The notes under the pieces were generated by a model, which saw only the letters and a list, made by a program, of their open reading frames with translations, was not told the origin of the DNA and did not search any database. A DNA stretch of 64,000 nt from Thermocrinis minervae. Its GTDB lineage: Bacteria; Aquificota; Aquificia; Aquificales; Aquificaceae. Location of the stretch: assembly GCF_900142435.1 (NCBI RefSeq), contig NZ_LT670846.1, positions 1,144,750 to 1,208,749 on the forward strand. The letters run 5' to 3'. Shown in pieces: positions 1 through 64,000 of the stretch. Position 1 is the stretch's first letter; the number at the start of each line of letters is the position of its first letter. A program made the position numbers and the translations under genes.

Positions 1-893
1 TCCAGAGCTCCAGAGAATACGGCCTTTACCTTCTTGTTTCCTATGGTTCCACCAGCGTACTTGAAGATAACCTCTCGTAGAGTTGTGTTCATGGGAAGCT
101 CGTAGACACCAGGCTTCTTGACCTTTCCGCTTATGGGGAAAAGCTTAGGGCCTGGATAGTCACTTGGCCCTATGTACTTGTAGTTCTCCCAGCCCATGCT
201 CACTATGAAGGGTATGTTACACAGAGTTTCCACGTTGTTGACCACCGTAGGCCTTCCCCAGAGTCCATGCTGCACCGGATAAGGAGGCTTTATCCTGGGA
301 AAGCCCCTCTTACCTTCTAAGGACTCTATAAGAGCACTCTCCTCACCACAGATGTAAGCACCTGCTCCTCTGGCTACGTATATCTCAAGGTCAAAACCGC
401 TGCCCAAGATGTTCTTACCCAGAAAACCGTACCTTTTTGCCTCCTCTATAGCATTCCTAAGTATGTAGTAACCGGCTGGATACTCACCCCTAATGTATAT
501 GAAGGCTTCGTTAGCACCTATGGCGTAGGCAGATATGATCATACCTTCTATTAGCAGGTGGGGATCTCTCTCTATAAGCACCCTGTCTTTGAAAGTACCT
601 GGTTCAGACTCGTCCGCGTTGCATACGAGATACCTGGGTGCCGGGTTGGCTACAGCAAAACGCCACTTTTTTCCCGTTGGAAATCCTGCACCACCACGGC
701 CCCTAAGATCGCTTTTTTCTACGTGCTCTATTATCTCCTCAGGCTTCATACTGAGGGCCTTCTCTAAGGCCTTGTACCCTCCGTCGGCCAGATACTCCTC
801 TATGGTATGAGTCTTTGGCTTTTTGGCCCTCTTTAGCAGCATGTTAAGAGCAGTTTCTGCGTAGATGTTAAGTATATTTGGAAAGGATCTCAT
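1..893 (-). CDS. nuoF: NADH-quinone oxidoreductase subunit F (N-terminal part, cut by window edge)
   Basis: This is the FMN- and NADH-binding subunit of respiratory complex I, acting at the cytoplasmic tip of the peripheral arm. About 297 residues are inside the window. They include the glycine-rich nucleotide-binding segment (LRGRGGAGFPTGKKW), the NADESEPGTFKDR flavin-site motif and ARGAGAYICGEESALIES. The C-terminal 4Fe-4S cysteines lie beyond position 1 and cannot be checked. The ATG at 893 begins MRSFPNILNIY and overlaps the end of nuoE by 26 bases, so the two are translationally linked. Family and pathway are certain. The only doubt is the exact start, because a weaker in-frame ATG lies about 17 codons in. 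Confidence 0.95.
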   Translation of the reverse strand, partial: MRSFPNILNIYAETALNMLLKRAKKPKTHTIEEYLADGGYKALEKALSMKPEEIIEHVEKSDLRGRGGAGFPTGKKWRFAVANPAPRYLVCNADESEPGTFKDRVLIERDPHLLIEGMIISAYAIGANEAFIYIRGEYPAGYYILRNAIEEAKRYGFLGKNILGSGFDLEIYVARGAGAYICGEESALIESLEGKRGFPRIKPPYPVQHGLWGRPTVVNNVETLCNIPFIVSMGWENYKYIGPSDYPGPKLFPISGKVKKPGVYELPMNTTLREVIFKYAGGTIGNKKVKAVFSGAL

Positions 894-1332
894 GGAGCTT
901 CTCCTTACTTTCAAATTTATAGGTGTCGTTGTCTACCATAAAGACGGGTGCCTCGGAGCATCCTCCGATACACTGCACCCCAATGAGCTTGAACCTTCCA
1001 TCAGGAGTAACCTCACCAAAGTCTACCTTGAGTATCTCCTTCAGAGCATCTATCAACCTTTTGTTACCCATAAGATGGCATACCACGCTTACACATACCC
1101 TTATCCTGTGCCTAGCAGGAATACCCCTGTCAAACATATCGTAAAAGGCAACCACGTTCTCCACGTGGTTTTGAGGAACCTCGAGGAGCTGTGCAAGCTC
1201 TTTTATGGCAAACTCGGGTATGTTCCCGTAGTAATCTTGGATCTCGTGAAGACACAGGAGTACAGACTGCTCTTTCCTGGGAAAGTAGTTTATATGCTCC
1301 TGAAGTTTCTTCAGTAAGGCCTCATCAAGCAT
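868..1332 (-). CDS. nuoE: NADH-quinone oxidoreductase subunit E
   Basis: This is the 24 kDa-type [2Fe-2S] subunit of complex I, paired with NuoF in the NADH dehydrogenase module. At 154 residues it has the usual thioredoxin-like ferredoxin fold. The four cluster ligands are visible as C-x4-C in RVCVSVVCHLMG and C-x3-C in VQCIGGCSEAPV. It is the first gene of a minus-strand unit running into nuoF. No Shine-Dalgarno sequence precedes the ATG. Instead a perfect TATAAT (positions 1345 to 1340, minus strand) ends 7 bases before the start codon, so a leaderless message is inferred. Confidence 0.96.
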   Translation of the reverse strand: MLDEALLKKLQEHINYFPRKEQSVLLCLHEIQDYYGNIPEFAIKELAQLLEVPQNHVENVVAFYDMFDRGIPARHRIRVCVSVVCHLMGNKRLIDALKEILKVDFGEVTPDGRFKLIGVQCIGGCSEAPVFMVDNDTYKFESKEKLHEILSKYT

Positions 1333-1372
1333 AGATTTAATTATAAACCCTGTGGGGTATAATAGTGTAAAG
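1333..1372. promoter_or_regulatory. Divergent leaderless promoters, nuoE / gmk
   Basis: Two TATAAT hexamers point away from each other: 1345-1340 on the minus strand (7 bases before the nuoE ATG) and 1358-1363 on the plus strand (9 bases before the gmk ATG at 1373). Neither gene has a Shine-Dalgarno sequence in the 40-base gap. No convincing -35 element is seen. Any -35 would lie in the gap or in the opposite gene. Confidence 0.7.
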
Positions 1373-2041
1373 ATGGGAAATCTTTACGTTCTTTCTGCAC
1401 CTTCTGGTGCAGGTAAAACAACTATAGCCAAAAAGCTCCTAGAATCCGTAAAACGCTTAGATAGGGCTATAACTGCAACTACAAGGGAAAGGCGAGCTGG
1501 TGAAAAACACGGCGTTGACTACTACTTTATGTCAAAGGAGGAGTTTGAAAAGCATATAAAAGAGGGTAACTTCTTGGAATACGCCATCGTGTACGGAAAC
1601 TACTACGGAACACCTATCTGGGAGGTAGAAAGGATTCTAAAAGAGGGTAAAGACTGCTTGCTTGTTATAGACGTTCAGGGTGCAAGGTCCGTAAAGGAAA
1701 AGTTTAAGGATAGCGTTCTTATCTTTGTGTTGCCTCCTTCCCTTGAAGAGTTAGAAAGGCGCATAAAATCAAGAAGTCACAGGGACAAAAACATAGAGGA
1801 GCGCTTGAAGTCTGTAGAGGAGGAGATAGCCTGCAGCAGATTTTTTGACTATCTAGTGGTCAACGAATTTCTGGACGAAACGGTAGACACCATAAGGAAC
1901 ATCATCCTCTCCCACAGACATTCGAGAGAAGCATTTTTAGAAAACATCCAAGACTACGTACATGATGAAAGGTTAAGGTATATAATACTTAACTCTGAGT
2001 GTAAGCTGTTCGGAGGTGTTAAACATGAGCGAAAGGCCTAA
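1373..2041 (+). CDS. gmk: Guanylate kinase
   Basis: It phosphorylates GMP (or dGMP) to GDP with ATP, a cytosolic step of purine nucleotide supply. The protein is about 222 residues, normal for the family. It starts MGNLYVLSAPSGAGKTT with the P-loop GAGKTT, followed by the GMP-binding segment TTRERRAGEKHGVDYYF and the lid region RIKSRSHRD. An in-frame GTG at 1352 would add seven codons, but it lies upstream of and through the TATAAT promoter hexamer at 1358-1363, so the ATG at 1373 is preferred. The 3' end overlaps rpoZ by 17 bases, the standard gmk-rpoZ pair. The last ~20 residues are poorly conserved. Confidence 0.95.
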   Translation: MGNLYVLSAPSGAGKTTIAKKLLESVKRLDRAITATTRERRAGEKHGVDYYFMSKEEFEKHIKEGNFLEYAIVYGNYYGTPIWEVERILKEGKDCLLVIDVQGARSVKEKFKDSVLIFVLPPSLEELERRIKSRSHRDKNIEERLKSVEEEIACSRFFDYLVVNEFLDETVDTIRNIILSHRHSREAFLENIQDYVHDERLRYIILNSECKLFGGVKHERKA

Positions 2042-2252
2042 CATAGAGCAGGCTATGAAGCAAGTCCGTTCAAGGTACGAACTTGTACACGCCGCCGTAA
2101 AGAGAACACTACAGCTCATGGAGGAAGGAGAGGACATTTTCATAAGGGACAGAAAGACGGGTAGGCTCATCAAAAAAACCTTCCAGGCCATACAAGACAT
2201 AGCTGAGGGTAGAGTAAAGGTAAGTATAAAAGAGGAGAACCAGGGTGGTTAA
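2025..2252 (+). CDS. rpoZ: RNA polymerase omega subunit
   Basis: This small subunit assists folding and assembly of beta-prime in RNA polymerase. It has 75 residues. The conserved core reads RSRYELVHAAVKR, where E. coli omega has a similar RxxL/ARxxR segment, and the gene follows gmk as in many bacteria. The ATG at 2025 is chosen because GGAGGTG at 2012-2018 lies a proper distance upstream; a GTG at 2016 overlaps that site. It overlaps gmk upstream and the CopD-like gene downstream, indicating one operon. Confidence 0.9.
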   Translation: MSERPNIEQAMKQVRSRYELVHAAVKRTLQLMEEGEDIFIRDRKTGRLIKKTFQAIQDIAEGRVKVSIKEENQGG

Positions 2253-2652
2253 AAGTCTCCTAGCCTTACATATCCTCTTCGCTATGGTATGGATAGGCGG
2301 TATGATATACACGCTTATCTTCTTAAGGCCCTCTTTGAATGTTCTAAAGACTCAAGAGCAAAAGTTTGAACTTATGGGAAAGGTCTACGGCAGGTTTTTT
2401 GCTGCAGTTTGGCTTTCAATAGCTGTACTCCTCCTGACAGGCATGTACCTGTGGCATTCATACAGGAAAGACTTCTACCAGAACCCCATATTCCACTTTA
2501 AGCTCTTTTTGTTCTTTCTCATGTTCCTCATATTCTCCTACATATACTTCTTTCTGTACAGGAAGGGTAAGCTTTCGCCCATACCAGGCCTTGTATGGGT
2601 AAACACGATATTAGGTATCCTGATAGTTCTATCTATAGTCTACATAAGGTGA
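2245..2652 (+). CDS. CopD-like four-helix membrane protein
   Basis: This is a 135-residue integral membrane protein with four hydrophobic segments, at roughly residues 3-27, 48-68, 83-105 and 113-134. The N-terminal HILFAMVWIGGMIY pattern, with an early His and WIGG, resembles the CopD/DUF2269 type of membrane proteins associated with copper handling or cytochrome-linked redox. The substrate is unknown. Translation starts at GTG 2245, inside the end of rpoZ, and its TGA overlaps the GTG start of the next gene, so it sits in the gmk-rpoZ operon. The assignment rests on motif pattern and topology only. Confidence 0.6.
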   Translation: MVKSLLALHILFAMVWIGGMIYTLIFLRPSLNVLKTQEQKFELMGKVYGRFFAAVWLSIAVLLLTGMYLWHSYRKDFYQNPIFHFKLFLFFLMFLIFSYIYFFLYRKGKLSPIPGLVWVNTILGILIVLSIVYIR

Positions 2653-4289
2653 TCCTATTAATACTTATCCTGATAAGCTTTCTGCATGCACAAGAACTCC
2701 TGCCCACGGAATACAAACTTTTCATAGAGTTCAAGCGAAATAACGATACAGAACTAGGGGAGAGAATAGTAAAAGAGTATCCTGATGCTGTATTTTTGGA
2801 CGATCTAAAACTCCTCCTTGCTAAGGTCTTTTATACAAAGGGTGAAGAGGAAAAGGCAAAAAGTTACCTTCTTTCTATCAACCCAAGAGAGTTAAAGCCA
2901 GACCTCAAGGAAGAGTTCAAGAAGTTATGGCAGAGGCTATCCCTAGATCCTAAGCAGGGTTTTCTGAAAAGCCCATATCTCTTCTCCGAGTGGGCAGGGT
3001 CCGTCAGGGTAGAGGATCCGCAGATGCGACTTCAGATAGCTACGGAGCTTTTCAGACACAGAAAGTACAGAGCAGTCGTGGAATTTTTAGAGAACAACTA
3101 CCTCCCAGAGGCCTGTCATCTGCTCGGAAGCAGCTACGTGCGCCTTGGAGACCTTCAGAAGGGCATCAGCATACTACAGGATTGCAACAGAAAGGAGTCC
3201 AAGGAGACCCTTCTTAGAGTCTACTATAAACAAGGTGATGAGCAGGCTGTAGATAGGCTTGTACAAGAAGATGCAAAGCTAGCCCTTCTGGCAGGAAAGC
3301 TATACATGTCGGATGGTCATCTTCAAAGGGCTTTTGAATACCTAAGCTTGGCAAGACACAGCTTTGAGGGTAACTTCTTGAGGGGTCTTATCCTTTATTC
3401 CATGGGACGCTACAGAGAAGCACTTAATAGTTTCTTAGAAGCCTCCAACGTCGCCAAGGATGAAGAAGAGTACGCAAGGGCTAGCTTTTGGGTTTACAAG
3501 ACATACAAGGTCCTTGGGGAGGAAGATATTGCACTGGACTACCTAAGACGAAGTTCCGAAGGAACAGGCTTTTATTCCTTGGTGGCAAGTATGTATCTTG
3601 GCAAACCTTTGGACTTTGGAGTGTTGAGGGCAGTCTTTGCGGATTCTGAACTACCTAAACAGGCTCTCACAGTAGAAGCCATAAAGAAGGCAGGGTTTGA
3701 CTACTACGCAAGGAAGGAGGCTGTAAAAAGGATAGATCTTATGTCACCAGCTGACATAGTCTACATCTCTAAGGTAGATCCCTTCGTGGCCATATGGATG
3801 GCCGCCAAAAAGTATGGAGCAAACTCAGACGTTTTCAGGGCTGTAGCCTACCCAAAAGCCTATAGGGAGTACGTGAATTATTACAGCAGGAAGTACAACG
3901 TAGATCCAAACCTGGTCTTTGCAGTAATCAGACAGGAGAGTCTTTTTGACCCTTACGCAGTCTCTGCGGCCAACGCCAAGGGTCTTATGCAGCTCATAGA
4001 ACCCACGGCAAAGAGGATGGCCAAGCTTTTAGGTCTAGAAAGCTTTGACCTCTTTGAACCACGCCAGAATGTACAGCTTGGAGTTTTCTACCTTAGGTAT
4101 CTCTTAGACCTGTGGAAGGGAGACGTAATCAGGGCTGTGGCCAGTTACAACGCCGGTGAGAACACAGTGGCCAAGTGGCCCAACTACACAGACCCTTACC
4201 TCTTCATAGAGATGATACCTTACGCGGAGACCAGGAACTACGTAAAGAGAGTGCTCCAAGGCTACTACATCTACTCATCCTTCCCCTAA
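2649..4289 (+). CDS. slt: Soluble-type lytic murein transglycosylase
   Basis: This exported enzyme cleaves peptidoglycan glycan strands with 1,6-anhydro product formation. The ~546-residue protein has a short hydrophobic signal (residues 1-15) and a long helical TPR-like region (residues ~50-390). A C-terminal SLT domain follows, with the catalytic glutamate in VIRQESLFDPYAVS, then AKGLMQLIEPTA and VASYNAGENTV. The start used is GTG 2649, which overlaps the previous TGA and leads straight into the signal peptide; an upstream ATG at 2595 would add 18 residues inside the previous gene. The 3' end overlaps the convergent ddl gene by 15 bases. Confidence 0.92.
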   Translation: MILLILILISFLHAQELLPTEYKLFIEFKRNNDTELGERIVKEYPDAVFLDDLKLLLAKVFYTKGEEEKAKSYLLSINPRELKPDLKEEFKKLWQRLSLDPKQGFLKSPYLFSEWAGSVRVEDPQMRLQIATELFRHRKYRAVVEFLENNYLPEACHLLGSSYVRLGDLQKGISILQDCNRKESKETLLRVYYKQGDEQAVDRLVQEDAKLALLAGKLYMSDGHLQRAFEYLSLARHSFEGNFLRGLILYSMGRYREALNSFLEASNVAKDEEEYARASFWVYKTYKVLGEEDIALDYLRRSSEGTGFYSLVASMYLGKPLDFGVLRAVFADSELPKQALTVEAIKKAGFDYYARKEAVKRIDLMSPADIVYISKVDPFVAIWMAAKKYGANSDVFRAVAYPKAYREYVNYYSRKYNVDPNLVFAVIRQESLFDPYAVSAANAKGLMQLIEPTAKRMAKLLGLESFDLFEPRQNVQLGVFYLRYLLDLWKGDVIRAVASYNAGENTVAKWPNYTDPYLFIEMIPYAETRNYVKRVLQGYYIYSSFP

Positions 4290-5150
4290 GAGCATCTCCA
4301 CCATCCTTTCAAATCCTATGCCGGCTTTTTGGCACGCCATAGGGAAAAGGCTAAGCTCTGTCATGCCAGGTATGGTGTTCGCTTCCAAGAAGTACGCTTT
4401 TCCTTCCTTAGACACTCTAAAGTCTATTCTTGCAAGATCCTTAAGCTCTAGAACTTCAAACACATTCAGTGCCAAATCCTGTAGCTCTTCTATCAACTTA
4501 TCATCTTCTAGGAAAACATATTCGGTCATACCCTTCGTGTACTTGCTTTCATAGTCATAAACACCCTTTCGTGGTCTTATCTCTATGGGTGGTAGAGGTT
4601 TGCCCATCAAGATGCCTACTGTTACATCAACACCGTCTATGAACTCCTCCACGAGCACCTTTTTTGTGAGTTTAAGACACTCTTTAACCGCATCCTTTAG
4701 TTGCTCGGGGCTGTTTACTATGTAGAGTCCTACACTTGAACCTTGGTCTGAAGGCTTTACTACAGCAGGGAAATCTTCCCAATCCCAATCAATGTCCTTA
4801 TCCCTTACACATATCCACCTGGGGGTAGGTATACCATGGTAGCTAAGAATCTTTTTGGAGATGTCCTTGTCCATGGCTATAGCACTACCAAGATGTCCAC
4901 TCCCCACGTAGGGTATGCCGAGGATGTCCAAAAGTCCTTGCAGCCTTCCATCTTCTCCGTAAGGACCATGCAGCGCTATGAATACTTTGTCTGGCCTTAT
5001 TTCCAAGAGCCTCTGACATACGTCTGGAGCCAGATCTAAGGTAAAGACTTCGTACCCTAGGGACCTTAGAGCATCTGCCACGGCCTTTCCTGAGCGCAAT
5101 GATATCTCTCTTTCTGCCGATGGCCCTCCCATAAGAACTACTACCCTCAT
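4275..5150 (-). CDS. ddl: D-alanine--D-alanine ligase
   Basis: It joins two D-alanines with ATP for the peptidoglycan stem peptide. The ~291-residue ATP-grasp enzyme begins MRVVVLMGGPSAEREISLRSG. It has FIALHGPYGEDG, VGSGHLGSAIAMDK, the ATP-binding VVKPSDQGSS and LARIDFRVSKEGKAYFLEANTIPGMT, in which the final E and N bind Mg. A TTG two codons upstream is possible, but ATG 5150 overlaps the acpS stop in an ATGA junction, so it is preferred. It forms a minus-strand unit with acpS and the HTH-NosL-like gene. Confidence 0.96.
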   Translation of the reverse strand: MRVVVLMGGPSAEREISLRSGKAVADALRSLGYEVFTLDLAPDVCQRLLEIRPDKVFIALHGPYGEDGRLQGLLDILGIPYVGSGHLGSAIAMDKDISKKILSYHGIPTPRWICVRDKDIDWDWEDFPAVVKPSDQGSSVGLYIVNSPEQLKDAVKECLKLTKKVLVEEFIDGVDVTVGILMGKPLPPIEIRPRKGVYDYESKYTKGMTEYVFLEDDKLIEELQDLALNVFEVLELKDLARIDFRVSKEGKAYFLEANTIPGMTELSLFPMACQKAGIGFERMVEMLLGEG

Positions 5151-5500
5151 TCCCAAATTATAGCAACGGCTACAGAGTATTCTCTCTCATGAGAGATGGA
5201 AACCAAAAGTTTTAAACTTTTAAGCTCTTCTCTGAGCAACCTTACAGTGGCTGGCTTTCCTCTATTGCCCAGCACTTCAATCTCAGAAAACCTCAGAAGC
5301 AAACCAGTTTTTTGATAGACGGCCTTTATGACAGCTTCTTTACACGCCCACCTTGCAGAGAGACATTCGTAGAAGTTCTGCGACTGACTGCAGTAAGCAA
5401 GTTCTTCCTGAGTGTAGATCCTTTTGAGGAAACGTTCTCCATACTTCTCTACAGCCTTTCTGATCCTATCGTTTTTGACTATGTCTATACCCAGACTCAC
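5147..5500 (-). CDS. acpS: Holo-acyl-carrier-protein synthase
   Basis: It transfers 4'-phosphopantetheine from CoA to a serine of acyl carrier protein. At 117 residues it has the usual length. The signature SLGIDIVKNDRI at the N-terminus and the Mg-binding segment SARWACKEAVIKA are both clear. The GTG start at 5500 overlaps the stop of the upstream HTH-NosL-like gene (GTGA), and the stop overlaps ddl, so expression is coupled with both. Confidence 0.95.
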   Translation of the reverse strand: MSLGIDIVKNDRIRKAVEKYGERFLKRIYTQEELAYCSQSQNFYECLSARWACKEAVIKAVYQKTGLLLRFSEIEVLGNRGKPATVRLLREELKSLKLLVSISHEREYSVAVAIIWE

Positions 5501-6066
5501 AGGTTAAAGGTTACCGGAGTTCCCAGCTTCATAAGCCTTTCAATAGTTTCTACAGCTTTGCTAAAGTCTAAAACCTCTCCTCCGAAACCCTTTGCGAACT
5601 TCTCAGCGTCTTCCTTTCTGGCAAAGGCTATGGCTGAAGGTGTGCAGCATGGCAGCGCTGCCGAGCCCACGACAAACCACGCAGAGAAACAGTTAATAGG
5701 GTTACCCGTTATAAAGTCGTACGTCATACAGGATTCTATCTTCTCCTTGTTTATACTTTTGTATAGAAGAAGCCCGCAGTGGGCGCAACAGGCCTTTACC
5801 TTCCTATTGCCTTCGAGTATGTACACAAACTCCAGCCTCTCGTCCACGAGCTTACTGCAGTAGCTGCACCTGTGAAGCTCCTCTTTGGTCTCTACTTCGT
5901 CTTTAAGCAGAAGCTCGCCGTGTCTTCTTACTATCCTCCCTTCCCTCTCAAGCTCCCTGACATCCCTGTATATGGTCATTAGGGAGACACCAAAGTGTTG
6001 TGCAAGAGCCTTTACGGTCCTGTATCCTTCTCCGATCAGCTTTAGTATTTCCTCTTTCCTGTCCAC
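5497..6066 (-). CDS. DeoR-type HTH fused to NosL-like metal-binding domain
   Basis: This 189-residue protein has two parts. Residues 1-50 form a winged helix of the DeoR type (LAQHFGVSLMTIYRDVRELEREG). Residues 65-185 resemble the copper-binding NosL/TRASH-like family: paired cysteines in HRCSYCSKL and ACCAHCG, CMTYDFITG, then AWFVVGS, PCCTPSAIAFARKEDAEKFAKGFGG. I infer a cytosolic, metal- (probably copper-) or redox-responsive transcription regulator. It heads the acpS-ddl unit. The GTG start at 6066 sits 6 bases after a TAAAAT hexamer, and the short palindrome GTTAA-TT-TTAAC (6069-6080) overlaps that hexamer, which would suit autoregulation. Metal and targets are unknown. Confidence 0.65.
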   Translation of the reverse strand: MDRKEEILKLIGEGYRTVKALAQHFGVSLMTIYRDVRELEREGRIVRRHGELLLKDEVETKEELHRCSYCSKLVDERLEFVYILEGNRKVKACCAHCGLLLYKSINKEKIESCMTYDFITGNPINCFSAWFVVGSAALPCCTPSAIAFARKEDAEKFAKGFGGEVLDFSKAVETIERLMKLGTPVTFNL

Positions 6067-6086
6067 GGGTTAATTTTAACATAATC
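6067..6086. promoter_or_regulatory. Divergent promoter with short palindrome
   Basis: This 20-base gap lies between the HTH-NosL-like gene (minus) and a small unknown gene (plus). The minus strand has TAAAAT at 6078-6073, 6 bases before the GTG. The plus strand has TAATTT at 6071-6076, 10 bases before the ATG at 6087. GTTAA and TTAAC (6069-6080) form an inverted repeat over both. No Shine-Dalgarno sequence is present on either side. Confidence 0.5.
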
Positions 6087-6413
6087 ATGAACGGCTTTTT
6101 TTATCTGGTATGCATAGGAAACCTAGAAAAGAGGCTTATGCTTGCAGTAGCTGTTGAGTTAAAAAGAAAGTACAAGATGACTGTGCGCATATCCCATATG
6201 GAGTACGCGAATAAGTTCTACGCGAGAGAAGATCTAGAAAACTATCTGAAAAGCATAAGGTTACCAGACAGAGCCTTTCTGTTGATGCTTACAGATAGGA
6301 ACATTAGCATAAACGATAAGGGCCTTCTCGTCTACCATGTACAGGAAAAAGATATAAGGGCAGCTACTGGTCAGATTCTTGAGTGGTTGAAAGCTTACCT
6401 TCAAGGGCTTTAA
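6087..6413 (+). CDS. Uncharacterised small protein
   Basis: The product is about 108 residues and I do not recognise it. It starts MNGFFYLVCIGN and contains alternating basic and hydrophobic stretches. There is no signal peptide, no cysteine pair motif and no obvious transmembrane span. The longer reading frame from 6000 would run through the divergent promoter and neighbouring gene, so ATG 6087 is chosen. It lies head-to-head with the HTH-NosL-like regulator, 20 bases away, and its last 50 bases overlap the convergent nusB gene. A role linked to the regulator is possible but unsupported. Confidence 0.6.
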   Translation: MNGFFYLVCIGNLEKRLMLAVAVELKRKYKMTVRISHMEYANKFYAREDLENYLKSIRLPDRAFLLMLTDRNISINDKGLLVYHVQEKDIRAATGQILEWLKAYLQGL

Positions 6414-6792
6414 GGATACCCGATACAAACTTTCTGGCCTTATCTCCAGCGTACTTATCCGCCAGATCTTCGTAATCCTCTACAACCTTTTTGATGTTCT
6501 TAGGTCTTACGTAGAGAAGCTCTGTGAAAGCAGCCCTTAATATACCCCTTTCTATGTACCCAAGCCTGTCAAAGTCCCAACTGATAAGAGATTCAGAGAT
6601 GGCCTTGTCCACGTCCTTAGCCTTCTGCATGTAGGTTCTTATGAGCTTTCTTAGGTACCTTCTACGTTCTGAGTAGGTTATGTTTCTGAGCTTTATAACT
6701 TCTTCCACGAGATCCTCCAAAGGATCCCCCTTTATGTCCCACTGGTAGAGAACTAAAAAGGCATCCTCCCTTGCCTTCTGCTTATATATCAT
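6364..6792 (-). CDS. nusB: Transcription antitermination factor NusB
   Basis: It binds boxA RNA together with NusE (ribosomal protein S10) in rRNA antitermination complexes. The protein is 142 residues and all-helical. It has the family features [14 protein letters not shown] at the N-terminus, [13 protein letters not shown] in the middle, and the C-terminal [22 protein letters not shown]. The ATG overlaps the ribH stop (ATGA), the classic ribH-nusB arrangement. Fifty bases of the 3' end overlap the convergent small gene. Confidence 0.93.
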
Positions 6793-7253
6793 CGCATAGA
6801 CTTAAGTAGGTTTACCATCTCTATTGCAGACATGGCAGCTTCCCATCCCTTGTTTCCCTGTTTTGTCCCAGCTCTTTCCACAGCCTGCTCTAAAGTGTCT
6901 GCTGTTATTATCCCAAAGGTTACAGGCTTACCCGTCTCTAAACTTATCTGAGCAAGGCTCTTTGAAACTTCGTTGGCTATGTACTCAAAGTGGGGTGTTT
7001 GACCTCTTATGAGCACACCCAAGGCTATCACAGCATCTATATGATCCCTTTGAGTTAGCTCCTTTACAGCTAGAGGTATCTCCCAGGAACCTGGCACCTT
7101 TACGAGGACTATTCTATCTTCTTGCGCTCCATGTCTTCTAAGACAGTCCAAAGCTCCATCCACGAGCTTGTCCACAAGAAGGCTGTTGAACCTGCTGGCC
7201 ACTATGCCGAAGGAGAAACCTTCCGCCTTAAGATGTCCCTCATACAGCTTCAT
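6789..7253 (-). CDS. ribH: 6,7-dimethyl-8-ribityllumazine synthase
   Basis: This is the penultimate step of riboflavin synthesis, condensing the pyrimidine ribitylamine with 3,4-dihydroxy-2-butanone phosphate. The 154-residue protein shows [43 protein letters not shown] (with the catalytic His of TPHFEY) and [15 protein letters not shown] 7253 is preferred over TTG 7259 because GGAGG at 7266-7262 is spaced 8 bases from it. The gene overlaps panC by 14 bases and nusB by 4. Confidence 0.96.
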
Positions 7254-8109
7254 CGCCAAACCTCCAGTTGTCTATGAGTCTAACCTTCCCTACACGGAGA
7301 GCCACGAGGAGCCTGTCCCCTTCCATTACCTGATCATCCCTTATCCTAAACTCTTCATCCACAATTTCCACGTAGTCTACTTTTGAGACAAGCTTTTCAG
7401 AAAGCAAAGCTCTAAGGACTGCTTCTTTTATGTCCTTGGCATTTCTGGTGCCGGAGCTAAAAAGTTTTTGGGCTAAGAGCAGAGACCTGTATATTACTGT
7501 TGCAGCTTGTCTTTCCTCTTCCTTTAGGTAGGTGTTCCTTGAGCTGGCTGCAAGACCATCTTCCTCTCTAACTGTGGGCACAGGTACTATCTCTATAGGT
7601 ATGGAGAGATCTTTTACAAGCCTTTGAACTACCTTGAGTTGCTGGAAGTCCTTTTCCCCAAAGTAAGCTCTATCAGGCTGGATTATGTTAAAGAGCTTTA
7701 AGACTACAGTGGCAACTCCGCTGAAGTGTCCAGGTCTGTAAGCACCCTCTAATACATCGGTAAGGCCTGGTATCTCAATCTTTATGGTAGGCTTCTCTGG
7801 ATACATCTCGTCGTCTGTAGGAGCAAAGACCACATCTACCCCTTCTTCTTCGCATACGGTCAAGTCTCTTTCTAAATCTCTTGGATAGGTTTCATAGTCT
7901 TCTCCAGGACCAAACTGAAGCGGGTTTACGTATATGCTAACCACCGTAAGATCGTTCTGAAGTTTAGACCTTCTTATGAGCTCCCTGTGTCCTTTATGTA
8001 GATAGCCCATAGTGGGTACAAAGCCTATACTATTGCTGTTGTCGTTAGAACACCTGAAGCTCCTAAGGAAGTTTCTTATCTCTCTGACTTTTCTAAAGAG
8101 CTTTGGCAT
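7240..8109 (-). CDS. panC: Pantothenate synthetase
   Basis: It joins pantoate and beta-alanine with ATP, the last step of vitamin B5 synthesis. The 289-residue protein has the [10 protein letters not shown] nucleotide-binding motif near residue 32, [39 protein letters not shown] and the SSRNTYL loop. A TATAAT on the minus strand (8127-8122), inside the last codons of trpA, ends 12 bases before the ATG, so panC may have its own promoter. It then runs into ribH and nusB. Confidence 0.96.
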
Positions 8110-8121
8110 AGCTTAGAAATT

Positions 8122-8127
8122 ATTATA
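8122..8127 (-). promoter_or_regulatory. panC -10 hexamer
   Basis: A perfect TATAAT on the minus strand ends 12 bases before the panC ATG and overlaps the trpA stop region. It predicts a 5' untranslated region of only a few bases. No clear -35 element or Shine-Dalgarno sequence was found. Confidence 0.5.
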
Positions 8128-8875
8128 TCAATGCTTTTCTTAGCTCTTGAATCTTCTCCCTTAGGCCTTCAAGGTTCTTCTGACCGACTAGCTTGACCAG
8201 CGCACTTCCTACCACCACACCGTCCGAAAACTTGGCTATCTGCTTAGCCTGGGAACCTTTGGAAACGCCAAAGCCTACTACTACCTTCTTATCGCATAAG
8301 GATCTGTAAGTTTGTAGCTTTTCCTTTAGCCTCTCCAGGGGAAGCTCTTCCCTCTCTCCAGTGGTACCTGTTAGGGAAACAAAGTAGGTAAGTTCATCAG
8401 TCTTCTGACATATGAGCTTTAACCTCTTTTCGGTGCTTGTGGGAGAAGCAAGGAGTACAAGCCAAAGACCATGCTTTTGAGTGTACTCCTTTAAAGGATC
8501 ACACTCTTCTGGCGGAAGGTCCGGGACTATAAAACCGTCAACACCGCTCTCTTTTGCCCTTCTGCAGAACTCTTCAAGCCCTATCCTGTGTATGGGGTTG
8601 TAGTAAGTCATCACCAGGAAGGGAACGTGCGGAAAGTCCTTCTTTAGGATGTTACACAGGTTAAAAACGTCCCTACTCTTTATGTTGTTTTTTAAGGCCA
8701 CTTCATGAGCCATCTGTATGGTGGGTCCGTCTGCCACAGGATCCGAAAAGGGAAAACCCACTTCTAGTATATCTGTCCCTTCTTCTAAAAGGATGCGGAA
8801 GGCATCCAAAGAAGTCTGAAAGTCTGGGTAACCTACCATAAGGTACGAGACCAAAAGCTTCCTCTTTTTTAGCAT
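8123..8875 (-). CDS. trpA: Tryptophan synthase alpha chain
   Basis: It cleaves indole-3-glycerol phosphate and passes indole to the beta subunit. The 250-residue TIM barrel has both catalytic acids in place: the Glu of LEVGFPFSDP and the Asp of PVADGPTIQ. The phosphate-binding loops SLTGTTG and GFGVSKGSQA are also present. It overlaps the end of mnmC2 by 7 bases. No trpB is nearby; trpE is about 27 kb away in this window, so the tryptophan genes are dispersed. Confidence 0.96.
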   Translation of the reverse strand: MLKKRKLLVSYLMVGYPDFQTSLDAFRILLEEGTDILEVGFPFSDPVADGPTIQMAHEVALKNNIKSRDVFNLCNILKKDFPHVPFLVMTYYNPIHRIGLEEFCRRAKESGVDGFIVPDLPPEECDPLKEYTQKHGLWLVLLASPTSTEKRLKLICQKTDELTYFVSLTGTTGEREELPLERLKEKLQTYRSLCDKKVVVGFGVSKGSQAKQIAKFSDGVVVGSALVKLVGQKNLEGLREKIQELRKALI

Positions 8876-9795
8876 GGGAACATTTTAAGACAGCGGACCT
8901 CCACATGAAGCCTGTACCTCACCAATATCCTAAGAGGAGAATCCTTCAGATCTGGGTCTAGGAAGGGTACAGCGTAAGGAGAGGTATCAAGCTTCCTAAG
9001 CTCGTCATCGGGAAGGAGATCTTTGCCCTTTAACCTGGCCAATGTTCCTCCCTTCTTCCTACCTACAGGATTCGTGCCCTCAAGGTAAAAACCTAGTTCT
9101 TTGAGAGCTTTCCTGACAGGCAGAGAGGCACTGTAGGAGATCCAAGTACCTTCTTCATGCATGCTCTCCTTTATCTTCTGCAAAAAGTGGTAGCTCCAAA
9201 GTTCAGGGTTTTTGTAAGGAGAAAAGGGATCGTGTAGCACAAGGTGGAAGCCAAAACCCGAAAGGTCTTTTATACTTTCCCTGGCATCACCCAAAAGAAG
9301 ACGCCAGCTTATACAATCTGCTTCAAAGCTTGGAAGATTTTCCAAGAGTAGTTTTTGGATCTCTCCGTACTTTCCGGGAAGAAGGGGAATATCCTTTTGA
9401 AGTCTCTTTTCCAAAGATATGGCTTTTATGCGGAGGTTTGGATACTTTTCTCTAAGTTGAACTATAAGGACACTCAAGTTGTATCCTAACCCAAAGCCTA
9501 CATCCAAGACCCTTAGCTCTTGCAGGTTTTTTGCCCAATCTAAGACACGTGAAGGTTTTATGAACTTCTCCAAGCATTCGGTGAGAGCACCGGCATAGAC
9601 GCTGTGGTACGGCTCCCCATACTCGTCACTTACCAGGGTAAAGGTACCGTCTTCAGTCAGTACTCTACCTTTAGCCTGCAGGGAAGGGTATAACCATGCC
9701 TGTATATCTTTTATGACCCGGTCCCTTCTCTCTTTAGGTAGGTCTATCTTAAGCTCTAAGAGTAACTCTTCAAGCAGTTCCTCTAGGTTTTGCAT
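8869..9795 (-). CDS. tRNA (mnm5s2U34) methyltransferase, stand-alone MnmC2
   Basis: This SAM-dependent methyltransferase (DUF752/MnmC2 family) makes the last methylation of the wobble uridine modification mnm5s2U34. In E. coli it is the N-terminal half of bifunctional MnmC. A stand-alone form without the FAD oxidase half has been characterised in Aquifex aeolicus. Here, too, there is no oxidase domain. The ~308 residues show GEPYHSVYAGAL, the SAM loop VLDVGFGLGYNLSV, and LHDPFSPYKNPELWS. ATG 9795 is used; TTG 9813 is an alternative. It overlaps tsaB by 26 bases and trpA by 7. Confidence 0.88.
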   Translation of the reverse strand: MQNLEELLEELLLELKIDLPKERRDRVIKDIQAWLYPSLQAKGRVLTEDGTFTLVSDEYGEPYHSVYAGALTECLEKFIKPSRVLDWAKNLQELRVLDVGFGLGYNLSVLIVQLREKYPNLRIKAISLEKRLQKDIPLLPGKYGEIQKLLLENLPSFEADCISWRLLLGDARESIKDLSGFGFHLVLHDPFSPYKNPELWSYHFLQKIKESMHEEGTWISYSASLPVRKALKELGFYLEGTNPVGRKKGGTLARLKGKDLLPDDELRKLDTSPYAVPFLDPDLKDSPLRILVRYRLHVEVRCLKMFPC

Positions 9796-10360
9796 CTGGG
9801 TATATGGGCTCAAGCAGGAAGGGATTTTGTCCTTCTGGGTTCTCCTTTAGGTATTCCAAGGCCCAGAGAGCACCGTAGAAGGAGAAGGGAAAAAGTTCTA
9901 AAAGTACATCGGCCTGCACCTTTTGGTTTGCTAAACCTATGGTGACACCTATGGGTTCCCTTTCTTCCAACAGAAAAAGCTCGCTAAAGCTTTCGTTCTG
10001 CATAGACATGGCAAAGGTTTTATTGCTTATCCTTAAGAGGGCCGTTTTAGGCTCTTTTACGTCCGAGTATAGAAGCATTAGCTTTAAGTTTTCGTAACCT
10101 ACCACTGGCTTTTTGTACAAGTATGCCCAAGTCTTGACGAAGGTTATGCCTATGCGCAAGGATGTAAAGTAACCTACGCCTAAAGATACAGCTAGCGCGT
10201 CTACTTCAGCAGGATGCACGTTGTGTTTCTTAAGCTCAGAAGGCAAAAGCTCAAGGGTCTTCTTCCCCGTATCTTGGTAGTACAACATGATGAGTCTGCC
10301 GTCTTCTACTAAGGAGAAGTTGAAAAAGGAAAAGGATGTATCTATGGAGAGTAATCTCAT
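9770..10360 (-). CDS. tsaB: TsaB, tRNA t6A biosynthesis scaffold (YeaZ)
   Basis: TsaB is a catalytically inactive ASKHA-fold paralogue that pairs with TsaD in making t6A37 in tRNAs that read ANN codons. The ~196-residue protein begins [17 protein letters not shown] and has the [24 protein letters not shown] segment typical of YeaZ (GPGSFTGLR-like, here GVGYFTSLR). The start at 10360 overlaps the gatA TGA (ATGA). Sequence identity with model YeaZ proteins looks low in the C-terminal half, as is usual for this family. Confidence 0.85.
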
Positions 10361-11802
10361 AAGGGCGGTTCGTGGCTGTAATGGGGGTATATCTGTTCCC
10401 AAAGGTAAGAAACTCTAAGAAGTGTAGATTCGTCAAAGGGTTTACCCATGAGCTGTCCACCTACGGGAAGGCCATCTACCATACCAATGGGGAAAGAAAT
10501 GGCTGGAAGTCCAGCCAGATTGGCAGGAACGGTGAATATGTCTGACAGATACATCTGTATAGGGTCCTGAGTTTTTTCTCCAAACTTGAAGGCTACCGTA
10601 GGGCTGGTAGGTGAGGCTATCACATCCACCCTTTTGAAGGCCTCTTCAAAGTCCTTCTTTATCAAATTTCTAACCTTCTGAGCTTTTAGGTAGTAGGCAT
10701 CGTAATAGCCTGCGGATAGGGCATAGGTTCCCATCAGGATCCTTCTTTTCACTTCAGGACCAAAGCCTTCGTCCCTGGTCTTCGCATACATCTCATACAG
10801 ATCCTTATACTCTTTAGTCCTGTAGCCGTACTTTACTCCATCGTACCTGGCAAGGTTTGAGGAAGCCTCAGAGGGTGCTATGATGTAGTAGCAAGCTATA
10901 GCGTATTTAACGTGAGGAAGACTCACCTCTTCCACAGTAAAGCCATGTTTTTCTAAAGCTCTCAAAAAGTCGTCAAACACACTCTTTATCTTCTCATCCA
11001 TGGAAAACTCAAAGAACTCCTTTGGAACCCCTACACGTAAACCCTTAGGAAGGTCCTCCACCTCTTGAGAATAGGCAGGTACTGGCAAGTTAGCACTCGT
11101 GGAATCCTTAGGATCGTAACCCGATATTACTTCAAGTAACAGAGCTACATCCTTGGTGACTCTACCAAAAGGTCCTATCTGATCCAGAGATGAGGCAAAA
11201 GCTACAAGGCCATAACGGGATACTCTTCCGTAGGTAGGCTTTAGACCTATAACACCACAGAAGGAGGCCGGTTGCCTTATGGAACCACCCGTGTCAGAAC
11301 CCAACGAAAGCGGAGCTTGCATAGCACTCACGCAGGCAGCGGAACCACCAGAGGAGCCACCCGGTACCCTCTCAAGATCCCAAGGGTTCTTGGTAGGAAA
11401 GAAGGCCGAGTACTCTGTAGATGATCCCATGGCAAACTCATCCATGTTAGTCTTGCCAATTATTATGGCCCCTTCCTGTTTTAACTTTTCCACCACAGTG
11501 GCATCATAGGGTGAGATATAGTTCTCTAGAATCTTTGAGGCACACGTAGTTCTGTATCCCTTTACGTTTATGTTGTCCTTTATGGCTATGGGTATGCCAA
11601 AGAGTCTACCCTCTGGCTGTCTACTATCCATAGCTTTTGCCTGTTCCAATGCTTGTTCGTAGAGAGGCGTTATAAAGGCCTTTATCTTCTCCTCGGTGGA
11701 GCTGAACCTTTGGAAAAAGCTCTCCAGAACTTCAGAAGGTTTTACCTCTCCTTTTCTCAAAAGTTGTATTATTTCATAGGTAGGTAGCTTATAGAGTTGC
11801 AT
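10357..11802 (-). CDS. gatA: Aspartyl/glutamyl-tRNA(Asn/Gln) amidotransferase subunit A
   Basis: This amidase subunit of GatCAB releases ammonia from glutamine to amidate Glu-tRNA(Gln) and/or Asp-tRNA(Asn). The ~481 residues contain the amidase signature with the Ser-cisSer-Lys triad: Lys in [12 protein letters not shown], Ser in [14 protein letters not shown] and Ser in [13 protein letters not shown]. The reading frame extends 29 codons upstream, but ATG 11802 ([12 protein letters not shown]) is chosen because a TATAAT (11814-11809) ends 6 bases before it, predicting a leaderless message. It heads a minus-strand run through tsaB, mnmC2 and trpA. Confidence 0.96.
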
Positions 11803-11857
11803 GCAATCATTATAGTATAATCTCCTTGTTTGCCAAAACCTATAAAGGAGGTGGAGC
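11803..11857. promoter_or_regulatory. Divergent promoters, gatA / rlpA
   Basis: On the minus strand TATAAT at 11814-11809 lies 6 bases before gatA (leaderless). On the plus strand TATAAT at 11816-11821 lies 36 bases before rlpA, leaving an untranslated leader of about 30 bases that contains AAAGGAGGTG at 11846-11855. So this pair combines one leaderless and one Shine-Dalgarno transcript. Confidence 0.65.
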
Positions 11858-12253
11858 ATGAGGAAGCTCGCAGTTCTTATCCTCCTCACTGTTGCATTTG
11901 CTTACGAATGCAAGAGTGAGGTAGGATATGCATCCTGGTACGGTAATGACTTCCATGGAAGGAAGACGGCGAGCGGCGAGATCTTCCACAAGACCAAATA
12001 CACAGCAGCTTCAAGAGCATTTCCCATAGGCACTTATCTGTTGGTGAAAAACCTTGAGAATGGTAAGGAGGTCATAGTCAGGGTCAACGACGTGGGACCT
12101 TTCGGAAGAAATAGGATAATAGACCTATCTAAGAGTGCAGCAAAAAAGCTGGGATTTCTCAACAAAGGTATCGCGAAAGTTGAGGTAAGGCCCCTTCAGT
12201 GTGTAGCTCAGACGGAAGAGGATCCTATAGAGAGCCTTATAAAGACGTACTGA
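11858..12253 (+). CDS. rlpA: RlpA-like double-psi beta-barrel protein
   Basis: RlpA-family proteins are periplasmic or outer-membrane septal proteins; some cleave peptidoglycan strands lacking stem peptides. This 131-residue version has a signal peptide (residues 1-~16, ending AFAYEC). The barrel motifs are [35 protein letters not shown] and [18 protein letters not shown]. The cysteine at residue 18 is not in a good lipobox, so soluble export is possible. A strong GGAGGTG precedes the ATG. It converges on hisS with a 17-base overlap. A second family member lies at 21599-22234. Confidence 0.9.
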
Positions 12254-13448
12254 GGTATACTTTCTTTTGTTCTCCTGTATGCAGGTCTTTTAGCGTTATG
12301 CTTCCCTCGGACTTTTCGTCTGGACCTATTATGACAGCATAGTCTGCCTTTAGCTTGTTTGCAAGCTCAAGCTGCTTCTTTATGGATCCTCTCTTGTAGG
12401 AGAGTTCAACCCTCTTACCCTCGTTCCTTAAAATGTCCGCCACTTTGAGAGCGTAGTCCCGTACCTCATCAAAGGCAACTATAAAGTACAAAGGTTCTTC
12501 CTCAGGTAGATCTTTCACGAGCAGAGCTACCCTTTCAAGCCCCACGGCAAAGCCTACGGCTGGTGTGGGTGGTCCCCCCATGTCTTCCACAAGGTAGTCG
12601 TACCTTCCGCCAGCCACTATAGTTATCCCAAGCTCCTGCGAGACTATCTCAAAAACTGTCTTCGTGTAGTAGTCGAGCCCTCTCACAAGGTTGTAGTTTT
12701 CTACGTAAGGCACATCCATCATGTTGAGGTACTCTTTTAGCTTTTCGTAGTGTTCCCTACACTCATCGCAGAGGAAATCTACCATCTTTGGAGCATGATA
12801 GACAGCCTGCTGGCATGTGGGAACCTTGCAGTCAAGTACCCTAAGGGGGTTTTTATCTTTTCTTTCCAGACAGACATCACACAGATGGCCGGAAACGGAT
12901 TCTAGATATTCCACAAGGGCTTCTCTGTAAGCTGGTCTACATTTTCTACATCCTATGGAGTTTATCTCTATATGTGCATCGATCTTAAGCTCAGACACAA
13001 CCTTGTAGATTAGGTTTATCATCTCAGCGTCCACTATAGGATCCAGTATACCGAACACTTCGGCTCCAAGTTGGTGAAACTGTCTGTAGCGTCCTGCCTG
13101 AGGTCTTTCGTACCTGAACATAGGACCTTCGTAAAAGACCTTCCAGTAAGGTTTAAGAGCGTAAATCTTGTTCTCCACGTAGGCCCTTACAGCTCCTGCT
13201 GTACCTTCTGGTCTTAAGGCCAAAAGTCTCCCCTTCTTGTCTGGAAATACGAACATCTCCTTTTGAACTATGTCTGTAAACTCTCCTATGCTTCTCTCAA
13301 AGAGCTGGGCGTACTCTACAACAGGTAAGATTATCTCCTCAAAGTTGTACCTTTTCAGGTACTCCCTGACAGTGTTAGAGACGTGCCTAAACTTTCTTAA
13401 TTCCTCACCAAAAAGGTCGTGAAAGCCTCTTACCTTTTGGAAGCTCAA
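12237..13448 (-). CDS. hisS: Histidyl-tRNA synthetase
   Basis: It charges tRNA(His). The 403-residue class II enzyme has motif 2-like FRYERPQAGRYRQFHQLGAEVFG, the histidine-specific LVRGLDYYTKTVFE and AGGRYDYL, and a C-terminal anticodon-binding domain (YALKVADILRNEGKRVEL). The start is TTG 13448, supported by AGGAGGTC just upstream with 5-base spacing and by the family's usual N-terminus (FQKVRGFHDLFG). It follows hisZ by 27 bases and is probably co-transcribed. A zinc-binding-like cysteine cluster (residues ~170-235, with several CxxC pairs) is inserted in the middle. Confidence 0.95.
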   Translation of the reverse strand: MSFQKVRGFHDLFGEELRKFRHVSNTVREYLKRYNFEEIILPVVEYAQLFERSIGEFTDIVQKEMFVFPDKKGRLLALRPEGTAGAVRAYVENKIYALKPYWKVFYEGPMFRYERPQAGRYRQFHQLGAEVFGILDPIVDAEMINLIYKVVSELKIDAHIEINSIGCRKCRPAYREALVEYLESVSGHLCDVCLERKDKNPLRVLDCKVPTCQQAVYHAPKMVDFLCDECREHYEKLKEYLNMMDVPYVENYNLVRGLDYYTKTVFEIVSQELGITIVAGGRYDYLVEDMGGPPTPAVGFAVGLERVALLVKDLPEEEPLYFIVAFDEVRDYALKVADILRNEGKRVELSYKRGSIKKQLELANKLKADYAVIIGPDEKSEGSITLKDLHTGEQKKVYLSTSL

Positions 13449-13475
13449 CCAGGACCTCCTTCTAAGAAGTAGAGA

Positions 13476-14306
13476 TTATACCTCTAGGAGCGTGTTTATG
13501 TACACAGCTCCACCTACAGCACACACTTCAAGCCCAAAGCTTGGGTACAGATTATCATACCTACCACCTCCAGCTAGAGGCTGACCTACGTCTGGATGGA
13601 ATATTTCAAAGACCACCCCCGTGTAGTAATCCTGCGGTCTTATCTCAGAAAGGTCAAAGGTGATGTTTACGTCAGGGAGCTTCTTTGAGAGTTCCAGGAG
13701 CTCATTCAGTGGTTCTTCTAACTGCGGATGCTTTTGAGCAAACTCATGAAGCACTTCTTCCCCTCCTTGGGTAAAGAGAAGTTCTAATAGCTGAGGGTGG
13801 TCCTTAAGGGCACGGTAATTTTTCTGCATAAGGTACATAAGGAGTGTTTTTCTGTTAGGGTATAGCTCTAAAAGCTTTTGGACTATTAGGGTATGACCAA
13901 CGCTTACAGTGAGGTTCTCAAGTCCGCAGCCCTTCAAAAAGGTGTAGAGCCTCCTTATGACCTCAACTTCTGCATCGATACCTCTGTAACCTAAAAGCTC
14001 ACATCCCACCTGGTAGCTTTCCGTCTGCGGTTCCCTCCTGAAGACGTTCCCAAAGTAGAAGACCTTTGCAGGTAGCTCTACGTATCTGTAAGAAGATATA
14101 AACCTAGCCAAGCTTAGGGTAAAATCCTTCCTCAGACTAAGACCTTTTCCGTAACATACACCGATAGAGTCAGAGAAACCAGACTCTTCCAAGGTGGGAA
14201 GCACGACAAACCTGTAGTCGGAAAACACATCAAAGGCCACCTGAAGGTAGCGCTGTATTTTCTGTGAATCCTCAAAGGAGAAGAAAACCCAGTCACCAAG
14301 AAGCAT
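13476..14306 (-). CDS. hisZ: ATP phosphoribosyltransferase regulatory subunit
   Basis: HisZ is a histidyl-tRNA synthetase paralogue that activates the short-form HisG in the first step of histidine synthesis. The 276 residues keep the class II fold marks RKDFTLSLARF, VFYFGNVFRREP and AGGGRYDNLYPSFG. The anticodon domain is lost, which separates it from HisS next door. A TAAAAT (14318-14313 minus) ends 6 bases before the ATG, so a leaderless hisZ-hisS transcript is inferred. Confidence 0.9.
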   Translation of the reverse strand: MLLGDWVFFSFEDSQKIQRYLQVAFDVFSDYRFVVLPTLEESGFSDSIGVCYGKGLSLRKDFTLSLARFISSYRYVELPAKVFYFGNVFRREPQTESYQVGCELLGYRGIDAEVEVIRRLYTFLKGCGLENLTVSVGHTLIVQKLLELYPNRKTLLMYLMQKNYRALKDHPQLLELLFTQGGEEVLHEFAQKHPQLEEPLNELLELSKKLPDVNITFDLSEIRPQDYYTGVVFEIFHPDVGQPLAGGGRYDNLYPSFGLEVCAVGGAVYINTLLEV

Positions 14307-14325
14307 GGTACTATTTTACTTTACT
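14307..14325. promoter_or_regulatory. Divergent promoters, hisZ / M23 peptidase
   Basis: The gap is 19 bases if the plus-strand gene starts at GTG 14326. The minus strand has TAAAAT at 14318-14313 (6 bases before the hisZ ATG). The plus strand has TACTAT at 14309-14314 (11 bases before the GTG). The two hexamers overlap by two bases. No Shine-Dalgarno sequence is present. Confidence 0.5.
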
Positions 14326-15633
14326 GTGAGGTATAGGACAGATTTTGGGCGTAAGCACGAAAGGAAGAGGTTCATAAAGGCTATAAGAACCCTTGCAATG
14401 TTTCTCCTTATGCTGCTCTTCTTCTACACAGGTTACAACCTCTTTGGGAAAGCTCCAAAGGTTGAAAACCTGGAAAGACTTAGCCGTATCGGGATAGACT
14501 CAAGTTACACCCTTAAAGTGAACCCCACTCCAGAAAAGGTGGCGGTCTTTGTAGAGCAGGATGGAAAGAAGCTGAAGGTCTACGAGGGAGCACCCCAAAA
14601 CGGACAGGTAAGTTTCTCCATAAAACCTAAGGAGCTTGGTCTGAGGGACGGAGAGGCACAGGTCGTCGTAGACCTTGAAGGTGGCTTTCTTACTAGGAGG
14701 TCTTACAAGGTAAGGGCACTTGTTTCAACGGTACCACCCGACCTAAAACTAGAGTATATACCAAGCACTGCGGATTTAGGAAGCGTTATTCCTGTGTACG
14801 TAAGGTCCAAAAAAGCTATGCAAGGATGGGCCTACCTAAACGAGGAAAGGTATCCTATGTACAAGGTGGGTACAGATCTTTTCTTTGCCATACTTCCAGT
14901 CAAGCTAGACATCTCCGAAAAGGCTTCTGTGAAGGTAGTGCTTGAGGATGAGGTAGGAAATACATCACAAGCTACATATACAGTTGGAGTAAAGCAAAGA
15001 AGGTTTAAAAAGGACGTTATACATATAGATGATTCCTTTATACAGAGGGAGATATACCCACTGCTTGGTCAGGAGGCTGCAGGTCTTTCTCCCTTGGAAG
15101 CCTTTAAGAAGGTCAACGAAGAGTGGAGAAGTCAGAACGTACAAAGACTGAAAGAACTCTCTACAAAGAGCGAACCTAGAAAGTTGTGGAATGGTCCATT
15201 TCTTCAGCTTCCCAACAGCAAAGTAGTGGCCACCTACGGAGATGCAAGGGATTACTACTACAAAGGTCAGAAGGTAAGCAGCAGTGTGCATATGGGCTAT
15301 GACTTTGCCTCTGTAGAGAGGGCTGACGTCCCAGCTAGCAACTCGGGCGTGGTAGTCTATACAGGTCAGCTAGGAATATACGGGAACTTAGTCCTGATAG
15401 ATCACGGCCTGGGTCTTATGAGCCTGTACGGACACCTGTCTGAAATATATGTAAAGCCTGGTGATTACGTTAAAAAGGGTCAGACCATAGGTAAGACGGG
15501 AAAAACAGGTCTAGCTCTAGGGGATCACCTGCACTTTGGTATACTTGTGAATGGTTATGAAGTTAACCCTGTCTACTGGCTGGACAGGAGGTGGATGGAA
15601 AACTACCTAAAGGATGGAGAATTTTTAAGGTAA
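14326..15633 (+). CDS. M23-family (LytM-like) zinc metallopeptidase, membrane-anchored
   Basis: This is a probable periplasmic peptidoglycan endopeptidase or amidase activator. It has a basic N-terminus, one membrane span at about residues 21-40, a linker of beta-rich sequence, and a C-terminal M23 domain. The Zn ligands are the H and D of SVHMGYDFAS and the second His of GDHLHFGILVNG; HGLGLMSLYGHLSEI is also present. GTG 14326 is chosen. The upstream ATG 14305 would share two bases with the hisZ start codon and lie within the promoter. The domain assignment is firm, but whether it cleaves is inferred from the intact ligands. Confidence 0.88.
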   Translation: MRYRTDFGRKHERKRFIKAIRTLAMFLLMLLFFYTGYNLFGKAPKVENLERLSRIGIDSSYTLKVNPTPEKVAVFVEQDGKKLKVYEGAPQNGQVSFSIKPKELGLRDGEAQVVVDLEGGFLTRRSYKVRALVSTVPPDLKLEYIPSTADLGSVIPVYVRSKKAMQGWAYLNEERYPMYKVGTDLFFAILPVKLDISEKASVKVVLEDEVGNTSQATYTVGVKQRRFKKDVIHIDDSFIQREIYPLLGQEAAGLSPLEAFKKVNEEWRSQNVQRLKELSTKSEPRKLWNGPFLQLPNSKVVATYGDARDYYYKGQKVSSSVHMGYDFASVERADVPASNSGVVVYTGQLGIYGNLVLIDHGLGLMSLYGHLSEIYVKPGDYVKKGQTIGKTGKTGLALGDHLHFGILVNGYEVNPVYWLDRRWMENYLKDGEFLR

Positions 15634-15652
15634 GTTTCTAGAAAAGACCCCT

Positions 15653-15698
15653 TATACTCCTATTAGGTAAAAAGACCCAACCCCAGGAGGTCAATACC
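15653..15698 (+). promoter_or_regulatory. nrdA promoter and ribosome site
   Basis: TATACT at 15653-15658 is followed by a leader of roughly 34 bases that ends with CCAGGAGGTC, 7 bases before the nrdA ATG. This unit therefore uses a conventional Shine-Dalgarno start, unlike most unit heads in the window. I saw no obvious NrdR-type repeat. Confidence 0.45.
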
Positions 15699-18005
15699 AT
15701 GCATGTAATCAAACGTTCTGGTAGAAAGGAGAACCTTGATATTTCAAAGATTAGAGTGGTCATAGACTTTGCATGTAAAGGGCTTAACGTAGACCCCCTT
15801 GAGCTCGAAGCGGACGCTCATATACAGTTCAGAGAAGGTATAACTACCAAGGAGATACAGCAGCTCCTCATAAGGACTGCTGCAGAGAAGATATCTCCAC
15901 AAACTCCCGATTGGCAGTATGTAGCTGCGAGGCTCTTACTTTATGACCTTTACAAAGATGTAGGACATCTAAGAGGGTACAAAGTAAAGGACAAGCTAAA
16001 CGGTAGGTACAAGCCATACAACCCTGATAGCTTCTACGACCTTATAAAAACTTACACTGAGAAGGGCATATATGGAGAGTACCTTCTCGAGAACTACACC
16101 AAGGATGAGATAGATGAGCTTGCGCGTTACATAAACCCTGATAGGGACCTGCTCTTTAACTATGTAGGTATAAAGATCCTGTGCGACAGGTACCTTGTTA
16201 GGGACGAAGAAGGAAAGATAATAGAGCTTCCTCAGGAGATGTACATGCTCATAGCCATGAGCCTTGCCGTACCTGAAAAGAAAGAAGATAGAATACGTTG
16301 GGCCAAGATCTTTTACGATGTTCTGTCCAAACACGAAGTTTCTTTAGCAACCCCCACACTCATGAACGCAAGAAGGCCTTTTACCCAACTCTCTTCTTGC
16401 TTTGTCCTGACAGTAGATGATGATCTTTACGACATATTTGACAACGTTCAAAAAGCTGGAATGATATCCAAGTTCGCAGGAGGCCTTGGCATATACCTAG
16501 GTAAGATTAGGGCAACTGGGGCTCCTATCAGGAAATTCAAGGGTGCAAGTTCGGGAGTTCTGCCCGTAGTCAAGATCCTTAACGACGTGATGGTTTACGT
16601 AGACCAGCTGGGAATGAGAAAAGGATCCGCATCCATTACACTAGACATATGGCATAAGGATATACTCGACTTCCTGGAGGTAAAGACTAACGTAGGAGAT
16701 GAGAGAAAGAAGGCGCACGACATACACCCTGCAGTATCCATACCAGACCTGTTTATGAAAAGGCTAAGGGAAAGACTAGAGGGTAAGGAAGTCTATTGGA
16801 CGCTGTTGGATCCTTACTACTGCAAGAACGTAAAAGATGGAAAGAACTTAGAAGACTTCTACGGAGAAGAGTTTGAAGAGCTCTACCAACATCTGGAAAA
16901 GACCCTACCAGATTACGCCAAAAGGCAGGTGGATCCTTTTGAACTTTTTAAAAGACTCCTGTCTGTAATTTTTGAAACAGGTGAACCCTATGTGTTCTTC
17001 AGGGATACAGCAAACAAACTAAACCCTAACAAACATGCAGGTATGGTCTACTCATCCAACCTATGTATGGAGATAGTTCAGAACATGTCTACGACTACTC
17101 ACCTCGAAGACAAACTTTTAGAGGATGGTACCATAATACACAAAAAGAAATCTGGGGACGTGGTAGTATGTAACCTAGGGAGCATCAATCTAGGAAAGGT
17201 ACACACTAAGGAAGATCTTGAAAGGGTCATGCCTATACTAGTGCGTATGCTTGACAACGTCATAAGTATAAACTTCTACGCCATAAAGGAAGCAGAGTAC
17301 ACCAATAAACGTTACAGAGCTATAGGTATAGGGGTTAGCAACTACCACTATCTGCTTGTAAAGGAAGGCATTTCCTGGGAGTCTGAAGAGCACCTTAAGT
17401 TTGCCAACTCCCTGTTCGAAAGGATAGCATACTACGCCATAAAGAGCTCTATGGAGCTTGCAAAAGAAAGGGGTAAGTATCCACTGTTTGATGGGTCAGA
17501 CTGGTCTAAGGGCATATTCTTTGGAAGGACACCGGAAGAGAACCAAACTATGTCAACCAATGGACTAGATTGGATAGGACTTGCCGAAGATGTCAAAAAG
17601 TACGGAATTAGGAATGCTTACTTGCTTGCTCTAATGCCTACAGGTTCCACATCCCTGATAATAGGAGCTACCCCATCAGTAGACCCCATATTTGCAAAGT
17701 TCTACAAAGAGGAGAACATGTCCGGTATACTCCCGCAGGTACCACCCGAAGTAGACAAGTACTTCTGGCACTACAAGAGTGCCTACCACATAGACCAAAG
17801 GTGGTCCATACGCGCAGCTGCAGAAAGGCAGAAATGGATAGACCAAGCCCAATCTCTCAACCTCTTCATAGATCCTGAAAACATAGATGGACCCACACTG
17901 CTTAGCTACTACATGATGGCATGGGAGCTTGGACTCAAGACTGTCTACTACGTCAGGAGCAGGTCTTTAACGGACATAGAAGAATGCGAAAGCTGCAGCG
18001 CCTAA
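15699..18005 (+). CDS. nrdA: Ribonucleoside-diphosphate reductase alpha subunit (class I)
   Basis: This large subunit reduces ribonucleotides to deoxyribonucleotides. The 768 residues begin with an ATP-cone allosteric domain ([16 protein letters not shown]). Active-site residues are visible: cysteine in [10 protein letters not shown] and E in SNLCMEIV, cysteine in [11 protein letters not shown], the [17 protein letters not shown] loop, and the C-terminal redox pair CESCSA. The radical-generating beta subunit is not in this window. The last four bases overlap the stop of the convergent permease gene. Confidence 0.96.
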
Positions 18006-19417
18006 GCCTGCCTCCTGGCGTTTTTATAACCATACAGAATGTATATGGCCATACCTATAAGGCACCACAACAAAAACCTCTTCCACGTGAGAGCAGGAAG
18101 AGCAGAAACAACTAGCATTATTAGGAATAGATTTATGGGCACTAGCAAGTAAGCCATGGGTACTGTGTAGCCACATGGCGGCGCTTTCTTGAGCCTAAGG
18201 TAGAGTACTGCAACACCCACCGTAAAGTAGGCAAACAGTGTACCTACGTTCACAAGCTCGGCAAGCTGTGTGAGAGGTACAAAACCAGCAATCAGGGCTA
18301 TAAAAAGCCCTCCAACCAATGTGGCCACATGGGGTGTCTTGTACTTAGGATGGATCTCTGCCAATTTACTAAAGAGTAATCCATCTCTGGCAAGGGCATA
18401 AACAACCCTTGTAAAACCAAGCCCCATGGTTATCATCACGCTCGTTATGGTTATGATGGCACCTATGGCTATTATGTTACCTATCAAGGTATGGCTGTGC
18501 ATGTACATAGCCTTGGCAAGAGGTTCCGCCACATCCAGTTCTTTGTAAGGTGCAATGCCCGTCAGAGTAAAGCTAACAGATATGTACAGGAAGGTACTTA
18601 TGAGCATTGCGAACATTATGCCTAAGGGCACGGTTTTTGTGGGGTTCTTAGCCTCTTCCGCCACGGTAGATACAGCGTCAAACCCAAGGTATGCAAATAT
18701 GACTATGCTAGCCGCTCTCAGGATACCAAACCATCCATAAGCATCCTCTCCCATGCTGTTCTTACCAGGAGGGGGTATAAAAGGTGTAAGATTAGAAAGG
18801 TCTATGCCTATGAAGAAAAGTCCGGTAGCCAAGAAAAGACCTAGAGTAAAGAGCTTTACCATCACTATGAATAGATTCACACGAGCAGATTCCTTCACTC
18901 CCCTGTAGAGGAGACCAAACACAACTAGGACAGCCAAAAAGGCAAAGAGGTCAAAGTAAGTACCTTTTTGTGGCTCGTAGGCTCCGGATATAACCTTAGG
19001 TATACTCAGACCCAACTCCTTTTCCAGTATGCTACGCATGTATCCGGACCATCCTGCAGAAACGGCAGCTACCGAGAGTCCATACTCTAGCACAAGGTTC
19101 CACCCTACCAGCCAAGCCAAGATTTCTCCAAGGGTGGCGTATGTGTAGCTGTAGGCACTTCCTGCCACGGGATAGCGCGTGCTGAGCTCTGAATATATAA
19201 GAGCACTTATGGCTGTTGTTACACCAGCTAGAATAAAGGATAAAACTACAGCTGGACCAGCATAGTTAGCTGCTACCTTACCAGTTATGACGAAGATTCC
19301 GGCACCTATTATAGCGCCGATGCCTATGCTCGTCAGGTCTAAGACTCCAAGCTTGGGTTCAAAGACAGAACATTCACTTTCGTAGTACTTTTTTCTAAAA
19401 AGCTCTTTGATAACCAT
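18002..19417 (-). CDS. APC-superfamily amino acid permease
   Basis: This 471-residue secondary transporter has about 12 hydrophobic spans. The N-terminal [15 protein letters not shown] is the APC substrate-binding signature, and [29 protein letters not shown] fits the cationic amino acid transporter subgroup. A role in amino acid uptake or exchange at the inner membrane is inferred; the substrate cannot be read. The ATG at 19417 has TATAAT (19431-19426 minus) 8 bases upstream and no Shine-Dalgarno sequence. Confidence 0.9.
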
Positions 19418-19434
19418 AAAGTAAAATTATAAAC
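19418..19434. promoter_or_regulatory. 17-base divergent leaderless promoter
   Basis: The whole gap between two start codons is 17 bases. It holds TATAAT on the minus strand (19431-19426, 8 bases before the permease ATG) and TAAAAT on the plus strand (19422-19427, 7 bases before the PsiE-like ATG). The two hexamers overlap by two bases. Upstream promoter elements must lie inside the opposite coding regions. Confidence 0.65.
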
Positions 19435-19842
19435 ATGCAAGAACTGGTTTTAAAAGTTTACAGAATCTTTATCCGCATCGCCTTTAACGTAACTCTGGTA
19501 ATACTTATAGTTGCCCTCTTTATAGGTCTTGCAAGGACTACACTAGAATTGGGTTTAACCGTAACAGAGGAAACGGTTAGACTAGGTTTTAAAGAGCTTG
19601 TAACAAATGTGCTATCACTTGTTGTAGTTCTTGAACTAATAAGAGCTTTTATAGACTTCTTTGAGTACGACAGAATAAGGGTTGATATACTTATGGATGT
19701 TCTGCTTGCATTCCTTACCAGAGAATTTATGCTGAAGCTCTTTGAGGGGAAAATGTCTGGTCTGGACGTGTTTTTATGGTCCTTGGGCATAGGCGGCGTC
19801 GTTCTTGCACGTATGCTTAGCCAGATTCATAAGCTAAAATGA
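19435..19842 (+). CDS. PsiE-like membrane protein
   Basis: This 135-residue protein has four predicted membrane segments (about residues 13-35, 50-68, 78-96 and 108-128). The pattern of LVTNVLSLVVVLELIRAFIDFFEYDRIRVDILMDVLLAFLTRE matches the PsiE (phosphate-starvation-inducible) family, whose molecular role is not known. The gene starts a plus-strand run, overlapping mrdA by four bases (ATGA), then a second rlpA. That linkage to cell-wall genes is contextual only. Confidence 0.75.
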   Translation: MQELVLKVYRIFIRIAFNVTLVILIVALFIGLARTTLELGLTVTEETVRLGFKELVTNVLSLVVVLELIRAFIDFFEYDRIRVDILMDVLLAFLTREFMLKLFEGKMSGLDVFLWSLGIGGVVLARMLSQIHKLK

Positions 19843-21602
19843 CCAGAAGGAGGTTCTTCTTCCTTTTTATACTGTCCCTATTCCTATACATGATAGTACT
19901 TGTAAGACTCTTTTACATGCAGATCATAAAGGGAGAGTATTTTAAGAAACTCTCCACTAAAAACTACCTCAGATTAAGAGTTTTGTATCCCGAAAGGGGA
20001 TACATACTAGACAGGAACGGAGTTAAGCTTGCTTACGATGTGCCAAGATACATGATATTCCTCGATCCACAAAGGTTAGAAGACAAAACAGAGCTAGAAA
20101 ACAGTTTAAAAACACTTAAGGAGCTTTTCGGTTTAGAACTATCCGAGGAAAAGCTAAAGACATCTCTAAAAGGATACCAACCTATACCCATAAAGAAGAT
20201 AAACACCCAGGAGGAGCTTGACCTCTTTTATAACAACAGCTACAAGCTACAGGGCTTTTTCGTGGATATACTACCAGAAAGGTTCTATCCTATGGCCGAG
20301 ACATGTGCTCATGTGATGGGTTACGTAGGGTATCCTACCGAGCAGGAACTTGCTAAGTACCAAGGAAGAATAGCCACACAGAGCCTAGTGGGAAAGGCAG
20401 GAATAGAAAGAGTCTTTGATCAAGAACTCCTGGGTTATGTAGGAGGAGAGGAGGTAATGGTGGACGCCACAGGAAGACCCATAAAGGTTCTTAGGAGGAT
20501 AGAACCCAGGGTAGGAAATACAGTGGTGCTTACCATAGACGCCCGCATACAAAAGATAGCCTACGATGTTTTCAAAGAGTCGGGACACAAAGCGGGGGGT
20601 GTTCTCATACTACATGCAAGGACTGGTGAAGTTCTGTGTCTTATGAGCTACCCTTCTTATGACCCAAACCGTATAGCAGACCTATGGGAAGAGTACATAA
20701 AGGATCCTTACAAACCCCTCTTCAACAGGTGCCTGCAAGCCAAGTATCCACCAGCTTCCGTTATAAAGCCAGCGCTAGCTATAGAGCTGTTAAGGAGAAA
20801 CACCACACAGGGTGTAGTATGTAGAGGAGTGTTCGTGTTGGGGAACGAAGATTTCTTCTGTTGGAACAGACACGGCCATGGCTTCCAAAACATAAAAGAA
20901 GCTATAGTAAACTCCTGTGACGTTTACTTTTACTATCACGGTTACTATAACCTTGGACCTTCAGGCATAGAGAAAACCCTAAGATCCTTCACCTACGGTG
21001 AAGAAATCCCTTTTGAACTAAAACACAGCAAAGGCTTTATTCCCAACCCAAGATGGAAGAAAGAGAAGTTAAAACAACACTGGTTTGGTGGAGACACAGT
21101 AAACATGTCCATAGGACAAGGTTACATCTCAGCCACACTTCTTGAGCAGTGTCTTATGATGATGGGTATAGCTAACGATGGGGTTATATACACACCAACC
21201 CTGGTGAAGGAAATAAGAGATCCGGAGGGTAAGACCGTCTGGCAGAATAAAAGAAAAGTGTTTAAAGTTGTACAAACCAGCTTGGAACACTTCGCTTTGG
21301 TTAGGGAAGCTTTAAGGGATGTGGTAAGGCGTGGAACGGCCACTTCAGCCTTCTCAAGAATAGTAGACATAGCGGGTAAAACTGGGACAGCGCAGGTGTC
21401 TCCTCTAAGCTCCAAGAGGAAAAACCTTCCGTACCATCTGAGGGATCATGCATGGTTTGTTGGCTTTGCCCCCTACAGGGATCCTATCTTCATAATAGGA
21501 GTTATAGTAGAGCATGGAGGCTCGGGAGGATCTGCAGCCGCTCCCATAGCCAGAAGGATACTTGAAAGGATCTACGCGGAGGGTATAAACAAAGAGCTAT
21601 GA
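19839..21602 (+). CDS. mrdA: Penicillin-binding protein 2 (peptidoglycan transpeptidase)
   Basis: This class B PBP cross-links peptidoglycan during cell elongation, working with RodA. The 587 residues show one N-terminal membrane span (residues 5-25), a dimerisation region (PERGYILDRNGVKLAYD), and a transpeptidase domain. The catalytic SxxK is in PPASVIKPAL, the SxN-equivalent is in VNSCDVYFYYHG, and KTGTAQ lies near the C-terminus. The stop overlaps the ATG of the lipoprotein RlpA gene, so the wall synthase and wall-remodelling protein are translationally coupled. Confidence 0.95.
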   Translation: MTRRRFFFLFILSLFLYMIVLVRLFYMQIIKGEYFKKLSTKNYLRLRVLYPERGYILDRNGVKLAYDVPRYMIFLDPQRLEDKTELENSLKTLKELFGLELSEEKLKTSLKGYQPIPIKKINTQEELDLFYNNSYKLQGFFVDILPERFYPMAETCAHVMGYVGYPTEQELAKYQGRIATQSLVGKAGIERVFDQELLGYVGGEEVMVDATGRPIKVLRRIEPRVGNTVVLTIDARIQKIAYDVFKESGHKAGGVLILHARTGEVLCLMSYPSYDPNRIADLWEEYIKDPYKPLFNRCLQAKYPPASVIKPALAIELLRRNTTQGVVCRGVFVLGNEDFFCWNRHGHGFQNIKEAIVNSCDVYFYYHGYYNLGPSGIEKTLRSFTYGEEIPFELKHSKGFIPNPRWKKEKLKQHWFGGDTVNMSIGQGYISATLLEQCLMMMGIANDGVIYTPTLVKEIRDPEGKTVWQNKRKVFKVVQTSLEHFALVREALRDVVRRGTATSAFSRIVDIAGKTGTAQVSPLSSKRKNLPYHLRDHAWFVGFAPYRDPIFIIGVIVEHGGSGGSAAAPIARRILERIYAEGINKEL

Positions 21603-22234
21603 TTTGGTTTCTCTTCCTGGTGTTTATAAGCTCCTGTGCTGTCAAAGTGGAAGAAAGGGAAAAGTACTTGGAAGTAAACTGTCCAAAGGTTATCAGAACA
21701 ACGGCCAGATACTGCGAATATCCAAAAGCTTTTAGCAACTTGGTACAAACAGGAAGCAAAGTGAAGGTAACAAACGAAGAGAATGGTAAGCATATAACCA
21801 TAGCCGTGTTTAGGAGAGAAGATGTAGAAGGCTTGTGCCTACCTTATAGATACTCGAATTATCTTGGTAAGGATCCCTTCAGAGCCAGGCTAGAAGTAGA
21901 GAGGTGTGGCAAGGAAGGTATAGTTAGGTGTCCATCGTACGTCGAAGGATATGCAAGTTGGTATGGGGAGCCTTACCATGGAAGGGAGAGCGCGTACGGA
22001 ACAGTGTATAACATGATGGGTATGTACGCAGCTTCCAGAGACCTTCCTCTAGGGACACTTCTGGAAGTACAGAACTTAGAAAACAATAAAAAGGTTGTGG
22101 TCAAGGTAGTAGACCGGGGACCTCTTAAAGATGACAGAATCCTCGACTTGTCTTACGGTGCTGCAAAGGAGTTGGGTATGTTGGGAAGGGGTGTCATCAA
22201 GATAAGAGCGAAAGTTTTAAGGTGTGGAGATTAA
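21599..22234 (+). CDS. rlpA: RlpA-like lipoprotein
   Basis: This 211-residue protein has a lipoprotein signal with lipobox VFISSC (Cys at residue 13), so membrane anchoring is likely. Residues ~25-105 are a unique, cysteine-containing region. Residues 110-208 form the double-psi beta-barrel: GYASWYGEPYHGRESAYGT, MYAASRDLPLGTLLEVQNLE, VVDRGPLKDDRILDLS. It is the second RlpA homologue here, longer than the one at 11858 and anchored by lipid. It follows mrdA by an ATGA overlap, supporting a septal or elongation wall role. Confidence 0.9.
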   Translation: MIWFLFLVFISSCAVKVEEREKYLEVNCPKVIRTTARYCEYPKAFSNLVQTGSKVKVTNEENGKHITIAVFRREDVEGLCLPYRYSNYLGKDPFRARLEVERCGKEGIVRCPSYVEGYASWYGEPYHGRESAYGTVYNMMGMYAASRDLPLGTLLEVQNLENNKKVVVKVVDRGPLKDDRILDLSYGAAKELGMLGRGVIKIRAKVLRCGD

Positions 22235-22239
22235 GAACT

Positions 22240-22252
22240 TATACTATTAGTC
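22240..22252 (+). promoter_or_regulatory. Leaderless promoter for slipin gene
   Basis: TATACT at 22240-22245 ends 7 bases before the ATG at 22253. No Shine-Dalgarno sequence is present, so a leaderless transcript is inferred despite only 18 bases separating this gene from the upstream rlpA gene. Confidence 0.5.
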
Positions 22253-23116
22253 ATGAGAGATTTCTTAGAAGCTTTACCTTTCTTCATAATTGTAGGTTTT
22301 ATACTGTTCGGAGTCATCGGTATTGATTTTTTAAAGACCTTGGGAGGGCTTATCATGGGTGTTCCTATAATCTTCTTCGCTGCCGTATTTCTCCTGATAG
22401 TAATCATTTCCTCTATAAAGATAGCCAAAGAGTATGAGAGGGCTGTAGTCTTTAGGTTAGGTAGAGTGATAGGTGCAAAGGGACCAGGACTCTTCATACT
22501 AATCCCCTTCATAGATCAGATGGTGAAGGTGGACCTCAGGACGGTAACCTTAGACGTTCCCACCCAGGATGTAATAACCAAGGACAACGTATCCGTGAGC
22601 GTGGATGCGGTAGTCTACTTTAGAATAGTGGATCCTGTAAAGGCTGTAGTGAGCGTAGAGAACTACATGTTTGCTACATCCCAGATAGCTCAGACTACTC
22701 TAAGGAGCGTATGCGGTGCTGCCGAGCTTGACGAACTACTCTCGGAAAGAGAGAAGCTAAACCTAAAGCTCCAAGAGATCATAGACAAGCAAACAGACCC
22801 CTGGGGCATAAAGGTGATAGCAGTAGAACTGAAGAGGATTGACCTCCCTGAAGAGTTAAGAAAAGCCATGGCAAGACAGGCGGAAGCGGAGAGGGAAAGA
22901 CGGGCAAAGGTAATAACGGCCGAAGCTGAGTACCAGGCTGCTAAGATGTTGGCTGAAGCAGCTAAAGTTTTGGCTTCAGAGCCATTGGCCATACAGATAA
23001 GGTACCTAGAGGCCATTCAAAATGTAAGTACAAAACCAGGAAACGTGGTAGTGCTTCCTATCCCTGTGGAGCTTCTAAAGCACTTTCTAAAGGATGAAGT
23101 ACAAGGTAAAGGTTAA
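22253..23116 (+). CDS. SPFH/Band 7 membrane protein (slipin, stomatin-like)
   Basis: Slipins are membrane scaffold proteins that form oligomeric microdomains, often with an NfeD partner (not seen here). The 287-residue protein has an N-terminal hydrophobic hairpin (about residues 8-28 and 35-57). A Band 7 domain follows ([49 protein letters not shown]), then an Ala/Glu-rich coiled coil ([20 protein letters not shown]). No protease domain is fused. It overlaps the DUF58 gene by 23 bases. Confidence 0.92.
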
Positions 23117-23975
23117 CGCCTTCGGCCATATCTTCATAGGCATCACCGTCTTTTTAGGTGTCGCCGCCGTAAACACTGGGAACAACCTGCTCTACATGGT
23201 AGTGTCCGCCTTGCTCTCTTTCATGCTCTTGTCTGGTATCTTTTCCCTACAAAACATAAAAGGCCTGAGTCTTACACTTATACCACCACCTGAGGTGTAT
23301 GCAGGTACACCCGCCACCTTTACCCTCATGATTGGCTCCTCCAAAAGGATACCCTCTTTCCTTATAGGTGTTTCCTACGACGAAGATGTTCTATGTTACT
23401 TTCCGTATGTGCGCGAAAGCTCAGAGAAAAAGATAAGCCTAAGTTTTAAGAGTAGGGGTTTACATCCCTCTATAACCTTTACCATCTTTTCAGATTTCCC
23501 CGTAGGCATGTTCAGGAGGTACTATACGGTAGAAGTGCCATTAAACTTGGTGGTCTTTCCAAAGCTACTGAAGGTTGAAAACTTTCACGTATTACATACG
23601 GCTACAGGTAAGACTAAACAGAGTCTGGAGGATACTCTTCAGAAGGGGGTTGAAGAGTTTCATTCAATCAAGGAGTATTCAGGAGAGCCTGTGAAGTTTA
23701 TCCACTGGAAGCTCTTTGCTAAGACAGAAAGACTCATGGTAAGGAAGATGGTATCTGAAGAAAGAAAACCCATAGTCCTCTCTTTAGATATGGTAGAAGG
23801 TAACCTAGAAGAGAAACTCTCCAAGCTAGCTTACTTATGTGTAAAACTCACAAGAGAAGGCTATCCTGTGGGTTTAAGGCTTGGAGATGTATTTCTAGAG
23901 CCAGCTTATGGAGAAAGACAGAAGAGGAGGATCCTGACCGAGTTAGCCCTCTTCAAACAGAGCCCTCGGGTATGA
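23094..23975 (+). CDS. DUF58-family membrane protein
   Basis: This 293-residue protein has two N-terminal membrane segments (residues ~8-50, [21 protein letters not shown]). A beta-rich middle follows, and a C-terminal DUF58 region has the hallmark [30 protein letters not shown]58 proteins usually accompany MoxR AAA ATPases; none is next to it here. Function is unknown; roles in envelope or oxidase maturation are inferred for the family. It converges on pheA with 33 bases of overlap. Confidence 0.85.
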
Positions 23976-25040
23976 TCCTAAGACCTTGACCATCTGCGTC
24001 CTATCTTCTAACATGCTTAAGGCCTTACGTACTGGTTCATCCTCCACATGACCTTCTATATCCGCAAAAAACACATAGTCCCACGCCTTCTTCTTAGAAG
24101 GTCTTGATTCTATCTTAGTGAGGTTTATGCCATGCACGTAGAAGCTTTCAAGAGCCCTATACAGAGCTCCAGCTTGATGCTTTACGGCAAACAGAAGAGA
24201 GGTCTTGTCTTTGCCTGTCCTCTTGACCTCTCTCTTTCCTATCACCAGGAACCTAGTGTAGTTGTTAGATCCATCTTGAATGTTCTGAGCCAGTATGTTG
24301 AGATGGTACGTATAGGCGGCTGCCTCACTGGCTATAGCAGCTGCATCATCCTGCTCTAAGACGATTTCGCAGGCTTTGGCTGTGCTTTCAGTCTCTATGA
24401 GCGTTGCGTGAGGTAAGTTCTTCTCAAGCCAGTTTCTACACTGAGCAAGCGCGTGTCCATGAGAGTAAACTTTTCTTATCCCTTCCAAGTCCAGGCGAGT
24501 GGAGAGGAGGTTTAGCTTTATTGGGATGACTACTTCCCCCACTATCTTAGTGTTGTACTCCAAAAACATATCTAGCGTATAGTTCACAACACCTTCAGTG
24601 GTGTTTTCTACAGGCACCACTCCGTAGTCTACCCTATCAGTTTCTACCTCAACAAAGACATCCCTTATAGTGTTGACCATCACATAGTTGGCCGAAAGAC
24701 CAAAGTACTCCAAGGCCGCCTGATGCGTAAAGGTAGCCTTAGGACCTAGGTAGGCCACCCTTATGCCCCCATTCCTTTCCAAAGATAGACACATAGACAT
24801 GATCTCTCTAAAGATGTGGGCCACTGCCTTGGATGGTATCTGCTCCGAGTATAGCTCCTTGTTTAACCTTATAACCCTCTCTAAAACTTCTCTCTCCCTC
24901 TCTGGAGAGTGGAGATGAACACCTTCTTTCCTCTTTGCCTCCCCTATGATCTTAGCGATCCTAGCTCTCTCGTTGAGCAGTCTTAATATCTCTTCATCTA
25001 TCTTGTCTATCTGGGCACGTAAATCTTTTATACTCTCCAT
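23943..25040 (-). CDS. pheA: Bifunctional chorismate mutase / prephenate dehydratase
   Basis: It converts chorismate to prephenate and then to phenylpyruvate for phenylalanine. The 365 residues hold an AroQ mutase domain (residues 1-85, LRAQIDKIDEEILRLLNERARIA), a prephenate dehydratase domain (~95-270, VAYLGPKATFTHQAA and the NNYTRFLVIG motif), and a C-terminal ACT domain with the feedback-site ESRPSKKKAWDY. It overlaps the upstream unknown gene by 13 bases. Confidence 0.96.
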   Translation of the reverse strand: MESIKDLRAQIDKIDEEILRLLNERARIAKIIGEAKRKEGVHLHSPEREREVLERVIRLNKELYSEQIPSKAVAHIFREIMSMCLSLERNGGIRVAYLGPKATFTHQAALEYFGLSANYVMVNTIRDVFVEVETDRVDYGVVPVENTTEGVVNYTLDMFLEYNTKIVGEVVIPIKLNLLSTRLDLEGIRKVYSHGHALAQCRNWLEKNLPHATLIETESTAKACEIVLEQDDAAAIASEAAAYTYHLNILAQNIQDGSNNYTRFLVIGKREVKRTGKDKTSLLFAVKHQAGALYRALESFYVHGINLTKIESRPSKKKAWDYVFFADIEGHVEDEPVRKALSMLEDRTQMVKVLGSYPRALFEEG

Positions 25041-25447
25041 GTATGATTAGTGTAATCCATACTGTGTGGATGGGTAAGTCTTCCCTTTTGTCTCCAGTAC
25101 TTCCTCCTCTTTCTGTAAATCTCCCTAAGATATTCAGGGAGCGTAAGGCTTGGATACCTACCCTTAGCTATCTTGTGCAGATGCCACCACCATTTGTTTA
25201 TGGGTTCGTCTTCCTTATCGTCTATAGGCTCGTCGGAGGTTTCAAGGAGTTCTATATACCTATGGACGCTCTGGATCAGCTTTCTGTCAGCTTTTTTCAC
25301 GTAAGGACTCTCCTCCAGACCTTCCCTGTAGACCTTCTCCCTCAGCTGAGGGATGAGTTCGGGATAACCTACGCCGTGGTTTAGAAGCAGCTCCACCTCT
25401 GCGAAGTACACATAGTCCGTATCAACTTGCCTTTTTAGCTCACCCAT
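25028..25447 (-). CDS. Uncharacterised basic protein upstream of pheA
   Basis: I do not recognise this 139-residue protein. It is charged, with an acidic patch (SDEPIDDKEDEPIN), a tryptophan-rich WWWHLHKIAKG motif, and a basic C-terminus (REIYRKRRKYWRQKGR). It has no signal peptide or membrane span. It starts at ATG 25447, 7 bases after a TATAAT, and overlaps pheA downstream. The WWWHLHKIAK segment could serve as a search seed. Confidence 0.6.
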   Translation of the reverse strand: MGELKRQVDTDYVYFAEVELLLNHGVGYPELIPQLREKVYREGLEESPYVKKADRKLIQSVHRYIELLETSDEPIDDKEDEPINKWWWHLHKIAKGRYPSLTLPEYLREIYRKRRKYWRQKGRLTHPHSMDYTNHTWRV

Positions 25448-25471
25448 GTAATTTATTATAAATTACAAAAC
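25448..25471. promoter_or_regulatory. Divergent promoter inside a 19-base perfect palindrome
   Basis: The 24-base gap contains GTAATTTA-TTA-TAAATTAC at 25448-25466, an 8-base perfect inverted repeat with a 3-base centre. The minus strand has TATAAT at 25460-25455, 7 bases before the unknown gene's ATG. The plus strand has TATAAA at 25457-25462, 9 bases before the thiO ATG. A regulator bound here would block both. Confidence 0.55.
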
Positions 25472-26518
25472 ATGACAAAGATCATTGTTGTAGGCAGTGG
25501 CATAATAGGGCTTTCGTGCGCTTTAAGGTTGCTGATCGAGGGCTACAGGGTCGCCATCATCACCAAGAACACTCAGGAGTCTACCTCTTGGGTGGCGGGT
25601 GGTATGCTTGCTCCCTTCTCTGAAGGATTAAAGGGATACATATTTGATTTCTCCTACCAAAGCTTGAAGGAGTTCCCGCAGTTTGTAAAAGTTGCTGAAG
25701 AAACAAGCAGCTACAAAGTCAGCTTTTGGCAGGAAGGTATAAGAAGGCTCGTGTTAGAGGGCGAAGAAGACCTTCTATCCATCGCTGAGGCTTATACCAG
25801 GATGGGTTACAAGCTTCATTTGGAGGAACCCACTTCTGATCTTTCTTCAAAGGTAAAGAAGGTGATTCATTACGAAGAAGAAGGATGGGTAGACACAGAA
25901 GAGCTCATGAGCGCCCTGTGGAAGGCAGCAGAGAGGTTAGGGGCTGAGCTCGTAATAGACCACATAAGGGAGGTAAGGAAAAAAGACGGTTATGTGGAAG
26001 AGGTGGTAGGGATAAAAGGATGTTATGAGGCCGAGTTTTACGTGTTTGCTACAGGTGCATGGACCGGTCAGCTCTTTGATTTACCCGTGTTTCCTATAAA
26101 GGGTCAAGCTCTAAAGGTGAAGGGTGTCAAACCCTCTATAGTCCATTACTCCTCCGTGTCTTACCTTATACCCAGGGAAAGGTACCTCTACATAGGTGCA
26201 ACGAGCGAGAGGGTAGGCTTCTTGGAAGGGGTGAGTCTGGAGGGTGTAAAAAGATTATCGGAAGGAGCCATACAGCTAATGCCAGCACTCAAGGATTCGG
26301 AACTCATATCCACGTTGTACGGCTTTAGGCCAGCATCGCCCGACGAACTTCCTATCTTTGAAACAGGGAACAACTACATAGTAGCTACAGGGCATTACAG
26401 GAACGGTATCCTTCATGGTCCCATAACTTCAAAGATAGTCCTTGAGTACCTTCAAGGAAAGAAAAGTCCCTTTTTAGACATCTTTTCCTCTGAGAGGTTC
26501 AAACATGAGAGAGGTTGA
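25472..26518 (+). CDS. thiO: Glycine oxidase ThiO-like FAD enzyme
   Basis: ThiO oxidises glycine to iminoglycine for the thiazole ring of thiamine. The 348 residues start with the dinucleotide fold IIVVGSGIIGLSCALRL, then STSWVAGGMLAPFSE, a mid-domain VFPIKGQALKVKG, and the C-terminal GFRPASPDELPIFE and VATGHYRNGILHGP, a signature shared by ThiO enzymes. No other thi gene is adjacent. A related D-amino-acid oxidase activity cannot be ruled out. It overlaps mazG by 14 bases. Confidence 0.87.
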   Translation: MTKIIVVGSGIIGLSCALRLLIEGYRVAIITKNTQESTSWVAGGMLAPFSEGLKGYIFDFSYQSLKEFPQFVKVAEETSSYKVSFWQEGIRRLVLEGEEDLLSIAEAYTRMGYKLHLEEPTSDLSSKVKKVIHYEEEGWVDTEELMSALWKAAERLGAELVIDHIREVRKKDGYVEEVVGIKGCYEAEFYVFATGAWTGQLFDLPVFPIKGQALKVKGVKPSIVHYSSVSYLIPRERYLYIGATSERVGFLEGVSLEGVKRLSEGAIQLMPALKDSELISTLYGFRPASPDELPIFETGNNYIVATGHYRNGILHGPITSKIVLEYLQGKKSPFLDIFSSERFKHERG

Positions 26519-27245
26519 AGAGCTTTTGGAGATTATGGAAAGACTAAGGAAGGAATGCCCATGGGATAGAAGTCAAACGCATGAAAGCCTTAAAAAATAT
26601 GCCTTGGAAGAGGTCTACGAGCTTTTGGAGGCCATAGACGAGAAGGATGACGGAAAACTTAAAGAGGAGCTTGGAGATGTGCTTCTACAGGTGGTGTTTC
26701 ACTCTCAGATAGCTAAGGAGAGGGGAGCCTTTACCTTTGAGGATGTAGTAAAAAACCTAATAGAAAAGCTCATACAAAGGCATCCACACGTGTTTTCAGA
26801 TGCCAACCCTGAGGAGGTACTCAAAAACTGGGAAGCCAACAAGAAGAGAGAGAGCATATTTGATGGAATACCAAAGAGCCTTCCAGCTCTGGCCAGGAGT
26901 CAAAAGATACAGGATAGAGCAAGCTCCGTAGGCTTTGACTTTAGCCATATAGACCAGGTGTTTGAAAAACTTCAGGAGGAGATAGAGGAACTAAAGCAGG
27001 CCATACGTGAAGGTAAAGGTCAGAAGGACATAGAACACGAGGTGGGTGATATACTCACTGCTGTGGTAGAGCTAGCAAGGTTCTTGAAGGTGGACGCAGA
27101 AACTGCCCTCCAGAAGGCAAACGACAGGTTCATAAGAAGATTCTCCTACATAGAGCAAAAGGCCAAGCAGATGGGAAAGGACCTCAAAGACATGACCCTA
27201 GAGGAGATGGACAGACTCTGGATGGAAGCCAAGATGTACGACTGA
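26505..27245 (+). CDS. mazG: Nucleoside triphosphate pyrophosphohydrolase MazG
   Basis: MazG hydrolyses (d)NTPs to monophosphates and clears non-canonical nucleotides. The 246-residue protein carries two MazG helical domains. The first begins MERLRKECPWDRSQTHESL with metal-binding EEVYELLEAID and EELGDVLLQVVFH. The second has LQEEIEELKQAI and EHEVGDILTAVVELAR. The 3' end overlaps the convergent queH gene by 48 bases. Confidence 0.95.
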   Translation: MREVEELLEIMERLRKECPWDRSQTHESLKKYALEEVYELLEAIDEKDDGKLKEELGDVLLQVVFHSQIAKERGAFTFEDVVKNLIEKLIQRHPHVFSDANPEEVLKNWEANKKRESIFDGIPKSLPALARSQKIQDRASSVGFDFSHIDQVFEKLQEEIEELKQAIREGKGQKDIEHEVGDILTAVVELARFLKVDAETALQKANDRFIRRFSYIEQKAKQMGKDLKDMTLEEMDRLWMEAKMYD

Positions 27246-28451
27246 CCTTTCTGTTCTCTCTTGGAAGTACTTGCTGCCAACATGCCCGAGAGACTCAGCA
27301 CCTGCCACGAGCAAGGCCAGCTCACCAGAGAGTATCTTTTTAGAGCTAAGCTTCATAAACTCACACACAAAGTCAAGGTTTATACCCCTGCCATCCTGTA
27401 GGGTATCTGCGGGTATGCAGAGTATCCTTGGAGAGTTAAAGTCACCTACAAGTAGGACGCTGCTCTCGGAAGGAGTAAACTCCACCTCTAGCTGTGCGCT
27501 TACTCTCTTGTGTAAAAGCTCCTCCTTGTATTCAGTGGGCACGAGGAAAGTAGGGTCTGCCACGCCATCAAACTCCTCAATAGGTCTGTCTTCAAAGGGC
27601 TCCACGAAAACAACCCTTAACCCTCCCTTTGAGTAGTAGAGAGTATCTCCTACGAGCTCATGGGGATCTGTCTTCAACACACCCCTTATGGACCTTGAGT
27701 AGGGTCTTACAAAGGAGGGAATCGCCTTACCATCTACCTCAAGCTTACCCAGTATAGGTCTCCAGTTTATGAAGGAAAACTCCCACTCCTTGCAGGCAAT
27801 TCCTATAGATTCTGCAAAGAGTCTGACCTCTTTTATGAAGGCTCTTTCCTCCTTGCTTCCTGGTCTTCTACCCATGTAGGAGATCAGATCCCACACACTT
27901 TGATCTTTCTTCTGCTTGAAAAGTCCATACACACAACCACAATAATCCTGGTGATAAAGCTCAAGCTCTCTGGATAGCCTGAACATCTCCTGAGTTCCGC
28001 CACCCTTCCTGTAGTCAAGGGCAAGAAACTCAACGCCGTACTCCTGGCATACCTTCTGTCCAGACTCGGAGAGCATCCTAAGGTCTTTCTTAGGGCTCAT
28101 AAGGAGGGTAGTAGTGAGATGGGTGGCACCTATCTCTTTAGCAAACTCTGCAGACCTCAAAAGCCTGTAGTCAAAGCACACAGCACACCTTTTACCTCTT
28201 TCGGGTTCATCCTCAAGGCCCTTAACCTTAGAAAGCCAGCTTTCAACGTCGTACTCACCTTCATAAAGCTCTATACCTAGCTCTTGGCATACTCTCTTGG
28301 TTTCCAAGAGTCTGAGCTTATACTCCTCGTAAGGATGGATGTTGGGGTCGTAGAAAAAGCCCACTATGTGTGCTTCTTTAAAGTCTTCCCTTAGCCTTTT
28401 TAAGAAGTAGACAGCGTCAGGGGCGCAGCATATGTGAGCCAGAATCTTCAT
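27198..28451 (-). CDS. queH: Epoxyqueuosine reductase QueH with C-terminal M28-like domain
   Basis: QueH reduces epoxyqueuosine to queuosine in tRNA, a cobalamin-independent alternative to QueG. The first ~195 residues have the family cysteines in AHICCAPDAV, KRCAVCFDYRL and DYCGCVYG. The protein is 417 residues, about twice usual QueH length. The extra part begins GRRPGSKEERAFIKEVRLF and ends LLVAGAESLGHVGSKYF, a pattern like an M28 aminopeptidase. The metal-ligand positions look replaced (PADT where HxD is expected, ES instead of EE), so it is probably inactive. ATG 28451 is chosen over an upstream start; it overlaps the EAL gene by 35 bases. Confidence 0.8.
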   Translation of the reverse strand: MKILAHICCAPDAVYFLKRLREDFKEAHIVGFFYDPNIHPYEEYKLRLLETKRVCQELGIELYEGEYDVESWLSKVKGLEDEPERGKRCAVCFDYRLLRSAEFAKEIGATHLTTTLLMSPKKDLRMLSESGQKVCQEYGVEFLALDYRKGGGTQEMFRLSRELELYHQDYCGCVYGLFKQKKDQSVWDLISYMGRRPGSKEERAFIKEVRLFAESIGIACKEWEFSFINWRPILGKLEVDGKAIPSFVRPYSRSIRGVLKTDPHELVGDTLYYSKGGLRVVFVEPFEDRPIEEFDGVADPTFLVPTEYKEELLHKRVSAQLEVEFTPSESSVLLVGDFNSPRILCIPADTLQDGRGINLDFVCEFMKLSSKKILSGELALLVAGAESLGHVGSKYFQERTERSVVHLGFHPESVHLL

Positions 28452-29010
28452 GCATAAAATAATAGCCCTGCACAAAGTCTATTTCAAGGGCAAGAGCTAT
28501 GTTGTACTGCTCTTGGGTTTCTACCTTCTCGGCTATGAGCTTTACGCCCGGGATTATACTATGTACTAGTCTCTTGACGTTTTCAACAACCTCAAGGTTA
28601 TAACCTTTCAAAAGTTCAAAGTCAAGCTTTATAAACTCAGGTCTTAAGAGGATAAGCCTGTCTATGTTGGAGGATCTTCTTCCAAAATCATCTATGCAGA
28701 ATTTAAAACCTAGATAATCTTTGATGTTACTTAAATATATAATTTCTTCCTCCTTAGTATCTTCTTCTATTATTTCAAGCACTATGTTTTCTCTATCTTT
28801 TAGGATTTCATACAATTCATCTTGGTGGCGTATTATAGTTCTTGGGTATATATTGATAAAGTAAACATATAGACTTTCTGGATATGCTAACTCAATCAAA
28901 GCGTTGAAAAACTCCCAATCTTCCTCTACACTTCTGGGTGCCTTACCCATGAGAAGTTCATAACCATAAGGCTCTAAGCTCTGTGTCCTAAGGATTTTTT
29001 CCAACTTCAT
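28417..29010 (-). CDS. Compact EAL-domain protein (c-di-GMP phosphodiesterase-like)
   Basis: This 197-residue protein consists of only an EAL fold, shorter than the usual ~240 residues, with no GGDEF or sensory domain. It carries counterparts of the catalytic residues: YELLMG in place of EALLR, the Asn of FINIYP, the Glu of VLEIIEED, IDDFG, FIKLD, AEKVET and VQGYYF. Cleavage of c-di-GMP is therefore possible. It lies directly after a GT2 gene and overlaps queH. A role in motility or surface polysaccharide is inferred only from the general family and the nearby flagellar genes. Confidence 0.75.
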   Translation of the reverse strand: MKLEKILRTQSLEPYGYELLMGKAPRSVEEDWEFFNALIELAYPESLYVYFINIYPRTIIRHQDELYEILKDRENIVLEIIEEDTKEEEIIYLSNIKDYLGFKFCIDDFGRRSSNIDRLILLRPEFIKLDFELLKGYNLEVVENVKRLVHSIIPGVKLIAEKVETQEQYNIALALEIDFVQGYYFMHEDSGSHMLRP

Positions 29011-29949
29011 CTATAGGTTTATTACCCTTTCCACCACGTATGGCTTTTGCTCCTTTGAGGTGTAGTAGATCCTAACTAGGAGCTCTGCAAGGATACCTGT
29101 GGAAAGGAGTTGTATTCCAGATATGATGGCTAATACACTTAGGATAAGCAAAGGCCTTCTACCTATGGGCTCATCCATGAAAATCTTCACGAATATTAGA
29201 TACAGCATGGATAGAAGACCAAAGGTGAGCAGCAAGAGGCCTACGTATCCGAAGACGTACATGGGCCTGTTTATGTACTCGTTGAGAAACTTAACCAGAA
29301 GTATATCAAGGATTACCTTGATAGTTCTTCCTAGCCCGTACTTGGACTTCCCATACAGCCTTGGGTGGTGTCTTACTACGACCTCTGTTATCCTAGCTCC
29401 TTGCCTCTTCGTTAGAGCCGGCAGAAAGCGGTGCATATCTCCATAAAGCTCAAGATCTTTCACTACTTCAGATCTATAAGCCTTTAGGGTACATCCGTAA
29501 TCATGAAGGTGTACGCCAGTGACCTTAGAGATTATCCAATTGGCTATCATGGAGGGAAGAACCCTTGAAAGGAAGGGATCTTTGCGGTCCTTCCTCCAAC
29601 CGCTTACTATATCGTAACCTTTTTTGAGCTCTTCTAAAAGCTTTGGTATGTCCTCTGGATCGTTCTGTAGATCTGCATCCATGGTGATTATCACATCACC
29701 CTTGGCGTACTCAAAACCGGCGTACATAGCAGCAGTTTGCCCATAGTTTCTTCTAAAACGTACCACCTTCAGCTTTTCATCAACCTTAGCAAGTTCTTGA
29801 AGTACCTCAAAGGTCCCATCAGTAGAGCCATCGTCCACCACTATTATCTCGTAGTCCTCTCCTAGACTTTCTAGGACCTTCTTGAGCCTCTCGTACAGTA
29901 TGGGTATGTTATCCTTTTCGTTGTATGCTGGTATCACCACAGAGATCAT
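29011..29949 (-). CDS. Polyprenyl-phosphate-type GT2 glycosyltransferase
   Basis: This 312-residue family 2 transferase is like dolichol-phosphate-mannose synthase, GtrB and ArnC. It has SVVIPAYNEKDNI, VVDDGSTDGT, and the metal-binding VIITMDADLQNDPE, followed by two C-terminal membrane spans (about residues 228-252 and 265-290). Such enzymes load a sugar onto polyprenyl phosphate at the inner membrane. Sugar and acceptor are unknown. It overlaps the YaaA-like gene by four bases (ATGA). Confidence 0.9.
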   Translation of the reverse strand: MISVVIPAYNEKDNIPILYERLKKVLESLGEDYEIIVVDDGSTDGTFEVLQELAKVDEKLKVVRFRRNYGQTAAMYAGFEYAKGDVIITMDADLQNDPEDIPKLLEELKKGYDIVSGWRKDRKDPFLSRVLPSMIANWIISKVTGVHLHDYGCTLKAYRSEVVKDLELYGDMHRFLPALTKRQGARITEVVVRHHPRLYGKSKYGLGRTIKVILDILLVKFLNEYINRPMYVFGYVGLLLLTFGLLSMLYLIFVKIFMDEPIGRRPLLILSVLAIISGIQLLSTGILAELLVRIYYTSKEQKPYVVERVINL

Positions 29950-30614
29950 ATGTAAGCCCCCTGACCTTTTAGTACCACCCTCACCCTCTTTCCCTCCTCC
30001 CTTATGCTTTCTACTTTGTAGTCGTAAAAGTTGATAACAGTGAGATGTTCGTAACCGAGCTGTCTTTCGGCTATGTAGCGGAGGGTATAGGCTTTGTGTG
30101 GCTGATCTCTGTAAACCCTCCTCTCTCTTTTGTAAAACTCAAAGGTTATGAGCTTTTGGCACGAGGACGTGTCAATTAGAGAAAGCTCCTCCTTTCCCAA
30201 AAAGCTGAAGACCACCTTATCCTTAAGGAGTTCTCGCGAAATACCTTTTAGCGTTTCCCTCCAGAAGGATCTTAACTCTTTACTCCACTGAGCTTGACAG
30301 TAAGGTATCCAGTCGTTTAAGGAAAGAAGTCCAAAGACAGGGGAAATAACCACAGAATTCTCGGCTAGGTGGTTTTGAACCTTAGGCGGGAGGACCCAGA
30401 ATTCAAGGGAATTCCAGAAAGGACCGGCATACCTGCGCCAGACGGGAAGAAGCTCCTCCTGACAAGAGATGACTTTTAAGAGCTCTATGCGTTTGTCGTC
30501 CAACTCCCTGAACCTGTTTATACTCTCTTCTGTGAAGAAATCCTTTAGGGTATATTTACCTAGGACCATTCGGGATTGTTTCTTTGAGCTGGGAAGGAGG
30601 TAAACCTGCATCAT
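29946..30614 (-). CDS. YaaA-like protein (UPF0246, peroxide-stress family)
   Basis: The ~222-residue protein matches YaaA in pattern: ISPVFGLLSLNDWIPYC corresponds to the SGLYGVLRPLDLMQPYR region of E. coli YaaA. FWRETLKGISREL and the C-terminal RYIAERQLGYEHLTVINF also align. E. coli YaaA lowers free iron during peroxide stress and binds DNA. The resemblance is distant, so function is tentative. ATG 30614 is chosen; ATG 30626 lies within the -10 hexamer. The gene is divergent from recR across a perfect palindrome. Confidence 0.6.
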   Translation of the reverse strand: MMQVYLLPSSKKQSRMVLGKYTLKDFFTEESINRFRELDDKRIELLKVISCQEELLPVWRRYAGPFWNSLEFWVLPPKVQNHLAENSVVISPVFGLLSLNDWIPYCQAQWSKELRSFWRETLKGISRELLKDKVVFSFLGKEELSLIDTSSCQKLITFEFYKRERRVYRDQPHKAYTLRYIAERQLGYEHLTVINFYDYKVESIREEGKRVRVVLKGQGAYI

Positions 30615-30640
30615 TATTAGAAACATTTTACAATGTTTCT
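30615..30640. promoter_or_regulatory. Palindromic divergent promoter, yaaA-like / recR
   Basis: A 22-base perfect dyad lies at 30619-30640, with arms AGAAACATT and AATGTTTCT separated by TTAC. It covers the plus-strand hexamer TACAAT (30629-30634, 6 bases before the recR ATG) and the minus-strand hexamer TAAAAT (30630-30625, 10 bases before the YaaA-like ATG). Nine uninterrupted matching pairs make this the strongest operator candidate in the window. Confidence 0.65.
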
Positions 30641-31255
30641 ATGGCATTTGAGAAGTACTTCCCTGAGATCCTCAGAGAACTACTAAAAAACATAGAAAAG
30701 ATACCCACCTACGGTGAGAGAGGAGCAAGCAGGCTAGTATACAATTTCCTAAAGCTTCCTAAGGAAGAGAGACTCAGGATAGCAAACCTTATGATGAAAG
30801 CCTCCGAGTCCATCATCACCTGTTCTGAGTGCGGCATAGTATCTGACATGGATCCATGCAGGATATGCTCCGACGAAGGTAGGAACAGGAGGTACATATG
30901 CGTTGTTGAAGAGTCATCGGATGCTTATGCTATAGAGAAGTTGGAAAGGTACAAAGGCGTGTACCACGTGTTATGGGGAAGGATATCACCCCTTGAGGGT
31001 ATTTCACCGGAGGATTTAAACATACCCAAGCTTTTGGAAAGGGTGGAGAAGAATCAAGCTAAGGAGGTCATACTGGCCACAAATCCCAACGTGGAAGGTG
31101 AAGCCACGGCCAACTACCTTTACAAGCTCCTTAAAAGGAAGTTTCCAAACCTTACTATAAGTCGTGTATCCTTTGGGCTATCCTTCGGCGGTTTTATAGA
31201 GTTTACCGACAGTCTTTCCTTGGAAAAGTCCATAGAAAACAGGAAAAAACTATAA
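30641..31255 (+). CDS. recR: Recombination protein RecR
   Basis: RecR works with RecO/RecF to load RecA at single-stranded gaps. The ~204 residues show the helix-hairpin-helix IPTYGERGASRLVYNFL (GERGA where GVGxxxA is usual), and a four-cysteine zinc motif (CSECGIVSDMDPCRIC). A Toprim domain follows with CVVEESSDAYAIEK and LATNPNVEGEATANYL. ATG 30641 is preferred: an upstream start would translate through the palindromic promoter. It is leaderless by position, with TACAAT 6 bases upstream. Confidence 0.94.
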   Translation: MAFEKYFPEILRELLKNIEKIPTYGERGASRLVYNFLKLPKEERLRIANLMMKASESIITCSECGIVSDMDPCRICSDEGRNRRYICVVEESSDAYAIEKLERYKGVYHVLWGRISPLEGISPEDLNIPKLLERVEKNQAKEVILATNPNVEGEATANYLYKLLKRKFPNLTISRVSFGLSFGGFIEFTDSLSLEKSIENRKKL

Positions 31256-31262
31256 TTACTGA
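31251..31262 (+). promoter_or_regulatory. flhA leaderless promoter
   Basis: TATAAT at 31251-31256 overlaps the recR stop codon and ends 6 bases before the flhA GTG at 31263. No Shine-Dalgarno sequence is present. It suggests that the flagellar genes have their own sigma-70-type promoter rather than relying on readthrough. Confidence 0.6.
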
Positions 31263-33299
31263 GTGCTTAGGAGGGAGTCTTGGGTACTGTTTTTCCTTGG
31301 AGTAGTCATAGGTGCAATAGTACTCCCTATACCCGCCATACTTCTTGACTTACTTCTGGTAACAAGCATAGCCTTTTCGCTTACCGTTCTGGTCCTTACC
31401 ATGTTCATAAAGAGTCCTCTTGAACTCTCTGCTTTCCCAACTGTTTTACTTCTGGGAACCCTCCTGAGACTATCTCTAAATATAGCTGCGGCCAGAAGGA
31501 TATTACTGCACGGACATGAAGGAACAGGCGCAGCAGGTCATATCATAGAAGGATTTGGTAAGTTCGTAGTAGGTGGAGAGGTGTTAGTGGGTATAGTGGT
31601 ATTTCTCATATTCATAGTCATAAACTTTGTAGTCATCACAAGGGGAGCCGAGAGGATATCAGAGGTGGCTGCCAGGTTTACCTTGGATGCCATGCCAGGT
31701 AAACAGATGAGCATAGACGCAGACCTGAACGCCGGACTCATAACAGAGGAAGAAGCTAGAAGAAGAAGAGCTCAGCTTGAGCAGGAAGCTGCTTTCTACG
31801 GTGCTATGGATGGTGCTAGTAAGTTTATAAGAGGAGACGCTGTAGCAGCCTTAATCATACTCTTCCTATCCATAGTGGGGGGTCTTCTAATCGGGATAGT
31901 CTTCAAGGGTATGGGTTTTATGGACGCATTAAACACATACACAGTGCTCACGGTAGGGGAAGGTCTAGCCTCGCAGATACCAGCACTTCTCCTATCTACA
32001 GCCGCGGGCATAGTAGTTACCAAGTCGTCTTCAAAGGAAGAACTCGGAAAAACTCTTCTTGAGGAATTCCACAAGGATCCAAGGGTTTTCCTATACTCCT
32101 CCGGCTTCTTGTTTTTAATAGGTCTTATACAAGGCTTTCCTAAACTGCCCTTCTTCCTAATGTCTGGAATTATGGGTCTTCTCTACTACCTTTCCCAAAA
32201 GGCTCTCAAGGAAAGAGAGCTTCAGAATTTGGAAAAGATGTTGAAAGAGAGGACAAAACCTCAAGAAAAGAAGGAGGAAGAGGACATAATACAGCCAGAG
32301 GCCATATCTCTGGAAGTAGGCTACGGGCTAGTGCCGTTGGTTGAAGAGAAAGAAGGGGGAGACATAGCCTCAAGGATCAGGACCATAAGAAAGCAGATAG
32401 CCAGCGAGTATGGTGTTGTGGTTCCCCTCGTTCACATAAGGGATAACCTAAAGCTCAGACCATACGAGTACAGGATCCTTATAAGAGGTATAGAGGTGGA
32501 TAGGTACGAGGTGATGCCCAACCACCTACTGGCTATAGACCTGGGGAACGCCAAAGGTCCTTTGCAAGCTATTCAGGCAAAGGATCCAGCTTTCAAGCTA
32601 AAGGCGTACTGGATAAGGGAAGATCAGAAGGCAGAAGCTCAAAGGCTAAACTACATGGTCGTAGACATACCCACCCTTCTTATAACCCACCTTTCTGAGG
32701 TCATAAAGAGAAACTTACATGAGATCCTCGGAAGACAGGAAGTTATGGAGCTTGTGGAGAGGTTAAGCAAGAAATACCCAAAGGCCATGCAGGGTCTTGT
32801 CCCAGACCTTATACCCATATCCATACTTCACAGGGTTCTGCAAAACCTCCTGAAAGAAGGTATACCCATAAACGACCTTATGAGCATAGTGGAAACTCTA
32901 GCAGACTACATAGATCAGACCAAGGATGTAGAACTCCTTACTGAGTACGTAAGACAAAGGTTGGCCAAAAGGATCACACGCCTATACATGACAGGAGATA
33001 CCCTCTATGCCCTTGTACTCTCCCCTAAACTTGAAGCAAAGCTCACCTCTTACGTCCAGGAGGGAAGAGAAGACGAGTTTTTAGACACCGTAGTCAACCG
33101 TTTATATCCAAAGCTTTCCAGTGAGATCTCCAAGTTTGCACCCTACGGCGCCATGCCCGTGCTTATAACCACCTTTACTCTCAGAAGGCATATAAGGAAA
33201 GTTCTTGAGAGCTACATACCCCAGCTCGTAGTACTGTCGTATAATGAACTTGACAGACAGGTCAACCTAAAAGTATTAGGTGTAGTGGATGAGGATTAA
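31263..33299 (+). CDS. flhA: Flagellar export gate protein FlhA
   Basis: FlhA is the major membrane component of the flagellar type III secretion gate. The 678-residue protein has about eight N-terminal membrane spans with the FHIPEP-region motif [20 protein letters not shown], including [10 protein letters not shown] cytoplasmic C-terminal half binds export chaperones. The start is GTG 31263. It overlaps flhF by 11 bases, forming a flhA-flhF-flhG unit. Confidence 0.96.
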
Positions 33300-34398
33300 A
33301 AAGATTTTTTCCAAGTCTCTACAGGAGGCGGTGGAGGATATAAAAGCCCTTTACGGTCAAGACGCTCTCATACTCTCCACCCGTGTGGTGAAGAAGAGAC
33401 TAATTCCCTTCATGCCATTCCCTAGGCGTACCTACCTGGAAGTCACAGTGGGAATACCCGACAAGGAAGACTTTTCAGAGGAACTAAGAAAGCAAAACAA
33501 TGTGTACGAGGAAATAGAAAAGCTCAAGCAAACCCTTAAAGAGATATTGGAAAGCATAAACAAGCAGAAGCTTGAAGTCCAAGACAAACCCAGTGCCGAG
33601 CTTGAAAGGGAGTTTTCCATAAGTGCCCTAAACTTGATAAACAAGCTATTGAACAAGGGTGTTTCTAAGGATGTGGCGCAGAGGATAGTAGAGTCTGCGT
33701 GCGGCTACGACTACGAGTTCAAAAGGCTTGACCTTAAGGGCGATAGCCTAGAATCTTTGGTGGAGGCTCTTAAGGTCCATATAAAGGTGGTAGAAGATTT
33801 CTTTGACAAGGATAAGGGACTGAGAATAGTGACCTTGGTGGGACCCACGGGCGTTGGCAAAACTACCACCATAGCAAAGCTCGCGCATATGCTAAAGAAT
33901 CAAAGCATGTCTGTAGGGATAGTTACCATAGACAGCTATAGGGTGGGTGCTGTGGAGCAGTTAAAAGCCTTTGCCCTAGCCATGGAGCTCCCCTTCAGGG
34001 TTGCAGACACACCTTACAAGTTTAGGGAATGCATCGGTGAATTTTCCTCCATGGATTGCATATTTGTAGATACAGCAGGACGAAGCCAGTACGATGAGAT
34101 AAAGATAAGAGAGCTTCTTCCTTACCTCTCTAAGCTTCCAGCTAGCGAAGTTTACCTTACAATAAGCACCAACGTAGATGAGAAGGTCATGTACGAAAGC
34201 ATAGAAAGGTTTTCACCACTACACATAAAGGGTCTTATCTTTACAAAAATTGATGAGACCAACTACTACGGAACCATGCTCAACGTACTCTGCAGGACAA
34301 AGCTACCTATACTATGCTACACAACTGGGCAGCGTGTACCGAATGACATACAGATAGCAAGCTACGAAAACCTCGCAAAGCTCTTTTTGGAGAGGTAA
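33289..34398 (+). CDS. flhF: Flagellar SRP-type GTPase FlhF
   Basis: FlhF is an SRP-family GTPase that sets flagellar placement and number, often at the pole. The 369 residues have a basic N-terminal domain, an N domain, then the G domain: P-loop [44 protein letters not shown] and TKIDET. It lies between flhA and flhG, and its antagonist FlhG follows 3 bases after its stop. Confidence 0.95.
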
Positions 34399-34401
34399 GC
34401 C

Positions 34402-35232
34402 ATGCAGGAACAAATGGCTCTCTTAGAAAGGCAGAAAGAGGGCAAGCAGACCCTCTACCTTTCCATATCCAGTGGTAAAGGAGGCGTTGGAAAGACGCTT
34501 CTGACGGTACACACAGGCAAGATAATAGCTGATAAAGGAAAGAAGGTCCTCATCATAGACGGAGACTTGGGCCTCAGCAACGTGCACCTTATGCTTGGCA
34601 TTGCATCACCTAAAAACCTGTATGACTTTCTCAAAGGCGAATGTAGCATGGACGAAATAGTTGTACCACTGAATGAAAACCTTTCTTTTATATCAAGTGG
34701 TAGTGGCATAAAAGATATGGTAAACCTACCAGAAGCTCAACTGAAGGCTTTATTATGGAGGCTTAAAGAATTTGCGGAAAGGAGTTATGATTACGTTATA
34801 TTTGACACGCCACCAGGCATACACTCAGACACCATAGCCCTCGTCTCTTCTTCTCACATCCCTATAATCATAACAACACCAGAACCTACAGCCGTTGCGG
34901 ATGCCTATGGTCTTATAAAGGTTTTAAACAAGGAGGAGAACGTAAAGGAATTTTGCATTATAGTGAATAAGGTAAGCTCAAGGGAGGAAGGGAATAAGGT
35001 ATACGAAACCATAAGCACGTTGTGCGAAAAGTTTACAACCGCAAGCGTAAAGTACCTCGGAAGCATAAGCTACAACCCAAAACTCATAAGACGGATAGTA
35101 AGACAGGATCCTTTTGACGATACTCTGATCAGAGAACTATCCCTCGCTCTTTCTAAGCTTCCCCTTGATGTAGAACCCCTAAGACTTAACTTTTGGGAAC
35201 GTCTTTTTAACAGACTCAGACTCAGAAGTTAA
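34402..35232 (+). CDS. flhG: MinD-like ATPase FlhG
   Basis: FlhG (YlxH/FleN) counts flagella by stimulating FlhF GTP hydrolysis. The 276-residue ParA/MinD-type ATPase has the deviant Walker A SSGKGGVGKTLL, the switch-I-like IIDGDLGLSNVHLMLG, and FDTPPGIHSDT. The N-terminal LLERQKEG resembles the short activator helix with Q found in FlhG proteins. The C-terminus is basic and amphipathic, as expected for a membrane-targeting helix. Its stop overlaps the trpE -10 hexamer. Confidence 0.92.
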   Translation: MQEQMALLERQKEGKQTLYLSISSGKGGVGKTLLTVHTGKIIADKGKKVLIIDGDLGLSNVHLMLGIASPKNLYDFLKGECSMDEIVVPLNENLSFISSGSGIKDMVNLPEAQLKALLWRLKEFAERSYDYVIFDTPPGIHSDTIALVSSSHIPIIITTPEPTAVADAYGLIKVLNKEENVKEFCIIVNKVSSREEGNKVYETISTLCEKFTTASVKYLGSISYNPKLIRRIVRQDPFDDTLIRELSLALSKLPLDVEPLRLNFWERLFNRLRLRS

Positions 35233-35241
35233 AATTTAACT
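35230..35241 (+). promoter_or_regulatory. trpE leaderless promoter
   Basis: TAAAAT at 35230-35235 ends 6 bases before the trpE ATG, with no Shine-Dalgarno sequence. It lies within the 15-base palindrome AGTTAAA-A-TTTAACT (35227-35241) that abuts the start codon. No tryptophan leader peptide or attenuator is possible in so short a space. Confidence 0.5.
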
Positions 35242-36714
35242 ATGCTTAATCTCTCGTTGGAGGAATTTCTAGAGCTTTCAAGAACTTACAACATCATCCC
35301 TCTCTACAAGGACTTTCTGGCAGACACGGAGACTCCCCTGTCCATATTCTTAAAAACCCAAGAAAAAGGGAAGTTCAACATCCTGCTGGAGAGCGCCGAG
35401 GGTGGGATAAAGTGGGGTAGGTATTCCTTCATAATCCTGGGTGGATCTTTCTACTGTACTTACAGGAAGGGTATTTTTGAGATCATCAAGGACGGAAGGG
35501 TAGAGCACACTATAACCAAAGACCCTTTCTCGGAGATAAAAAAGATCTTAGAAGGCTTTATACCTTACCAGGATTCAAGTCTTGGGCGCTTTTGGGGTGG
35601 GCTTGTGGGGTACATAGGCTACGACCTTATCAAGCTCTACGAGCCTGTTGAAGACCAAAAGCCAGATCCCATATCCGTATACGACATGTTTATGATTTTT
35701 ACAGACAGACTCATAGTGCACGACAACCTCACGGGCAAGGTAAGGATCATAGTACCCGTAAGAGTGTCTAAGGATGCAAAAGGGGACTACGAAAGGGCAG
35801 TAAGAGAGATAGACAGATGTAGCAAGGAAATATTCACCAGATGTGTATATCCTAAGGATTTCAAGGAGAAGGAACCAGACTTAAAGGGCTGGGAGTCTAA
35901 CTTTAGCAAAGAAGACTTTATGAAGGCTGTAGAGAGGGCAAAAGAGTATATAGCCCAAGGAGATGCCATACAGGTAGTCCTCTCTCAGAGGTTTAAAAGG
36001 ACCTTCACTGGTAACCCTCAGGACGTCTACAGAGTTCTAAGGTTTTTAAACCCCTCCCCTTACATGTACTGCATGGACCTAGGAAGTTTGCAGGTAGTGG
36101 GCTCCTCTCCAGAAGTGTTGGTAAGGCTAGAGGGTAACATAGTGCAGACAAGACCCATAGCCGGTACAAGAAGGAGAGGAACCACAGAAGAAGAGGATAT
36201 ACTCCTAGAGGAGGAACTTCTAAGAGATGAGAAGGAGAGGGCTGAGCATCTGATGCTTGTAGATCTTGCACGCAATGATTTGGGTAAAGTATGCAAACCA
36301 GGGACTGTAAAGGTTAGCAGTTTTATGAGAGTGGAAAGGTACTCTCACGTGATGCACATGGTGAGCGACGTAGAAGGTGAGCTTATGGATGGAATGTCTC
36401 CTGTAGACGTGCTCAAGGCTACCTTCCCCGCAGGTACAGTATCTGGAGCTCCAAAGGTCAGAGCCATGCAGATAATAGAAGAGTTAGAACCTGAGAGAAG
36501 AGGTGTGTACGCCGGAGCCGTAGGATACTTCTCCTTTCAGGGAAACATGGACATGGCAATAGCTATAAGGACGGCCATCTTTAGGGGAGGAGAAGTCTTT
36601 GTACAGGCAGGAGCTGGTGTAGTGGCAGACTCAGACCCTGAGAAGGAATGGTGGGAGACGGTAAATAAGGCAAAGGCCATAATGAAAGCTATACATATGG
36701 CGGAGGATACCTGA
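35242..36714 (+). CDS. trpE: Anthranilate synthase component I
   Basis: It converts chorismate to anthranilate with ammonia supplied by TrpG. The 490 residues include the N-terminal LLESAEGG (tryptophan feedback site), and the chorismate-binding core [57 protein letters not shown] and [13 protein letters not shown]. trpG is not adjacent; pyrD follows with its ATG overlapping the trpE stop by one base. Confidence 0.95.
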
Positions 36715-37643
36715 TGGACCTATCTGTAGAGCTCTTTGGTGTGAGGTTCAAGAATCCCGTTTGGGTGGCATCGGGTACCTTTGGGTACGGACTTGAGGCC
36801 ATGGAGATATATGACATATCCCAGCTTGGAGCTGTAGTTACCAAAGGCATATCACTAAAGCCAAGAGAAGGCAATCCACCGGAGAGGATAGCAGAGACGC
36901 CTTGCGGTATGCTCAACTCCATTGGTCTGCAAAATCCTGGCGTAGAGGGCTTCCTGAAGAAGATATACCCACACATAGAGAAGGTGAACACCCACTTTAT
37001 AGTCAACGTATTCGGAGAAACAGAAGAAGAGTACCTAGAAGTATGCCTAGCATTAGAATCCGCACATAAGGTAGTGGCCTACGAACTGAATGTCTCATGC
37101 CCTAACGTAAAAAAGGGTGGCATGCTCTTCGGACATGACAAGGCAGTCCTAGGTAGACTCATAGACAGGATAAAGTCACACGTTAAAAAGCCTGTTTTGG
37201 TAAAGCTTTCTCCCAACGTGGATAACATAAAGGAGTACGCAAGAGTATGCCTAGAAAACGGTGCGGATGGCCTCGTAGCCATAAATACCCTAGTGGGTAT
37301 GAAGATAGATATAAAGGCTCAAAGGCCAGAGCTTTCTACATACAAGGGTGGTCTTTCTGGACCTGCCATACTTCCCATAGCCGTCAGGATGGTGTGGGAG
37401 GTTTACGAAGAAGTAGGATCTTACATACCCGTGATAGGTGTGGGTGGTATATACGATACAGATTCGGCATTGCAACACATCCTTGCGGGTGCCAGCGCTG
37501 TGCAGGTAGGAACAGCTAACTTCTTTGATCCAACAGCTCCACTCAAGATAATAAAAGGGATAGAGGAATACTTGAAGGAGAGGTCCTTAGAGAGCTTTAC
37601 CAAGCTCGTGGGCAGAGCTCATGGCTTAAGAGTAACCCCATGA
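36714..37643 (+). CDS. pyrD: Dihydroorotate dehydrogenase, class 1B type
   Basis: It oxidises dihydroorotate to orotate in pyrimidine synthesis, using FMN. The 309-residue TIM barrel has [28 protein letters not shown], and the active-site cysteine of [11 protein letters not shown] (class 1 enzymes use Cys as base). [19 protein letters not shown] follows. Class 1B enzymes pair with PyrK, which passes electrons to NAD; pyrK is not seen here. It sits between trpE and a glycosyltransferase with overlapping codons on both sides. Confidence 0.93.
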
Positions 37644-38425
37644 AGGTTTCTGTGATAGTCACTACATACAACAACCCAGACTACCTTATGAGGGTTTTGG
37701 AGAGTCTTGCTTACCAAAAGGTACTTCCCTACGAAGTGATCGTAGCAGATGATGGCTCCACTGAGGATACAGCTTTGGCTGTTAGGGACTTTTCAAGAAG
37801 GGCTCCCTTTGTGGTCAAGCATGTCTGGCACGATGATCTTGGTTTTAGGGCGGCGAAGATAAGGAACGAAGGAATAAAGGTATCAGAAGGGGATTACATA
37901 ATAGTCTTGGACGGTGACTGTGTAGTAAACAAACACTTTGTAGAGGATCACATGAAGTTAGCACAAAAGGGTTTCTTTGTCCAAGGTAAGAGGGTGCTAC
38001 TGTCAAAAGAACTTTCAAGTACCTTTACGTACCGTCAGGCCAACTCCCTTACCTTCCTATTAAAACACCTGAAACATATCACGAATGCACACCACATATT
38101 CCATCTTCCCATCCTTCCTGCCTTTTCAAACAAAAACCTCAAGGGTATAAAAAGCTGTAACATGTCCTTCTGGAGGGAGGATCTTATAGCTGTTAACGGC
38201 TTTAACGAAGAGTTTGTCGGCTGGGGAAGAGAAGACAGCGAGCTAGCAGTAAGGCTGTTTAAGTACGGACTCAAGAAGAAGGTCCATCCCTTCATGGCCG
38301 TATGCTTTCACCTTTGGCATCCAGAGAACTCAAGGGAAAGCCTAAGCAGAAACGACGAGCTTTTAAGGATGGCTATACAGTCTGAAGAGTATGTCTGCAA
38401 AAAAGGCATAGTCAAGCTGCCTTAA
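37640..38425 (+). CDS. Family 2 glycosyltransferase
   Basis: This 261-residue soluble GT2 has [36 protein letters not shown] and the metal-binding VLDGDCVV (DGD in place of DxD). Its C-terminal segment [14 protein letters not shown] resembles the galactosyltransferase-like domain. The ATG overlaps the pyrD stop (ATGA). I infer that it adds a sugar in the glycoconjugate pathway encoded by the next three genes, but donor and acceptor cannot be read. Confidence 0.88.
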
Positions 38426-38464
38426 CAAAAGCTTAACCTTTCACCTCTATTCTCTATCCTTAGG

Positions 38465-39175
38465 ATGGAAGTTTTAGTAGAACTCCATGACGTTTGTCCT
38501 TTTTACTTTGAGGAACTTGTAAGAGCCTTTAAACTTCTAGAGTCTTCTAACGTAAAGAAGTTTTCTCTGCTTGTAATACCCAACTTCCTAGAAAAGTATC
38601 CCATATGCAGCCATGAAAGATTCTTAAGGGCCATAAAGGATCTAAAACAGGAGGTAGTTTTGCACGGTTACACGCATAGCTCCAGGATAAGGTTTAGGGA
38701 CCTTCCCTTTACATACAGGGAAGGAGAGTTTGGAGGGCTATCCTACGAAGAAACGTACCAAAGGATCTACATGGCTCTAGAGCTTTTGGATGCCTGCAGC
38801 ATAAAAAGCAAAACTTTCGTACCACCTGCGTGGATTTCAAACCCACACATTGAGAACATACTTAGAGACCTCGGTCTCAGGTTCCTTGGACTTAGAAACC
38901 GTATAGTAGACCTTCAGAAAGCCATCGGCCTGCCTTCTCCCTCTCTCACTTTTTCCAACAGACCCATCCTATCTTACTTGAGCCTTAAGCTTATGCCTGG
39001 ACTTTTGAACTTGACGAAGAACTACAGGCTTTTGCGCCTTGCCATACACATGAAAGACATGAGAGACAAAAGAAAGGTAGCCATGTGGCGCTTAATACTT
39101 AGGAGGTTAAAAAACAGGAGGTTTGTAAGCTATGAGGAAACGTTTGGCTCGTGCGGACTTGCACCTTCATTCTAA
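38465..39175 (+). CDS. DUF2334 polysaccharide-deacetylase-like protein
   Basis: This 236-residue protein fits the DUF2334 branch of the NodB/CE4 deacetylase fold. The acidic position is in LVELHDVCPF, the metal-binding HxxxH in VVLHGYTHSS, and there is a later FVPPAWISN loop. An N- or O-deacetylase acting on a glycolipid or polysaccharide intermediate is inferred from its place among glycosyltransferases. No signal peptide is visible, so it would act in the cytosol. It overlaps the next gene by 44 bases. Confidence 0.75.
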   Translation: MEVLVELHDVCPFYFEELVRAFKLLESSNVKKFSLLVIPNFLEKYPICSHERFLRAIKDLKQEVVLHGYTHSSRIRFRDLPFTYREGEFGGLSYEETYQRIYMALELLDACSIKSKTFVPPAWISNPHIENILRDLGLRFLGLRNRIVDLQKAIGLPSPSLTFSNRPILSYLSLKLMPGLLNLTKNYRLLRLAIHMKDMRDKRKVAMWRLILRRLKNRRFVSYEETFGSCGLAPSF

Positions 39176-41375
39176 GGCTTCCAACCTGCCAGGTGGGTGG
39201 TTTAGCGCCCTCATCAACTGCCCAGAGAGCTACGCAGAACCTAAGGAGATTTACAACAGACTAAAGCAAAGGGGAATGACCTTCGTGACCATAACGGACC
39301 ATAACACTATAGATGGTGTCCTTGAAATAGCACACCTGCCTGACGTGTTCATAAGTTGTGAGTACACAGTAAGCTTCCCAGAGGACAAGTCAAAGGTACA
39401 CATCCTGGTGTACGGCATAGACGAATACACGCACAGGGAACTCCTCGAGCTCAGGAACAATGTGTACGAGTTTGTTAAATATCTAAAAGAAAAGCACATA
39501 GCCCACAGTCTGGCTCACCCCCTGTACAGCGTGCAAGAGACTAAGATCACCCCAGAGCTTGTGGAGAAGTTTATACTCCTTTTTGACAACTGGGAGATAG
39601 TAAACGGAACCAGAGGAGACTACTCACAAAGGTACGAAGAGTGGATAGCTAAAACTTACGATGGCTGGCACAAGATCTGGCACCTTGCTGAAAAGCACAA
39701 GATAGAACCACTCAGAATAAGACCCAACATAGCCTTCACGGCGGGTTCTGACGACCACGGCGGTATGGACGTGGGAAGAACATACACGGCATGCCCAGCT
39801 GACACAGTTGAAGAGTTCCTAAACTGTCTTAGGGAAGGTAAGACAGAGGTTTATACACAACCCCTTGGTGAAGAAAGGCTCCTGAACATGACCCTGCGCG
39901 TCTTTTACATGCACATAAGGGATCGCATACCCAAGGAAGAAAGTGAGCTAAAGAATATATTAGATCAAGTTTTTTACGTATCTAACAACCCTCTCGTGGA
40001 GCTGCTGCTTAGTAGTACTTTCAAGGTGGATAGAAGCCTCTTGCTGAAGGAGATAATAAAACGTCTACCCTTTATGGTAGTCCATAGACTTGTAAAAGAG
40101 CCCAGCCTTACCAACCTGGGAGCCCTGGTAGCAGCCATTGGCCTGCAAACCTTCTATGGCAGCTTGGTATACATGAGGAAGGAAGAAGAAAGTAACATGC
40201 AGTCAATATCCAGCCTTATGGGATTTACAACTGAGCAGAGCAGAAGATTGGCTTATATAACAGACACTTACTTTGAGATAAACGGTGTAGCAAGAACAGC
40301 TAGGATAGTTAGAGACCTATCCATCAAACATGGCCTCCCCGTGGACGTTATCACTGTGCATGACAAGCCTGGTAAGGAAGAAAACCTCATATTTCTAAAG
40401 TCCTACCTTGAGTTTCCGCTTCCCTACTACCAAGAGCTAAAGGTCAGGGTTCCCTCCTTTGTAGATGTACTTGACCTTCTTAAGAACTATAGCCACGTGC
40501 ACGTAGCTACTCCGTCAGCTTTAGGTATCCTTGCAACTATCTCTGCCAAGATCTTAGGCTTGAAGACCAGCACTACCTTCCACACGGATATACCATCATA
40601 CGTGGAGAAGTACACGGAGAGCCTATCTGCAGGTCAGAGGACATGGACACTGCTTACCATGTTTATGAATCTCTTTGACAAGGTGTATGTACCATCTGAA
40701 AAGTACAGAAGCATACTCGTGCAGAAGGGTGTAAAGGAAGAAAAGCTCAGACTCTTATACAGGGGAGTTGATAGAGGGCTCTTCAGCCCATCAAAGAAGA
40801 AACAGGACTACTGGAAAAGGAAGCTAGGAATAGAGGGCAAGGTAATACTTTACGTGGGCAGACTGGCGAAGGAGAAAAACTTAGACCTTCTGCTGCATGT
40901 GGCCAAGAAGCTATCAAACTACAACTTTGTATTGGTGGGCGACGGGCCGTACAAGGAACAAATTCTTAAGACAAAGCTCAGCAACGTACATCTAACCGGT
41001 TACCTGGTAGGTGAAGAGTTGGCCACAGCTTACGCCAGCTCTTACATCTTTGTGTTTCCTTCCCACACAGACACCTACGGACAGGTAGTCTTGGAAGCTC
41101 TGGCCTGCGGTCTTCCCGTTGTAGCCTTAAAAGGTTCCGCATCTTCCGAACATATACAGGACTACCACAACGGCTTGCTGGCTGAAGGGCCCGAGGACCT
41201 AGTGAAGAAGGTGGAGCTGCTTCTCATGAATGAAGACTTGAGAGATACCCTCTCTAGAGGAGCCCTCGAGTACATCAACAGTCTTGACTTAGAACAGACA
41301 TACCTGAGCTTTATAAACAGCATAATGGAGGATGAGCTCTATGAAAGTGTTGGCTGTAGCTCCCTACTTTCATAG
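39132..41375 (+). CDS. PHP-domain / GT4 glycosyltransferase fusion
   Basis: This 747-residue protein joins two enzymes. Residues 8-250 form a PHP metal hydrolase with ADLHLHSKA, TITDHNTIDG, AHSLAHPLY and AGSDDHGGMDVG, all ligand motifs intact. Residues ~375-735 form a GT4 transferase: YITDTYFEINGVARTA, TTFHTDIPSYV, YRGVDRGLFSP, ILYVGRLAKEKNLDLLL, and FPSHTDTYGQVVLEALACGLPVV. That last segment resembles lipid-directed enzymes such as SqdX and PimB types. About 120 residues between the domains are not assigned. A bifunctional phosphatase/transferase is inferred. Confidence 0.85.
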   Translation: MRKRLARADLHLHSKASNLPGGWFSALINCPESYAEPKEIYNRLKQRGMTFVTITDHNTIDGVLEIAHLPDVFISCEYTVSFPEDKSKVHILVYGIDEYTHRELLELRNNVYEFVKYLKEKHIAHSLAHPLYSVQETKITPELVEKFILLFDNWEIVNGTRGDYSQRYEEWIAKTYDGWHKIWHLAEKHKIEPLRIRPNIAFTAGSDDHGGMDVGRTYTACPADTVEEFLNCLREGKTEVYTQPLGEERLLNMTLRVFYMHIRDRIPKEESELKNILDQVFYVSNNPLVELLLSSTFKVDRSLLLKEIIKRLPFMVVHRLVKEPSLTNLGALVAAIGLQTFYGSLVYMRKEEESNMQSISSLMGFTTEQSRRLAYITDTYFEINGVARTARIVRDLSIKHGLPVDVITVHDKPGKEENLIFLKSYLEFPLPYYQELKVRVPSFVDVLDLLKNYSHVHVATPSALGILATISAKILGLKTSTTFHTDIPSYVEKYTESLSAGQRTWTLLTMFMNLFDKVYVPSEKYRSILVQKGVKEEKLRLLYRGVDRGLFSPSKKKQDYWKRKLGIEGKVILYVGRLAKEKNLDLLLHVAKKLSNYNFVLVGDGPYKEQILKTKLSNVHLTGYLVGEELATAYASSYIFVFPSHTDTYGQVVLEALACGLPVVALKGSASSEHIQDYHNGLLAEGPEDLVKKVELLLMNEDLRDTLSRGALEYINSLDLEQTYLSFINSIMEDELYESVGCSSLLS

Positions 41376-42453
41376 AAAAAGTGGCGGCATAAGAAGGTAC
41401 ATCCTAAGAAGGATAAAACAACTCAAAGACATACAGCAGGTACTTGTCATACCAGGAAAGCAAAAGAGGGTTTACCATATGGACCATGTCAAAGTGTACG
41501 AAGTCCCCTCTTTTCCCATACCACTGACAGGAGGCTACAGGTTTTTCAACAACCTAAAAGACGTAAAGGAGGTAATAAGCTTAGAAGAGCCGGATATAGT
41601 AGAGTTGCATGGAACCTACCTCATAGCTCCGTACATAGTTGGAGAAGGTTACAGGCTTGTCATCTTCTACCACTCAGACGCCGAGAAGGAGCTAAAGCTC
41701 TTATACATGCCTCAGATAATAAGAAACAAGCTTATGAAGTCTGTGATAAATGCCCTCAAGTGTGCCGACGCTGTCTTGGTACCAAGCCAGAAGTACCTAA
41801 ACATACTAAAGGAATGGGGTGTTGAAAAAGTTCACCTTGTACCTTTAGGTGTTGACTGTGATACCTTCTCACCTTCTGCCAGAGACCCATACTTTGATAA
41901 GCTCTTAGGGGTAGACCCACACAGGACCATAAAGCTCCTCTACGTAGGAAGGCTCTCTAAGGACAAGAACATAGATACTCTACTTGAACTTTTAGACTTC
42001 TTAAACCCAAGACTCTTTTCCATGGTGGTAGTAGGAGCCGGGCCCCTTAGCTCCACGATCGAGAAGGAACAAAAAAGGAGGACAAACCTCTTCTATATGG
42101 GTCACATAAGCTCAGAGGAAGAGCTGGCCAAAATATACGCAAGCTGTGATATCTTTGTAAGTGCTTCCGAGTACGAGACCTTTTGCTTTTCCTTCGTGGA
42201 AGCACAGGCCAGCGGTCTTATAGTGTGTGCCTTCGACCTTAACTTAGAGACTCAACTCATCAAAGAGACCCTTTCCAGAGACTTTACAGCCCAAGGACTT
42301 GCCCATACCGTTTACAGAGCAGCTGATCTTCTCTCGCCAGGTTTGAGAGGATACCTTCACATAAAAACAAAAGAGCTCTTCCGTTGGGAAAAGAGCTTTT
42401 CAAAGCTCCTAGAAGTGTACGAAGTATTAACAGGATTACGCCAAAATTTATAA
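41341..42453 (+). CDS. Family 4 glycosyltransferase
   Basis: This ~370-residue GT-B enzyme begins MKVLAVAPYFHRKSGGIRRY. It has VELHGTYLIAPYIV, VPLGVDCDTFSP, LLYVGRLSKDKNIDTLL, and an E-x7-E motif in SEYETFCFSFVEAQASG. It is the last gene of the pyrD-linked glycoconjugate group. ATG 41341 is used because GGAGG at 41328-41332 has good spacing; an in-frame ATG three codons earlier overlaps that site. The sugar is unknown. Confidence 0.9.
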   Translation: MKVLAVAPYFHRKSGGIRRYILRRIKQLKDIQQVLVIPGKQKRVYHMDHVKVYEVPSFPIPLTGGYRFFNNLKDVKEVISLEEPDIVELHGTYLIAPYIVGEGYRLVIFYHSDAEKELKLLYMPQIIRNKLMKSVINALKCADAVLVPSQKYLNILKEWGVEKVHLVPLGVDCDTFSPSARDPYFDKLLGVDPHRTIKLLYVGRLSKDKNIDTLLELLDFLNPRLFSMVVVGAGPLSSTIEKEQKRRTNLFYMGHISSEEELAKIYASCDIFVSASEYETFCFSFVEAQASGLIVCAFDLNLETQLIKETLSRDFTAQGLAHTVYRAADLLSPGLRGYLHIKTKELFRWEKSFSKLLEVYEVLTGLRQNL

Positions 42454-42570
42454 AAAAATACTTACTACTTATATGGTTATGTAGTAAACAGCTATTATAA
42501 ACCGTACTTATGCATTAATAACGAGAATTTAATTGACCTTAGGGCACCTGTGAATAGAATAATGAATGCT
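42454..42570 (+). promoter_or_regulatory. sox operon upstream region with inverted repeat and promoter
   Basis: This 117-base AT-rich gap holds a sigma-70-like promoter: TTGACC (42533-42538), 16 bases, then TAGAAT (42555-42560), 10 bases before the ATG at 42571. It is the only clear -35/-10 pair I could place. Further upstream, TTACTAC (42462-42468) and GTAGTAA (42481-42487) form a 7-base perfect inverted repeat spaced by 12 bases, a possible regulator site for sulfur control. Confidence 0.55.
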
Positions 42571-42978
42571 ATGAAGAGCCTGCTACTAAGCCTGCTTCTT
42601 TGCCTTTTTGCCTTTGCATCAAACTGGTACTCTGACGTTTCTAAAGGTATCGACATTGCAAAGAAGGAAAACAAACTAGTCCTCTTTTACGTGTACTCAA
42701 AGCATTGTCCTTACTGTAAGTACATGGAGGAGTTTGTCCTCTCAGATCCAGATGTGGATCAGAAATTAAGGGAATACGTAGTGGTGGCCGTAGACGTATC
42801 CTCAGACATGGGTCAGGAACTGGCAAAAAAGTACGGAGTAGTTGGTGTACCGTCTTTCATCTTCTACGACCCATCAAAGGATGTTATCATCTCCAAGAGG
42901 TTTGGTTCTATGTATAAAAGGGATTTTTTAAACATGCTTACTAATGTGTGCAAGCTCAGTCAGAAAAAAACCTGTTAG
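42571..42978 (+). CDS. soxW: Periplasmic thioredoxin-like protein (SoxW-like)
   Basis: The ~135-residue protein has a signal peptide (MKSLLLSLLLCLFAFAS) and a thioredoxin fold with active site SKHCPYCKYME and the cis-proline loop VVGVPSFIFYD. SoxW proteins keep the SoxYZ carrier or its partners reduced. This assignment rests on position directly before soxY and on export; a general periplasmic disulfide reductase is an alternative. ATG 42571 is chosen over GTG 42550 and ATG 42562 because the -10 hexamer covers those codons. Confidence 0.8.
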   Translation: MKSLLLSLLLCLFAFASNWYSDVSKGIDIAKKENKLVLFYVYSKHCPYCKYMEEFVLSDPDVDQKLREYVVVAVDVSSDMGQELAKKYGVVGVPSFIFYDPSKDVIISKRFGSMYKRDFLNMLTNVCKLSQKKTC

Positions 42979-42990
42979 GAGGTATAGAAA

Positions 42991-43443
42991 ATGGATAGGA
43001 GAAAGTTCCTGATGTTGTCAGCTTTAGGCGCTGGAATGCTTATGCTTTCACCCACGCTACTTGGTACCTCTTACGGTGCTGTGCCAGAGAAAGCACTAGA
43101 GGTGATAAAGGAAAAGGTGGGAGTACCTCTTGAGCAGATCAAGGAAAGCCCAGAGGTAACCCTCAAGGCACCCACCATAGCCGAAACTCCTACAGCCATC
43201 CCCATAGAGGTGGAGTCTACTATACCCGTTGAAAAGGTGGAAAAGCTCTGGATAATAGTGGATGGAAATCCAAACCCATGGATAGCTGACCTTACCTTTA
43301 CACCTCAGAGCGGAAGGGTGTGGTTTGCCACGAGGATAAAGATGGCCCAAAGCTCCAACGTAAGGGCCATACTCAAACTCAAAGACGGTTCTTATGTGAT
43401 GGCCGTCAAAGAGGTTAAGGTAACGGCCGGCGGTTGCGGATGA
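42991..43443 (+). CDS. soxY: Sulfur carrier subunit SoxY
   Basis: SoxY carries sulfur intermediates on a C-terminal cysteine while thiosulfate is oxidised. The 150-residue precursor has a Tat signal (MDRRKFLMLSALGAG), a linker rich in P, T and E, and a conserved core ending TAGGCG. Canonical SoxY ends GGCGG; this one stops one glycine short, but keeps the reactive cysteine. TTAGGAGGT at 42976-42984 serves as the ribosome site. It pairs with SoxZ, encoded next. Confidence 0.95.
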   Translation: MDRRKFLMLSALGAGMLMLSPTLLGTSYGAVPEKALEVIKEKVGVPLEQIKESPEVTLKAPTIAETPTAIPIEVESTIPVEKVEKLWIIVDGNPNPWIADLTFTPQSGRVWFATRIKMAQSSNVRAILKLKDGSYVMAVKEVKVTAGGCG

Positions 43444-43481
43444 CCTAAAAATTCCCAAAAATCCTATACAGGAGGTGTAAC

Positions 43482-43811
43482 ATGGAAATAGGTTTTGCAA
43501 TACTGCGCGTGCCAAAGGAAGCCAAGAAGGGAGAGGTGATAAAGGTACAGATGATCATCACACACCCCATGGAACCCGGGACTAGAAAAGACCCATCCAC
43601 TGGACAGATCATACCCGCCTACCACCTTACCAAGTTGAACCTCATCTATAACAACCAGCTTGTGTCTACTTTGCAGATGGGCGGCGCCATAAGCCAGAAC
43701 CCTTACATAGGGCTCCCCCTAAAGGTGGAAGAATCAGGAACCATCAAGATATCCTACGAGGACAACAAAGGAGGAAAGTGGGAAAAGAGCGTTGAGATAA
43801 AGGTAACATAG
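43482..43811 (+). CDS. soxZ: Sulfur carrier subunit SoxZ
   Basis: SoxZ is the partner of SoxY. It lacks a signal peptide and is exported through the SoxY Tat signal. The 109 residues follow the family pattern: KGEVIKVQMIITHPMEPGTRKD near the N-terminus, IPAYHLTKLNLIYN and a C-terminal KGGKWEKSVEIKV. AGGAGGTG at 43471-43478 precedes the ATG. Confidence 0.95.
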   Translation: MEIGFAILRVPKEAKKGEVIKVQMIITHPMEPGTRKDPSTGQIIPAYHLTKLNLIYNNQLVSTLQMGGAISQNPYIGLPLKVEESGTIKISYEDNKGGKWEKSVEIKVT

Positions 43812-43822
43812 GAGGGGATGAC

Positions 43823-44650
43823 ATGAAGAGGGTTTTTGTGGGGGGTGCCCTCATAGCTGGGGCCATCCTAATAGGTCTTTATTCCCTCTCCAAAGCTCAA
43901 GAGAAGGAACTCACTCCCGAGGAAGAGATAAGACTTGTCCAAGAAGCAAACAGAATGCTGGCCGAAGGCTTAAACCCAGCCGAATACTGGTACGAAACGG
44001 GAAAGGAGCTTTTCAAGAAGTACAAGCTTGACAAGTGTGACTTTGGTCTTGGGCCAGGTGTGGTGAAGGGAGCCCTTGCCCAGCTGCCAAGGTACTTTGA
44101 CGACGCTAAAAGGGTGATGGACTTAGAGACACGCTTAGCCTACTGCCTCGAGAAGTACGCAGGTATGAAAAAGGAAGACGTGGTTAAGTTTGCAAAACAA
44201 TGCTGGGGTAAGACTAACTGCTACTCTGAGTATGATGCCCTTGTTACCTACATCTCCATGGAGTCAAACGGTTACAAGGTGAACGTAAACTTAAAGGACC
44301 CAAGGGTGAAAGCTGAATACGAAAAGGGTAAAGCCCTTTTCTACGCAAGGAGAGGTCCCTGGGACTTTAACTGCGCCGTCTGTCACGCAGGACAAAAGGA
44401 ACAGAGGATAAGGGCAACAGCGCTCTGGAGTATAGACAGGGATGAGGCAAAACAGGTGGTTACCAAGTTCCCCATATACAGGGTGAGTTGGAATCAGGTC
44501 TTCCCCATGCACTACAGGTATGCTGAATGTTTAAGACAGATGAGATGGCCGGAGCTGGAACCTTTCTCAGAGTATGCTGTAGCCATGTCTACTTTCTTGT
44601 ACGGGTCTGCAAACGGGGCTGTCATAAAGATCCCTGGTATAGGCAGATGA
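43823..44650 (+). CDS. soxA: L-cysteine S-thiosulfotransferase subunit SoxA (monohaem)
   Basis: SoxA, with SoxX, oxidatively joins thiosulfate to the SoxY cysteine. The 275-residue precursor has a Sec signal (residues 1-25), one c-type haem site FNCAVCHAG, and the catalytic cysteine of RYAECLRQMRWPE. Some SoxA proteins carry a second haem; here the corresponding N-terminal region has only isolated cysteines (KCDFG, AYCLEK, QCWGKTNC). It is therefore the single-haem type. Confidence 0.94.
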   Translation: MKRVFVGGALIAGAILIGLYSLSKAQEKELTPEEEIRLVQEANRMLAEGLNPAEYWYETGKELFKKYKLDKCDFGLGPGVVKGALAQLPRYFDDAKRVMDLETRLAYCLEKYAGMKKEDVVKFAKQCWGKTNCYSEYDALVTYISMESNGYKVNVNLKDPRVKAEYEKGKALFYARRGPWDFNCAVCHAGQKEQRIRATALWSIDRDEAKQVVTKFPIYRVSWNQVFPMHYRYAECLRQMRWPELEPFSEYAVAMSTFLYGSANGAVIKIPGIGR

Positions 44651-44663
44651 GGGAGGTATAAAG

Positions 44664-45335
44664 ATGGACAGGAAAAAGGTAGCCATATCTCTTTGCGGGC
44701 TATTAATCTTCATGGGTGTAGTGTACTCCCAGCCTACAAAGGATGAGCAAGCCATGGTAGACCAAATCCTTCAAAGATCCTTTACTAAAGACCCAAGGAC
44801 AGAATGGAAGTTAAAGACAGACGAGAGCGGTTACATATGCAGCAAGTACCCAAGCAGAGAAAAGATGCCAGCCAAGGAGATACAGAAGGTCATGGAGTTG
44901 AACAAAAAGGCCATAAAATATCCGCAGCACGGCTTTATCATGGGAGACTGGAAGGAGGGGCAAAAGCTGGTTGAAACCTCAGCAGGCGGTAGGTTTGTTG
45001 GCTACGGCTTCTCGGACAAGCCCTTTGCGGCCCATGGAGGAAACTGTTACGCCTGCCATCTCATAGAGAAAGGAAAACCCGGTGGAACCCTTGGACCTGA
45101 GCTTACAGGTTATGGTAAGAGATTGGGAATCACGAAGGACAACGTGGACAAGATATACAAAGATCCAGAGCTCTTCAACAAGGTCAAGACGGTTTATGAG
45201 ATCATCTATGCCTCGTGGGCTTACTACCCATGCTCGGCCATGCCCAGGTTTGGCTACTGGGAGGTACTTTCGCCTGATGATATAGCCCATATAGTAGCCT
45301 TCCTGCTCCATCCAGAGTCTCCTGTCAACAAGTAA
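44664..45335 (+). CDS. soxX: Cytochrome c subunit SoxX
   Basis: SoxX is the electron-accepting cytochrome of the SoxAX complex. The 223-residue precursor has a signal peptide (residues 1-22), a haem site GNCYACHLIEKGKPGGTLGP, and a likely methionine axial ligand in PCSAMPRFGYW. The N-terminal ~100 residues before the haem make it larger than the small SoxX of Paracoccus. The order soxA-soxX differs from the common soxXYZA order. Confidence 0.94.
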   Translation: MDRKKVAISLCGLLIFMGVVYSQPTKDEQAMVDQILQRSFTKDPRTEWKLKTDESGYICSKYPSREKMPAKEIQKVMELNKKAIKYPQHGFIMGDWKEGQKLVETSAGGRFVGYGFSDKPFAAHGGNCYACHLIEKGKPGGTLGPELTGYGKRLGITKDNVDKIYKDPELFNKVKTVYEIIYASWAYYPCSAMPRFGYWEVLSPDDIAHIVAFLLHPESPVNK

Positions 45336-45372
45336 GAAGTGGCCCTTCCCCTTTTCATTAGGAGGTATAAGC

Positions 45373-47106
45373 GTGGGAATAGATAGAAGAACCTTTATCA
45401 TAGGAAGTCTTTCTACAGCCAGCCTTGCTACCTTCGCCCTTTCAAAGAAACCCTCTGTGGAAGATCTTATGACCACAAAAGCCGTGGGTAATGTAACCCT
45501 TGTCTTTACTACGGACATACATGCTAGAACTAGACCTGTTTACTTTGCAGAACCACCGAACCTGCTAGCTCCTAAGAGTCTGGAAGGCACTCCTGGCTTC
45601 ATAGCGGGCAAGGATTGGCTAAGGTACTTTCATGTAAAGAGGGGAACTCCTCTAGCCTATGTGGGATCCTCAACGGACTTTATAGAGAACGCTAAGAGGT
45701 ACGGCAAGACAGGAGGACTTGACAGGGTAGCCTGGATAATAAAGAGGATAGTGGAGGAAAGGGGAAGAGACAGGGTGATCATCTTGGACGGTGGGGACAC
45801 ATGGGTCACGTCCACGATAGCACTCCTGACGGAAGGAAAAGCGATAGTAGACTGGCTTAACTATGTAGGCTACGACTACATAGTAGCCCACTGGGATGTT
45901 ACCATTGGAAAAGAGAAGTTTTTACAAAGGGTGAAAGAGTTTAAAGGTAAGTTTATATCGCAGAACATAACAGATGAGGACTTTGGAGATCTCATATTCC
46001 CTCCCTATGATGTCAGGGAGGTTGGTGGCGTAAAGGTGGGAATAATAGGTCAGTCTTTCCCCTTCACACCAATAGCAAACCCAAGGCAGTTTGTACAGGG
46101 ATGGAGCTTTGGTGTGAAAGAAGACACTCTACAGAAATACGTAGACGAGCTAAGAGAAAAGCATAAGGTCAATGCAGTCATACTATTGTCCCACGACGGC
46201 CTTGCACTGGATGTAGCCCTTGCAAAGAAGGTAAAGGGTATAGACGTAATACTATCGGGACACACCCACGACGTTGTACCGTCCGTCATAAAAGTGGACA
46301 AAACTCTGATAGTGATAGCCGGTTCCCACGCAAAGGTAGTAGGAAGACTGGATCTGAAGATAGACAAGGATGGTATAAAAGACTTTAGCTACAAACTAAT
46401 ACCCGTGCTCTCAGATGTTATACCCTCCGACAAGGGAGCCAAGGAGATAATAGACAAATACTACCAGCCTTACAGGGACAAGCTTTCGGAGGTTATAGCC
46501 ACTACGGACACTATGCTTTACAAGAGGGACACCCTCTTTTCCACTATAGACGTGCTCATAAACATGGCCATAGTAGATCACTACGGTGTAGACATAGCCC
46601 AGTCTCCCGGCTACAGATGGGGCACTACCATACTACCTGGTGAGAAGATAACCGTAGAAGACCTCATGGACTACATGGCCATAACCTATCCCAACGTCTG
46701 GATCATAAGGAGGACAGGAGAGCAGATAAAGGCGGCCTGGGAGGACGTGGCCGACAACGTCTTCAACCCAAACCCCTTCTACCAGCAGGGTGGAGACATG
46801 AGCAGGATATACGGGGCGGAGTACGAGCTTATGGTCAACGCTCCCATGGGTCAGAGGATAAGGAACATAAAGGTAAAGGGCAAAGACCTAGATCCGAAGA
46901 AGACTTATCTTGTGGCAGTCTGGGGTGGACCACCACCGCCGGCGGAGATCCTCGACCCCAACTTCAAGCCCAGACCCGTGTACGACGTAGTCCTTGAGTA
47001 CGTCAGGAAGATAAAACACATAAGCATAGACCCGAGGCCTAACGTAAAAGTTTTAGATACCAAGTACAGACTTCCAGAGGAAGAGTTTGGTAAAATAAGG
47101 ATTTAA
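45373..47106 (+). CDS. soxB: Thiosulfohydrolase SoxB
   Basis: SoxB hydrolyses the terminal sulfone from SoxY-S-thiosulfonate to release sulfate. The 577-residue calcineurin-like, 5'-nucleotidase-related enzyme has a Tat-like signal (DRRTFIIGSLSTASLA). The di-metal motifs are FTTDIHARTRP, ILDGGDTW, LLSHDGLALD and ILSGHTHDVVP. It starts at GTG 45373 with AGGAGG at 45360-45365. soxCD does not follow, so the sulfane sulfur is presumably handled by another route. Confidence 0.96.
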   Translation: MGIDRRTFIIGSLSTASLATFALSKKPSVEDLMTTKAVGNVTLVFTTDIHARTRPVYFAEPPNLLAPKSLEGTPGFIAGKDWLRYFHVKRGTPLAYVGSSTDFIENAKRYGKTGGLDRVAWIIKRIVEERGRDRVIILDGGDTWVTSTIALLTEGKAIVDWLNYVGYDYIVAHWDVTIGKEKFLQRVKEFKGKFISQNITDEDFGDLIFPPYDVREVGGVKVGIIGQSFPFTPIANPRQFVQGWSFGVKEDTLQKYVDELREKHKVNAVILLSHDGLALDVALAKKVKGIDVILSGHTHDVVPSVIKVDKTLIVIAGSHAKVVGRLDLKIDKDGIKDFSYKLIPVLSDVIPSDKGAKEIIDKYYQPYRDKLSEVIATTDTMLYKRDTLFSTIDVLINMAIVDHYGVDIAQSPGYRWGTTILPGEKITVEDLMDYMAITYPNVWIIRRTGEQIKAAWEDVADNVFNPNPFYQQGGDMSRIYGAEYELMVNAPMGQRIRNIKVKGKDLDPKKTYLVAVWGGPPPPAEILDPNFKPRPVYDVVLEYVRKIKHISIDPRPNVKVLDTKYRLPEEEFGKIRI

Positions 47107-47118
47107 GGGGGATTTAGT

Positions 47119-47988
47119 ATGGCAAGGCTTCTTATCCTTTTCATACTGGCCTTCTCCTTTGGCTTTTCTGCCGATCCTGTAAAACTCATGTTCTTGACTT
47201 TCACCCTGAAGGAAAAGGACTTTTCAAGAGCTGTTGAGTCAGTTTCCAACAGCATGCAAAGGGAAGGGCTTGGGGTAAAGAGGACCCTAAAGCTGTCAGA
47301 TGCTTTACGAAACAGAGGCGTGGATTTTCCAGATTACTACATAGTCTTTGGATGTTTCTCCGAAAAGAATACAAAGCTGCTTGAAAAGGTTCCAGCTCTT
47401 ACAAACCTTCTCCCATGCAGCGTAGCCATTTACAAAGACAAAGATGGTAGGATAAAGGCAAGCATAGCGAACTATAGGCCATACCTTGCCAAGTATTACA
47501 AAAATCTAAGTAATGAGGATAGGAACATCGTTGTATCCTCCTACAATAAGCTTATAAAGGCTCTTTCTGGACTCAGTGTAAAACCCCAAAGTGCTCCATA
47601 TGTACCACCACCTAAAGAGGACCTTGTATCAGAAGCTTTGGTGGAAGGTCTAGGTTACGATGAGTTTCTCACACTCTACAAGTCTTCTTTGGAAGGTAAG
47701 AACATGAACGTGCTGGATGTTATAAGCCTAGCTCCCAATTACAACGTACTCCTTGCATGTAATCTTAGCTATGGAGAGAAGATCCTCAGGAACTTCCCTC
47801 AGTTTGGTACGTTGGCTCCCTGTAGGATCTACGTAAAACAAGAGGACAAGGGCATAAGGATAGGTTACATAAACATACCCCTGTTGGTAAAGCTATACGG
47901 TAAACAAATAGGAGAAGAAGGTACGAAGATATTCCAAAAGGCTCAAGAGGACTTACAGGGAGCCCTGGAAGAAGCTACTGGACGATAA
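47119..47988 (+). CDS. Exported protein with two DUF302-like repeats
   Basis: This 289-residue protein has a signal peptide (residues 1-18). It carries two copies of a ~110-residue unit: the first with PDYYIVFGCFSEKNTKLL and TNLLPCSVAIYKD, the second with YNVLLACNLSYGEKILR and GTLAPCRIYVKQ. Both units pair a Cys after a beta strand with a Cys in LxPC. The pattern matches DUF302. It follows soxB by 12 bases and belongs to the same transcript. A role binding sulfur, haem or metal in the periplasm is inferred only from context. Confidence 0.7.
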   Translation: MARLLILFILAFSFGFSADPVKLMFLTFTLKEKDFSRAVESVSNSMQREGLGVKRTLKLSDALRNRGVDFPDYYIVFGCFSEKNTKLLEKVPALTNLLPCSVAIYKDKDGRIKASIANYRPYLAKYYKNLSNEDRNIVVSSYNKLIKALSGLSVKPQSAPYVPPPKEDLVSEALVEGLGYDEFLTLYKSSLEGKNMNVLDVISLAPNYNVLLACNLSYGEKILRNFPQFGTLAPCRIYVKQEDKGIRIGYINIPLLVKLYGKQIGEEGTKIFQKAQEDLQGALEEATGR

Positions 47989-48802
47989 AGGCTTCAAAGG
48001 CCCGGTAAGAGCTCCTTACGTTCGGGCCGCTTGCCACATACTTAAACCCCAAAGAGTAAGCTATCTCTTTTAACCTATCAAACTCCTCCTGCGTGTAGTA
48101 CTTTACCACAGGATGATGTCTTAGGGATGGTTGGTAGTATTGGCCTATGGTCAAAAAGTCGCAGTCTACAGACCGTAGGTCTTCAAGCACCTTCAGTATC
48201 TCATCCCAGGTTTCACCAAAGCCAAGTATAAGAGCAGATTTTGTGGGGATATGTGGGGCCAGCTTCTTAGAGTTCCTAAGAAGTTCTAAGCTCCTCCCGT
48301 AGTTCGCCCCTTTTCTCACTCTAGGGTACAACCTCTCCACCGTTTCCACGTTGTGATTTAGTACATCAGGAGAGCTGTCCAGAACTACGCTAAGAGCTCT
48401 TATGCTTCCACCAAAGTCAGGCACCAAAACTTCAACCTTTATGTCCTGTAGGTTTTCTTTTAAGACCCTCACGCACTTGGCAAAATGAGAAGCACCCCCA
48501 TCCTCAAGGTCATCCCTCGTGACGGATGTGATAACCACGTACCTGAGGTTTAGCCTTTTGACAGCCTCAAGGAGCTTATAGGGTTCTTCTGGGTCTGGGC
48601 CTTTTGGATTTCCCCTTTTGACGTTGCAAAAACTGCACCCTCTTGTACATGTATCTCCAAGTATCATGAAGGTAGCCGTCCCAGAACCAAAGCATTCGCT
48701 GATGTTTGGACATCTGGACTCCTCACAGACTGTATTCAGAGAGAGTTGTCTCAAAAGACCCTTGAGTCTATGCGTCTGGGAAAGCCTTATAACAGGCTTC
48801 AT
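47975..48802 (-). CDS. lipA: Lipoyl synthase
   Basis: This radical-SAM enzyme inserts two sulfur atoms into protein-bound octanoyl groups. The 275 residues contain both cluster motifs: auxiliary C-x4-C-x5-C in VCEESRCPNISEC and radical-SAM CTRGCSFCNV. A C-terminal R-S-S-Y motif is seen in NVRSSYRAFEAF. ATG 48802 overlaps the stop of the prenyltransferase gene (ATGA). It converges on the DUF302 gene by 14 bases. Lipoate could also serve a sulfur-oxidising lipoate system, but no such genes are here. Confidence 0.96.
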   Translation of the reverse strand: MKPVIRLSQTHRLKGLLRQLSLNTVCEESRCPNISECFGSGTATFMILGDTCTRGCSFCNVKRGNPKGPDPEEPYKLLEAVKRLNLRYVVITSVTRDDLEDGGASHFAKCVRVLKENLQDIKVEVLVPDFGGSIRALSVVLDSSPDVLNHNVETVERLYPRVRKGANYGRSLELLRNSKKLAPHIPTKSALILGFGETWDEILKVLEDLRSVDCDFLTIGQYYQPSLRHHPVVKYYTQEEFDRLKEIAYSLGFKYVASGPNVRSSYRAFEAFIVQ

Positions 48803-49650
48803 GATAGCCACCTGCTTATGAGAACTATAAAGAAAAAGACTACACTGATGTATCCGTTTACGGTAAAAAAGGCTTTGTTTATCTTTGAAAGATCATTAGG
48901 TTTTATTAAGGAATGCTCGTAGACCAGAAAACCAGCCACAGCTATAAGTCCTAGCAGATAGAATAAACCCAAGAAATCTACAACAAAGTAGAGCATAAGC
49001 AGGCTAAAGAAGGTTATAGTGTGGAATATCCTGGCAAAGAGGAGTGCCTTCTCTATGCCGTACTTTGCAGGAATAGATCCTATACCGTATTCTCTATCAA
49101 ACTCATAGTCTTGCAAGGCATACAGTACATCAAAACCCGCAACCCAGAAGGCCATGGCCACGCCCAAGAGCAAAGCCCTTAAGGAGATATGCTCGTTAAG
49201 GGCCACGTCTACAGCCACAGGTATTAGAAAGTAAACCAAACCCAGCACAAGGTGGGGGAAGTTGGTAAACCTCTTGGAGTATGGATACAGCCATAGCAAG
49301 AAAAGAACCACCGGCGAAAGTAAGAAAGCTTTCATGTTTATCATAAGGCTTGAGAAAACAAACAAAGCAGAGGAGATAGCTATGAGCGCTTTTATCTCGT
49401 TGGGCTTTACCTCTCCTCTTGCATGCACCCAAGAGCTTGTCCTTGGGTTTTTTACATCTATTGGTAAGTCTATATACCTGTTTAGGGCCATACCAGCTGT
49501 TCTTGCAGTGACAAGGGCAATCACTATCCAAAAGACTTTCCAAAAGGAAGGAGTTTTTTCGTACAGAATGAGTACACTTACAAGCGTAAAGGGTAATGCA
49601 AAGATGGTATGTTCAAACTTTACGAGCTCTGCATAAGCCTTAAGCTTCAT
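48799..49650 (-). CDS. UbiA-family prenyltransferase (MqnP-like)
   Basis: This 283-residue inner-membrane enzyme has about eight spans. The two Asp-rich motifs of the family are MALNRYIDLPIDVKNPRT and LQDYEFDREYG. UbiA-family enzymes attach a polyprenyl tail to an aromatic acid. The sequence pattern (FEHTIFALPF, the NPRT ending) fits the MqnP branch of the futalosine menaquinone pathway, expected in Aquificaceae, but UbiA of other quinones cannot be excluded. TAAAAT (49662-49657 minus) lies 6 bases before the ATG. Confidence 0.82.
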   Translation of the reverse strand: MKLKAYAELVKFEHTIFALPFTLVSVLILYEKTPSFWKVFWIVIALVTARTAGMALNRYIDLPIDVKNPRTSSWVHARGEVKPNEIKALIAISSALFVFSSLMINMKAFLLSPVVLFLLWLYPYSKRFTNFPHLVLGLVYFLIPVAVDVALNEHISLRALLLGVAMAFWVAGFDVLYALQDYEFDREYGIGSIPAKYGIEKALLFARIFHTITFFSLLMLYFVVDFLGLFYLLGLIAVAGFLVYEHSLIKPNDLSKINKAFFTVNGYISVVFFFIVLISRWLS

Positions 49651-49686
49651 AGTATAATTTTAGTAAAACAAGAGAGGAGGTATCGT
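49651..49686. promoter_or_regulatory. Divergent promoters, prenyltransferase / FBP aldolase-phosphatase
   Basis: The minus strand has TAAAAT at 49662-49657, 6 bases before the prenyltransferase ATG (leaderless). The plus strand has TATAAT at 49653-49658, followed by a ~20-base leader holding GAGGAGGT at 49674-49681 before the ATG at 49687. The two hexamers overlap by two bases. Confidence 0.6.
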
Positions 49687-50826
49687 ATGAAAATCACCCT
49701 AAGCGTCATAAAAGCGGACATAGGTGGATACGTAGGACACTCTGCTGCACACCCTGAAGTAGTTCAAAAGGTAAAGGAAGTTGGACAGAAAGCAGTAGAA
49801 GATGGACTGCTTATAGACTGCGACGTTCTAGTATGCGGTGACGACATAGCCTTGGTTATGACACATACGCACGGCGTTGACAGTGAAAAGGTTCACGGTC
49901 TTGCGTGGAAAGCCTTTGAGGAAGGAACAAAAATAGCCAAAAAGTTAAAGCTATATGGTGCAGGTCAGGATCTTCTTTCCGATACCTTCTCCGGGAATGT
50001 AAAGGGTATGGGACCAGGTGTGGCTGAGATGGAGTTTGAGGAAAGGCCTTCCGAGCCCGTAGTGGTATTTTTTGCAGACAAGACAGCACCTTCAGCTTGG
50101 AACCTACCCCTTTATGAAATGTTTGCCGACCCTATGGTATGCGCCGGCTTAGTGATAGATCCAAAGATGCACGAAGGGTTTACCTTTGAAGTGTTAGATA
50201 CCTTCACAGGTAAGGCCGTTAAGCTTTCAACACCTGCAGAGCTATATGACCTCCTTGCTCTCATAGGAACAGTAGAGAGATACGCGGTAAAAAGCGTATG
50301 GAGGAACAGCGACGGAGAGATAGCAGCCGTAGCGTCCACTCAAAGGCTTTCTTTAATAGCCGGTAAGTATGTAGGAAAGGATGACCCTGTCATGATCGTC
50401 AGGGCTCAGTCAGGTTTTCCTGCCATAGGTGAGATCCTAGAACCCTTTGCAAGACCTTGGATAGTGGAAGGGTGGATGAGAGGTTCTCATAACGGACCTC
50501 TGATGCCCGTATCCTTTAGGTATGCTACACCCACAAGGTTTGATGGACCTCCAAGGGTTATAGCTGCGGGCTACCAAATAGCTGAGGGTAAGCTTATAGG
50601 GCCAAGGGATCTCTTTGACGATCCTGCTTTTGACAAAGCAAGGGAACAAGCTCAGATGATAGCGGATGTACTAAGAAGGCAGGGTATCTTTGAACCCCAC
50701 AGGCTACCTTCAGAAGAGATGGAGTACACCACACTACCAAAGATACTGGCAAAGTTGGAAGGTCGCTTCTACGAAGCTGAGGCAGGTAAAAAAGGACCTT
50801 CTGGAGAACACCTTGACGTAGACTAA
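49687..50826 (+). CDS. fbp: Fructose-1,6-bisphosphate aldolase/phosphatase
   Basis: This bifunctional type V enzyme condenses triose phosphates and dephosphorylates the product to fructose 6-phosphate, making gluconeogenesis one-way. It is typical of archaea and deeply branching thermophilic autotrophs. The ~379 residues begin MKITLSVIKADIGGYVGHSA. They contain VCGDDIALVMTHTHG, KGMGPGVAEMEF and FRYATPTRFDGPPRV. The frame reads back to 49609, but this would cross the promoter, so the ATG after GAGGAGGT is used. Confidence 0.95.
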   Translation: MKITLSVIKADIGGYVGHSAAHPEVVQKVKEVGQKAVEDGLLIDCDVLVCGDDIALVMTHTHGVDSEKVHGLAWKAFEEGTKIAKKLKLYGAGQDLLSDTFSGNVKGMGPGVAEMEFEERPSEPVVVFFADKTAPSAWNLPLYEMFADPMVCAGLVIDPKMHEGFTFEVLDTFTGKAVKLSTPAELYDLLALIGTVERYAVKSVWRNSDGEIAAVASTQRLSLIAGKYVGKDDPVMIVRAQSGFPAIGEILEPFARPWIVEGWMRGSHNGPLMPVSFRYATPTRFDGPPRVIAAGYQIAEGKLIGPRDLFDDPAFDKAREQAQMIADVLRRQGIFEPHRLPSEEMEYTTLPKILAKLEGRFYEAEAGKKGPSGEHLDVD

Positions 50827-50827
50827 C

Positions 50828-51598
50828 ATGAAGGAGATAGTAACCTTCATAGAACCAGTTAGGAATAGGGAGTTAAAGCTTGCTTACTTTAATGTAGCCG
50901 AGCTGGATGTACCCCCTTTCCAGAGGGATGTCTCTCCAAGCCTAGTAAAGAGCTTAGAGAAAGCTATAGAAAAGCTGGGCTTCCTTGTCCCCATAGTAGT
51001 AGTACCGGTGGAAGGAAAGTTCTACGTGATAGATGGACGACATAGGTTGGAGGCTGTTAAAAGCCTGGGAATCAGTGAAATACTCGCCGTAGTCGTAGAC
51101 CCCTCTTACTACCACTACATACTAGAACTCAACACAGAAAAGCCACCAAACGTAAAGGACAAGTCAAAGCAAGCTTACAGGCTCTATGTGGATCTACTCA
51201 AGGAGAACCCTACTATGGTAGAGGAAGACATCACTACCTACGTAGAAGAGCCCTACTACATAACCCTTGGCTTTGCCATAGAAGAGATAGATCCGAAATT
51301 CCCTGCAGGCTTCTATGATGAATTCCTATCCAAGATAGACAACTTCCTCTACAGGCCCCTTGAAGAAGCAGTGGAGGAAAGAAGAAGAAGGGCAAAGGCC
51401 GTATACGAGCTTAACCAGGTAGTTAACGAAAAGTTTGAGGAACTCGCCCTTGACAATGCCCTTTTAAAGGGAGAGATAGTGAGAAAGGGTGTACAAAAGG
51501 CTTTCGGCGTTAGGGTAAGGGTCATAGATGAGGAGTTTTACAGGGCCATAGAAAGGTTAAAAGAGGCTGTAAGAAGTCTGGAAGCTCAAGATCTCTAA
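50828..51598 (+). CDS. ParB/Srx-like domain protein of unknown role
   Basis: This 256-residue protein starts one base after the FBP aldolase/phosphatase stop. Residues ~20-95 resemble the ParB N-terminal (ParB/sulfiredoxin) fold: LDVPPFQRDVSPSLVKSLEKAIEKLGFLVPIVV followed by YVIDGRHRLEAVKSLG, with the G-R-H-R motif. No ParB DNA-binding helix-turn-helix is evident after it; the C-terminal half is helical and basic. Known family members use this domain for nucleotide binding. It is not the chromosomal ParB by any visible evidence. Confidence 0.7.
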   Translation: MKEIVTFIEPVRNRELKLAYFNVAELDVPPFQRDVSPSLVKSLEKAIEKLGFLVPIVVVPVEGKFYVIDGRHRLEAVKSLGISEILAVVVDPSYYHYILELNTEKPPNVKDKSKQAYRLYVDLLKENPTMVEEDITTYVEEPYYITLGFAIEEIDPKFPAGFYDEFLSKIDNFLYRPLEEAVEERRRRAKAVYELNQVVNEKFEELALDNALLKGEIVRKGVQKAFGVRVRVIDEEFYRAIERLKEAVRSLEAQDL

Positions 51599-51600
51599 AA

Positions 51601-51672
51601 AGCGGGCGACGGGACTCGAACCCGCGACCCCCTGCTTGGGAAGCAGGTGCTCTACCTCTGAGCTACGCCCGC
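51601..51672 (-). tRNA. tRNA-Gly (anticodon CCC)
   Basis: On the minus strand the acceptor stem pairs GCGGGCG (51672-51666) with CGCCCGC (51608-51602). The discriminator base is U at 51601. The anticodon arm is CCTGC-TTCCCAA-GCAGG, giving CCC for codon GGG. The T arm has GGGTTCGAGTCC. CCA is not encoded. A TTATAT hexamer at 51684-51679 ends 6 bases before the mature 5' end, so the primary transcript may have almost no leader. Confidence 0.95.
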
Positions 51673-51693
51673 TCTATAATATAATTGTACATC
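51673..51693. promoter_or_regulatory. Divergent promoter, tRNA-Gly / unknown gene
   Basis: The 21-base gap carries TATAAT on the plus strand at 51680-51685 (8 bases before ATG 51694) and another at 51675-51680. The minus strand has TTATAT (51684-51679) 6 bases before the tRNA 5' end. No Shine-Dalgarno sequence or clear -35 is visible. Confidence 0.5.
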
Positions 51694-52155
51694 ATGAAGC
51701 TTTTTCTTAATAACCTCCTAAAAAATACCCAGTCTATACCAGGTTTTGAAAACCTAGAAGCTGCAAAGGACTACCTCTGCAGATACCTTCTTAGCTACAT
51801 TCACATTGAGCTTTCTTCTTTACCAAAGCAAGAGTGGGAAAAAACCCTTAAGACATGGGCAAAGATATGCATGTTTGCCAACAGTCTTTTGCAAAAAAGC
51901 GAAGAAGAAAGGCAGGAGCTTTACAGAAAGTATAACTTTGACCAGATGATGATAGGCATAGCCGAGGATGTGAGGCACACACTCATAGGTGCTTATGCAC
52001 TTGGACTACTCAAAAAGGAGGACAAGCCTTATAAAATCATACCCTTGGCTGCAAGCTTTGCACTGGAGGACAACAAGCTAATGGAGAAGCATCAGTTTAA
52101 CAGGGAAATCCTGGAATACATAAAAGGGCTATTCGATGAAGGTAGGAGTGTTTGA
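51694..52155 (+). CDS. Uncharacterised protein upstream of murI
   Basis: This ~153-residue, largely helical protein has no recognised motif, signal or membrane span. Notable segments are FENLEAAKDYLCRYLLSY, KTWAKICMFANSLLQKSEEE and GIAEDVRHTLIGAYALGLL. It starts at ATG 51694 (leaderless by position; a TTG three codons earlier overlaps the -10 hexamer) and overlaps murI by 20 bases. Coupling with cell-wall synthesis is contextual only. Confidence 0.6.
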   Translation: MKLFLNNLLKNTQSIPGFENLEAAKDYLCRYLLSYIHIELSSLPKQEWEKTLKTWAKICMFANSLLQKSEEERQELYRKYNFDQMMIGIAEDVRHTLIGAYALGLLKKEDKPYKIIPLAASFALEDNKLMEKHQFNREILEYIKGLFDEGRSV

Positions 52156-52903
52156 CTCAGGAGTGGGCGGTCTTACAGTCCTTAAGGCCATAAGGGACCG
52201 CTTTCCATCCTTGGACCTTGTGTACCTAGGAGATACGGCGAGGGTTCCTTACGGTGGAAGGTCTAAGGAAACAGTTCAACGCTACAGTCTTGAGTGCGCC
52301 CAGTTTCTGTTAGACAAGGGTATAGAGCTGCTCGTGGTAGCCTGCAACACAGCCTCAGCCTTAGCTTTGGAAAAGCTAAAAGAAACGCTAGATATACCCA
52401 TAGTAGGAGTTATAGAACCTGGAGTGAAAAAGGCCTTGGAAGTCACAAGAGAAGGTAGAATAGGAGTCATAGGTACAAAGGCCACAATCAAAAGCGGTGT
52501 TTATCAAAGGATGTTAGAGGATGCAGGAGCTACTGTTTACGCTAAGGCCTGCCCTATGTTCGTACCCATGATAGAAGAAGGTCTCCTAGAGGGAGAGATA
52601 CCCAAGAAGATAGTAGATCATTACCTTAGGGACCTGAGAGGTAAAGTAGACACACTAGTGCTGGGTTGTACCCATTACCCACTCATCAAACATCTGCTAC
52701 AGGAATACATGGGGGAGGATGTGCAGGTTGTAGACTCGGCAGAGTCTACTGCCTTAACTCTCAGAAATCTTATCGTGGACGAAGGATACGCTAACTTGGA
52801 GCTTTACTTTACAGACAGATCAGAGAGCATGGACTTTTTCGTGGAGAAGCTCCTCGGAAGAGAAGTCAGTTATGAGGTAGTACCCATCCTGTGCAAACTT
52901 TAG
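52136..52903 (+). CDS. murI: Glutamate racemase
   Basis: It makes D-glutamate for peptidoglycan. The 255-residue cofactor-independent racemase has GVFDSGVGGLTVL at the N-terminus and the two catalytic cysteines in VVACNTASALA and LVLGCTHYPLI, with LGDTARVPYGGRS near the substrate site. It overlaps the unknown gene upstream by 20 bases and the convergent DUF4416 gene by 84 bases. Confidence 0.96.
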   Translation: MKVGVFDSGVGGLTVLKAIRDRFPSLDLVYLGDTARVPYGGRSKETVQRYSLECAQFLLDKGIELLVVACNTASALALEKLKETLDIPIVGVIEPGVKKALEVTREGRIGVIGTKATIKSGVYQRMLEDAGATVYAKACPMFVPMIEEGLLEGEIPKKIVDHYLRDLRGKVDTLVLGCTHYPLIKHLLQEYMGEDVQVVDSAESTALTLRNLIVDEGYANLELYFTDRSESMDFFVEKLLGREVSYEVVPILCKL

Positions 52904-53395
52904 CTCCCTTAGGTAGTCTTTCCTTACCGTATGGAAGAACTCCTTTACCTTTTTATCTCTGTAGTCTGCATAGGTCCAGAACAAGGGCCTGAAAGCACCA
53001 TGTACGTAAAGGTACTCTATCTCTGCAAACACTCCTTCACCTAAGAATATCCTTCCACCCCTAGCTTTCGAAGATGCAAGCACAAGCTGATGTCTATCCA
53101 CGTAACCTGGGTCTATGTTTAACCTTCTTCTACCATTTACAGAAAGATGTTTTTCCCACCTTACGCTCCAAAGTTTGTAGACTTTTAGGTCATCTTTCCT
53201 GATTAGACCCTTCAGGGATACAAATACTTTTAGTAAGTTTTCCCCCATCTCCCTAGAGTAGTACGATTGGATGCTCTCAAAGAAAAAGGGTTCGGACATG
53301 CGTTCTAAAGGTAGTCTCTCTAAAAACCGCTCTAGTAGATCTCCTTCTCTGTAGGTTATGGCCAGTATGGGCTTTCCTAAGGTCTCCGTAGCCAA
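52820..53395 (-). CDS. DUF4416-family protein
   Basis: The ~191-residue product shows the DUF4416 pattern: RRRLNIDPGYVDRHQLVLAS, RIFLGEGVFAEIEYLYVHG and FWTYADYRDKKV. The family has no known function. The reading frame extends to 53533 inside purA, but residues before LGKPILAITYREGD are shadow translation. TTG 53395 is the best start I can offer, with an AGGGAAG upstream. It overlaps purA by 19 bases and murI by 84 bases at the other end. Confidence 0.65.
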   Translation of the reverse strand: MATETLGKPILAITYREGDLLERFLERLPLERMSEPFFFESIQSYYSREMGENLLKVFVSLKGLIRKDDLKVYKLWSVRWEKHLSVNGRRRLNIDPGYVDRHQLVLASSKARGGRIFLGEGVFAEIEYLYVHGAFRPLFWTYADYRDKKVKEFFHTVRKDYLRELKFAQDGYYLITDFSSEELLHEKVHAL

Positions 53396-54651
53396 AGGTA
53401 GGCTTCCCTCTCGGGACCTGTGGAAAGCATCACCACCGGACAGTTTACGTACTCCTCTATAAAGCGCACGTACCCTTTTGCCTCCTCCGGAAGATCTTGA
53501 ATCTTTACTATACCCCTTGTGCTCCGCATCCAACCTTTCAAGGTCTTGTAGACAGGTTTTACCTTGCTAAGGGTGTAAAGATCAGAGGGAAAGTCGTATA
53601 TGGTTTGCCCATCTAGCTCGTAGGCTACGCACACCTTAACCTCTTCGAAAGTGTCAAGCACGTCAAGCTTTGTGAGCACAAGACCATCAAGACCGTTTAT
53701 CCTTACCGCATACTTTAGAGCCACGAGGTCAAGCCAACCACATCTCCGTGGCCTTCCCGTAGTGGTACCAAACTCATTGCCTGCCTCTCTTAGTCTGTCC
53801 CCTTCTTCTCCCTCAAGTTCCGTGGGAAAGGGTCCTTCTCCAACCCTTGTGGTGTAAGCCTTGGATACACCAAGGAAGTAGCAGTCTTTAAAGTACTTAG
53901 GTGGAAGGCCTGTACCGTTTGTGAGACCCAGAGCTGATGCGTTGGAGGAGGTAACGTAAGGGTAAGTACCCATGTCCACGTCCAACAGGGTTCCTTGAGC
54001 ACCTTCAAAGAGTACCGTTCCGTTTGTGTTGAGAAGAAAGTAAGATACGTCTACCACACGGTCCTTTATGTATTCGTACGCTTTTAAGGTCTCTTCGTAT
54101 ATCTTATCTACATCCAGTGTATGTTTTTCGCAGTATACTCTTTCGCATATCTCGCCTACGAACTCCACATTTTCCTTGAGGAGTTTATAGAACCTATCTT
54201 TGTCCTTAATATCACCTATCCTTATGCCCTTCCTTCCATACTTGAACATGTAGGCAGGACCTATACCGCGTAGAGTGGTCCCTATCTTGTTCCTTCTCTC
54301 CAGAAGGGAATCCATAAGCTTATGGTACTCAAACACTACGTGCACCCTATCGCTTATGTAAAGCCTATCTATGACCTTTGTACCACCGGCCTCTATCTGG
54401 GATATTTCCTTCAAGAGTACCTCTAGGTCTACTACCATTCCCTGGGCTATGACTATCTTGACATGTTCGTGGAGTACTCCCGTGGGCAGAAGATGTAGGG
54501 CGTACTTTTTACCGTTTATGACCACCGTATGTCCTGCGTTGCTGCCTCCCTGATATCTGACGGCCACATCAAAGTCTTTGGAAAGAAGGTCTACTACTTT
54601 TCCCTTACCTTCGTCACCCCACTGGGCACCCAAGACTACAAGATCTTTCAT
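53377..54651 (-). CDS. purA: Adenylosuccinate synthetase
   Basis: It forms adenylosuccinate from IMP, aspartate and GTP. The 424 residues begin with the signature GAQWGDEGKGKVVDLL. They include RYQGGSNAGHTV, the IMP-site TLRGIGPAYMFKYGR, LFEGAQGTLLDVDMGTYPYVTSSN and TTGRPRRCGWLD. The ATG overlaps the hflX stop (ATGA). Confidence 0.97.
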   Translation of the reverse strand: MKDLVVLGAQWGDEGKGKVVDLLSKDFDVAVRYQGGSNAGHTVVINGKKYALHLLPTGVLHEHVKIVIAQGMVVDLEVLLKEISQIEAGGTKVIDRLYISDRVHVVFEYHKLMDSLLERRNKIGTTLRGIGPAYMFKYGRKGIRIGDIKDKDRFYKLLKENVEFVGEICERVYCEKHTLDVDKIYEETLKAYEYIKDRVVDVSYFLLNTNGTVLFEGAQGTLLDVDMGTYPYVTSSNASALGLTNGTGLPPKYFKDCYFLGVSKAYTTRVGEGPFPTELEGEEGDRLREAGNEFGTTTGRPRRCGWLDLVALKYAVRINGLDGLVLTKLDVLDTFEEVKVCVAYELDGQTIYDFPSDLYTLSKVKPVYKTLKGWMRSTRGIVKIQDLPEEAKGYVRFIEEYVNCPVVMLSTGPEREAYLWLRRP

Positions 54652-55742
54652 ACTTCCACCAACTCCTTGGCGTACTCTCTTATAACTTCAAGCAATTTCT
54701 TTATACCCCAACCTTTCACCGCGGAGACTACTACGGCCTTTCCACCCAAGAAAGCAGGCTCTGTGAGGTTAAAAGCTTCTTCCTCGCTTGCCACTAATCT
54801 GTCTGCCTTGTTGAGGACATAAATGACAGGCTTTTCGTCACAACCCAGATCCTTTAGGATGTTTTTAACTACCTGCACCTTGTTTATCCATCCTGGATCT
54901 GATATGTCTATCACGTGCAGTATTATGTCTGCCTCTTGCACTTCCTCCAGTGTTGCCTTGAAGGATTCTACTAGCTCCGGTGGAAGTCTTCTTATAAAAC
55001 CTACTGTATCTGTTATCAGAATCTTTAGACCTTCAGGTAGATCTCTCGAAGAGGTTTTTGTGTCCAAAGTGGCGAAAGGCATGTCTGCTACGAATGTGTC
55101 TGTCCCCGTCATAGCCTTCATCAGGCTAGACTTACCCACGTTTGTGTAACCTACCAAAGCTACCCTTATGATTCTGTCACTGAGTCTTTCTCTCCTCTTT
55201 CTTTGCTCTGCCCTTTGCTTTCTGACCTCCTGGAGCTCTTTCTTTATCTGCTCTATTCTCTTCTTTATCCACCTTCTTTTAATCTCTGCCTGTTGCTCAC
55301 CTGGTCCTCTTGTACCAACACCACCACCAAGACGCGAAAGCTCTTTACCCTTTCCATAAAGCCGTGGCAGTTCATGGGTGAGCTTGGCTAGTTCCACCTG
55401 AAGCTTGGCCGTCTTGCTTCTGACTCTCCTTGAAAAGATCTCGAGCACTAGATCTGCCCTATCGTATACTTTCTTACCTATAGCCTTTTCAAGGTTGTAG
55501 TGTTGAGAAGGAGAAAGGAAAGCATCAAACACTATAGCGTCTGCTTCTATTCCCTGAGCTACTTGTTTGATCTCCTCTACTTTACCAGCACCCACGTAGT
55601 AGCGTACGTCTGGCTCTCTACGTCTCTGGATTATGTAACCTAAGACCTTACCGTCTACAGCTTTTACTAGCTCCTTGAGCTCTTCCAAAGACTCCCTATC
55701 TTCTTGCTCTTCCCTGAAGAGGCTGACTACTATGGCTTTCAT
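54648..55742 (-). CDS. hflX: Ribosome-associated GTPase HflX
   Basis: HflX is a 50S-binding GTPase that splits stalled or stressed ribosomes. The ~364 residues have an N-terminal HflX domain (YYVGAGKVEEIKQ, VFDAFLSPSQHYNLEKA), the GGGVGTRGPGEQQAE linker, and a G domain: VALVGYTNVGKSSL, FATLDTKTS, LITDTVGFIRRLP and VLNKADRL. The start is ATG 55742, overlapping the hfq stop by one base (TGATG). Confidence 0.96.
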   Translation of the reverse strand: MKAIVVSLFREEQEDRESLEELKELVKAVDGKVLGYIIQRRREPDVRYYVGAGKVEEIKQVAQGIEADAIVFDAFLSPSQHYNLEKAIGKKVYDRADLVLEIFSRRVRSKTAKLQVELAKLTHELPRLYGKGKELSRLGGGVGTRGPGEQQAEIKRRWIKKRIEQIKKELQEVRKQRAEQRKRRERLSDRIIRVALVGYTNVGKSSLMKAMTGTDTFVADMPFATLDTKTSSRDLPEGLKILITDTVGFIRRLPPELVESFKATLEEVQEADIILHVIDISDPGWINKVQVVKNILKDLGCDEKPVIYVLNKADRLVASEEEAFNLTEPAFLGGKAVVVSAVKGWGIKKLLEVIREYAKELVEV

Positions 55743-55954
55743 CAAGAGCTTTGTACTATGGTGCTTATGGCGTGTTTGTATATGAGGTTTGGTTGACCTT
55801 CTACTTCAAGCAGTATGGTGTACTTATCATGATCCAATATCTTGCCTGTTATACGGTTACCCCTTGTAAGGAATATGGTCACGTTTGCGCCCTTTCTTTT
55901 CAGCTCCTCTATTACTTCGTCCTGAACGCTTGAAGGTTTTTCCATAGGAAACAT
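55742..55954 (-). CDS. hfq: RNA chaperone Hfq
   Basis: Hfq hexamers bind small RNAs and mRNAs. The 70-residue protein has Sm1 (VTIFLTRGNRITGKILDHD) and Sm2 (YKHAISTIVQ) motifs. Two ATGs are possible, 55954 and 55945. A TATAAT (55967-55962 minus) lies 7 bases before 55954 and no Shine-Dalgarno precedes 55945, so 55954 is chosen and a leaderless hfq-hflX-purA transcript is inferred. miaA, often next to hfq, is absent here. Confidence 0.94.
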   Translation of the reverse strand: MFPMEKPSSVQDEVIEELKRKGANVTIFLTRGNRITGKILDHDKYTILLEVEGQPNLIYKHAISTIVQSS

Positions 55955-55967
55955 AACATTTATTATA
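55955..55967 (-). promoter_or_regulatory. hfq leaderless promoter
   Basis: A perfect TATAAT on the minus strand (55967-55962) overlaps the final codons of aroK and ends 7 bases before the hfq ATG at 55954. No Shine-Dalgarno sequence is seen. Confidence 0.6.
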
Positions 55968-56469
55968 TCTTTCCTCGAAGGATTTGCAAGAGCTGGTTTA
56001 CAAGCTCCTGAGGTTCTCTGGTGGCATCCAACCTCACGTGTGCCTTGCTGTACACTTCCATCCTTTTTGTGTACAGCTCTTCTAGCTTCTCAAGACCCAT
56101 CTTGAGAAGTGGCCTGTTTGGATCCTCTGCACATCTTTGGAGGAACACATCAAAAGGAACGTCAAGCCAGACTACCAACCCTTTTTCCTTCATAAGATCC
56201 ATAGCGTGTGGGTTTGCACCTAGTCCACCACCCGTGCCCACGACTATCCTGCTTCTACCGAGTAGGTCTTTAAGAGTAGCAAGTTCAAGCTTCCTGAAGT
56301 ACTCTTCCGAGAATCTTTCGAAGATCTCTCCTATCTTCATACCCTCCCTCTGCTCTATGAGAAGATCCGTGTCCACAAACTCGTAGCCCAAGCTGTCAGC
56401 CAGCAGCTTACCGACCGTACTCTTACCGCTTCCCATAAAGCCTACTAAGAAGATCCTTTCAAAACTCAT
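55963..56469 (-). CDS. aroK: Shikimate kinase
   Basis: It phosphorylates shikimate in the aromatic pathway. The 168-residue kinase has the P-loop VGFMGSGKSTVGKLL, FVDTDLLIEQREG (the DTD metal and substrate site), the RKLE substrate arginine, and VVGTGGGLG. The lid is RPLLKMG. Its ATG lies 11 bases inside the ccsA gene. Confidence 0.96.
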   Translation of the reverse strand: MSFERIFLVGFMGSGKSTVGKLLADSLGYEFVDTDLLIEQREGMKIGEIFERFSEEYFRKLELATLKDLLGRSRIVVGTGGGLGANPHAMDLMKEKGLVVWLDVPFDVFLQRCAEDPNRPLLKMGLEKLEELYTKRMEVYSKAHVRLDATREPQELVNQLLQILRGKI

Positions 56470-57211
56470 GTCTTATTACGAGTAGGTTTAACATACTCAG
56501 GATAGCACCAACTATGATGAGGATGGATAGGGTACGTGGTTTTGGTCTACCTACGAGATTAGCATGAGAGACAAAGGCGTAGTAAAACCACAGCATAAGG
56601 GTCATGAGCAACTTCGGATCGTCTATCCAGTGTTTTCCAAAGTGTACCCTAGACCATAAGCTGCCAAAGAGTAAGGTGAGGGTAAACATAACGAAAGCTA
56701 AATTTAGGCTTATCCTTTCCCATCTGAAAAAGAAGCTGATGGGTGCTGATGCGCTGTAGAGCTTCTTAGCCTTTAGGTTTCTTTCCAGGAGAAGTCTTAC
56801 TGTAGAATTAATACCCCCAAGGAAAGCAAAAAGGTAACCAAGTATGGCAGACAGCACGTGGAGAGAGTATAGGACGTTCTTGTAAGGTGTGGGTTCTGCA
56901 GGCAAAAGCAGGAGGGAAAAGAGTATTCCAAATAAAGACATGAGGGTGGCGTACCTTAAGGTGCTAAAACCTCTAAGTTCAAGGACAAGAAATATGAGGA
57001 GAAGTAAGTTTCCTAGGACGGAGAGGATACCGTAAAGGTTGGCAAAGGGAAAGCTACCAACTTTTAGAGTAAGGTAAAGAACATAAACAAGGTAGGTAAG
57101 CACACCCAGCGTAAGGCACAGGAGTACCAACAGTCTGCCCGTCTTTAAAACCATAAGAATCAACGAAAATATTAGAGCGAGCGAATAAAAAAGGAGGCTT
57201 GTTATAAGCAT
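56459..57211 (-). CDS. ccsA: CcsA/HemX-like cytochrome c assembly protein
   Basis: This 250-residue membrane protein has about eight spans and falls in the CcsA/ResC family, which exports or presents haem for attachment to apocytochromes c. The WWD-like periplasmic segment reads GSLWSRVHFGKHWIDDPK, with conserved histidines in LYSLHVLSAILGY and FVSHANLVG. It would serve c-type cytochromes such as SoxA and SoxX. HemX-type relatives are an alternative. A ResB/Ccs1 partner is not in this window. Confidence 0.82.
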   Translation of the reverse strand: MLITSLLFYSLALIFSLILMVLKTGRLLVLLCLTLGVLTYLVYVLYLTLKVGSFPFANLYGILSVLGNLLLLIFLVLELRGFSTLRYATLMSLFGILFSLLLLPAEPTPYKNVLYSLHVLSAILGYLFAFLGGINSTVRLLLERNLKAKKLYSASAPISFFFRWERISLNLAFVMFTLTLLFGSLWSRVHFGKHWIDDPKLLMTLMLWFYYAFVSHANLVGRPKPRTLSILIIVGAILSMLNLLVIRHEF

Positions 57212-57234
57212 ACCTGAGGTCTATTATATACTTG
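57212..57234. promoter_or_regulatory. Divergent promoters, ccsA / DnaC-like
   Basis: The minus strand has TATAAT at 57228-57223, 11 bases before the ccsA ATG. The plus strand has TATTAT at 57222-57227, 7 bases before the ATG at 57235. The hexamers almost coincide on opposite strands in a 23-base gap. Confidence 0.55.
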
Positions 57235-57900
57235 ATGGACATCTGTCCTGTATGTAAAGGGTCTGGGTTTGTAGACAGGGGCCAGTACGTGGAGCCCTGT
57301 CAGTGTAGGTACTCCTTTGAAAAACTTAAGCATCACCTGCGTATACCACCTCGTTTCGAAGAAGCAAGCCTTGAAAACTACCAACCTTCTACACCCAGCC
57401 AGTACGAGGCCCTATCCCAAAGCATAGCCTTCGTGGAGAACTTTGATCCAAAAGAAGGACATGGGCTCACTTACTTGGGACCAAGCGGTGTAGGGAAAAC
57501 GCACCTGGCCGTGGGAGTACTCAAAGCCCTTTACATAAAGAAGGGTATAAGAGGCATGTTTGTGTCTGTCAGGGAGCTTCTCTACATACTTAAGAAGTTC
57601 TTTGACGATAACGAAAGGTACAGACGTGTACTGGATACCTTCATGAACCTCCCGATCTTACTCTTGGACGACCTGGGGAGCGAATACTCTGGTGACTGGC
57701 AGAGGGATATACTGTCCCTTATAATAGAGCACAGGTACAATCACTGCCTTAGTACCCTTATAACCACGTCCCGCAGCTTTGAAGACCTTGAACTGTCCTT
57801 CTCCCCCTCTCTGATAAACAAGGTACGCCAAATGAATACTACCCTAGAGATCAGACAAGAAGAGAAAAGATCATGGCGGGCAACAAGTTCAAGAGCTTAA
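57235..57900 (+). CDS. DnaC/DnaI-like AAA+ helicase-loader ATPase
   Basis: The ~221-residue protein has an N-terminal zinc-type cluster (DICPVCKGSGF and PCQCRY) followed by an AAA+ domain: Walker A LGPSGVGKTHLAVG, Walker B ILLLDDLGSEY, sensor TLITTSRSF and C-terminal SLINKVRQM. It fits the DnaC/DnaI/IstB group. Since no transposase is adjacent, a replicative helicase loader is more likely than IstB. The last 50 bases overlap the convergent DUF554 gene. Confidence 0.85.
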   Translation: MDICPVCKGSGFVDRGQYVEPCQCRYSFEKLKHHLRIPPRFEEASLENYQPSTPSQYEALSQSIAFVENFDPKEGHGLTYLGPSGVGKTHLAVGVLKALYIKKGIRGMFVSVRELLYILKKFFDDNERYRRVLDTFMNLPILLLDDLGSEYSGDWQRDILSLIIEHRYNHCLSTLITTSRSFEDLELSFSPSLINKVRQMNTTLEIRQEEKRSWRATSSRA

Positions 57901-58498
57901 TTTGATCCAAGAGACCAAAAAGCTTTAAGGAAAGGATAAGGAGCATACCCCCTCCTATGAAGAGAGAAGCTTTTATATTCTCTTGGGGTATACTGTTCGC
58001 AAAGGTGTAGAAGATTAAGGTTAAAAGGCCTTGATATACAAGCACAAAGAAGGCTGAGAATATCACGCTCCTACCAAAGGTTGAGGCAAGCATCACGGAA
58101 GACAGACCGTCCATAAGTCCCTTCGAAAGAAGGAGAGAGCTGTCACCCTTGGTAGCCTCAAGAAGGCATCCCAGGAAGGTCATAGGACCTACAGTAAACA
58201 GCAAAGACGCAGAGAGAAAACCTTTGTATAGGTCAGATTCGGTAAACCTCTGAAGCCTCTCTTCTAACCCAAGCAAGTGCCCTAACACAGAACCTACTAG
58301 CAAGGAAAGAAAAACCTTGATAGTATCCCCAGTGTTTTCATAGATGAGTTTTACACCCAAGATTAAGGTAAAGGTAGCCACCGCAGTCAGAAAGCCACTC
58401 CTTACACTATGTGGTAGACGTTTACCTAAGTGAAGACCTATCCATGAACCTAGAAGGATGAGTGAGGCGTTAACCCATGTCCCGAACGTTGGAAACAT
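57851..58498 (-). CDS. DUF554 membrane protein
   Basis: This 215-residue protein has six or seven hydrophobic spans and the DUF554 pattern: VNASLILLGSWIGLHLGKRLP, LGVKLIYENTGDTI, VGPMTFLGCLLEATKGDSSLLLSKGLMDGLSSV. The family (YdfK/YqgA type) is of unknown function, possibly a transporter. It overlaps the upstream glycosyltransferase-like gene by 29 bases. Confidence 0.85.
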   Translation of the reverse strand: MFPTFGTWVNASLILLGSWIGLHLGKRLPHSVRSGFLTAVATFTLILGVKLIYENTGDTIKVFLSLLVGSVLGHLLGLEERLQRFTESDLYKGFLSASLLFTVGPMTFLGCLLEATKGDSSLLLSKGLMDGLSSVMLASTFGRSVIFSAFFVLVYQGLLTLIFYTFANSIPQENIKASLFIGGGMLLILSLKLFGLLDQIKLLNLLPAMIFSLLV

Positions 58499-59690
58499 CC
58501 TGAGCTTGTTTAAGTATATCCTGGAAGATGTTGTAGAGAAACTCAGCCCTGTCGTCTGGTAGGTACCTTTCTAAAACCTTCTGCCTTGCACGCTTACCTA
58601 TCTCCCTCGCCTCTTGTGGGTTATCCAGGTAGTAGACGATCTTTTCTTCAATCTCCGCCCTGTCTAAGGGTAAGAAGGTTATGCACTCCTCTTCAGGAGT
58701 AAAGAAGCCTGGTAACGTACCTCTAAAATCGATAAAGGGAGCACACTCCATGTAAGCACACTCTATGGGAGAAAAACCAACGCCCGTGGGGACTGTATGA
58801 GGGTATACTAGCAGGCTCATGTTTGCCCTTCCTAGTATCTCCAGAACATCCTGATGGCTTGAAACCTCAAGCACCTGATGACCTTCCTTCAGCTCTCCCT
58901 GGAAGGCACCCACTATTTTAAGATCTATACCTTCTAGAAAGGATAGTACATACCATCTTTTCTTTGCAGATGCGTATATAAGGATGGTTTGCAAAAACCT
59001 TATAAACTCATCAGGGTTTTCTTCCCTCCACTTCAAAAAGCTTTCTTGAAGAGAAGGATTGAACATGCTAAAGATGTAGTCAAAGGTAGGTATTATATGG
59101 GACTCTGGATTTCTGAACATAAACTCGCCCACCTCGTAAAATATGGGTAAAAACTCTTCTTTTATCTGGTTGTTCTCAAGGAGGCTTCTTAGGAGCAGGT
59201 CTGGGTCCACAACAGGACCCAAGAAGATAACACCCAGGTCTTTCTCCTGCTCTGGTTCTTTCATGTAATGCATGTAAACAAAGGGGGTTATGTAAGAAGC
59301 GGGTTTGTTTACACCTAGGTACCTTAGGGAATCTGCGTACTTGATGTCACAAACAACGGGCAAAAAGTTGTTAGCCTGTCTTGCATCTATGAGCGAAAGA
59401 TGGTAAAAAAGCGGCTCGTCGGTAAAAATACTCACGTGAACAAAACCAAAGAGATCGCAGATGGGTATGCTTTTATCTTCCTGTTTGCCTACTATCATAC
59501 CCGTGGAGTTCACGTCCATAACAAAGTGAGGTGCAAACTCCGAAAGCTTCTCTACGTTCTTCTGCAGGTCTCCCTCCCTAAGGTTAAGGGTCATCACTTC
59601 AGCACCCTTTTGGCTGAAAAAGTCTAAGAAAGAAAGCACATGCCTATTTACACCTTCTTCACTTCCAGTTCTTATGAAGGCTATCCTCAT
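58470..59690 (-). CDS. Glycosyltransferase-like protein (GT-B, group 1 type)
   Basis: This 406-residue soluble protein begins MRIAFIRTGSEEGVNRH. The C-terminal part resembles GT-B group 1 enzymes: LGRANMSLLVYPHTVPTGVGFSPIECAYMECAPFIDFRG and REIGKRARQKVLERYLPDDRAEF. The E-x7-E motif is only partial (SPIECAYMEC), and the middle ~150 residues look unique. Similar long, diverged transferases glycosylate flagellin or surface proteins, but nothing here shows the acceptor. TATAAT (59704-59699 minus) lies 8 bases before the ATG. Confidence 0.7.
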   Translation of the reverse strand: MRIAFIRTGSEEGVNRHVLSFLDFFSQKGAEVMTLNLREGDLQKNVEKLSEFAPHFVMDVNSTGMIVGKQEDKSIPICDLFGFVHVSIFTDEPLFYHLSLIDARQANNFLPVVCDIKYADSLRYLGVNKPASYITPFVYMHYMKEPEQEKDLGVIFLGPVVDPDLLLRSLLENNQIKEEFLPIFYEVGEFMFRNPESHIIPTFDYIFSMFNPSLQESFLKWREENPDEFIRFLQTILIYASAKKRWYVLSFLEGIDLKIVGAFQGELKEGHQVLEVSSHQDVLEILGRANMSLLVYPHTVPTGVGFSPIECAYMECAPFIDFRGTLPGFFTPEEECITFLPLDRAEIEEKIVYYLDNPQEAREIGKRARQKVLERYLPDDRAEFLYNIFQDILKQAQDVSNVRDMG

Positions 59691-59738
59691 GCTAGCTTAT
59701 TATAAACCTTAAAGCTAAGGGTATAATAGAGTCCTTAG
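59691..59738. promoter_or_regulatory. Divergent promoters, GT-like / carB2
   Basis: The minus strand has TATAAT at 59704-59699, 8 bases before the glycosyltransferase-like ATG. The plus strand has TATAAT at 59722-59727, 11 bases before the carB2 ATG. Neither has a Shine-Dalgarno sequence, so both messages would have very short or no leaders. Confidence 0.65.
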
Positions 59739-61334
59739 ATGAAGAAGGTTCTAATAATAGGAAGCGGTCCAAACAGGATAGGCCAGGGCATTGAGTTTGA
59801 TTACGCCTGCGTTCACGCCATATACTCCCTAAAGGAAGAAGGTATACAGACCATAATGGTTAACTGTAATCCAGAAACGGTTTCCACAGACTATGACACA
59901 GCCGATAAGCTCTACTTTGAACCCATAATCCTTGAGAAGGTTCTGGACATAGTAGAAAGAGAAAACCCAGACGGTGTGTTCCTGCAGTTTGGAGGACAAA
60001 CTCCTCTTAAACTCTCCTTATCCCTGAAAGAATTTGGAGTCCCTATACTTGGTACACAACCAGAATCCATAGATGTGGCAGAAGACAGGGAACTCTTCAG
60101 AAGCTTTATAGACTCCCTGGGTTTTCTTCAACCCCCAAGCGACACAGCAAGGTCTACAGAAGAAGCCCTTGAGAAGGCAAAGCAGATAGGCTATCCTGTT
60201 TTGGTAAGACCTTCCTACGTGCTAGGTGGAAGGGCCATGCGCATAATCCATGAAGAAGAAGAGCTCGTAAGGTACTTAAGAGAGGCTGTGAGTGTTAGCT
60301 ACGAAAGACCCGTTCTCATAGACAAGTATTTAGAGGACAGCGTGGAGGTGGACGTGGACGCTATAGGGGATGGAGAAGACTATCTCATAGGCGCCGTCAT
60401 GGAACACATAGAGGAGGCAGGAGTTCATTCAGGAGACAGCGCCGCCTGCATACCCCCATACACCTTAGACAAAAACACCGTTCATACAATAAAGGAACAG
60501 TCAAAAGCTATAGCCAAGGCTCTTAATGTTAAAGGGCTTATAAACCTTCAATTCGCAGTACATGAAGGAAAGGTCTACGTGCTAGAAGTAAACCCAAGGG
60601 CTTCGCGGACCATCCCCTTCGTGAGCAAGGCTATAGGCTACCCTCTGGCAAAGCTTGCCGCCAAGGTAGGCATAGGCAAAAGACTTAGGGACATAATCCC
60701 GGAAGTGTTTGAAAGGCTTCAGAAAGGCAACGTACATTGGGCTAGTGACTTTTGGCCTGCTGATAAAAAGCTTTACACCGTAAAAGAGGTGGTCTTTCCC
60801 TTTAACAGGTTCCCAGAGGTGGATCCCGTCCTAGGGCCTGAGATGAAGAGCACAGGAGAGGTCATGGCTATTGACGAAGAGTTTGGGCTTGCCTTCTATA
60901 AAGCACAGCTGGCAGCAGGTCATAGGCTTCCTATGAAGGGAAGGGTGTTTGTGAGCGTGGCAGACAAGGACAAGCCCAGAATAGTAGAGCTCGTAAAGGG
61001 TTTTATAGAACTTGGTTTTGAAGTTCTAGCCACAGGTGGCACACACAAGTATCTGAAGGAGAAGGGGTTGGAAACAAGGATGGTCCTAAAAGTGTCTGAA
61101 GGTAGGCCCCACATAGTGGACATGATGACCAACTCGGAAGTAGATCTTGTCATAAACACACCCAGTGGTAGTAGGGCAAGGAGTGATGCTTACTACATAA
61201 GAAGAACGGCAGTACTCCAAGGTATACCTTACACCACGACCGTAAGGGGTGCCTACGCCATACTGGAAGCTATAAGGTGTATCAAAGAACACAAGGATTT
61301 TAAAGTCTATGCTCTTCAGGACCTCTTCCCATGA
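59739..61334 (+). CDS. carB2: Carbamoyl-phosphate synthase large subunit, C-terminal half (CarB2)
   Basis: In most bacteria CarB is one ~1070-residue chain with two ATP-grasp halves. This 531-residue protein is only the second half: VLIIGSGPNRIGQGIEFDYACVH, the ATP-grasp domain (PVLVRPSYVLGGRAM, VYVLEVNPRASRT), and the C-terminal MGS-like allosteric domain (VFVSVADKDKPRIVE, INTPSGSRARSDAYYIRRTA). It phosphorylates carbamate. A separately encoded CarB1 must exist elsewhere, as reported for Aquifex aeolicus. Start and stop are clean, so it is not a broken gene. Confidence 0.94.
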   Translation: MKKVLIIGSGPNRIGQGIEFDYACVHAIYSLKEEGIQTIMVNCNPETVSTDYDTADKLYFEPIILEKVLDIVERENPDGVFLQFGGQTPLKLSLSLKEFGVPILGTQPESIDVAEDRELFRSFIDSLGFLQPPSDTARSTEEALEKAKQIGYPVLVRPSYVLGGRAMRIIHEEEELVRYLREAVSVSYERPVLIDKYLEDSVEVDVDAIGDGEDYLIGAVMEHIEEAGVHSGDSAACIPPYTLDKNTVHTIKEQSKAIAKALNVKGLINLQFAVHEGKVYVLEVNPRASRTIPFVSKAIGYPLAKLAAKVGIGKRLRDIIPEVFERLQKGNVHWASDFWPADKKLYTVKEVVFPFNRFPEVDPVLGPEMKSTGEVMAIDEEFGLAFYKAQLAAGHRLPMKGRVFVSVADKDKPRIVELVKGFIELGFEVLATGGTHKYLKEKGLETRMVLKVSEGRPHIVDMMTNSEVDLVINTPSGSRARSDAYYIRRTAVLQGIPYTTTVRGAYAILEAIRCIKEHKDFKVYALQDLFP

Positions 61335-61858
61335 AGATAATCATCACAGGCGAACCCGGTATAGGTAAGACAACCCTTATAAAGAATCTAGTAAAAAGGC
61401 TAAAAGGTAAAGTTATAGGCTTTTGGACAGAGGAAGTCAGGGACGAAAAGACAAACCAAAGGACAGGTTTCAGGGTGGTGAGCACCGAAGGGAAGAAAAG
61501 TCTGTTTGCTAGCAAGCTGTTCACTTCAAAATACCTAGTAGGTTCTTATGGAGTAAACGTTCAAAGGTTTGAAAGCGTAGCCTTGGAGGTTCTACAAAAA
61601 GCCCTCAAGGAAAAGGACAAGATCATAGTCATAGACGAAATAGGTAAGATGGAGCTTTTTTCAAAGAAGTTTAGGGAGATCTTAGAACAGATAATGTTTA
61701 ATCCATCCTACAAGGTTATAGCCACAATACCCATAAGGGATGTTCATCCTTTGGTGAAAGCTATAAGGAGACTCCCAGACGGAGTACTCATAGAGGTCAC
61801 AAAGGAAAACAGGAACATGCTTTTAGAAGAGATACTAAAGCTTACACAGACGTTCTAA
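61331..61858 (+). CDS. THEP1-type nucleoside-triphosphatase
   Basis: This 175-residue P-loop NTPase has Walker A ITGEPGIGKTTLIKNL, VIGFWTEEVRDE, and Walker B IIVIDEIGKMELFS. The THEP1 (DUF265) family hydrolyses many NTPs slowly; the Aquifex aeolicus member has been characterised. Cellular role is unknown. The ATG overlaps the carB2 stop (ATGA), and the 3' end overlaps the convergent trm1 by 24 bases. Confidence 0.88.
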   Translation: MKIIITGEPGIGKTTLIKNLVKRLKGKVIGFWTEEVRDEKTNQRTGFRVVSTEGKKSLFASKLFTSKYLVGSYGVNVQRFESVALEVLQKALKEKDKIIVIDEIGKMELFSKKFREILEQIMFNPSYKVIATIPIRDVHPLVKAIRRLPDGVLIEVTKENRNMLLEEILKLTQTF

Positions 61859-62941
61859 AAATTCCCGATGGCTCAAAGGTGTTCTAAAGCCTTGCGGTGA
61901 GAAGTGTGTCCTTACACCTTCAAAAAGCTTTATAAACTTATCCATGGGTGGCATCTGGTGTATGTAGAAAGCCTTTGCTATACGGTCCACCGTGTAAAAG
62001 CCCAGAGAGTTTATACTGCTCTCCTCCCTTATAGTCCTCAGGAGCTTTACAGTCTCAGGAGCAAGCTCTACCTTTCCCCTGTTTATCCAAAGGTCTTCTA
62101 CTAGCTCCCTGTCGTAGAGCTCTCCCAGCCACATGGGCCCTGCTACATGTAGCCTCTCCCCACAGTGAGGACATACGGACCTTATGCTTTCAAGGTTGAC
62201 ACCTTCCCTGTAGAGACAAAAGCTACAGTACAGGAGATAACCTATCCTGCTTAAAAGCTCGTCCACTCTTTTGGCTCCTAGATCCTTCCTAAAGAATACT
62301 CTCATATGATGTCTGTAAGAATAGGAGAATATAGGTTTGAAGGCATACTCATGCTTTGCTCCTTCTTCTACAACCTTCTTTATAAGGATCCTAAGACCTA
62401 TCTCGTGGTAAAATTCAGCCTCAAGCAAAGGTTTGCTTGCATACTTCCTTATGCATGCCTTGGGATGTGTACCAGAGAGGGCTGAGGTGTCCGTTGCCGT
62501 TACTGCCAACACACCGTGTCTCTTTACAGGAAAGAGAAAGCTCTCCAAAAAGGGAACTGGAGAACCAAAGGGATCAAGGTCTAGGTAGTCTAAGTCCCTA
62601 AGTCTCCTGGCAAAGATTACAGCATCCTCCGAATAGATCTCTACCCTCTCAGAATCCAGATGGTTGAGCTTCAAAAACTCCATAAACTTCTGGACAGCCT
62701 GGGGCTTAGAGTCGTTGTAGACCACAATCTTGACATTTTCTAACTCTTTCAGGGCTCTTATAAGCCTAACACCCGTGGCTCCAAGCAAGTCCGCAACCTT
62801 TATAGAGTCTCCTAGGGTGCTCATGATGAGCAAGCTTATGTCCCTGTTTAGCCTCATATGAGGGTTGTAGAAGACTTCTAGCTTGGAGCTTATAAGCGGT
62901 GCAGTCTCTATATCCAGAAGGGCCTTACCCTCCCTTATCAT
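61835..62941 (-). CDS. trm1: tRNA (guanine26-N2)-dimethyltransferase Trm1
   Basis: Trm1 methylates G26 of tRNA. It is almost confined to archaea and eukaryotes, with Aquifex aeolicus the known bacterial case, where it also acts on G27. The 368 residues include VADLLGATGVRLIRAL (SAM site), YLDLDPFGSPVPFLES (catalytic DPFGS), AVTATDTSALSGTHP and a C-terminal zinc-like CSFC and CPHCG set. It overlaps hemE by 4 bases. Confidence 0.94.
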   Translation of the reverse strand: MIREGKALLDIETAPLISSKLEVFYNPHMRLNRDISLLIMSTLGDSIKVADLLGATGVRLIRALKELENVKIVVYNDSKPQAVQKFMEFLKLNHLDSERVEIYSEDAVIFARRLRDLDYLDLDPFGSPVPFLESFLFPVKRHGVLAVTATDTSALSGTHPKACIRKYASKPLLEAEFYHEIGLRILIKKVVEEGAKHEYAFKPIFSYSYRHHMRVFFRKDLGAKRVDELLSRIGYLLYCSFCLYREGVNLESIRSVCPHCGERLHVAGPMWLGELYDRELVEDLWINRGKVELAPETVKLLRTIREESSINSLGFYTVDRIAKAFYIHQMPPMDKFIKLFEGVRTHFSPQGFRTPLSHREFLERLCKL

Positions 62942-63939
62942 GCTATCCTGTAGGATTTGACTACTTGCACAAGGTATTTTACCTTCTCCAGTTCCATGTC
63001 TGGCATAAGCCCATGACCCAAGTTAAACACGTAGCGTGTCTTCCTGGGTATACATCTGAGTAAGTCTAGAGTTTTCCTACGAATGGTTTCCAAGTCTGCA
63101 TAGAGTACGTAAGGATCAAGGTTTCCCTGAAAGGCATGAGAATAGACTTCCATGCTCTCCACTATATCCACAGTCCAGTCCACAGAGATACAATCTGCTG
63201 GAAGATCTTTGAGGGCTTTGAGAAAGGAGCCAGAACCTCTGAAGAAGTAGATGACCGGGACGTTAAACTCCTTTATGGACTTTATAAAGTCCTTGAGGTA
63301 AACGTTAGCATAGTCCTCAAAGTCCTCATAAGATAGGTGCAGAACCCAGCTATCGAAAACCTGGATTAGATCTACACCTGCGAGGATCTGCCCCTTTACA
63401 TACTCCACAAGGTTCTCCACCAACAGTCCAAGTGCCTGTTTACACTCACCAGACCAGAGACACAGCTTTGTATTCCTTAGACCCTTATGAGGACTACCAT
63501 CCAGCATATACGAAAGGAGAGTAAAGGGACCACCGCAGAACCCTATTACAGGTACCTCACTCTGGGAAGCTTTTACACCCCTTATTATCTCAAGCACAAA
63601 AGAAGTGTCCTCATAGCTTATCCTTTTCAGACTCTTAAAATTCCCATCCCAGTAAAGCTTTGGACCCTCTCCTTCTTCAAACCTAACTTCCACACCCATA
63701 GGCTCCAAGGGGACGAGTATGTCGGAGAAGATGATAAGAGCGTCAACCTCTAGTAGTTCAAGGGGTAAAAGAGAGGCCTTTACCGAAAGATCTACGTTCT
63801 TGTAGAAGCTCACAAAATCCCGTTCTTTCTCCCTGAGCTCCCTGTACTGGGGCATATACCTGCCAGCCTGGCGCATAAGCCATACAGGGAAACGATCTAT
63901 CTTCTCTCCGCGGATACTCCTTAGGATAAGGTCGTTCAT
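62938..63939 (-). CDS. hemE: Uroporphyrinogen decarboxylase
   Basis: It removes four carboxyls from uroporphyrinogen III in haem synthesis. The 333 residues start with RFPVWLMRQAGRYMPQYRELR (substrate RQAGRY motif) and contain IIFSDILVPLEPMG, GFCGGPFTLLSYML and FNLGHGLMPD. TAAAAT (63954-63949 minus) lies 9 bases before the ATG, and no Shine-Dalgarno sequence is present. Confidence 0.96.
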   Translation of the reverse strand: MNDLILRSIRGEKIDRFPVWLMRQAGRYMPQYRELREKERDFVSFYKNVDLSVKASLLPLELLEVDALIIFSDILVPLEPMGVEVRFEEGEGPKLYWDGNFKSLKRISYEDTSFVLEIIRGVKASQSEVPVIGFCGGPFTLLSYMLDGSPHKGLRNTKLCLWSGECKQALGLLVENLVEYVKGQILAGVDLIQVFDSWVLHLSYEDFEDYANVYLKDFIKSIKEFNVPVIYFFRGSGSFLKALKDLPADCISVDWTVDIVESMEVYSHAFQGNLDPYVLYADLETIRRKTLDLLRCIPRKTRYVFNLGHGLMPDMELEKVKYLVQVVKSYRIA

Positions 63940-63973
63940 TCTGTGAATATTTTACCAATTAAAATTAAACACC
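63940..63973. promoter_or_regulatory. Divergent promoters, hemE / right-edge gene
   Basis: The minus strand has TAAAAT at 63954-63949 (9 bases before hemE). The plus strand has TAAAAT at 63960-63965 (8 bases before ATG 63974). Neither side has a Shine-Dalgarno sequence in the 34-base gap. Confidence 0.55.
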
Positions 63974-64000
63974 ATGCATTTAAACAAAGAAAAGCTTATC
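63974..64000 (+). CDS. Start of a gene cut by the right edge
   Basis: Nine codons are visible (MHLNKEKLI), beginning 8 bases after a TAAAAT hexamer in the same geometry as other unit heads here. The product cannot be identified. The promoter-like hexamer is the only support that this is a real start. Confidence 0.45.

Follow-up and report, generated by a model that had tools for sequence, protein, structure and literature searches.

A PHP hydrolase fused to a GT4 glycosyltransferase in Thermocrinis minervae is probably a bifunctional enzyme of glycolipid synthesis

Thermocrinis minervae encodes a 747-residue protein in which an N-terminal PHP metallohydrolase domain is joined to a C-terminal GT4 glycosyltransferase (ATG-initiated open reading frame at 39132–41375, plus strand, in a 64,000-nucleotide window of contig NZ_LT670846.1). 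The protein is probably a bifunctional, membrane-associated enzyme of glycolipid synthesis, and its sequence and genomic setting make it likely to belong to a membrane glycolipid pathway of the amino-sugar type. In the full reading that we prefer, to which we assign a probability of about 0.4, the PHP domain would act first and the GT4 domain second, and the products of the two adjoining genes would add GlcNAc and deacetylate it. What is new is this combination, a PHP hydrolase fused into a pathway of the glucosaminyl-lipid type, and not the single domains: the PHP–GT4 architecture is likely to be visible in domain databases, and no papers on such fusions were found in the open-licence literature.

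Domain architecture of the fusion protein

That an intact PHP domain is joined to an intact GT4, as the original prediction had it, was borne out by domain matches, structural modelling, conserved ligands and homologues of the same architecture in many phyla. Pfam returned PHP_C at 24.1 bits (above its cut-off), PHP below threshold and strong matches to the GT4 N- and C-domains. A full-length AlphaFold2 model was confident (pLDDT 91.6, pTM 0.88) and poor only in the last 12 residues.

The PHP domain spans residues ~5–245 (39144–39866, plus strand) and was delimited by Pfam PHP_C, NCBIfam NF038032, an AlphaFold2 model of the domain alone (pLDDT 90), PDB fold matches and ligand conservation. The four metal motifs first picked out by eye are real and N-terminal (HLH at residues 11–13, DHN at 56–58, HP at 129–130 and SDDHGG at 206–211), with E77 and H90 completing the usual ligand set; the HxH, DH, E/H, H, HP and DxH motifs and the distorted TIM barrel place the domain in the PHP superfamily. 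Far from varying freely, the ligands are near-invariant in 93 full-length homologues from Aquificota, Thermodesulfobacteriota, Campylobacterota, Desulfuromonadales, Verrucomicrobiota and other groups: H13, D56, H57, H129, D207 and H209 are each kept in 93/93, H11 in 92/93, H90 in 89/93 and E77 in 82/93, where it is otherwise Q.

This constancy bears on a further possibility, which we consider improbable: that the PHP domain is regulatory, or is a hydrolase other than a phosphatase (such as an amidase of the CehA/McbA kind), and that the GT4 alone sets the pathway step. The top NCBIfam PHP model is indeed the CehA/McbA metallohydrolase family (NF038032), but the match, over residues 7–254, reaches only 35.7 bits against an 80-bit cut-off and so leaves the protein outside that family, as does the 37-bit match of a Geobacter homologue. 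A ligand set kept almost without exception argues against a purely regulatory domain.

Compared with the PDB, the PHP model was closest to 3e38 (Z 17.8), followed by PsfC (7rty, 17.6), TM0559 (2anu, 17.1), 2yb1 (15.3) and RNase AM (about 15), with histidinol phosphatase reaching only about 8. The earlier comparison with histidinol phosphatases therefore appears loose, the fold being far nearer to that of RNase AM, AMP-phosphatase and PsfC (Z 15–18 versus about 8), and no HisK family match to the fusion was found in Pfam or NCBIfam. No PDB sequence matched the PHP profile at E 0.01, and the kinship is visible only by fold comparison. RNase AM, 2yb1 (from Chromobacterium), TM0559, BVU_3505 and PsfC share the fold of the N-terminal domain (Z about 15–18); to our knowledge, all of them lack a fused glycosyltransferase and no activity on lipids has been described for any. 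PHP enzymes of known activity act on nucleotides, on sugar or amino-alcohol phosphates, or on proteins, and we know of none that acts on a phospholipid.

The residues between the two domains (about 246–371) had been described as a stretch of ~120 unassigned residues; the length holds, but since the full-length model is confident throughout, residues ~247–362 (39870–40217, plus strand) are better described as a folded module of five helices, predicted with high confidence. Within a 37-residue helix of this linker lies a hydrophobic stretch, near residues 329–347, and hydropathy peaks at the matching position in many, though not all, homologues (about 1.3–1.9 on the Kyte–Doolittle scale, borderline for a transmembrane helix). 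Such a recurrent but borderline stretch makes membrane association of the fusion plausible. Mean identity across homologues is 24% in the linker, 49% in the PHP domain and 43% in the GT4.

The GT4 domain (residues ~372–732; 40245–41327, plus strand) is complete, as had been supposed, on the evidence of Pfam PF13439 and PF00534, NCBIfam NF053787, invariant residues, the model and PDB fold matches. It has the GT-B fold, the catalytic His, the R/K donor-site pair and the E/D-X7-E motif of the family. H484, R577, K582 and E655 are each conserved in 93/93 homologues, and the motif reads D647-X7-E655, its first residue being D or E among homologues. The nearest PDB folds are MshA, PglA, HepE, BshA and PimB', with MshA the best, in a near tie, for the full model. 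In all four fusions scanned, the best NCBIfam model for the fused GT4 was the GlcNAc-PG synthase (NF053787); the Thermocrinis domain scores 113 bits against an equivalog cut-off of 480, and so resembles GpgS without being assigned to it.

Distribution and constancy of the fusion

The PHP–GT4 fusion is old and widespread. A single-sequence scan of genome contigs had found no relatives, because its peptide patterns are poorly conserved; a profile scan then found them, and the same architecture recurs in many phyla, far beyond chance. The profile scan of the collection was limited to the 80 top-scoring loci, a selection that favours full-length matches, and two genome surveys were made without that bias. 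One covered the order of Geobacter argillaceus, where the PHP-domain profile matched 49 of 117 genomes, and the other the verrucomicrobial phylum, where it matched 34 of 289. Almost all matches in both surveys lay in open frames of about 640–1030 residues, the exceptions being one 560-residue frame, one gene cut by contig ends and one stop-bearing frame. The two halves are thus not separate genes elsewhere, as they might have been, but are essentially always fused in both surveys.

In a tree, the fused GT4 domains formed one clade that did not include the GpgS-like neighbours (support for the fused rows alone, 93/54; 91% of bootstraps), and distances between PHP halves track those between GT4 halves (correlation 0.91). 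The tree is consistent with a single origin of the fusion, without strong support at its base. In one closed genome (L042, 7297–9610) a frameshift at about residue 190, within the PHP domain, breaks the gene in two, which marks either a pseudogene or a sequencing error.

Gene neighbourhood and the amino-sugar step

The fusion gene lies between two genes on the same strand and overlaps each by 44 nt. Upstream is a DUF2334 gene for a GpgD-like N-acetylglucosaminyl-lipid deacetylase (38465–39175; PF10096, 8.9e-25; NF053788, 4.3e-28), and downstream a GpgS-like GT4 glycosyltransferase (41332–42453; NF053787, 1.8e-51 over its full length) that is a conserved neighbour. The upstream protein belongs to the DUF2334 family itself, with the GlcNAc-PG deacetylase GpgD as its top NCBIfam model (NF053788; 98 bits; equivalog cut-off 280), while the top model for the downstream GT4 is the GlcNAc-PG synthase GpgS (NF053787; 175 bits; cut-off 480). 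In Pseudomonas aeruginosa, GpgS makes GlcNAc-PG and GpgD deacetylates it to GlcN-PG, as established with mutants and by expression in Escherichia coli (PMC12713373). The Thermocrinis unit resembles gpgSDF in pairing a GpgS-like GT4 with a GpgD-like DUF2334 protein in one gene unit and differs in that PHP–GT4 takes the middle place; no gene for the flippase GpgF was seen in the three-gene unit. As the NCBIfam scores fall far below the equivalog cut-offs, we claim the chemistry of the neighbours only in kind, as predicted transfer of GlcNAc to a lipid followed by deacetylation, with an acceptor that may not be PG. Apart from the linker, the proteins are soluble-looking, and they come from thermophiles.

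The order DUF2334, PHP–GT4, GT4 is kept in 15/15 Aquificota loci examined, with varying outer flanks, and in the same compact form in Thermodesulfobacteriota. PHP–GT4 and DUF2334 occur in an identical set of 44 of the 136 Aquificota genomes (11 of 30 genera). The gene immediately upstream of the fusion in Chthoniobacterales is DUF2334, and the GpgS-like gene is absent there. Campylobacterota carry the fusion without DUF2334 and with a different GT4 downstream, and the Desulfuromonadales genomes tested have the fusion and lack DUF2334, except for one weak match. The amino-sugar step is therefore not intrinsic to the fusion, since the Geobacter and Campylobacterota proteins occur without the deacetylase.

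Several further features of these neighbourhoods were recorded. At three Campylobacterota loci a second GT4 gene stands directly behind the fusion; the two that were placed in the tree (L073 and L075) group next to the fused GT4 clade, in contrast to the GpgS-like gene found in Aquificota. Three draft genomes have frameshifts or stops in genes of the three-gene unit, and in one of these (L127) all three are affected; such decay was considered and not counted, because drafts may hold sequencing errors. In Desulfuromonadales, the fusion often lies near phosphatidylserine decarboxylase-like and LGT-like genes. At ten of these loci there is a recurrent set beside it, comprising an ~800-residue protein that neither Pfam nor NCBIfam matched, one resembling phosphatidylserine decarboxylase and, mostly, an LGT-domain protein, which together look like a separate lipid gene set. 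PPK1 adjoins the fusion at nine loci, some of them also with Ppx/GppA or CHAD. This adjacency, in part of the Desulfuromonadales, is a possible link to phosphate storage; as a sign of phosphate metabolism, the polyphosphate genes (PPK1, Ppx and CHAD) were too patchy and varied in arrangement to serve as main evidence.

In the Thermocrinis window, a GT2 glycosyltransferase gene (37640–38425) stops some 40 bases short of the DUF2334 gene and was left out of the unit because it was not found beside the unit in relatives. Downstream, at 42550–43443, genes for a thioredoxin-like protein and for a SoxY-like protein with GGCG at its end suggest, as judged by eye, that sulfur-oxidation genes begin there.

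Order of the two reactions and the likely product

We favour a pathway in which the PHP domain would hydrolyse the phosphoester of a membrane phospholipid to give a lipid acceptor such as diacylglycerol (or would strip a phosphate from the acceptor), and the GT4 domain would glycosylate that acceptor from a nucleotide sugar. The role of the GpgS-like enzyme would be to attach GlcNAc to the product of the fusion (or to PG or PI); deacetylation by the DUF2334 enzyme would then leave a positively charged glucosaminyl lipid. Together the three genes could yield an aminohexosyl-hexosyl-DAG, which has the composition of the HexSD lipid of Clostridioides difficile and of G-NG-DAG; in Geobacter relatives without DUF2334, the product of the fusion by itself would be a simple glycolipid. 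That Geobacter has the fusion and no deacetylase fits a reaction that either precedes the amino-sugar step or does not depend on it.

Two successive steps remain the natural reading of such a fusion, as originally proposed; the order proposed with it, a glycosyl phosphate that is then dephosphorylated, lacks support as stated and survives as a rival. A membrane lipid is indicated by the neighbourhood, by the co-occurrence with DUF2334 and by the relatedness of the GT4 to GlcNAc-PG synthase, and with such a substrate hydrolysis first is at least as likely. In its lipid form the rival has the GT4 add GlcNAc or a hexose to a phosphorylated acceptor (phosphatidylglycerophosphate or phosphatidylinositol phosphate), after which the PHP domain would remove the phosphate and DUF2334 deacetylate. 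MshA, the structure that the full model matches best, belongs to mycothiol synthesis, in which its product loses first a phosphate and then an acetyl group; PHP enzymes are commonly phosphomonoesterases, and the nearest folds include 2yb1, a structure determined with Mn, AMP and phosphate. The rank of MshA may, however, reflect no more than a common GT4 fold, given that the matches are near-tied, and this order leaves the deacetylase-free Geobacter fusion unexplained. Nor can the fusion be a general PGP or PIP phosphatase when so few Aquificota genomes have it. We judge this order unlikely, if worth keeping in view. Two thirds of Aquificota are without the gene, and for that reason we did not retain a role as the phosphatase of the phylum for PGP or PIP, or one in aminopentanetetrol lipids.

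A soluble product can be weighed in the same way. Bifunctional transferase/phosphatase fusions are well known, for example sucrose-phosphate and mannosyl-3-phosphoglycerate synthase/phosphatases, and sucrose-phosphate synthases are among the structural matches, so the fusion could make a phosphorylated disaccharide or glycoside and dephosphorylate it as a thermoprotectant. The partner genes encode lipid enzymes, which makes a soluble product less likely; the linker holds a hydrophobic stretch, and the fusion occurs in Geobacter, Verrucomicrobiota and Campylobacterota and not in thermophiles alone. We regard this explanation as very improbable.

For the favoured order the closest precedent is the pair PlcP and Agt, of which PlcP is a metallophosphoesterase with a fold other than PHP. 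PlcP cuts PG or PE to DAG and Agt, a GT4, glycosylates the DAG, the two being encoded by neighbouring genes of one operon (PMC4796936, PMC8231724). Both systems place a metal-dependent phosphohydrolase and a GT4 in succession and encode them together; they differ in that PlcP and Agt are two Pho-regulated proteins, whereas here there is one protein, for which no sign of Pho regulation was found. Upstream of 50 genes outside Aquificota, Pho boxes were not in excess (5.32 mismatches versus 5.48 expected) by an E. coli-type consensus, from which those of these phyla may differ, and a role in phosphate starvation is thus not supported. By analogy with this pair, we tentatively propose that the PHP domain frees the lipid acceptor from a phospholipid and that the GT4 then glycosylates it.

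The later steps have a counterpart in C. difficile, where HexS is thought to add an N-acetylhexose to a monohexosyl lipid and HexD to deacetylate the product, giving an aminohexosyl-hexosyl lipid (PMC10128005). HexSDF is alike in that a transferase and a deacetylase produce an amino-sugar glycolipid on hexosyl-diradylglycerol; it is different in that HexS is annotated as of the MGDG-synthase type, has no PHP domain and works on a first hexose added by other enzymes. Among environmental lipids, G-NG-DAG has been reported from hot-spring streamers that also contain Aquificae, its source being listed as 'unknown thermophilic bacteria' (PMC4318418), and related hexosaminyl lipids, including NG-G-P diethers, have been reported (PMC7044123). 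Inositol and hexose are equal in mass, and by our own reasoning the NG-G-P diethers would therefore also fit glucosaminyl-PI. We treat the links of G-NG-DAG and the NG-G-P lipids to the three-gene unit as leads drawn from analogy.

A bolder extension, which we put forward as speculative and rather unlikely, is that the PHP domain founds a lipid-acting branch of its superfamily (phospholipase C-like or a lipid phosphatase), that the fusion turns phospholipid into glycolipid within a single protein, and that with its neighbours it makes the hexosaminyl-hexosyl lipids of Aquificae-rich streamers. If true, this would be the first membrane-lipid role for PHP enzymes and would add a second, single-protein route from phospholipid to glycolipid beside that of PlcP and Agt. 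It would also give a genetic handle on hot-spring streamer amino-glycolipids that lack known producers.
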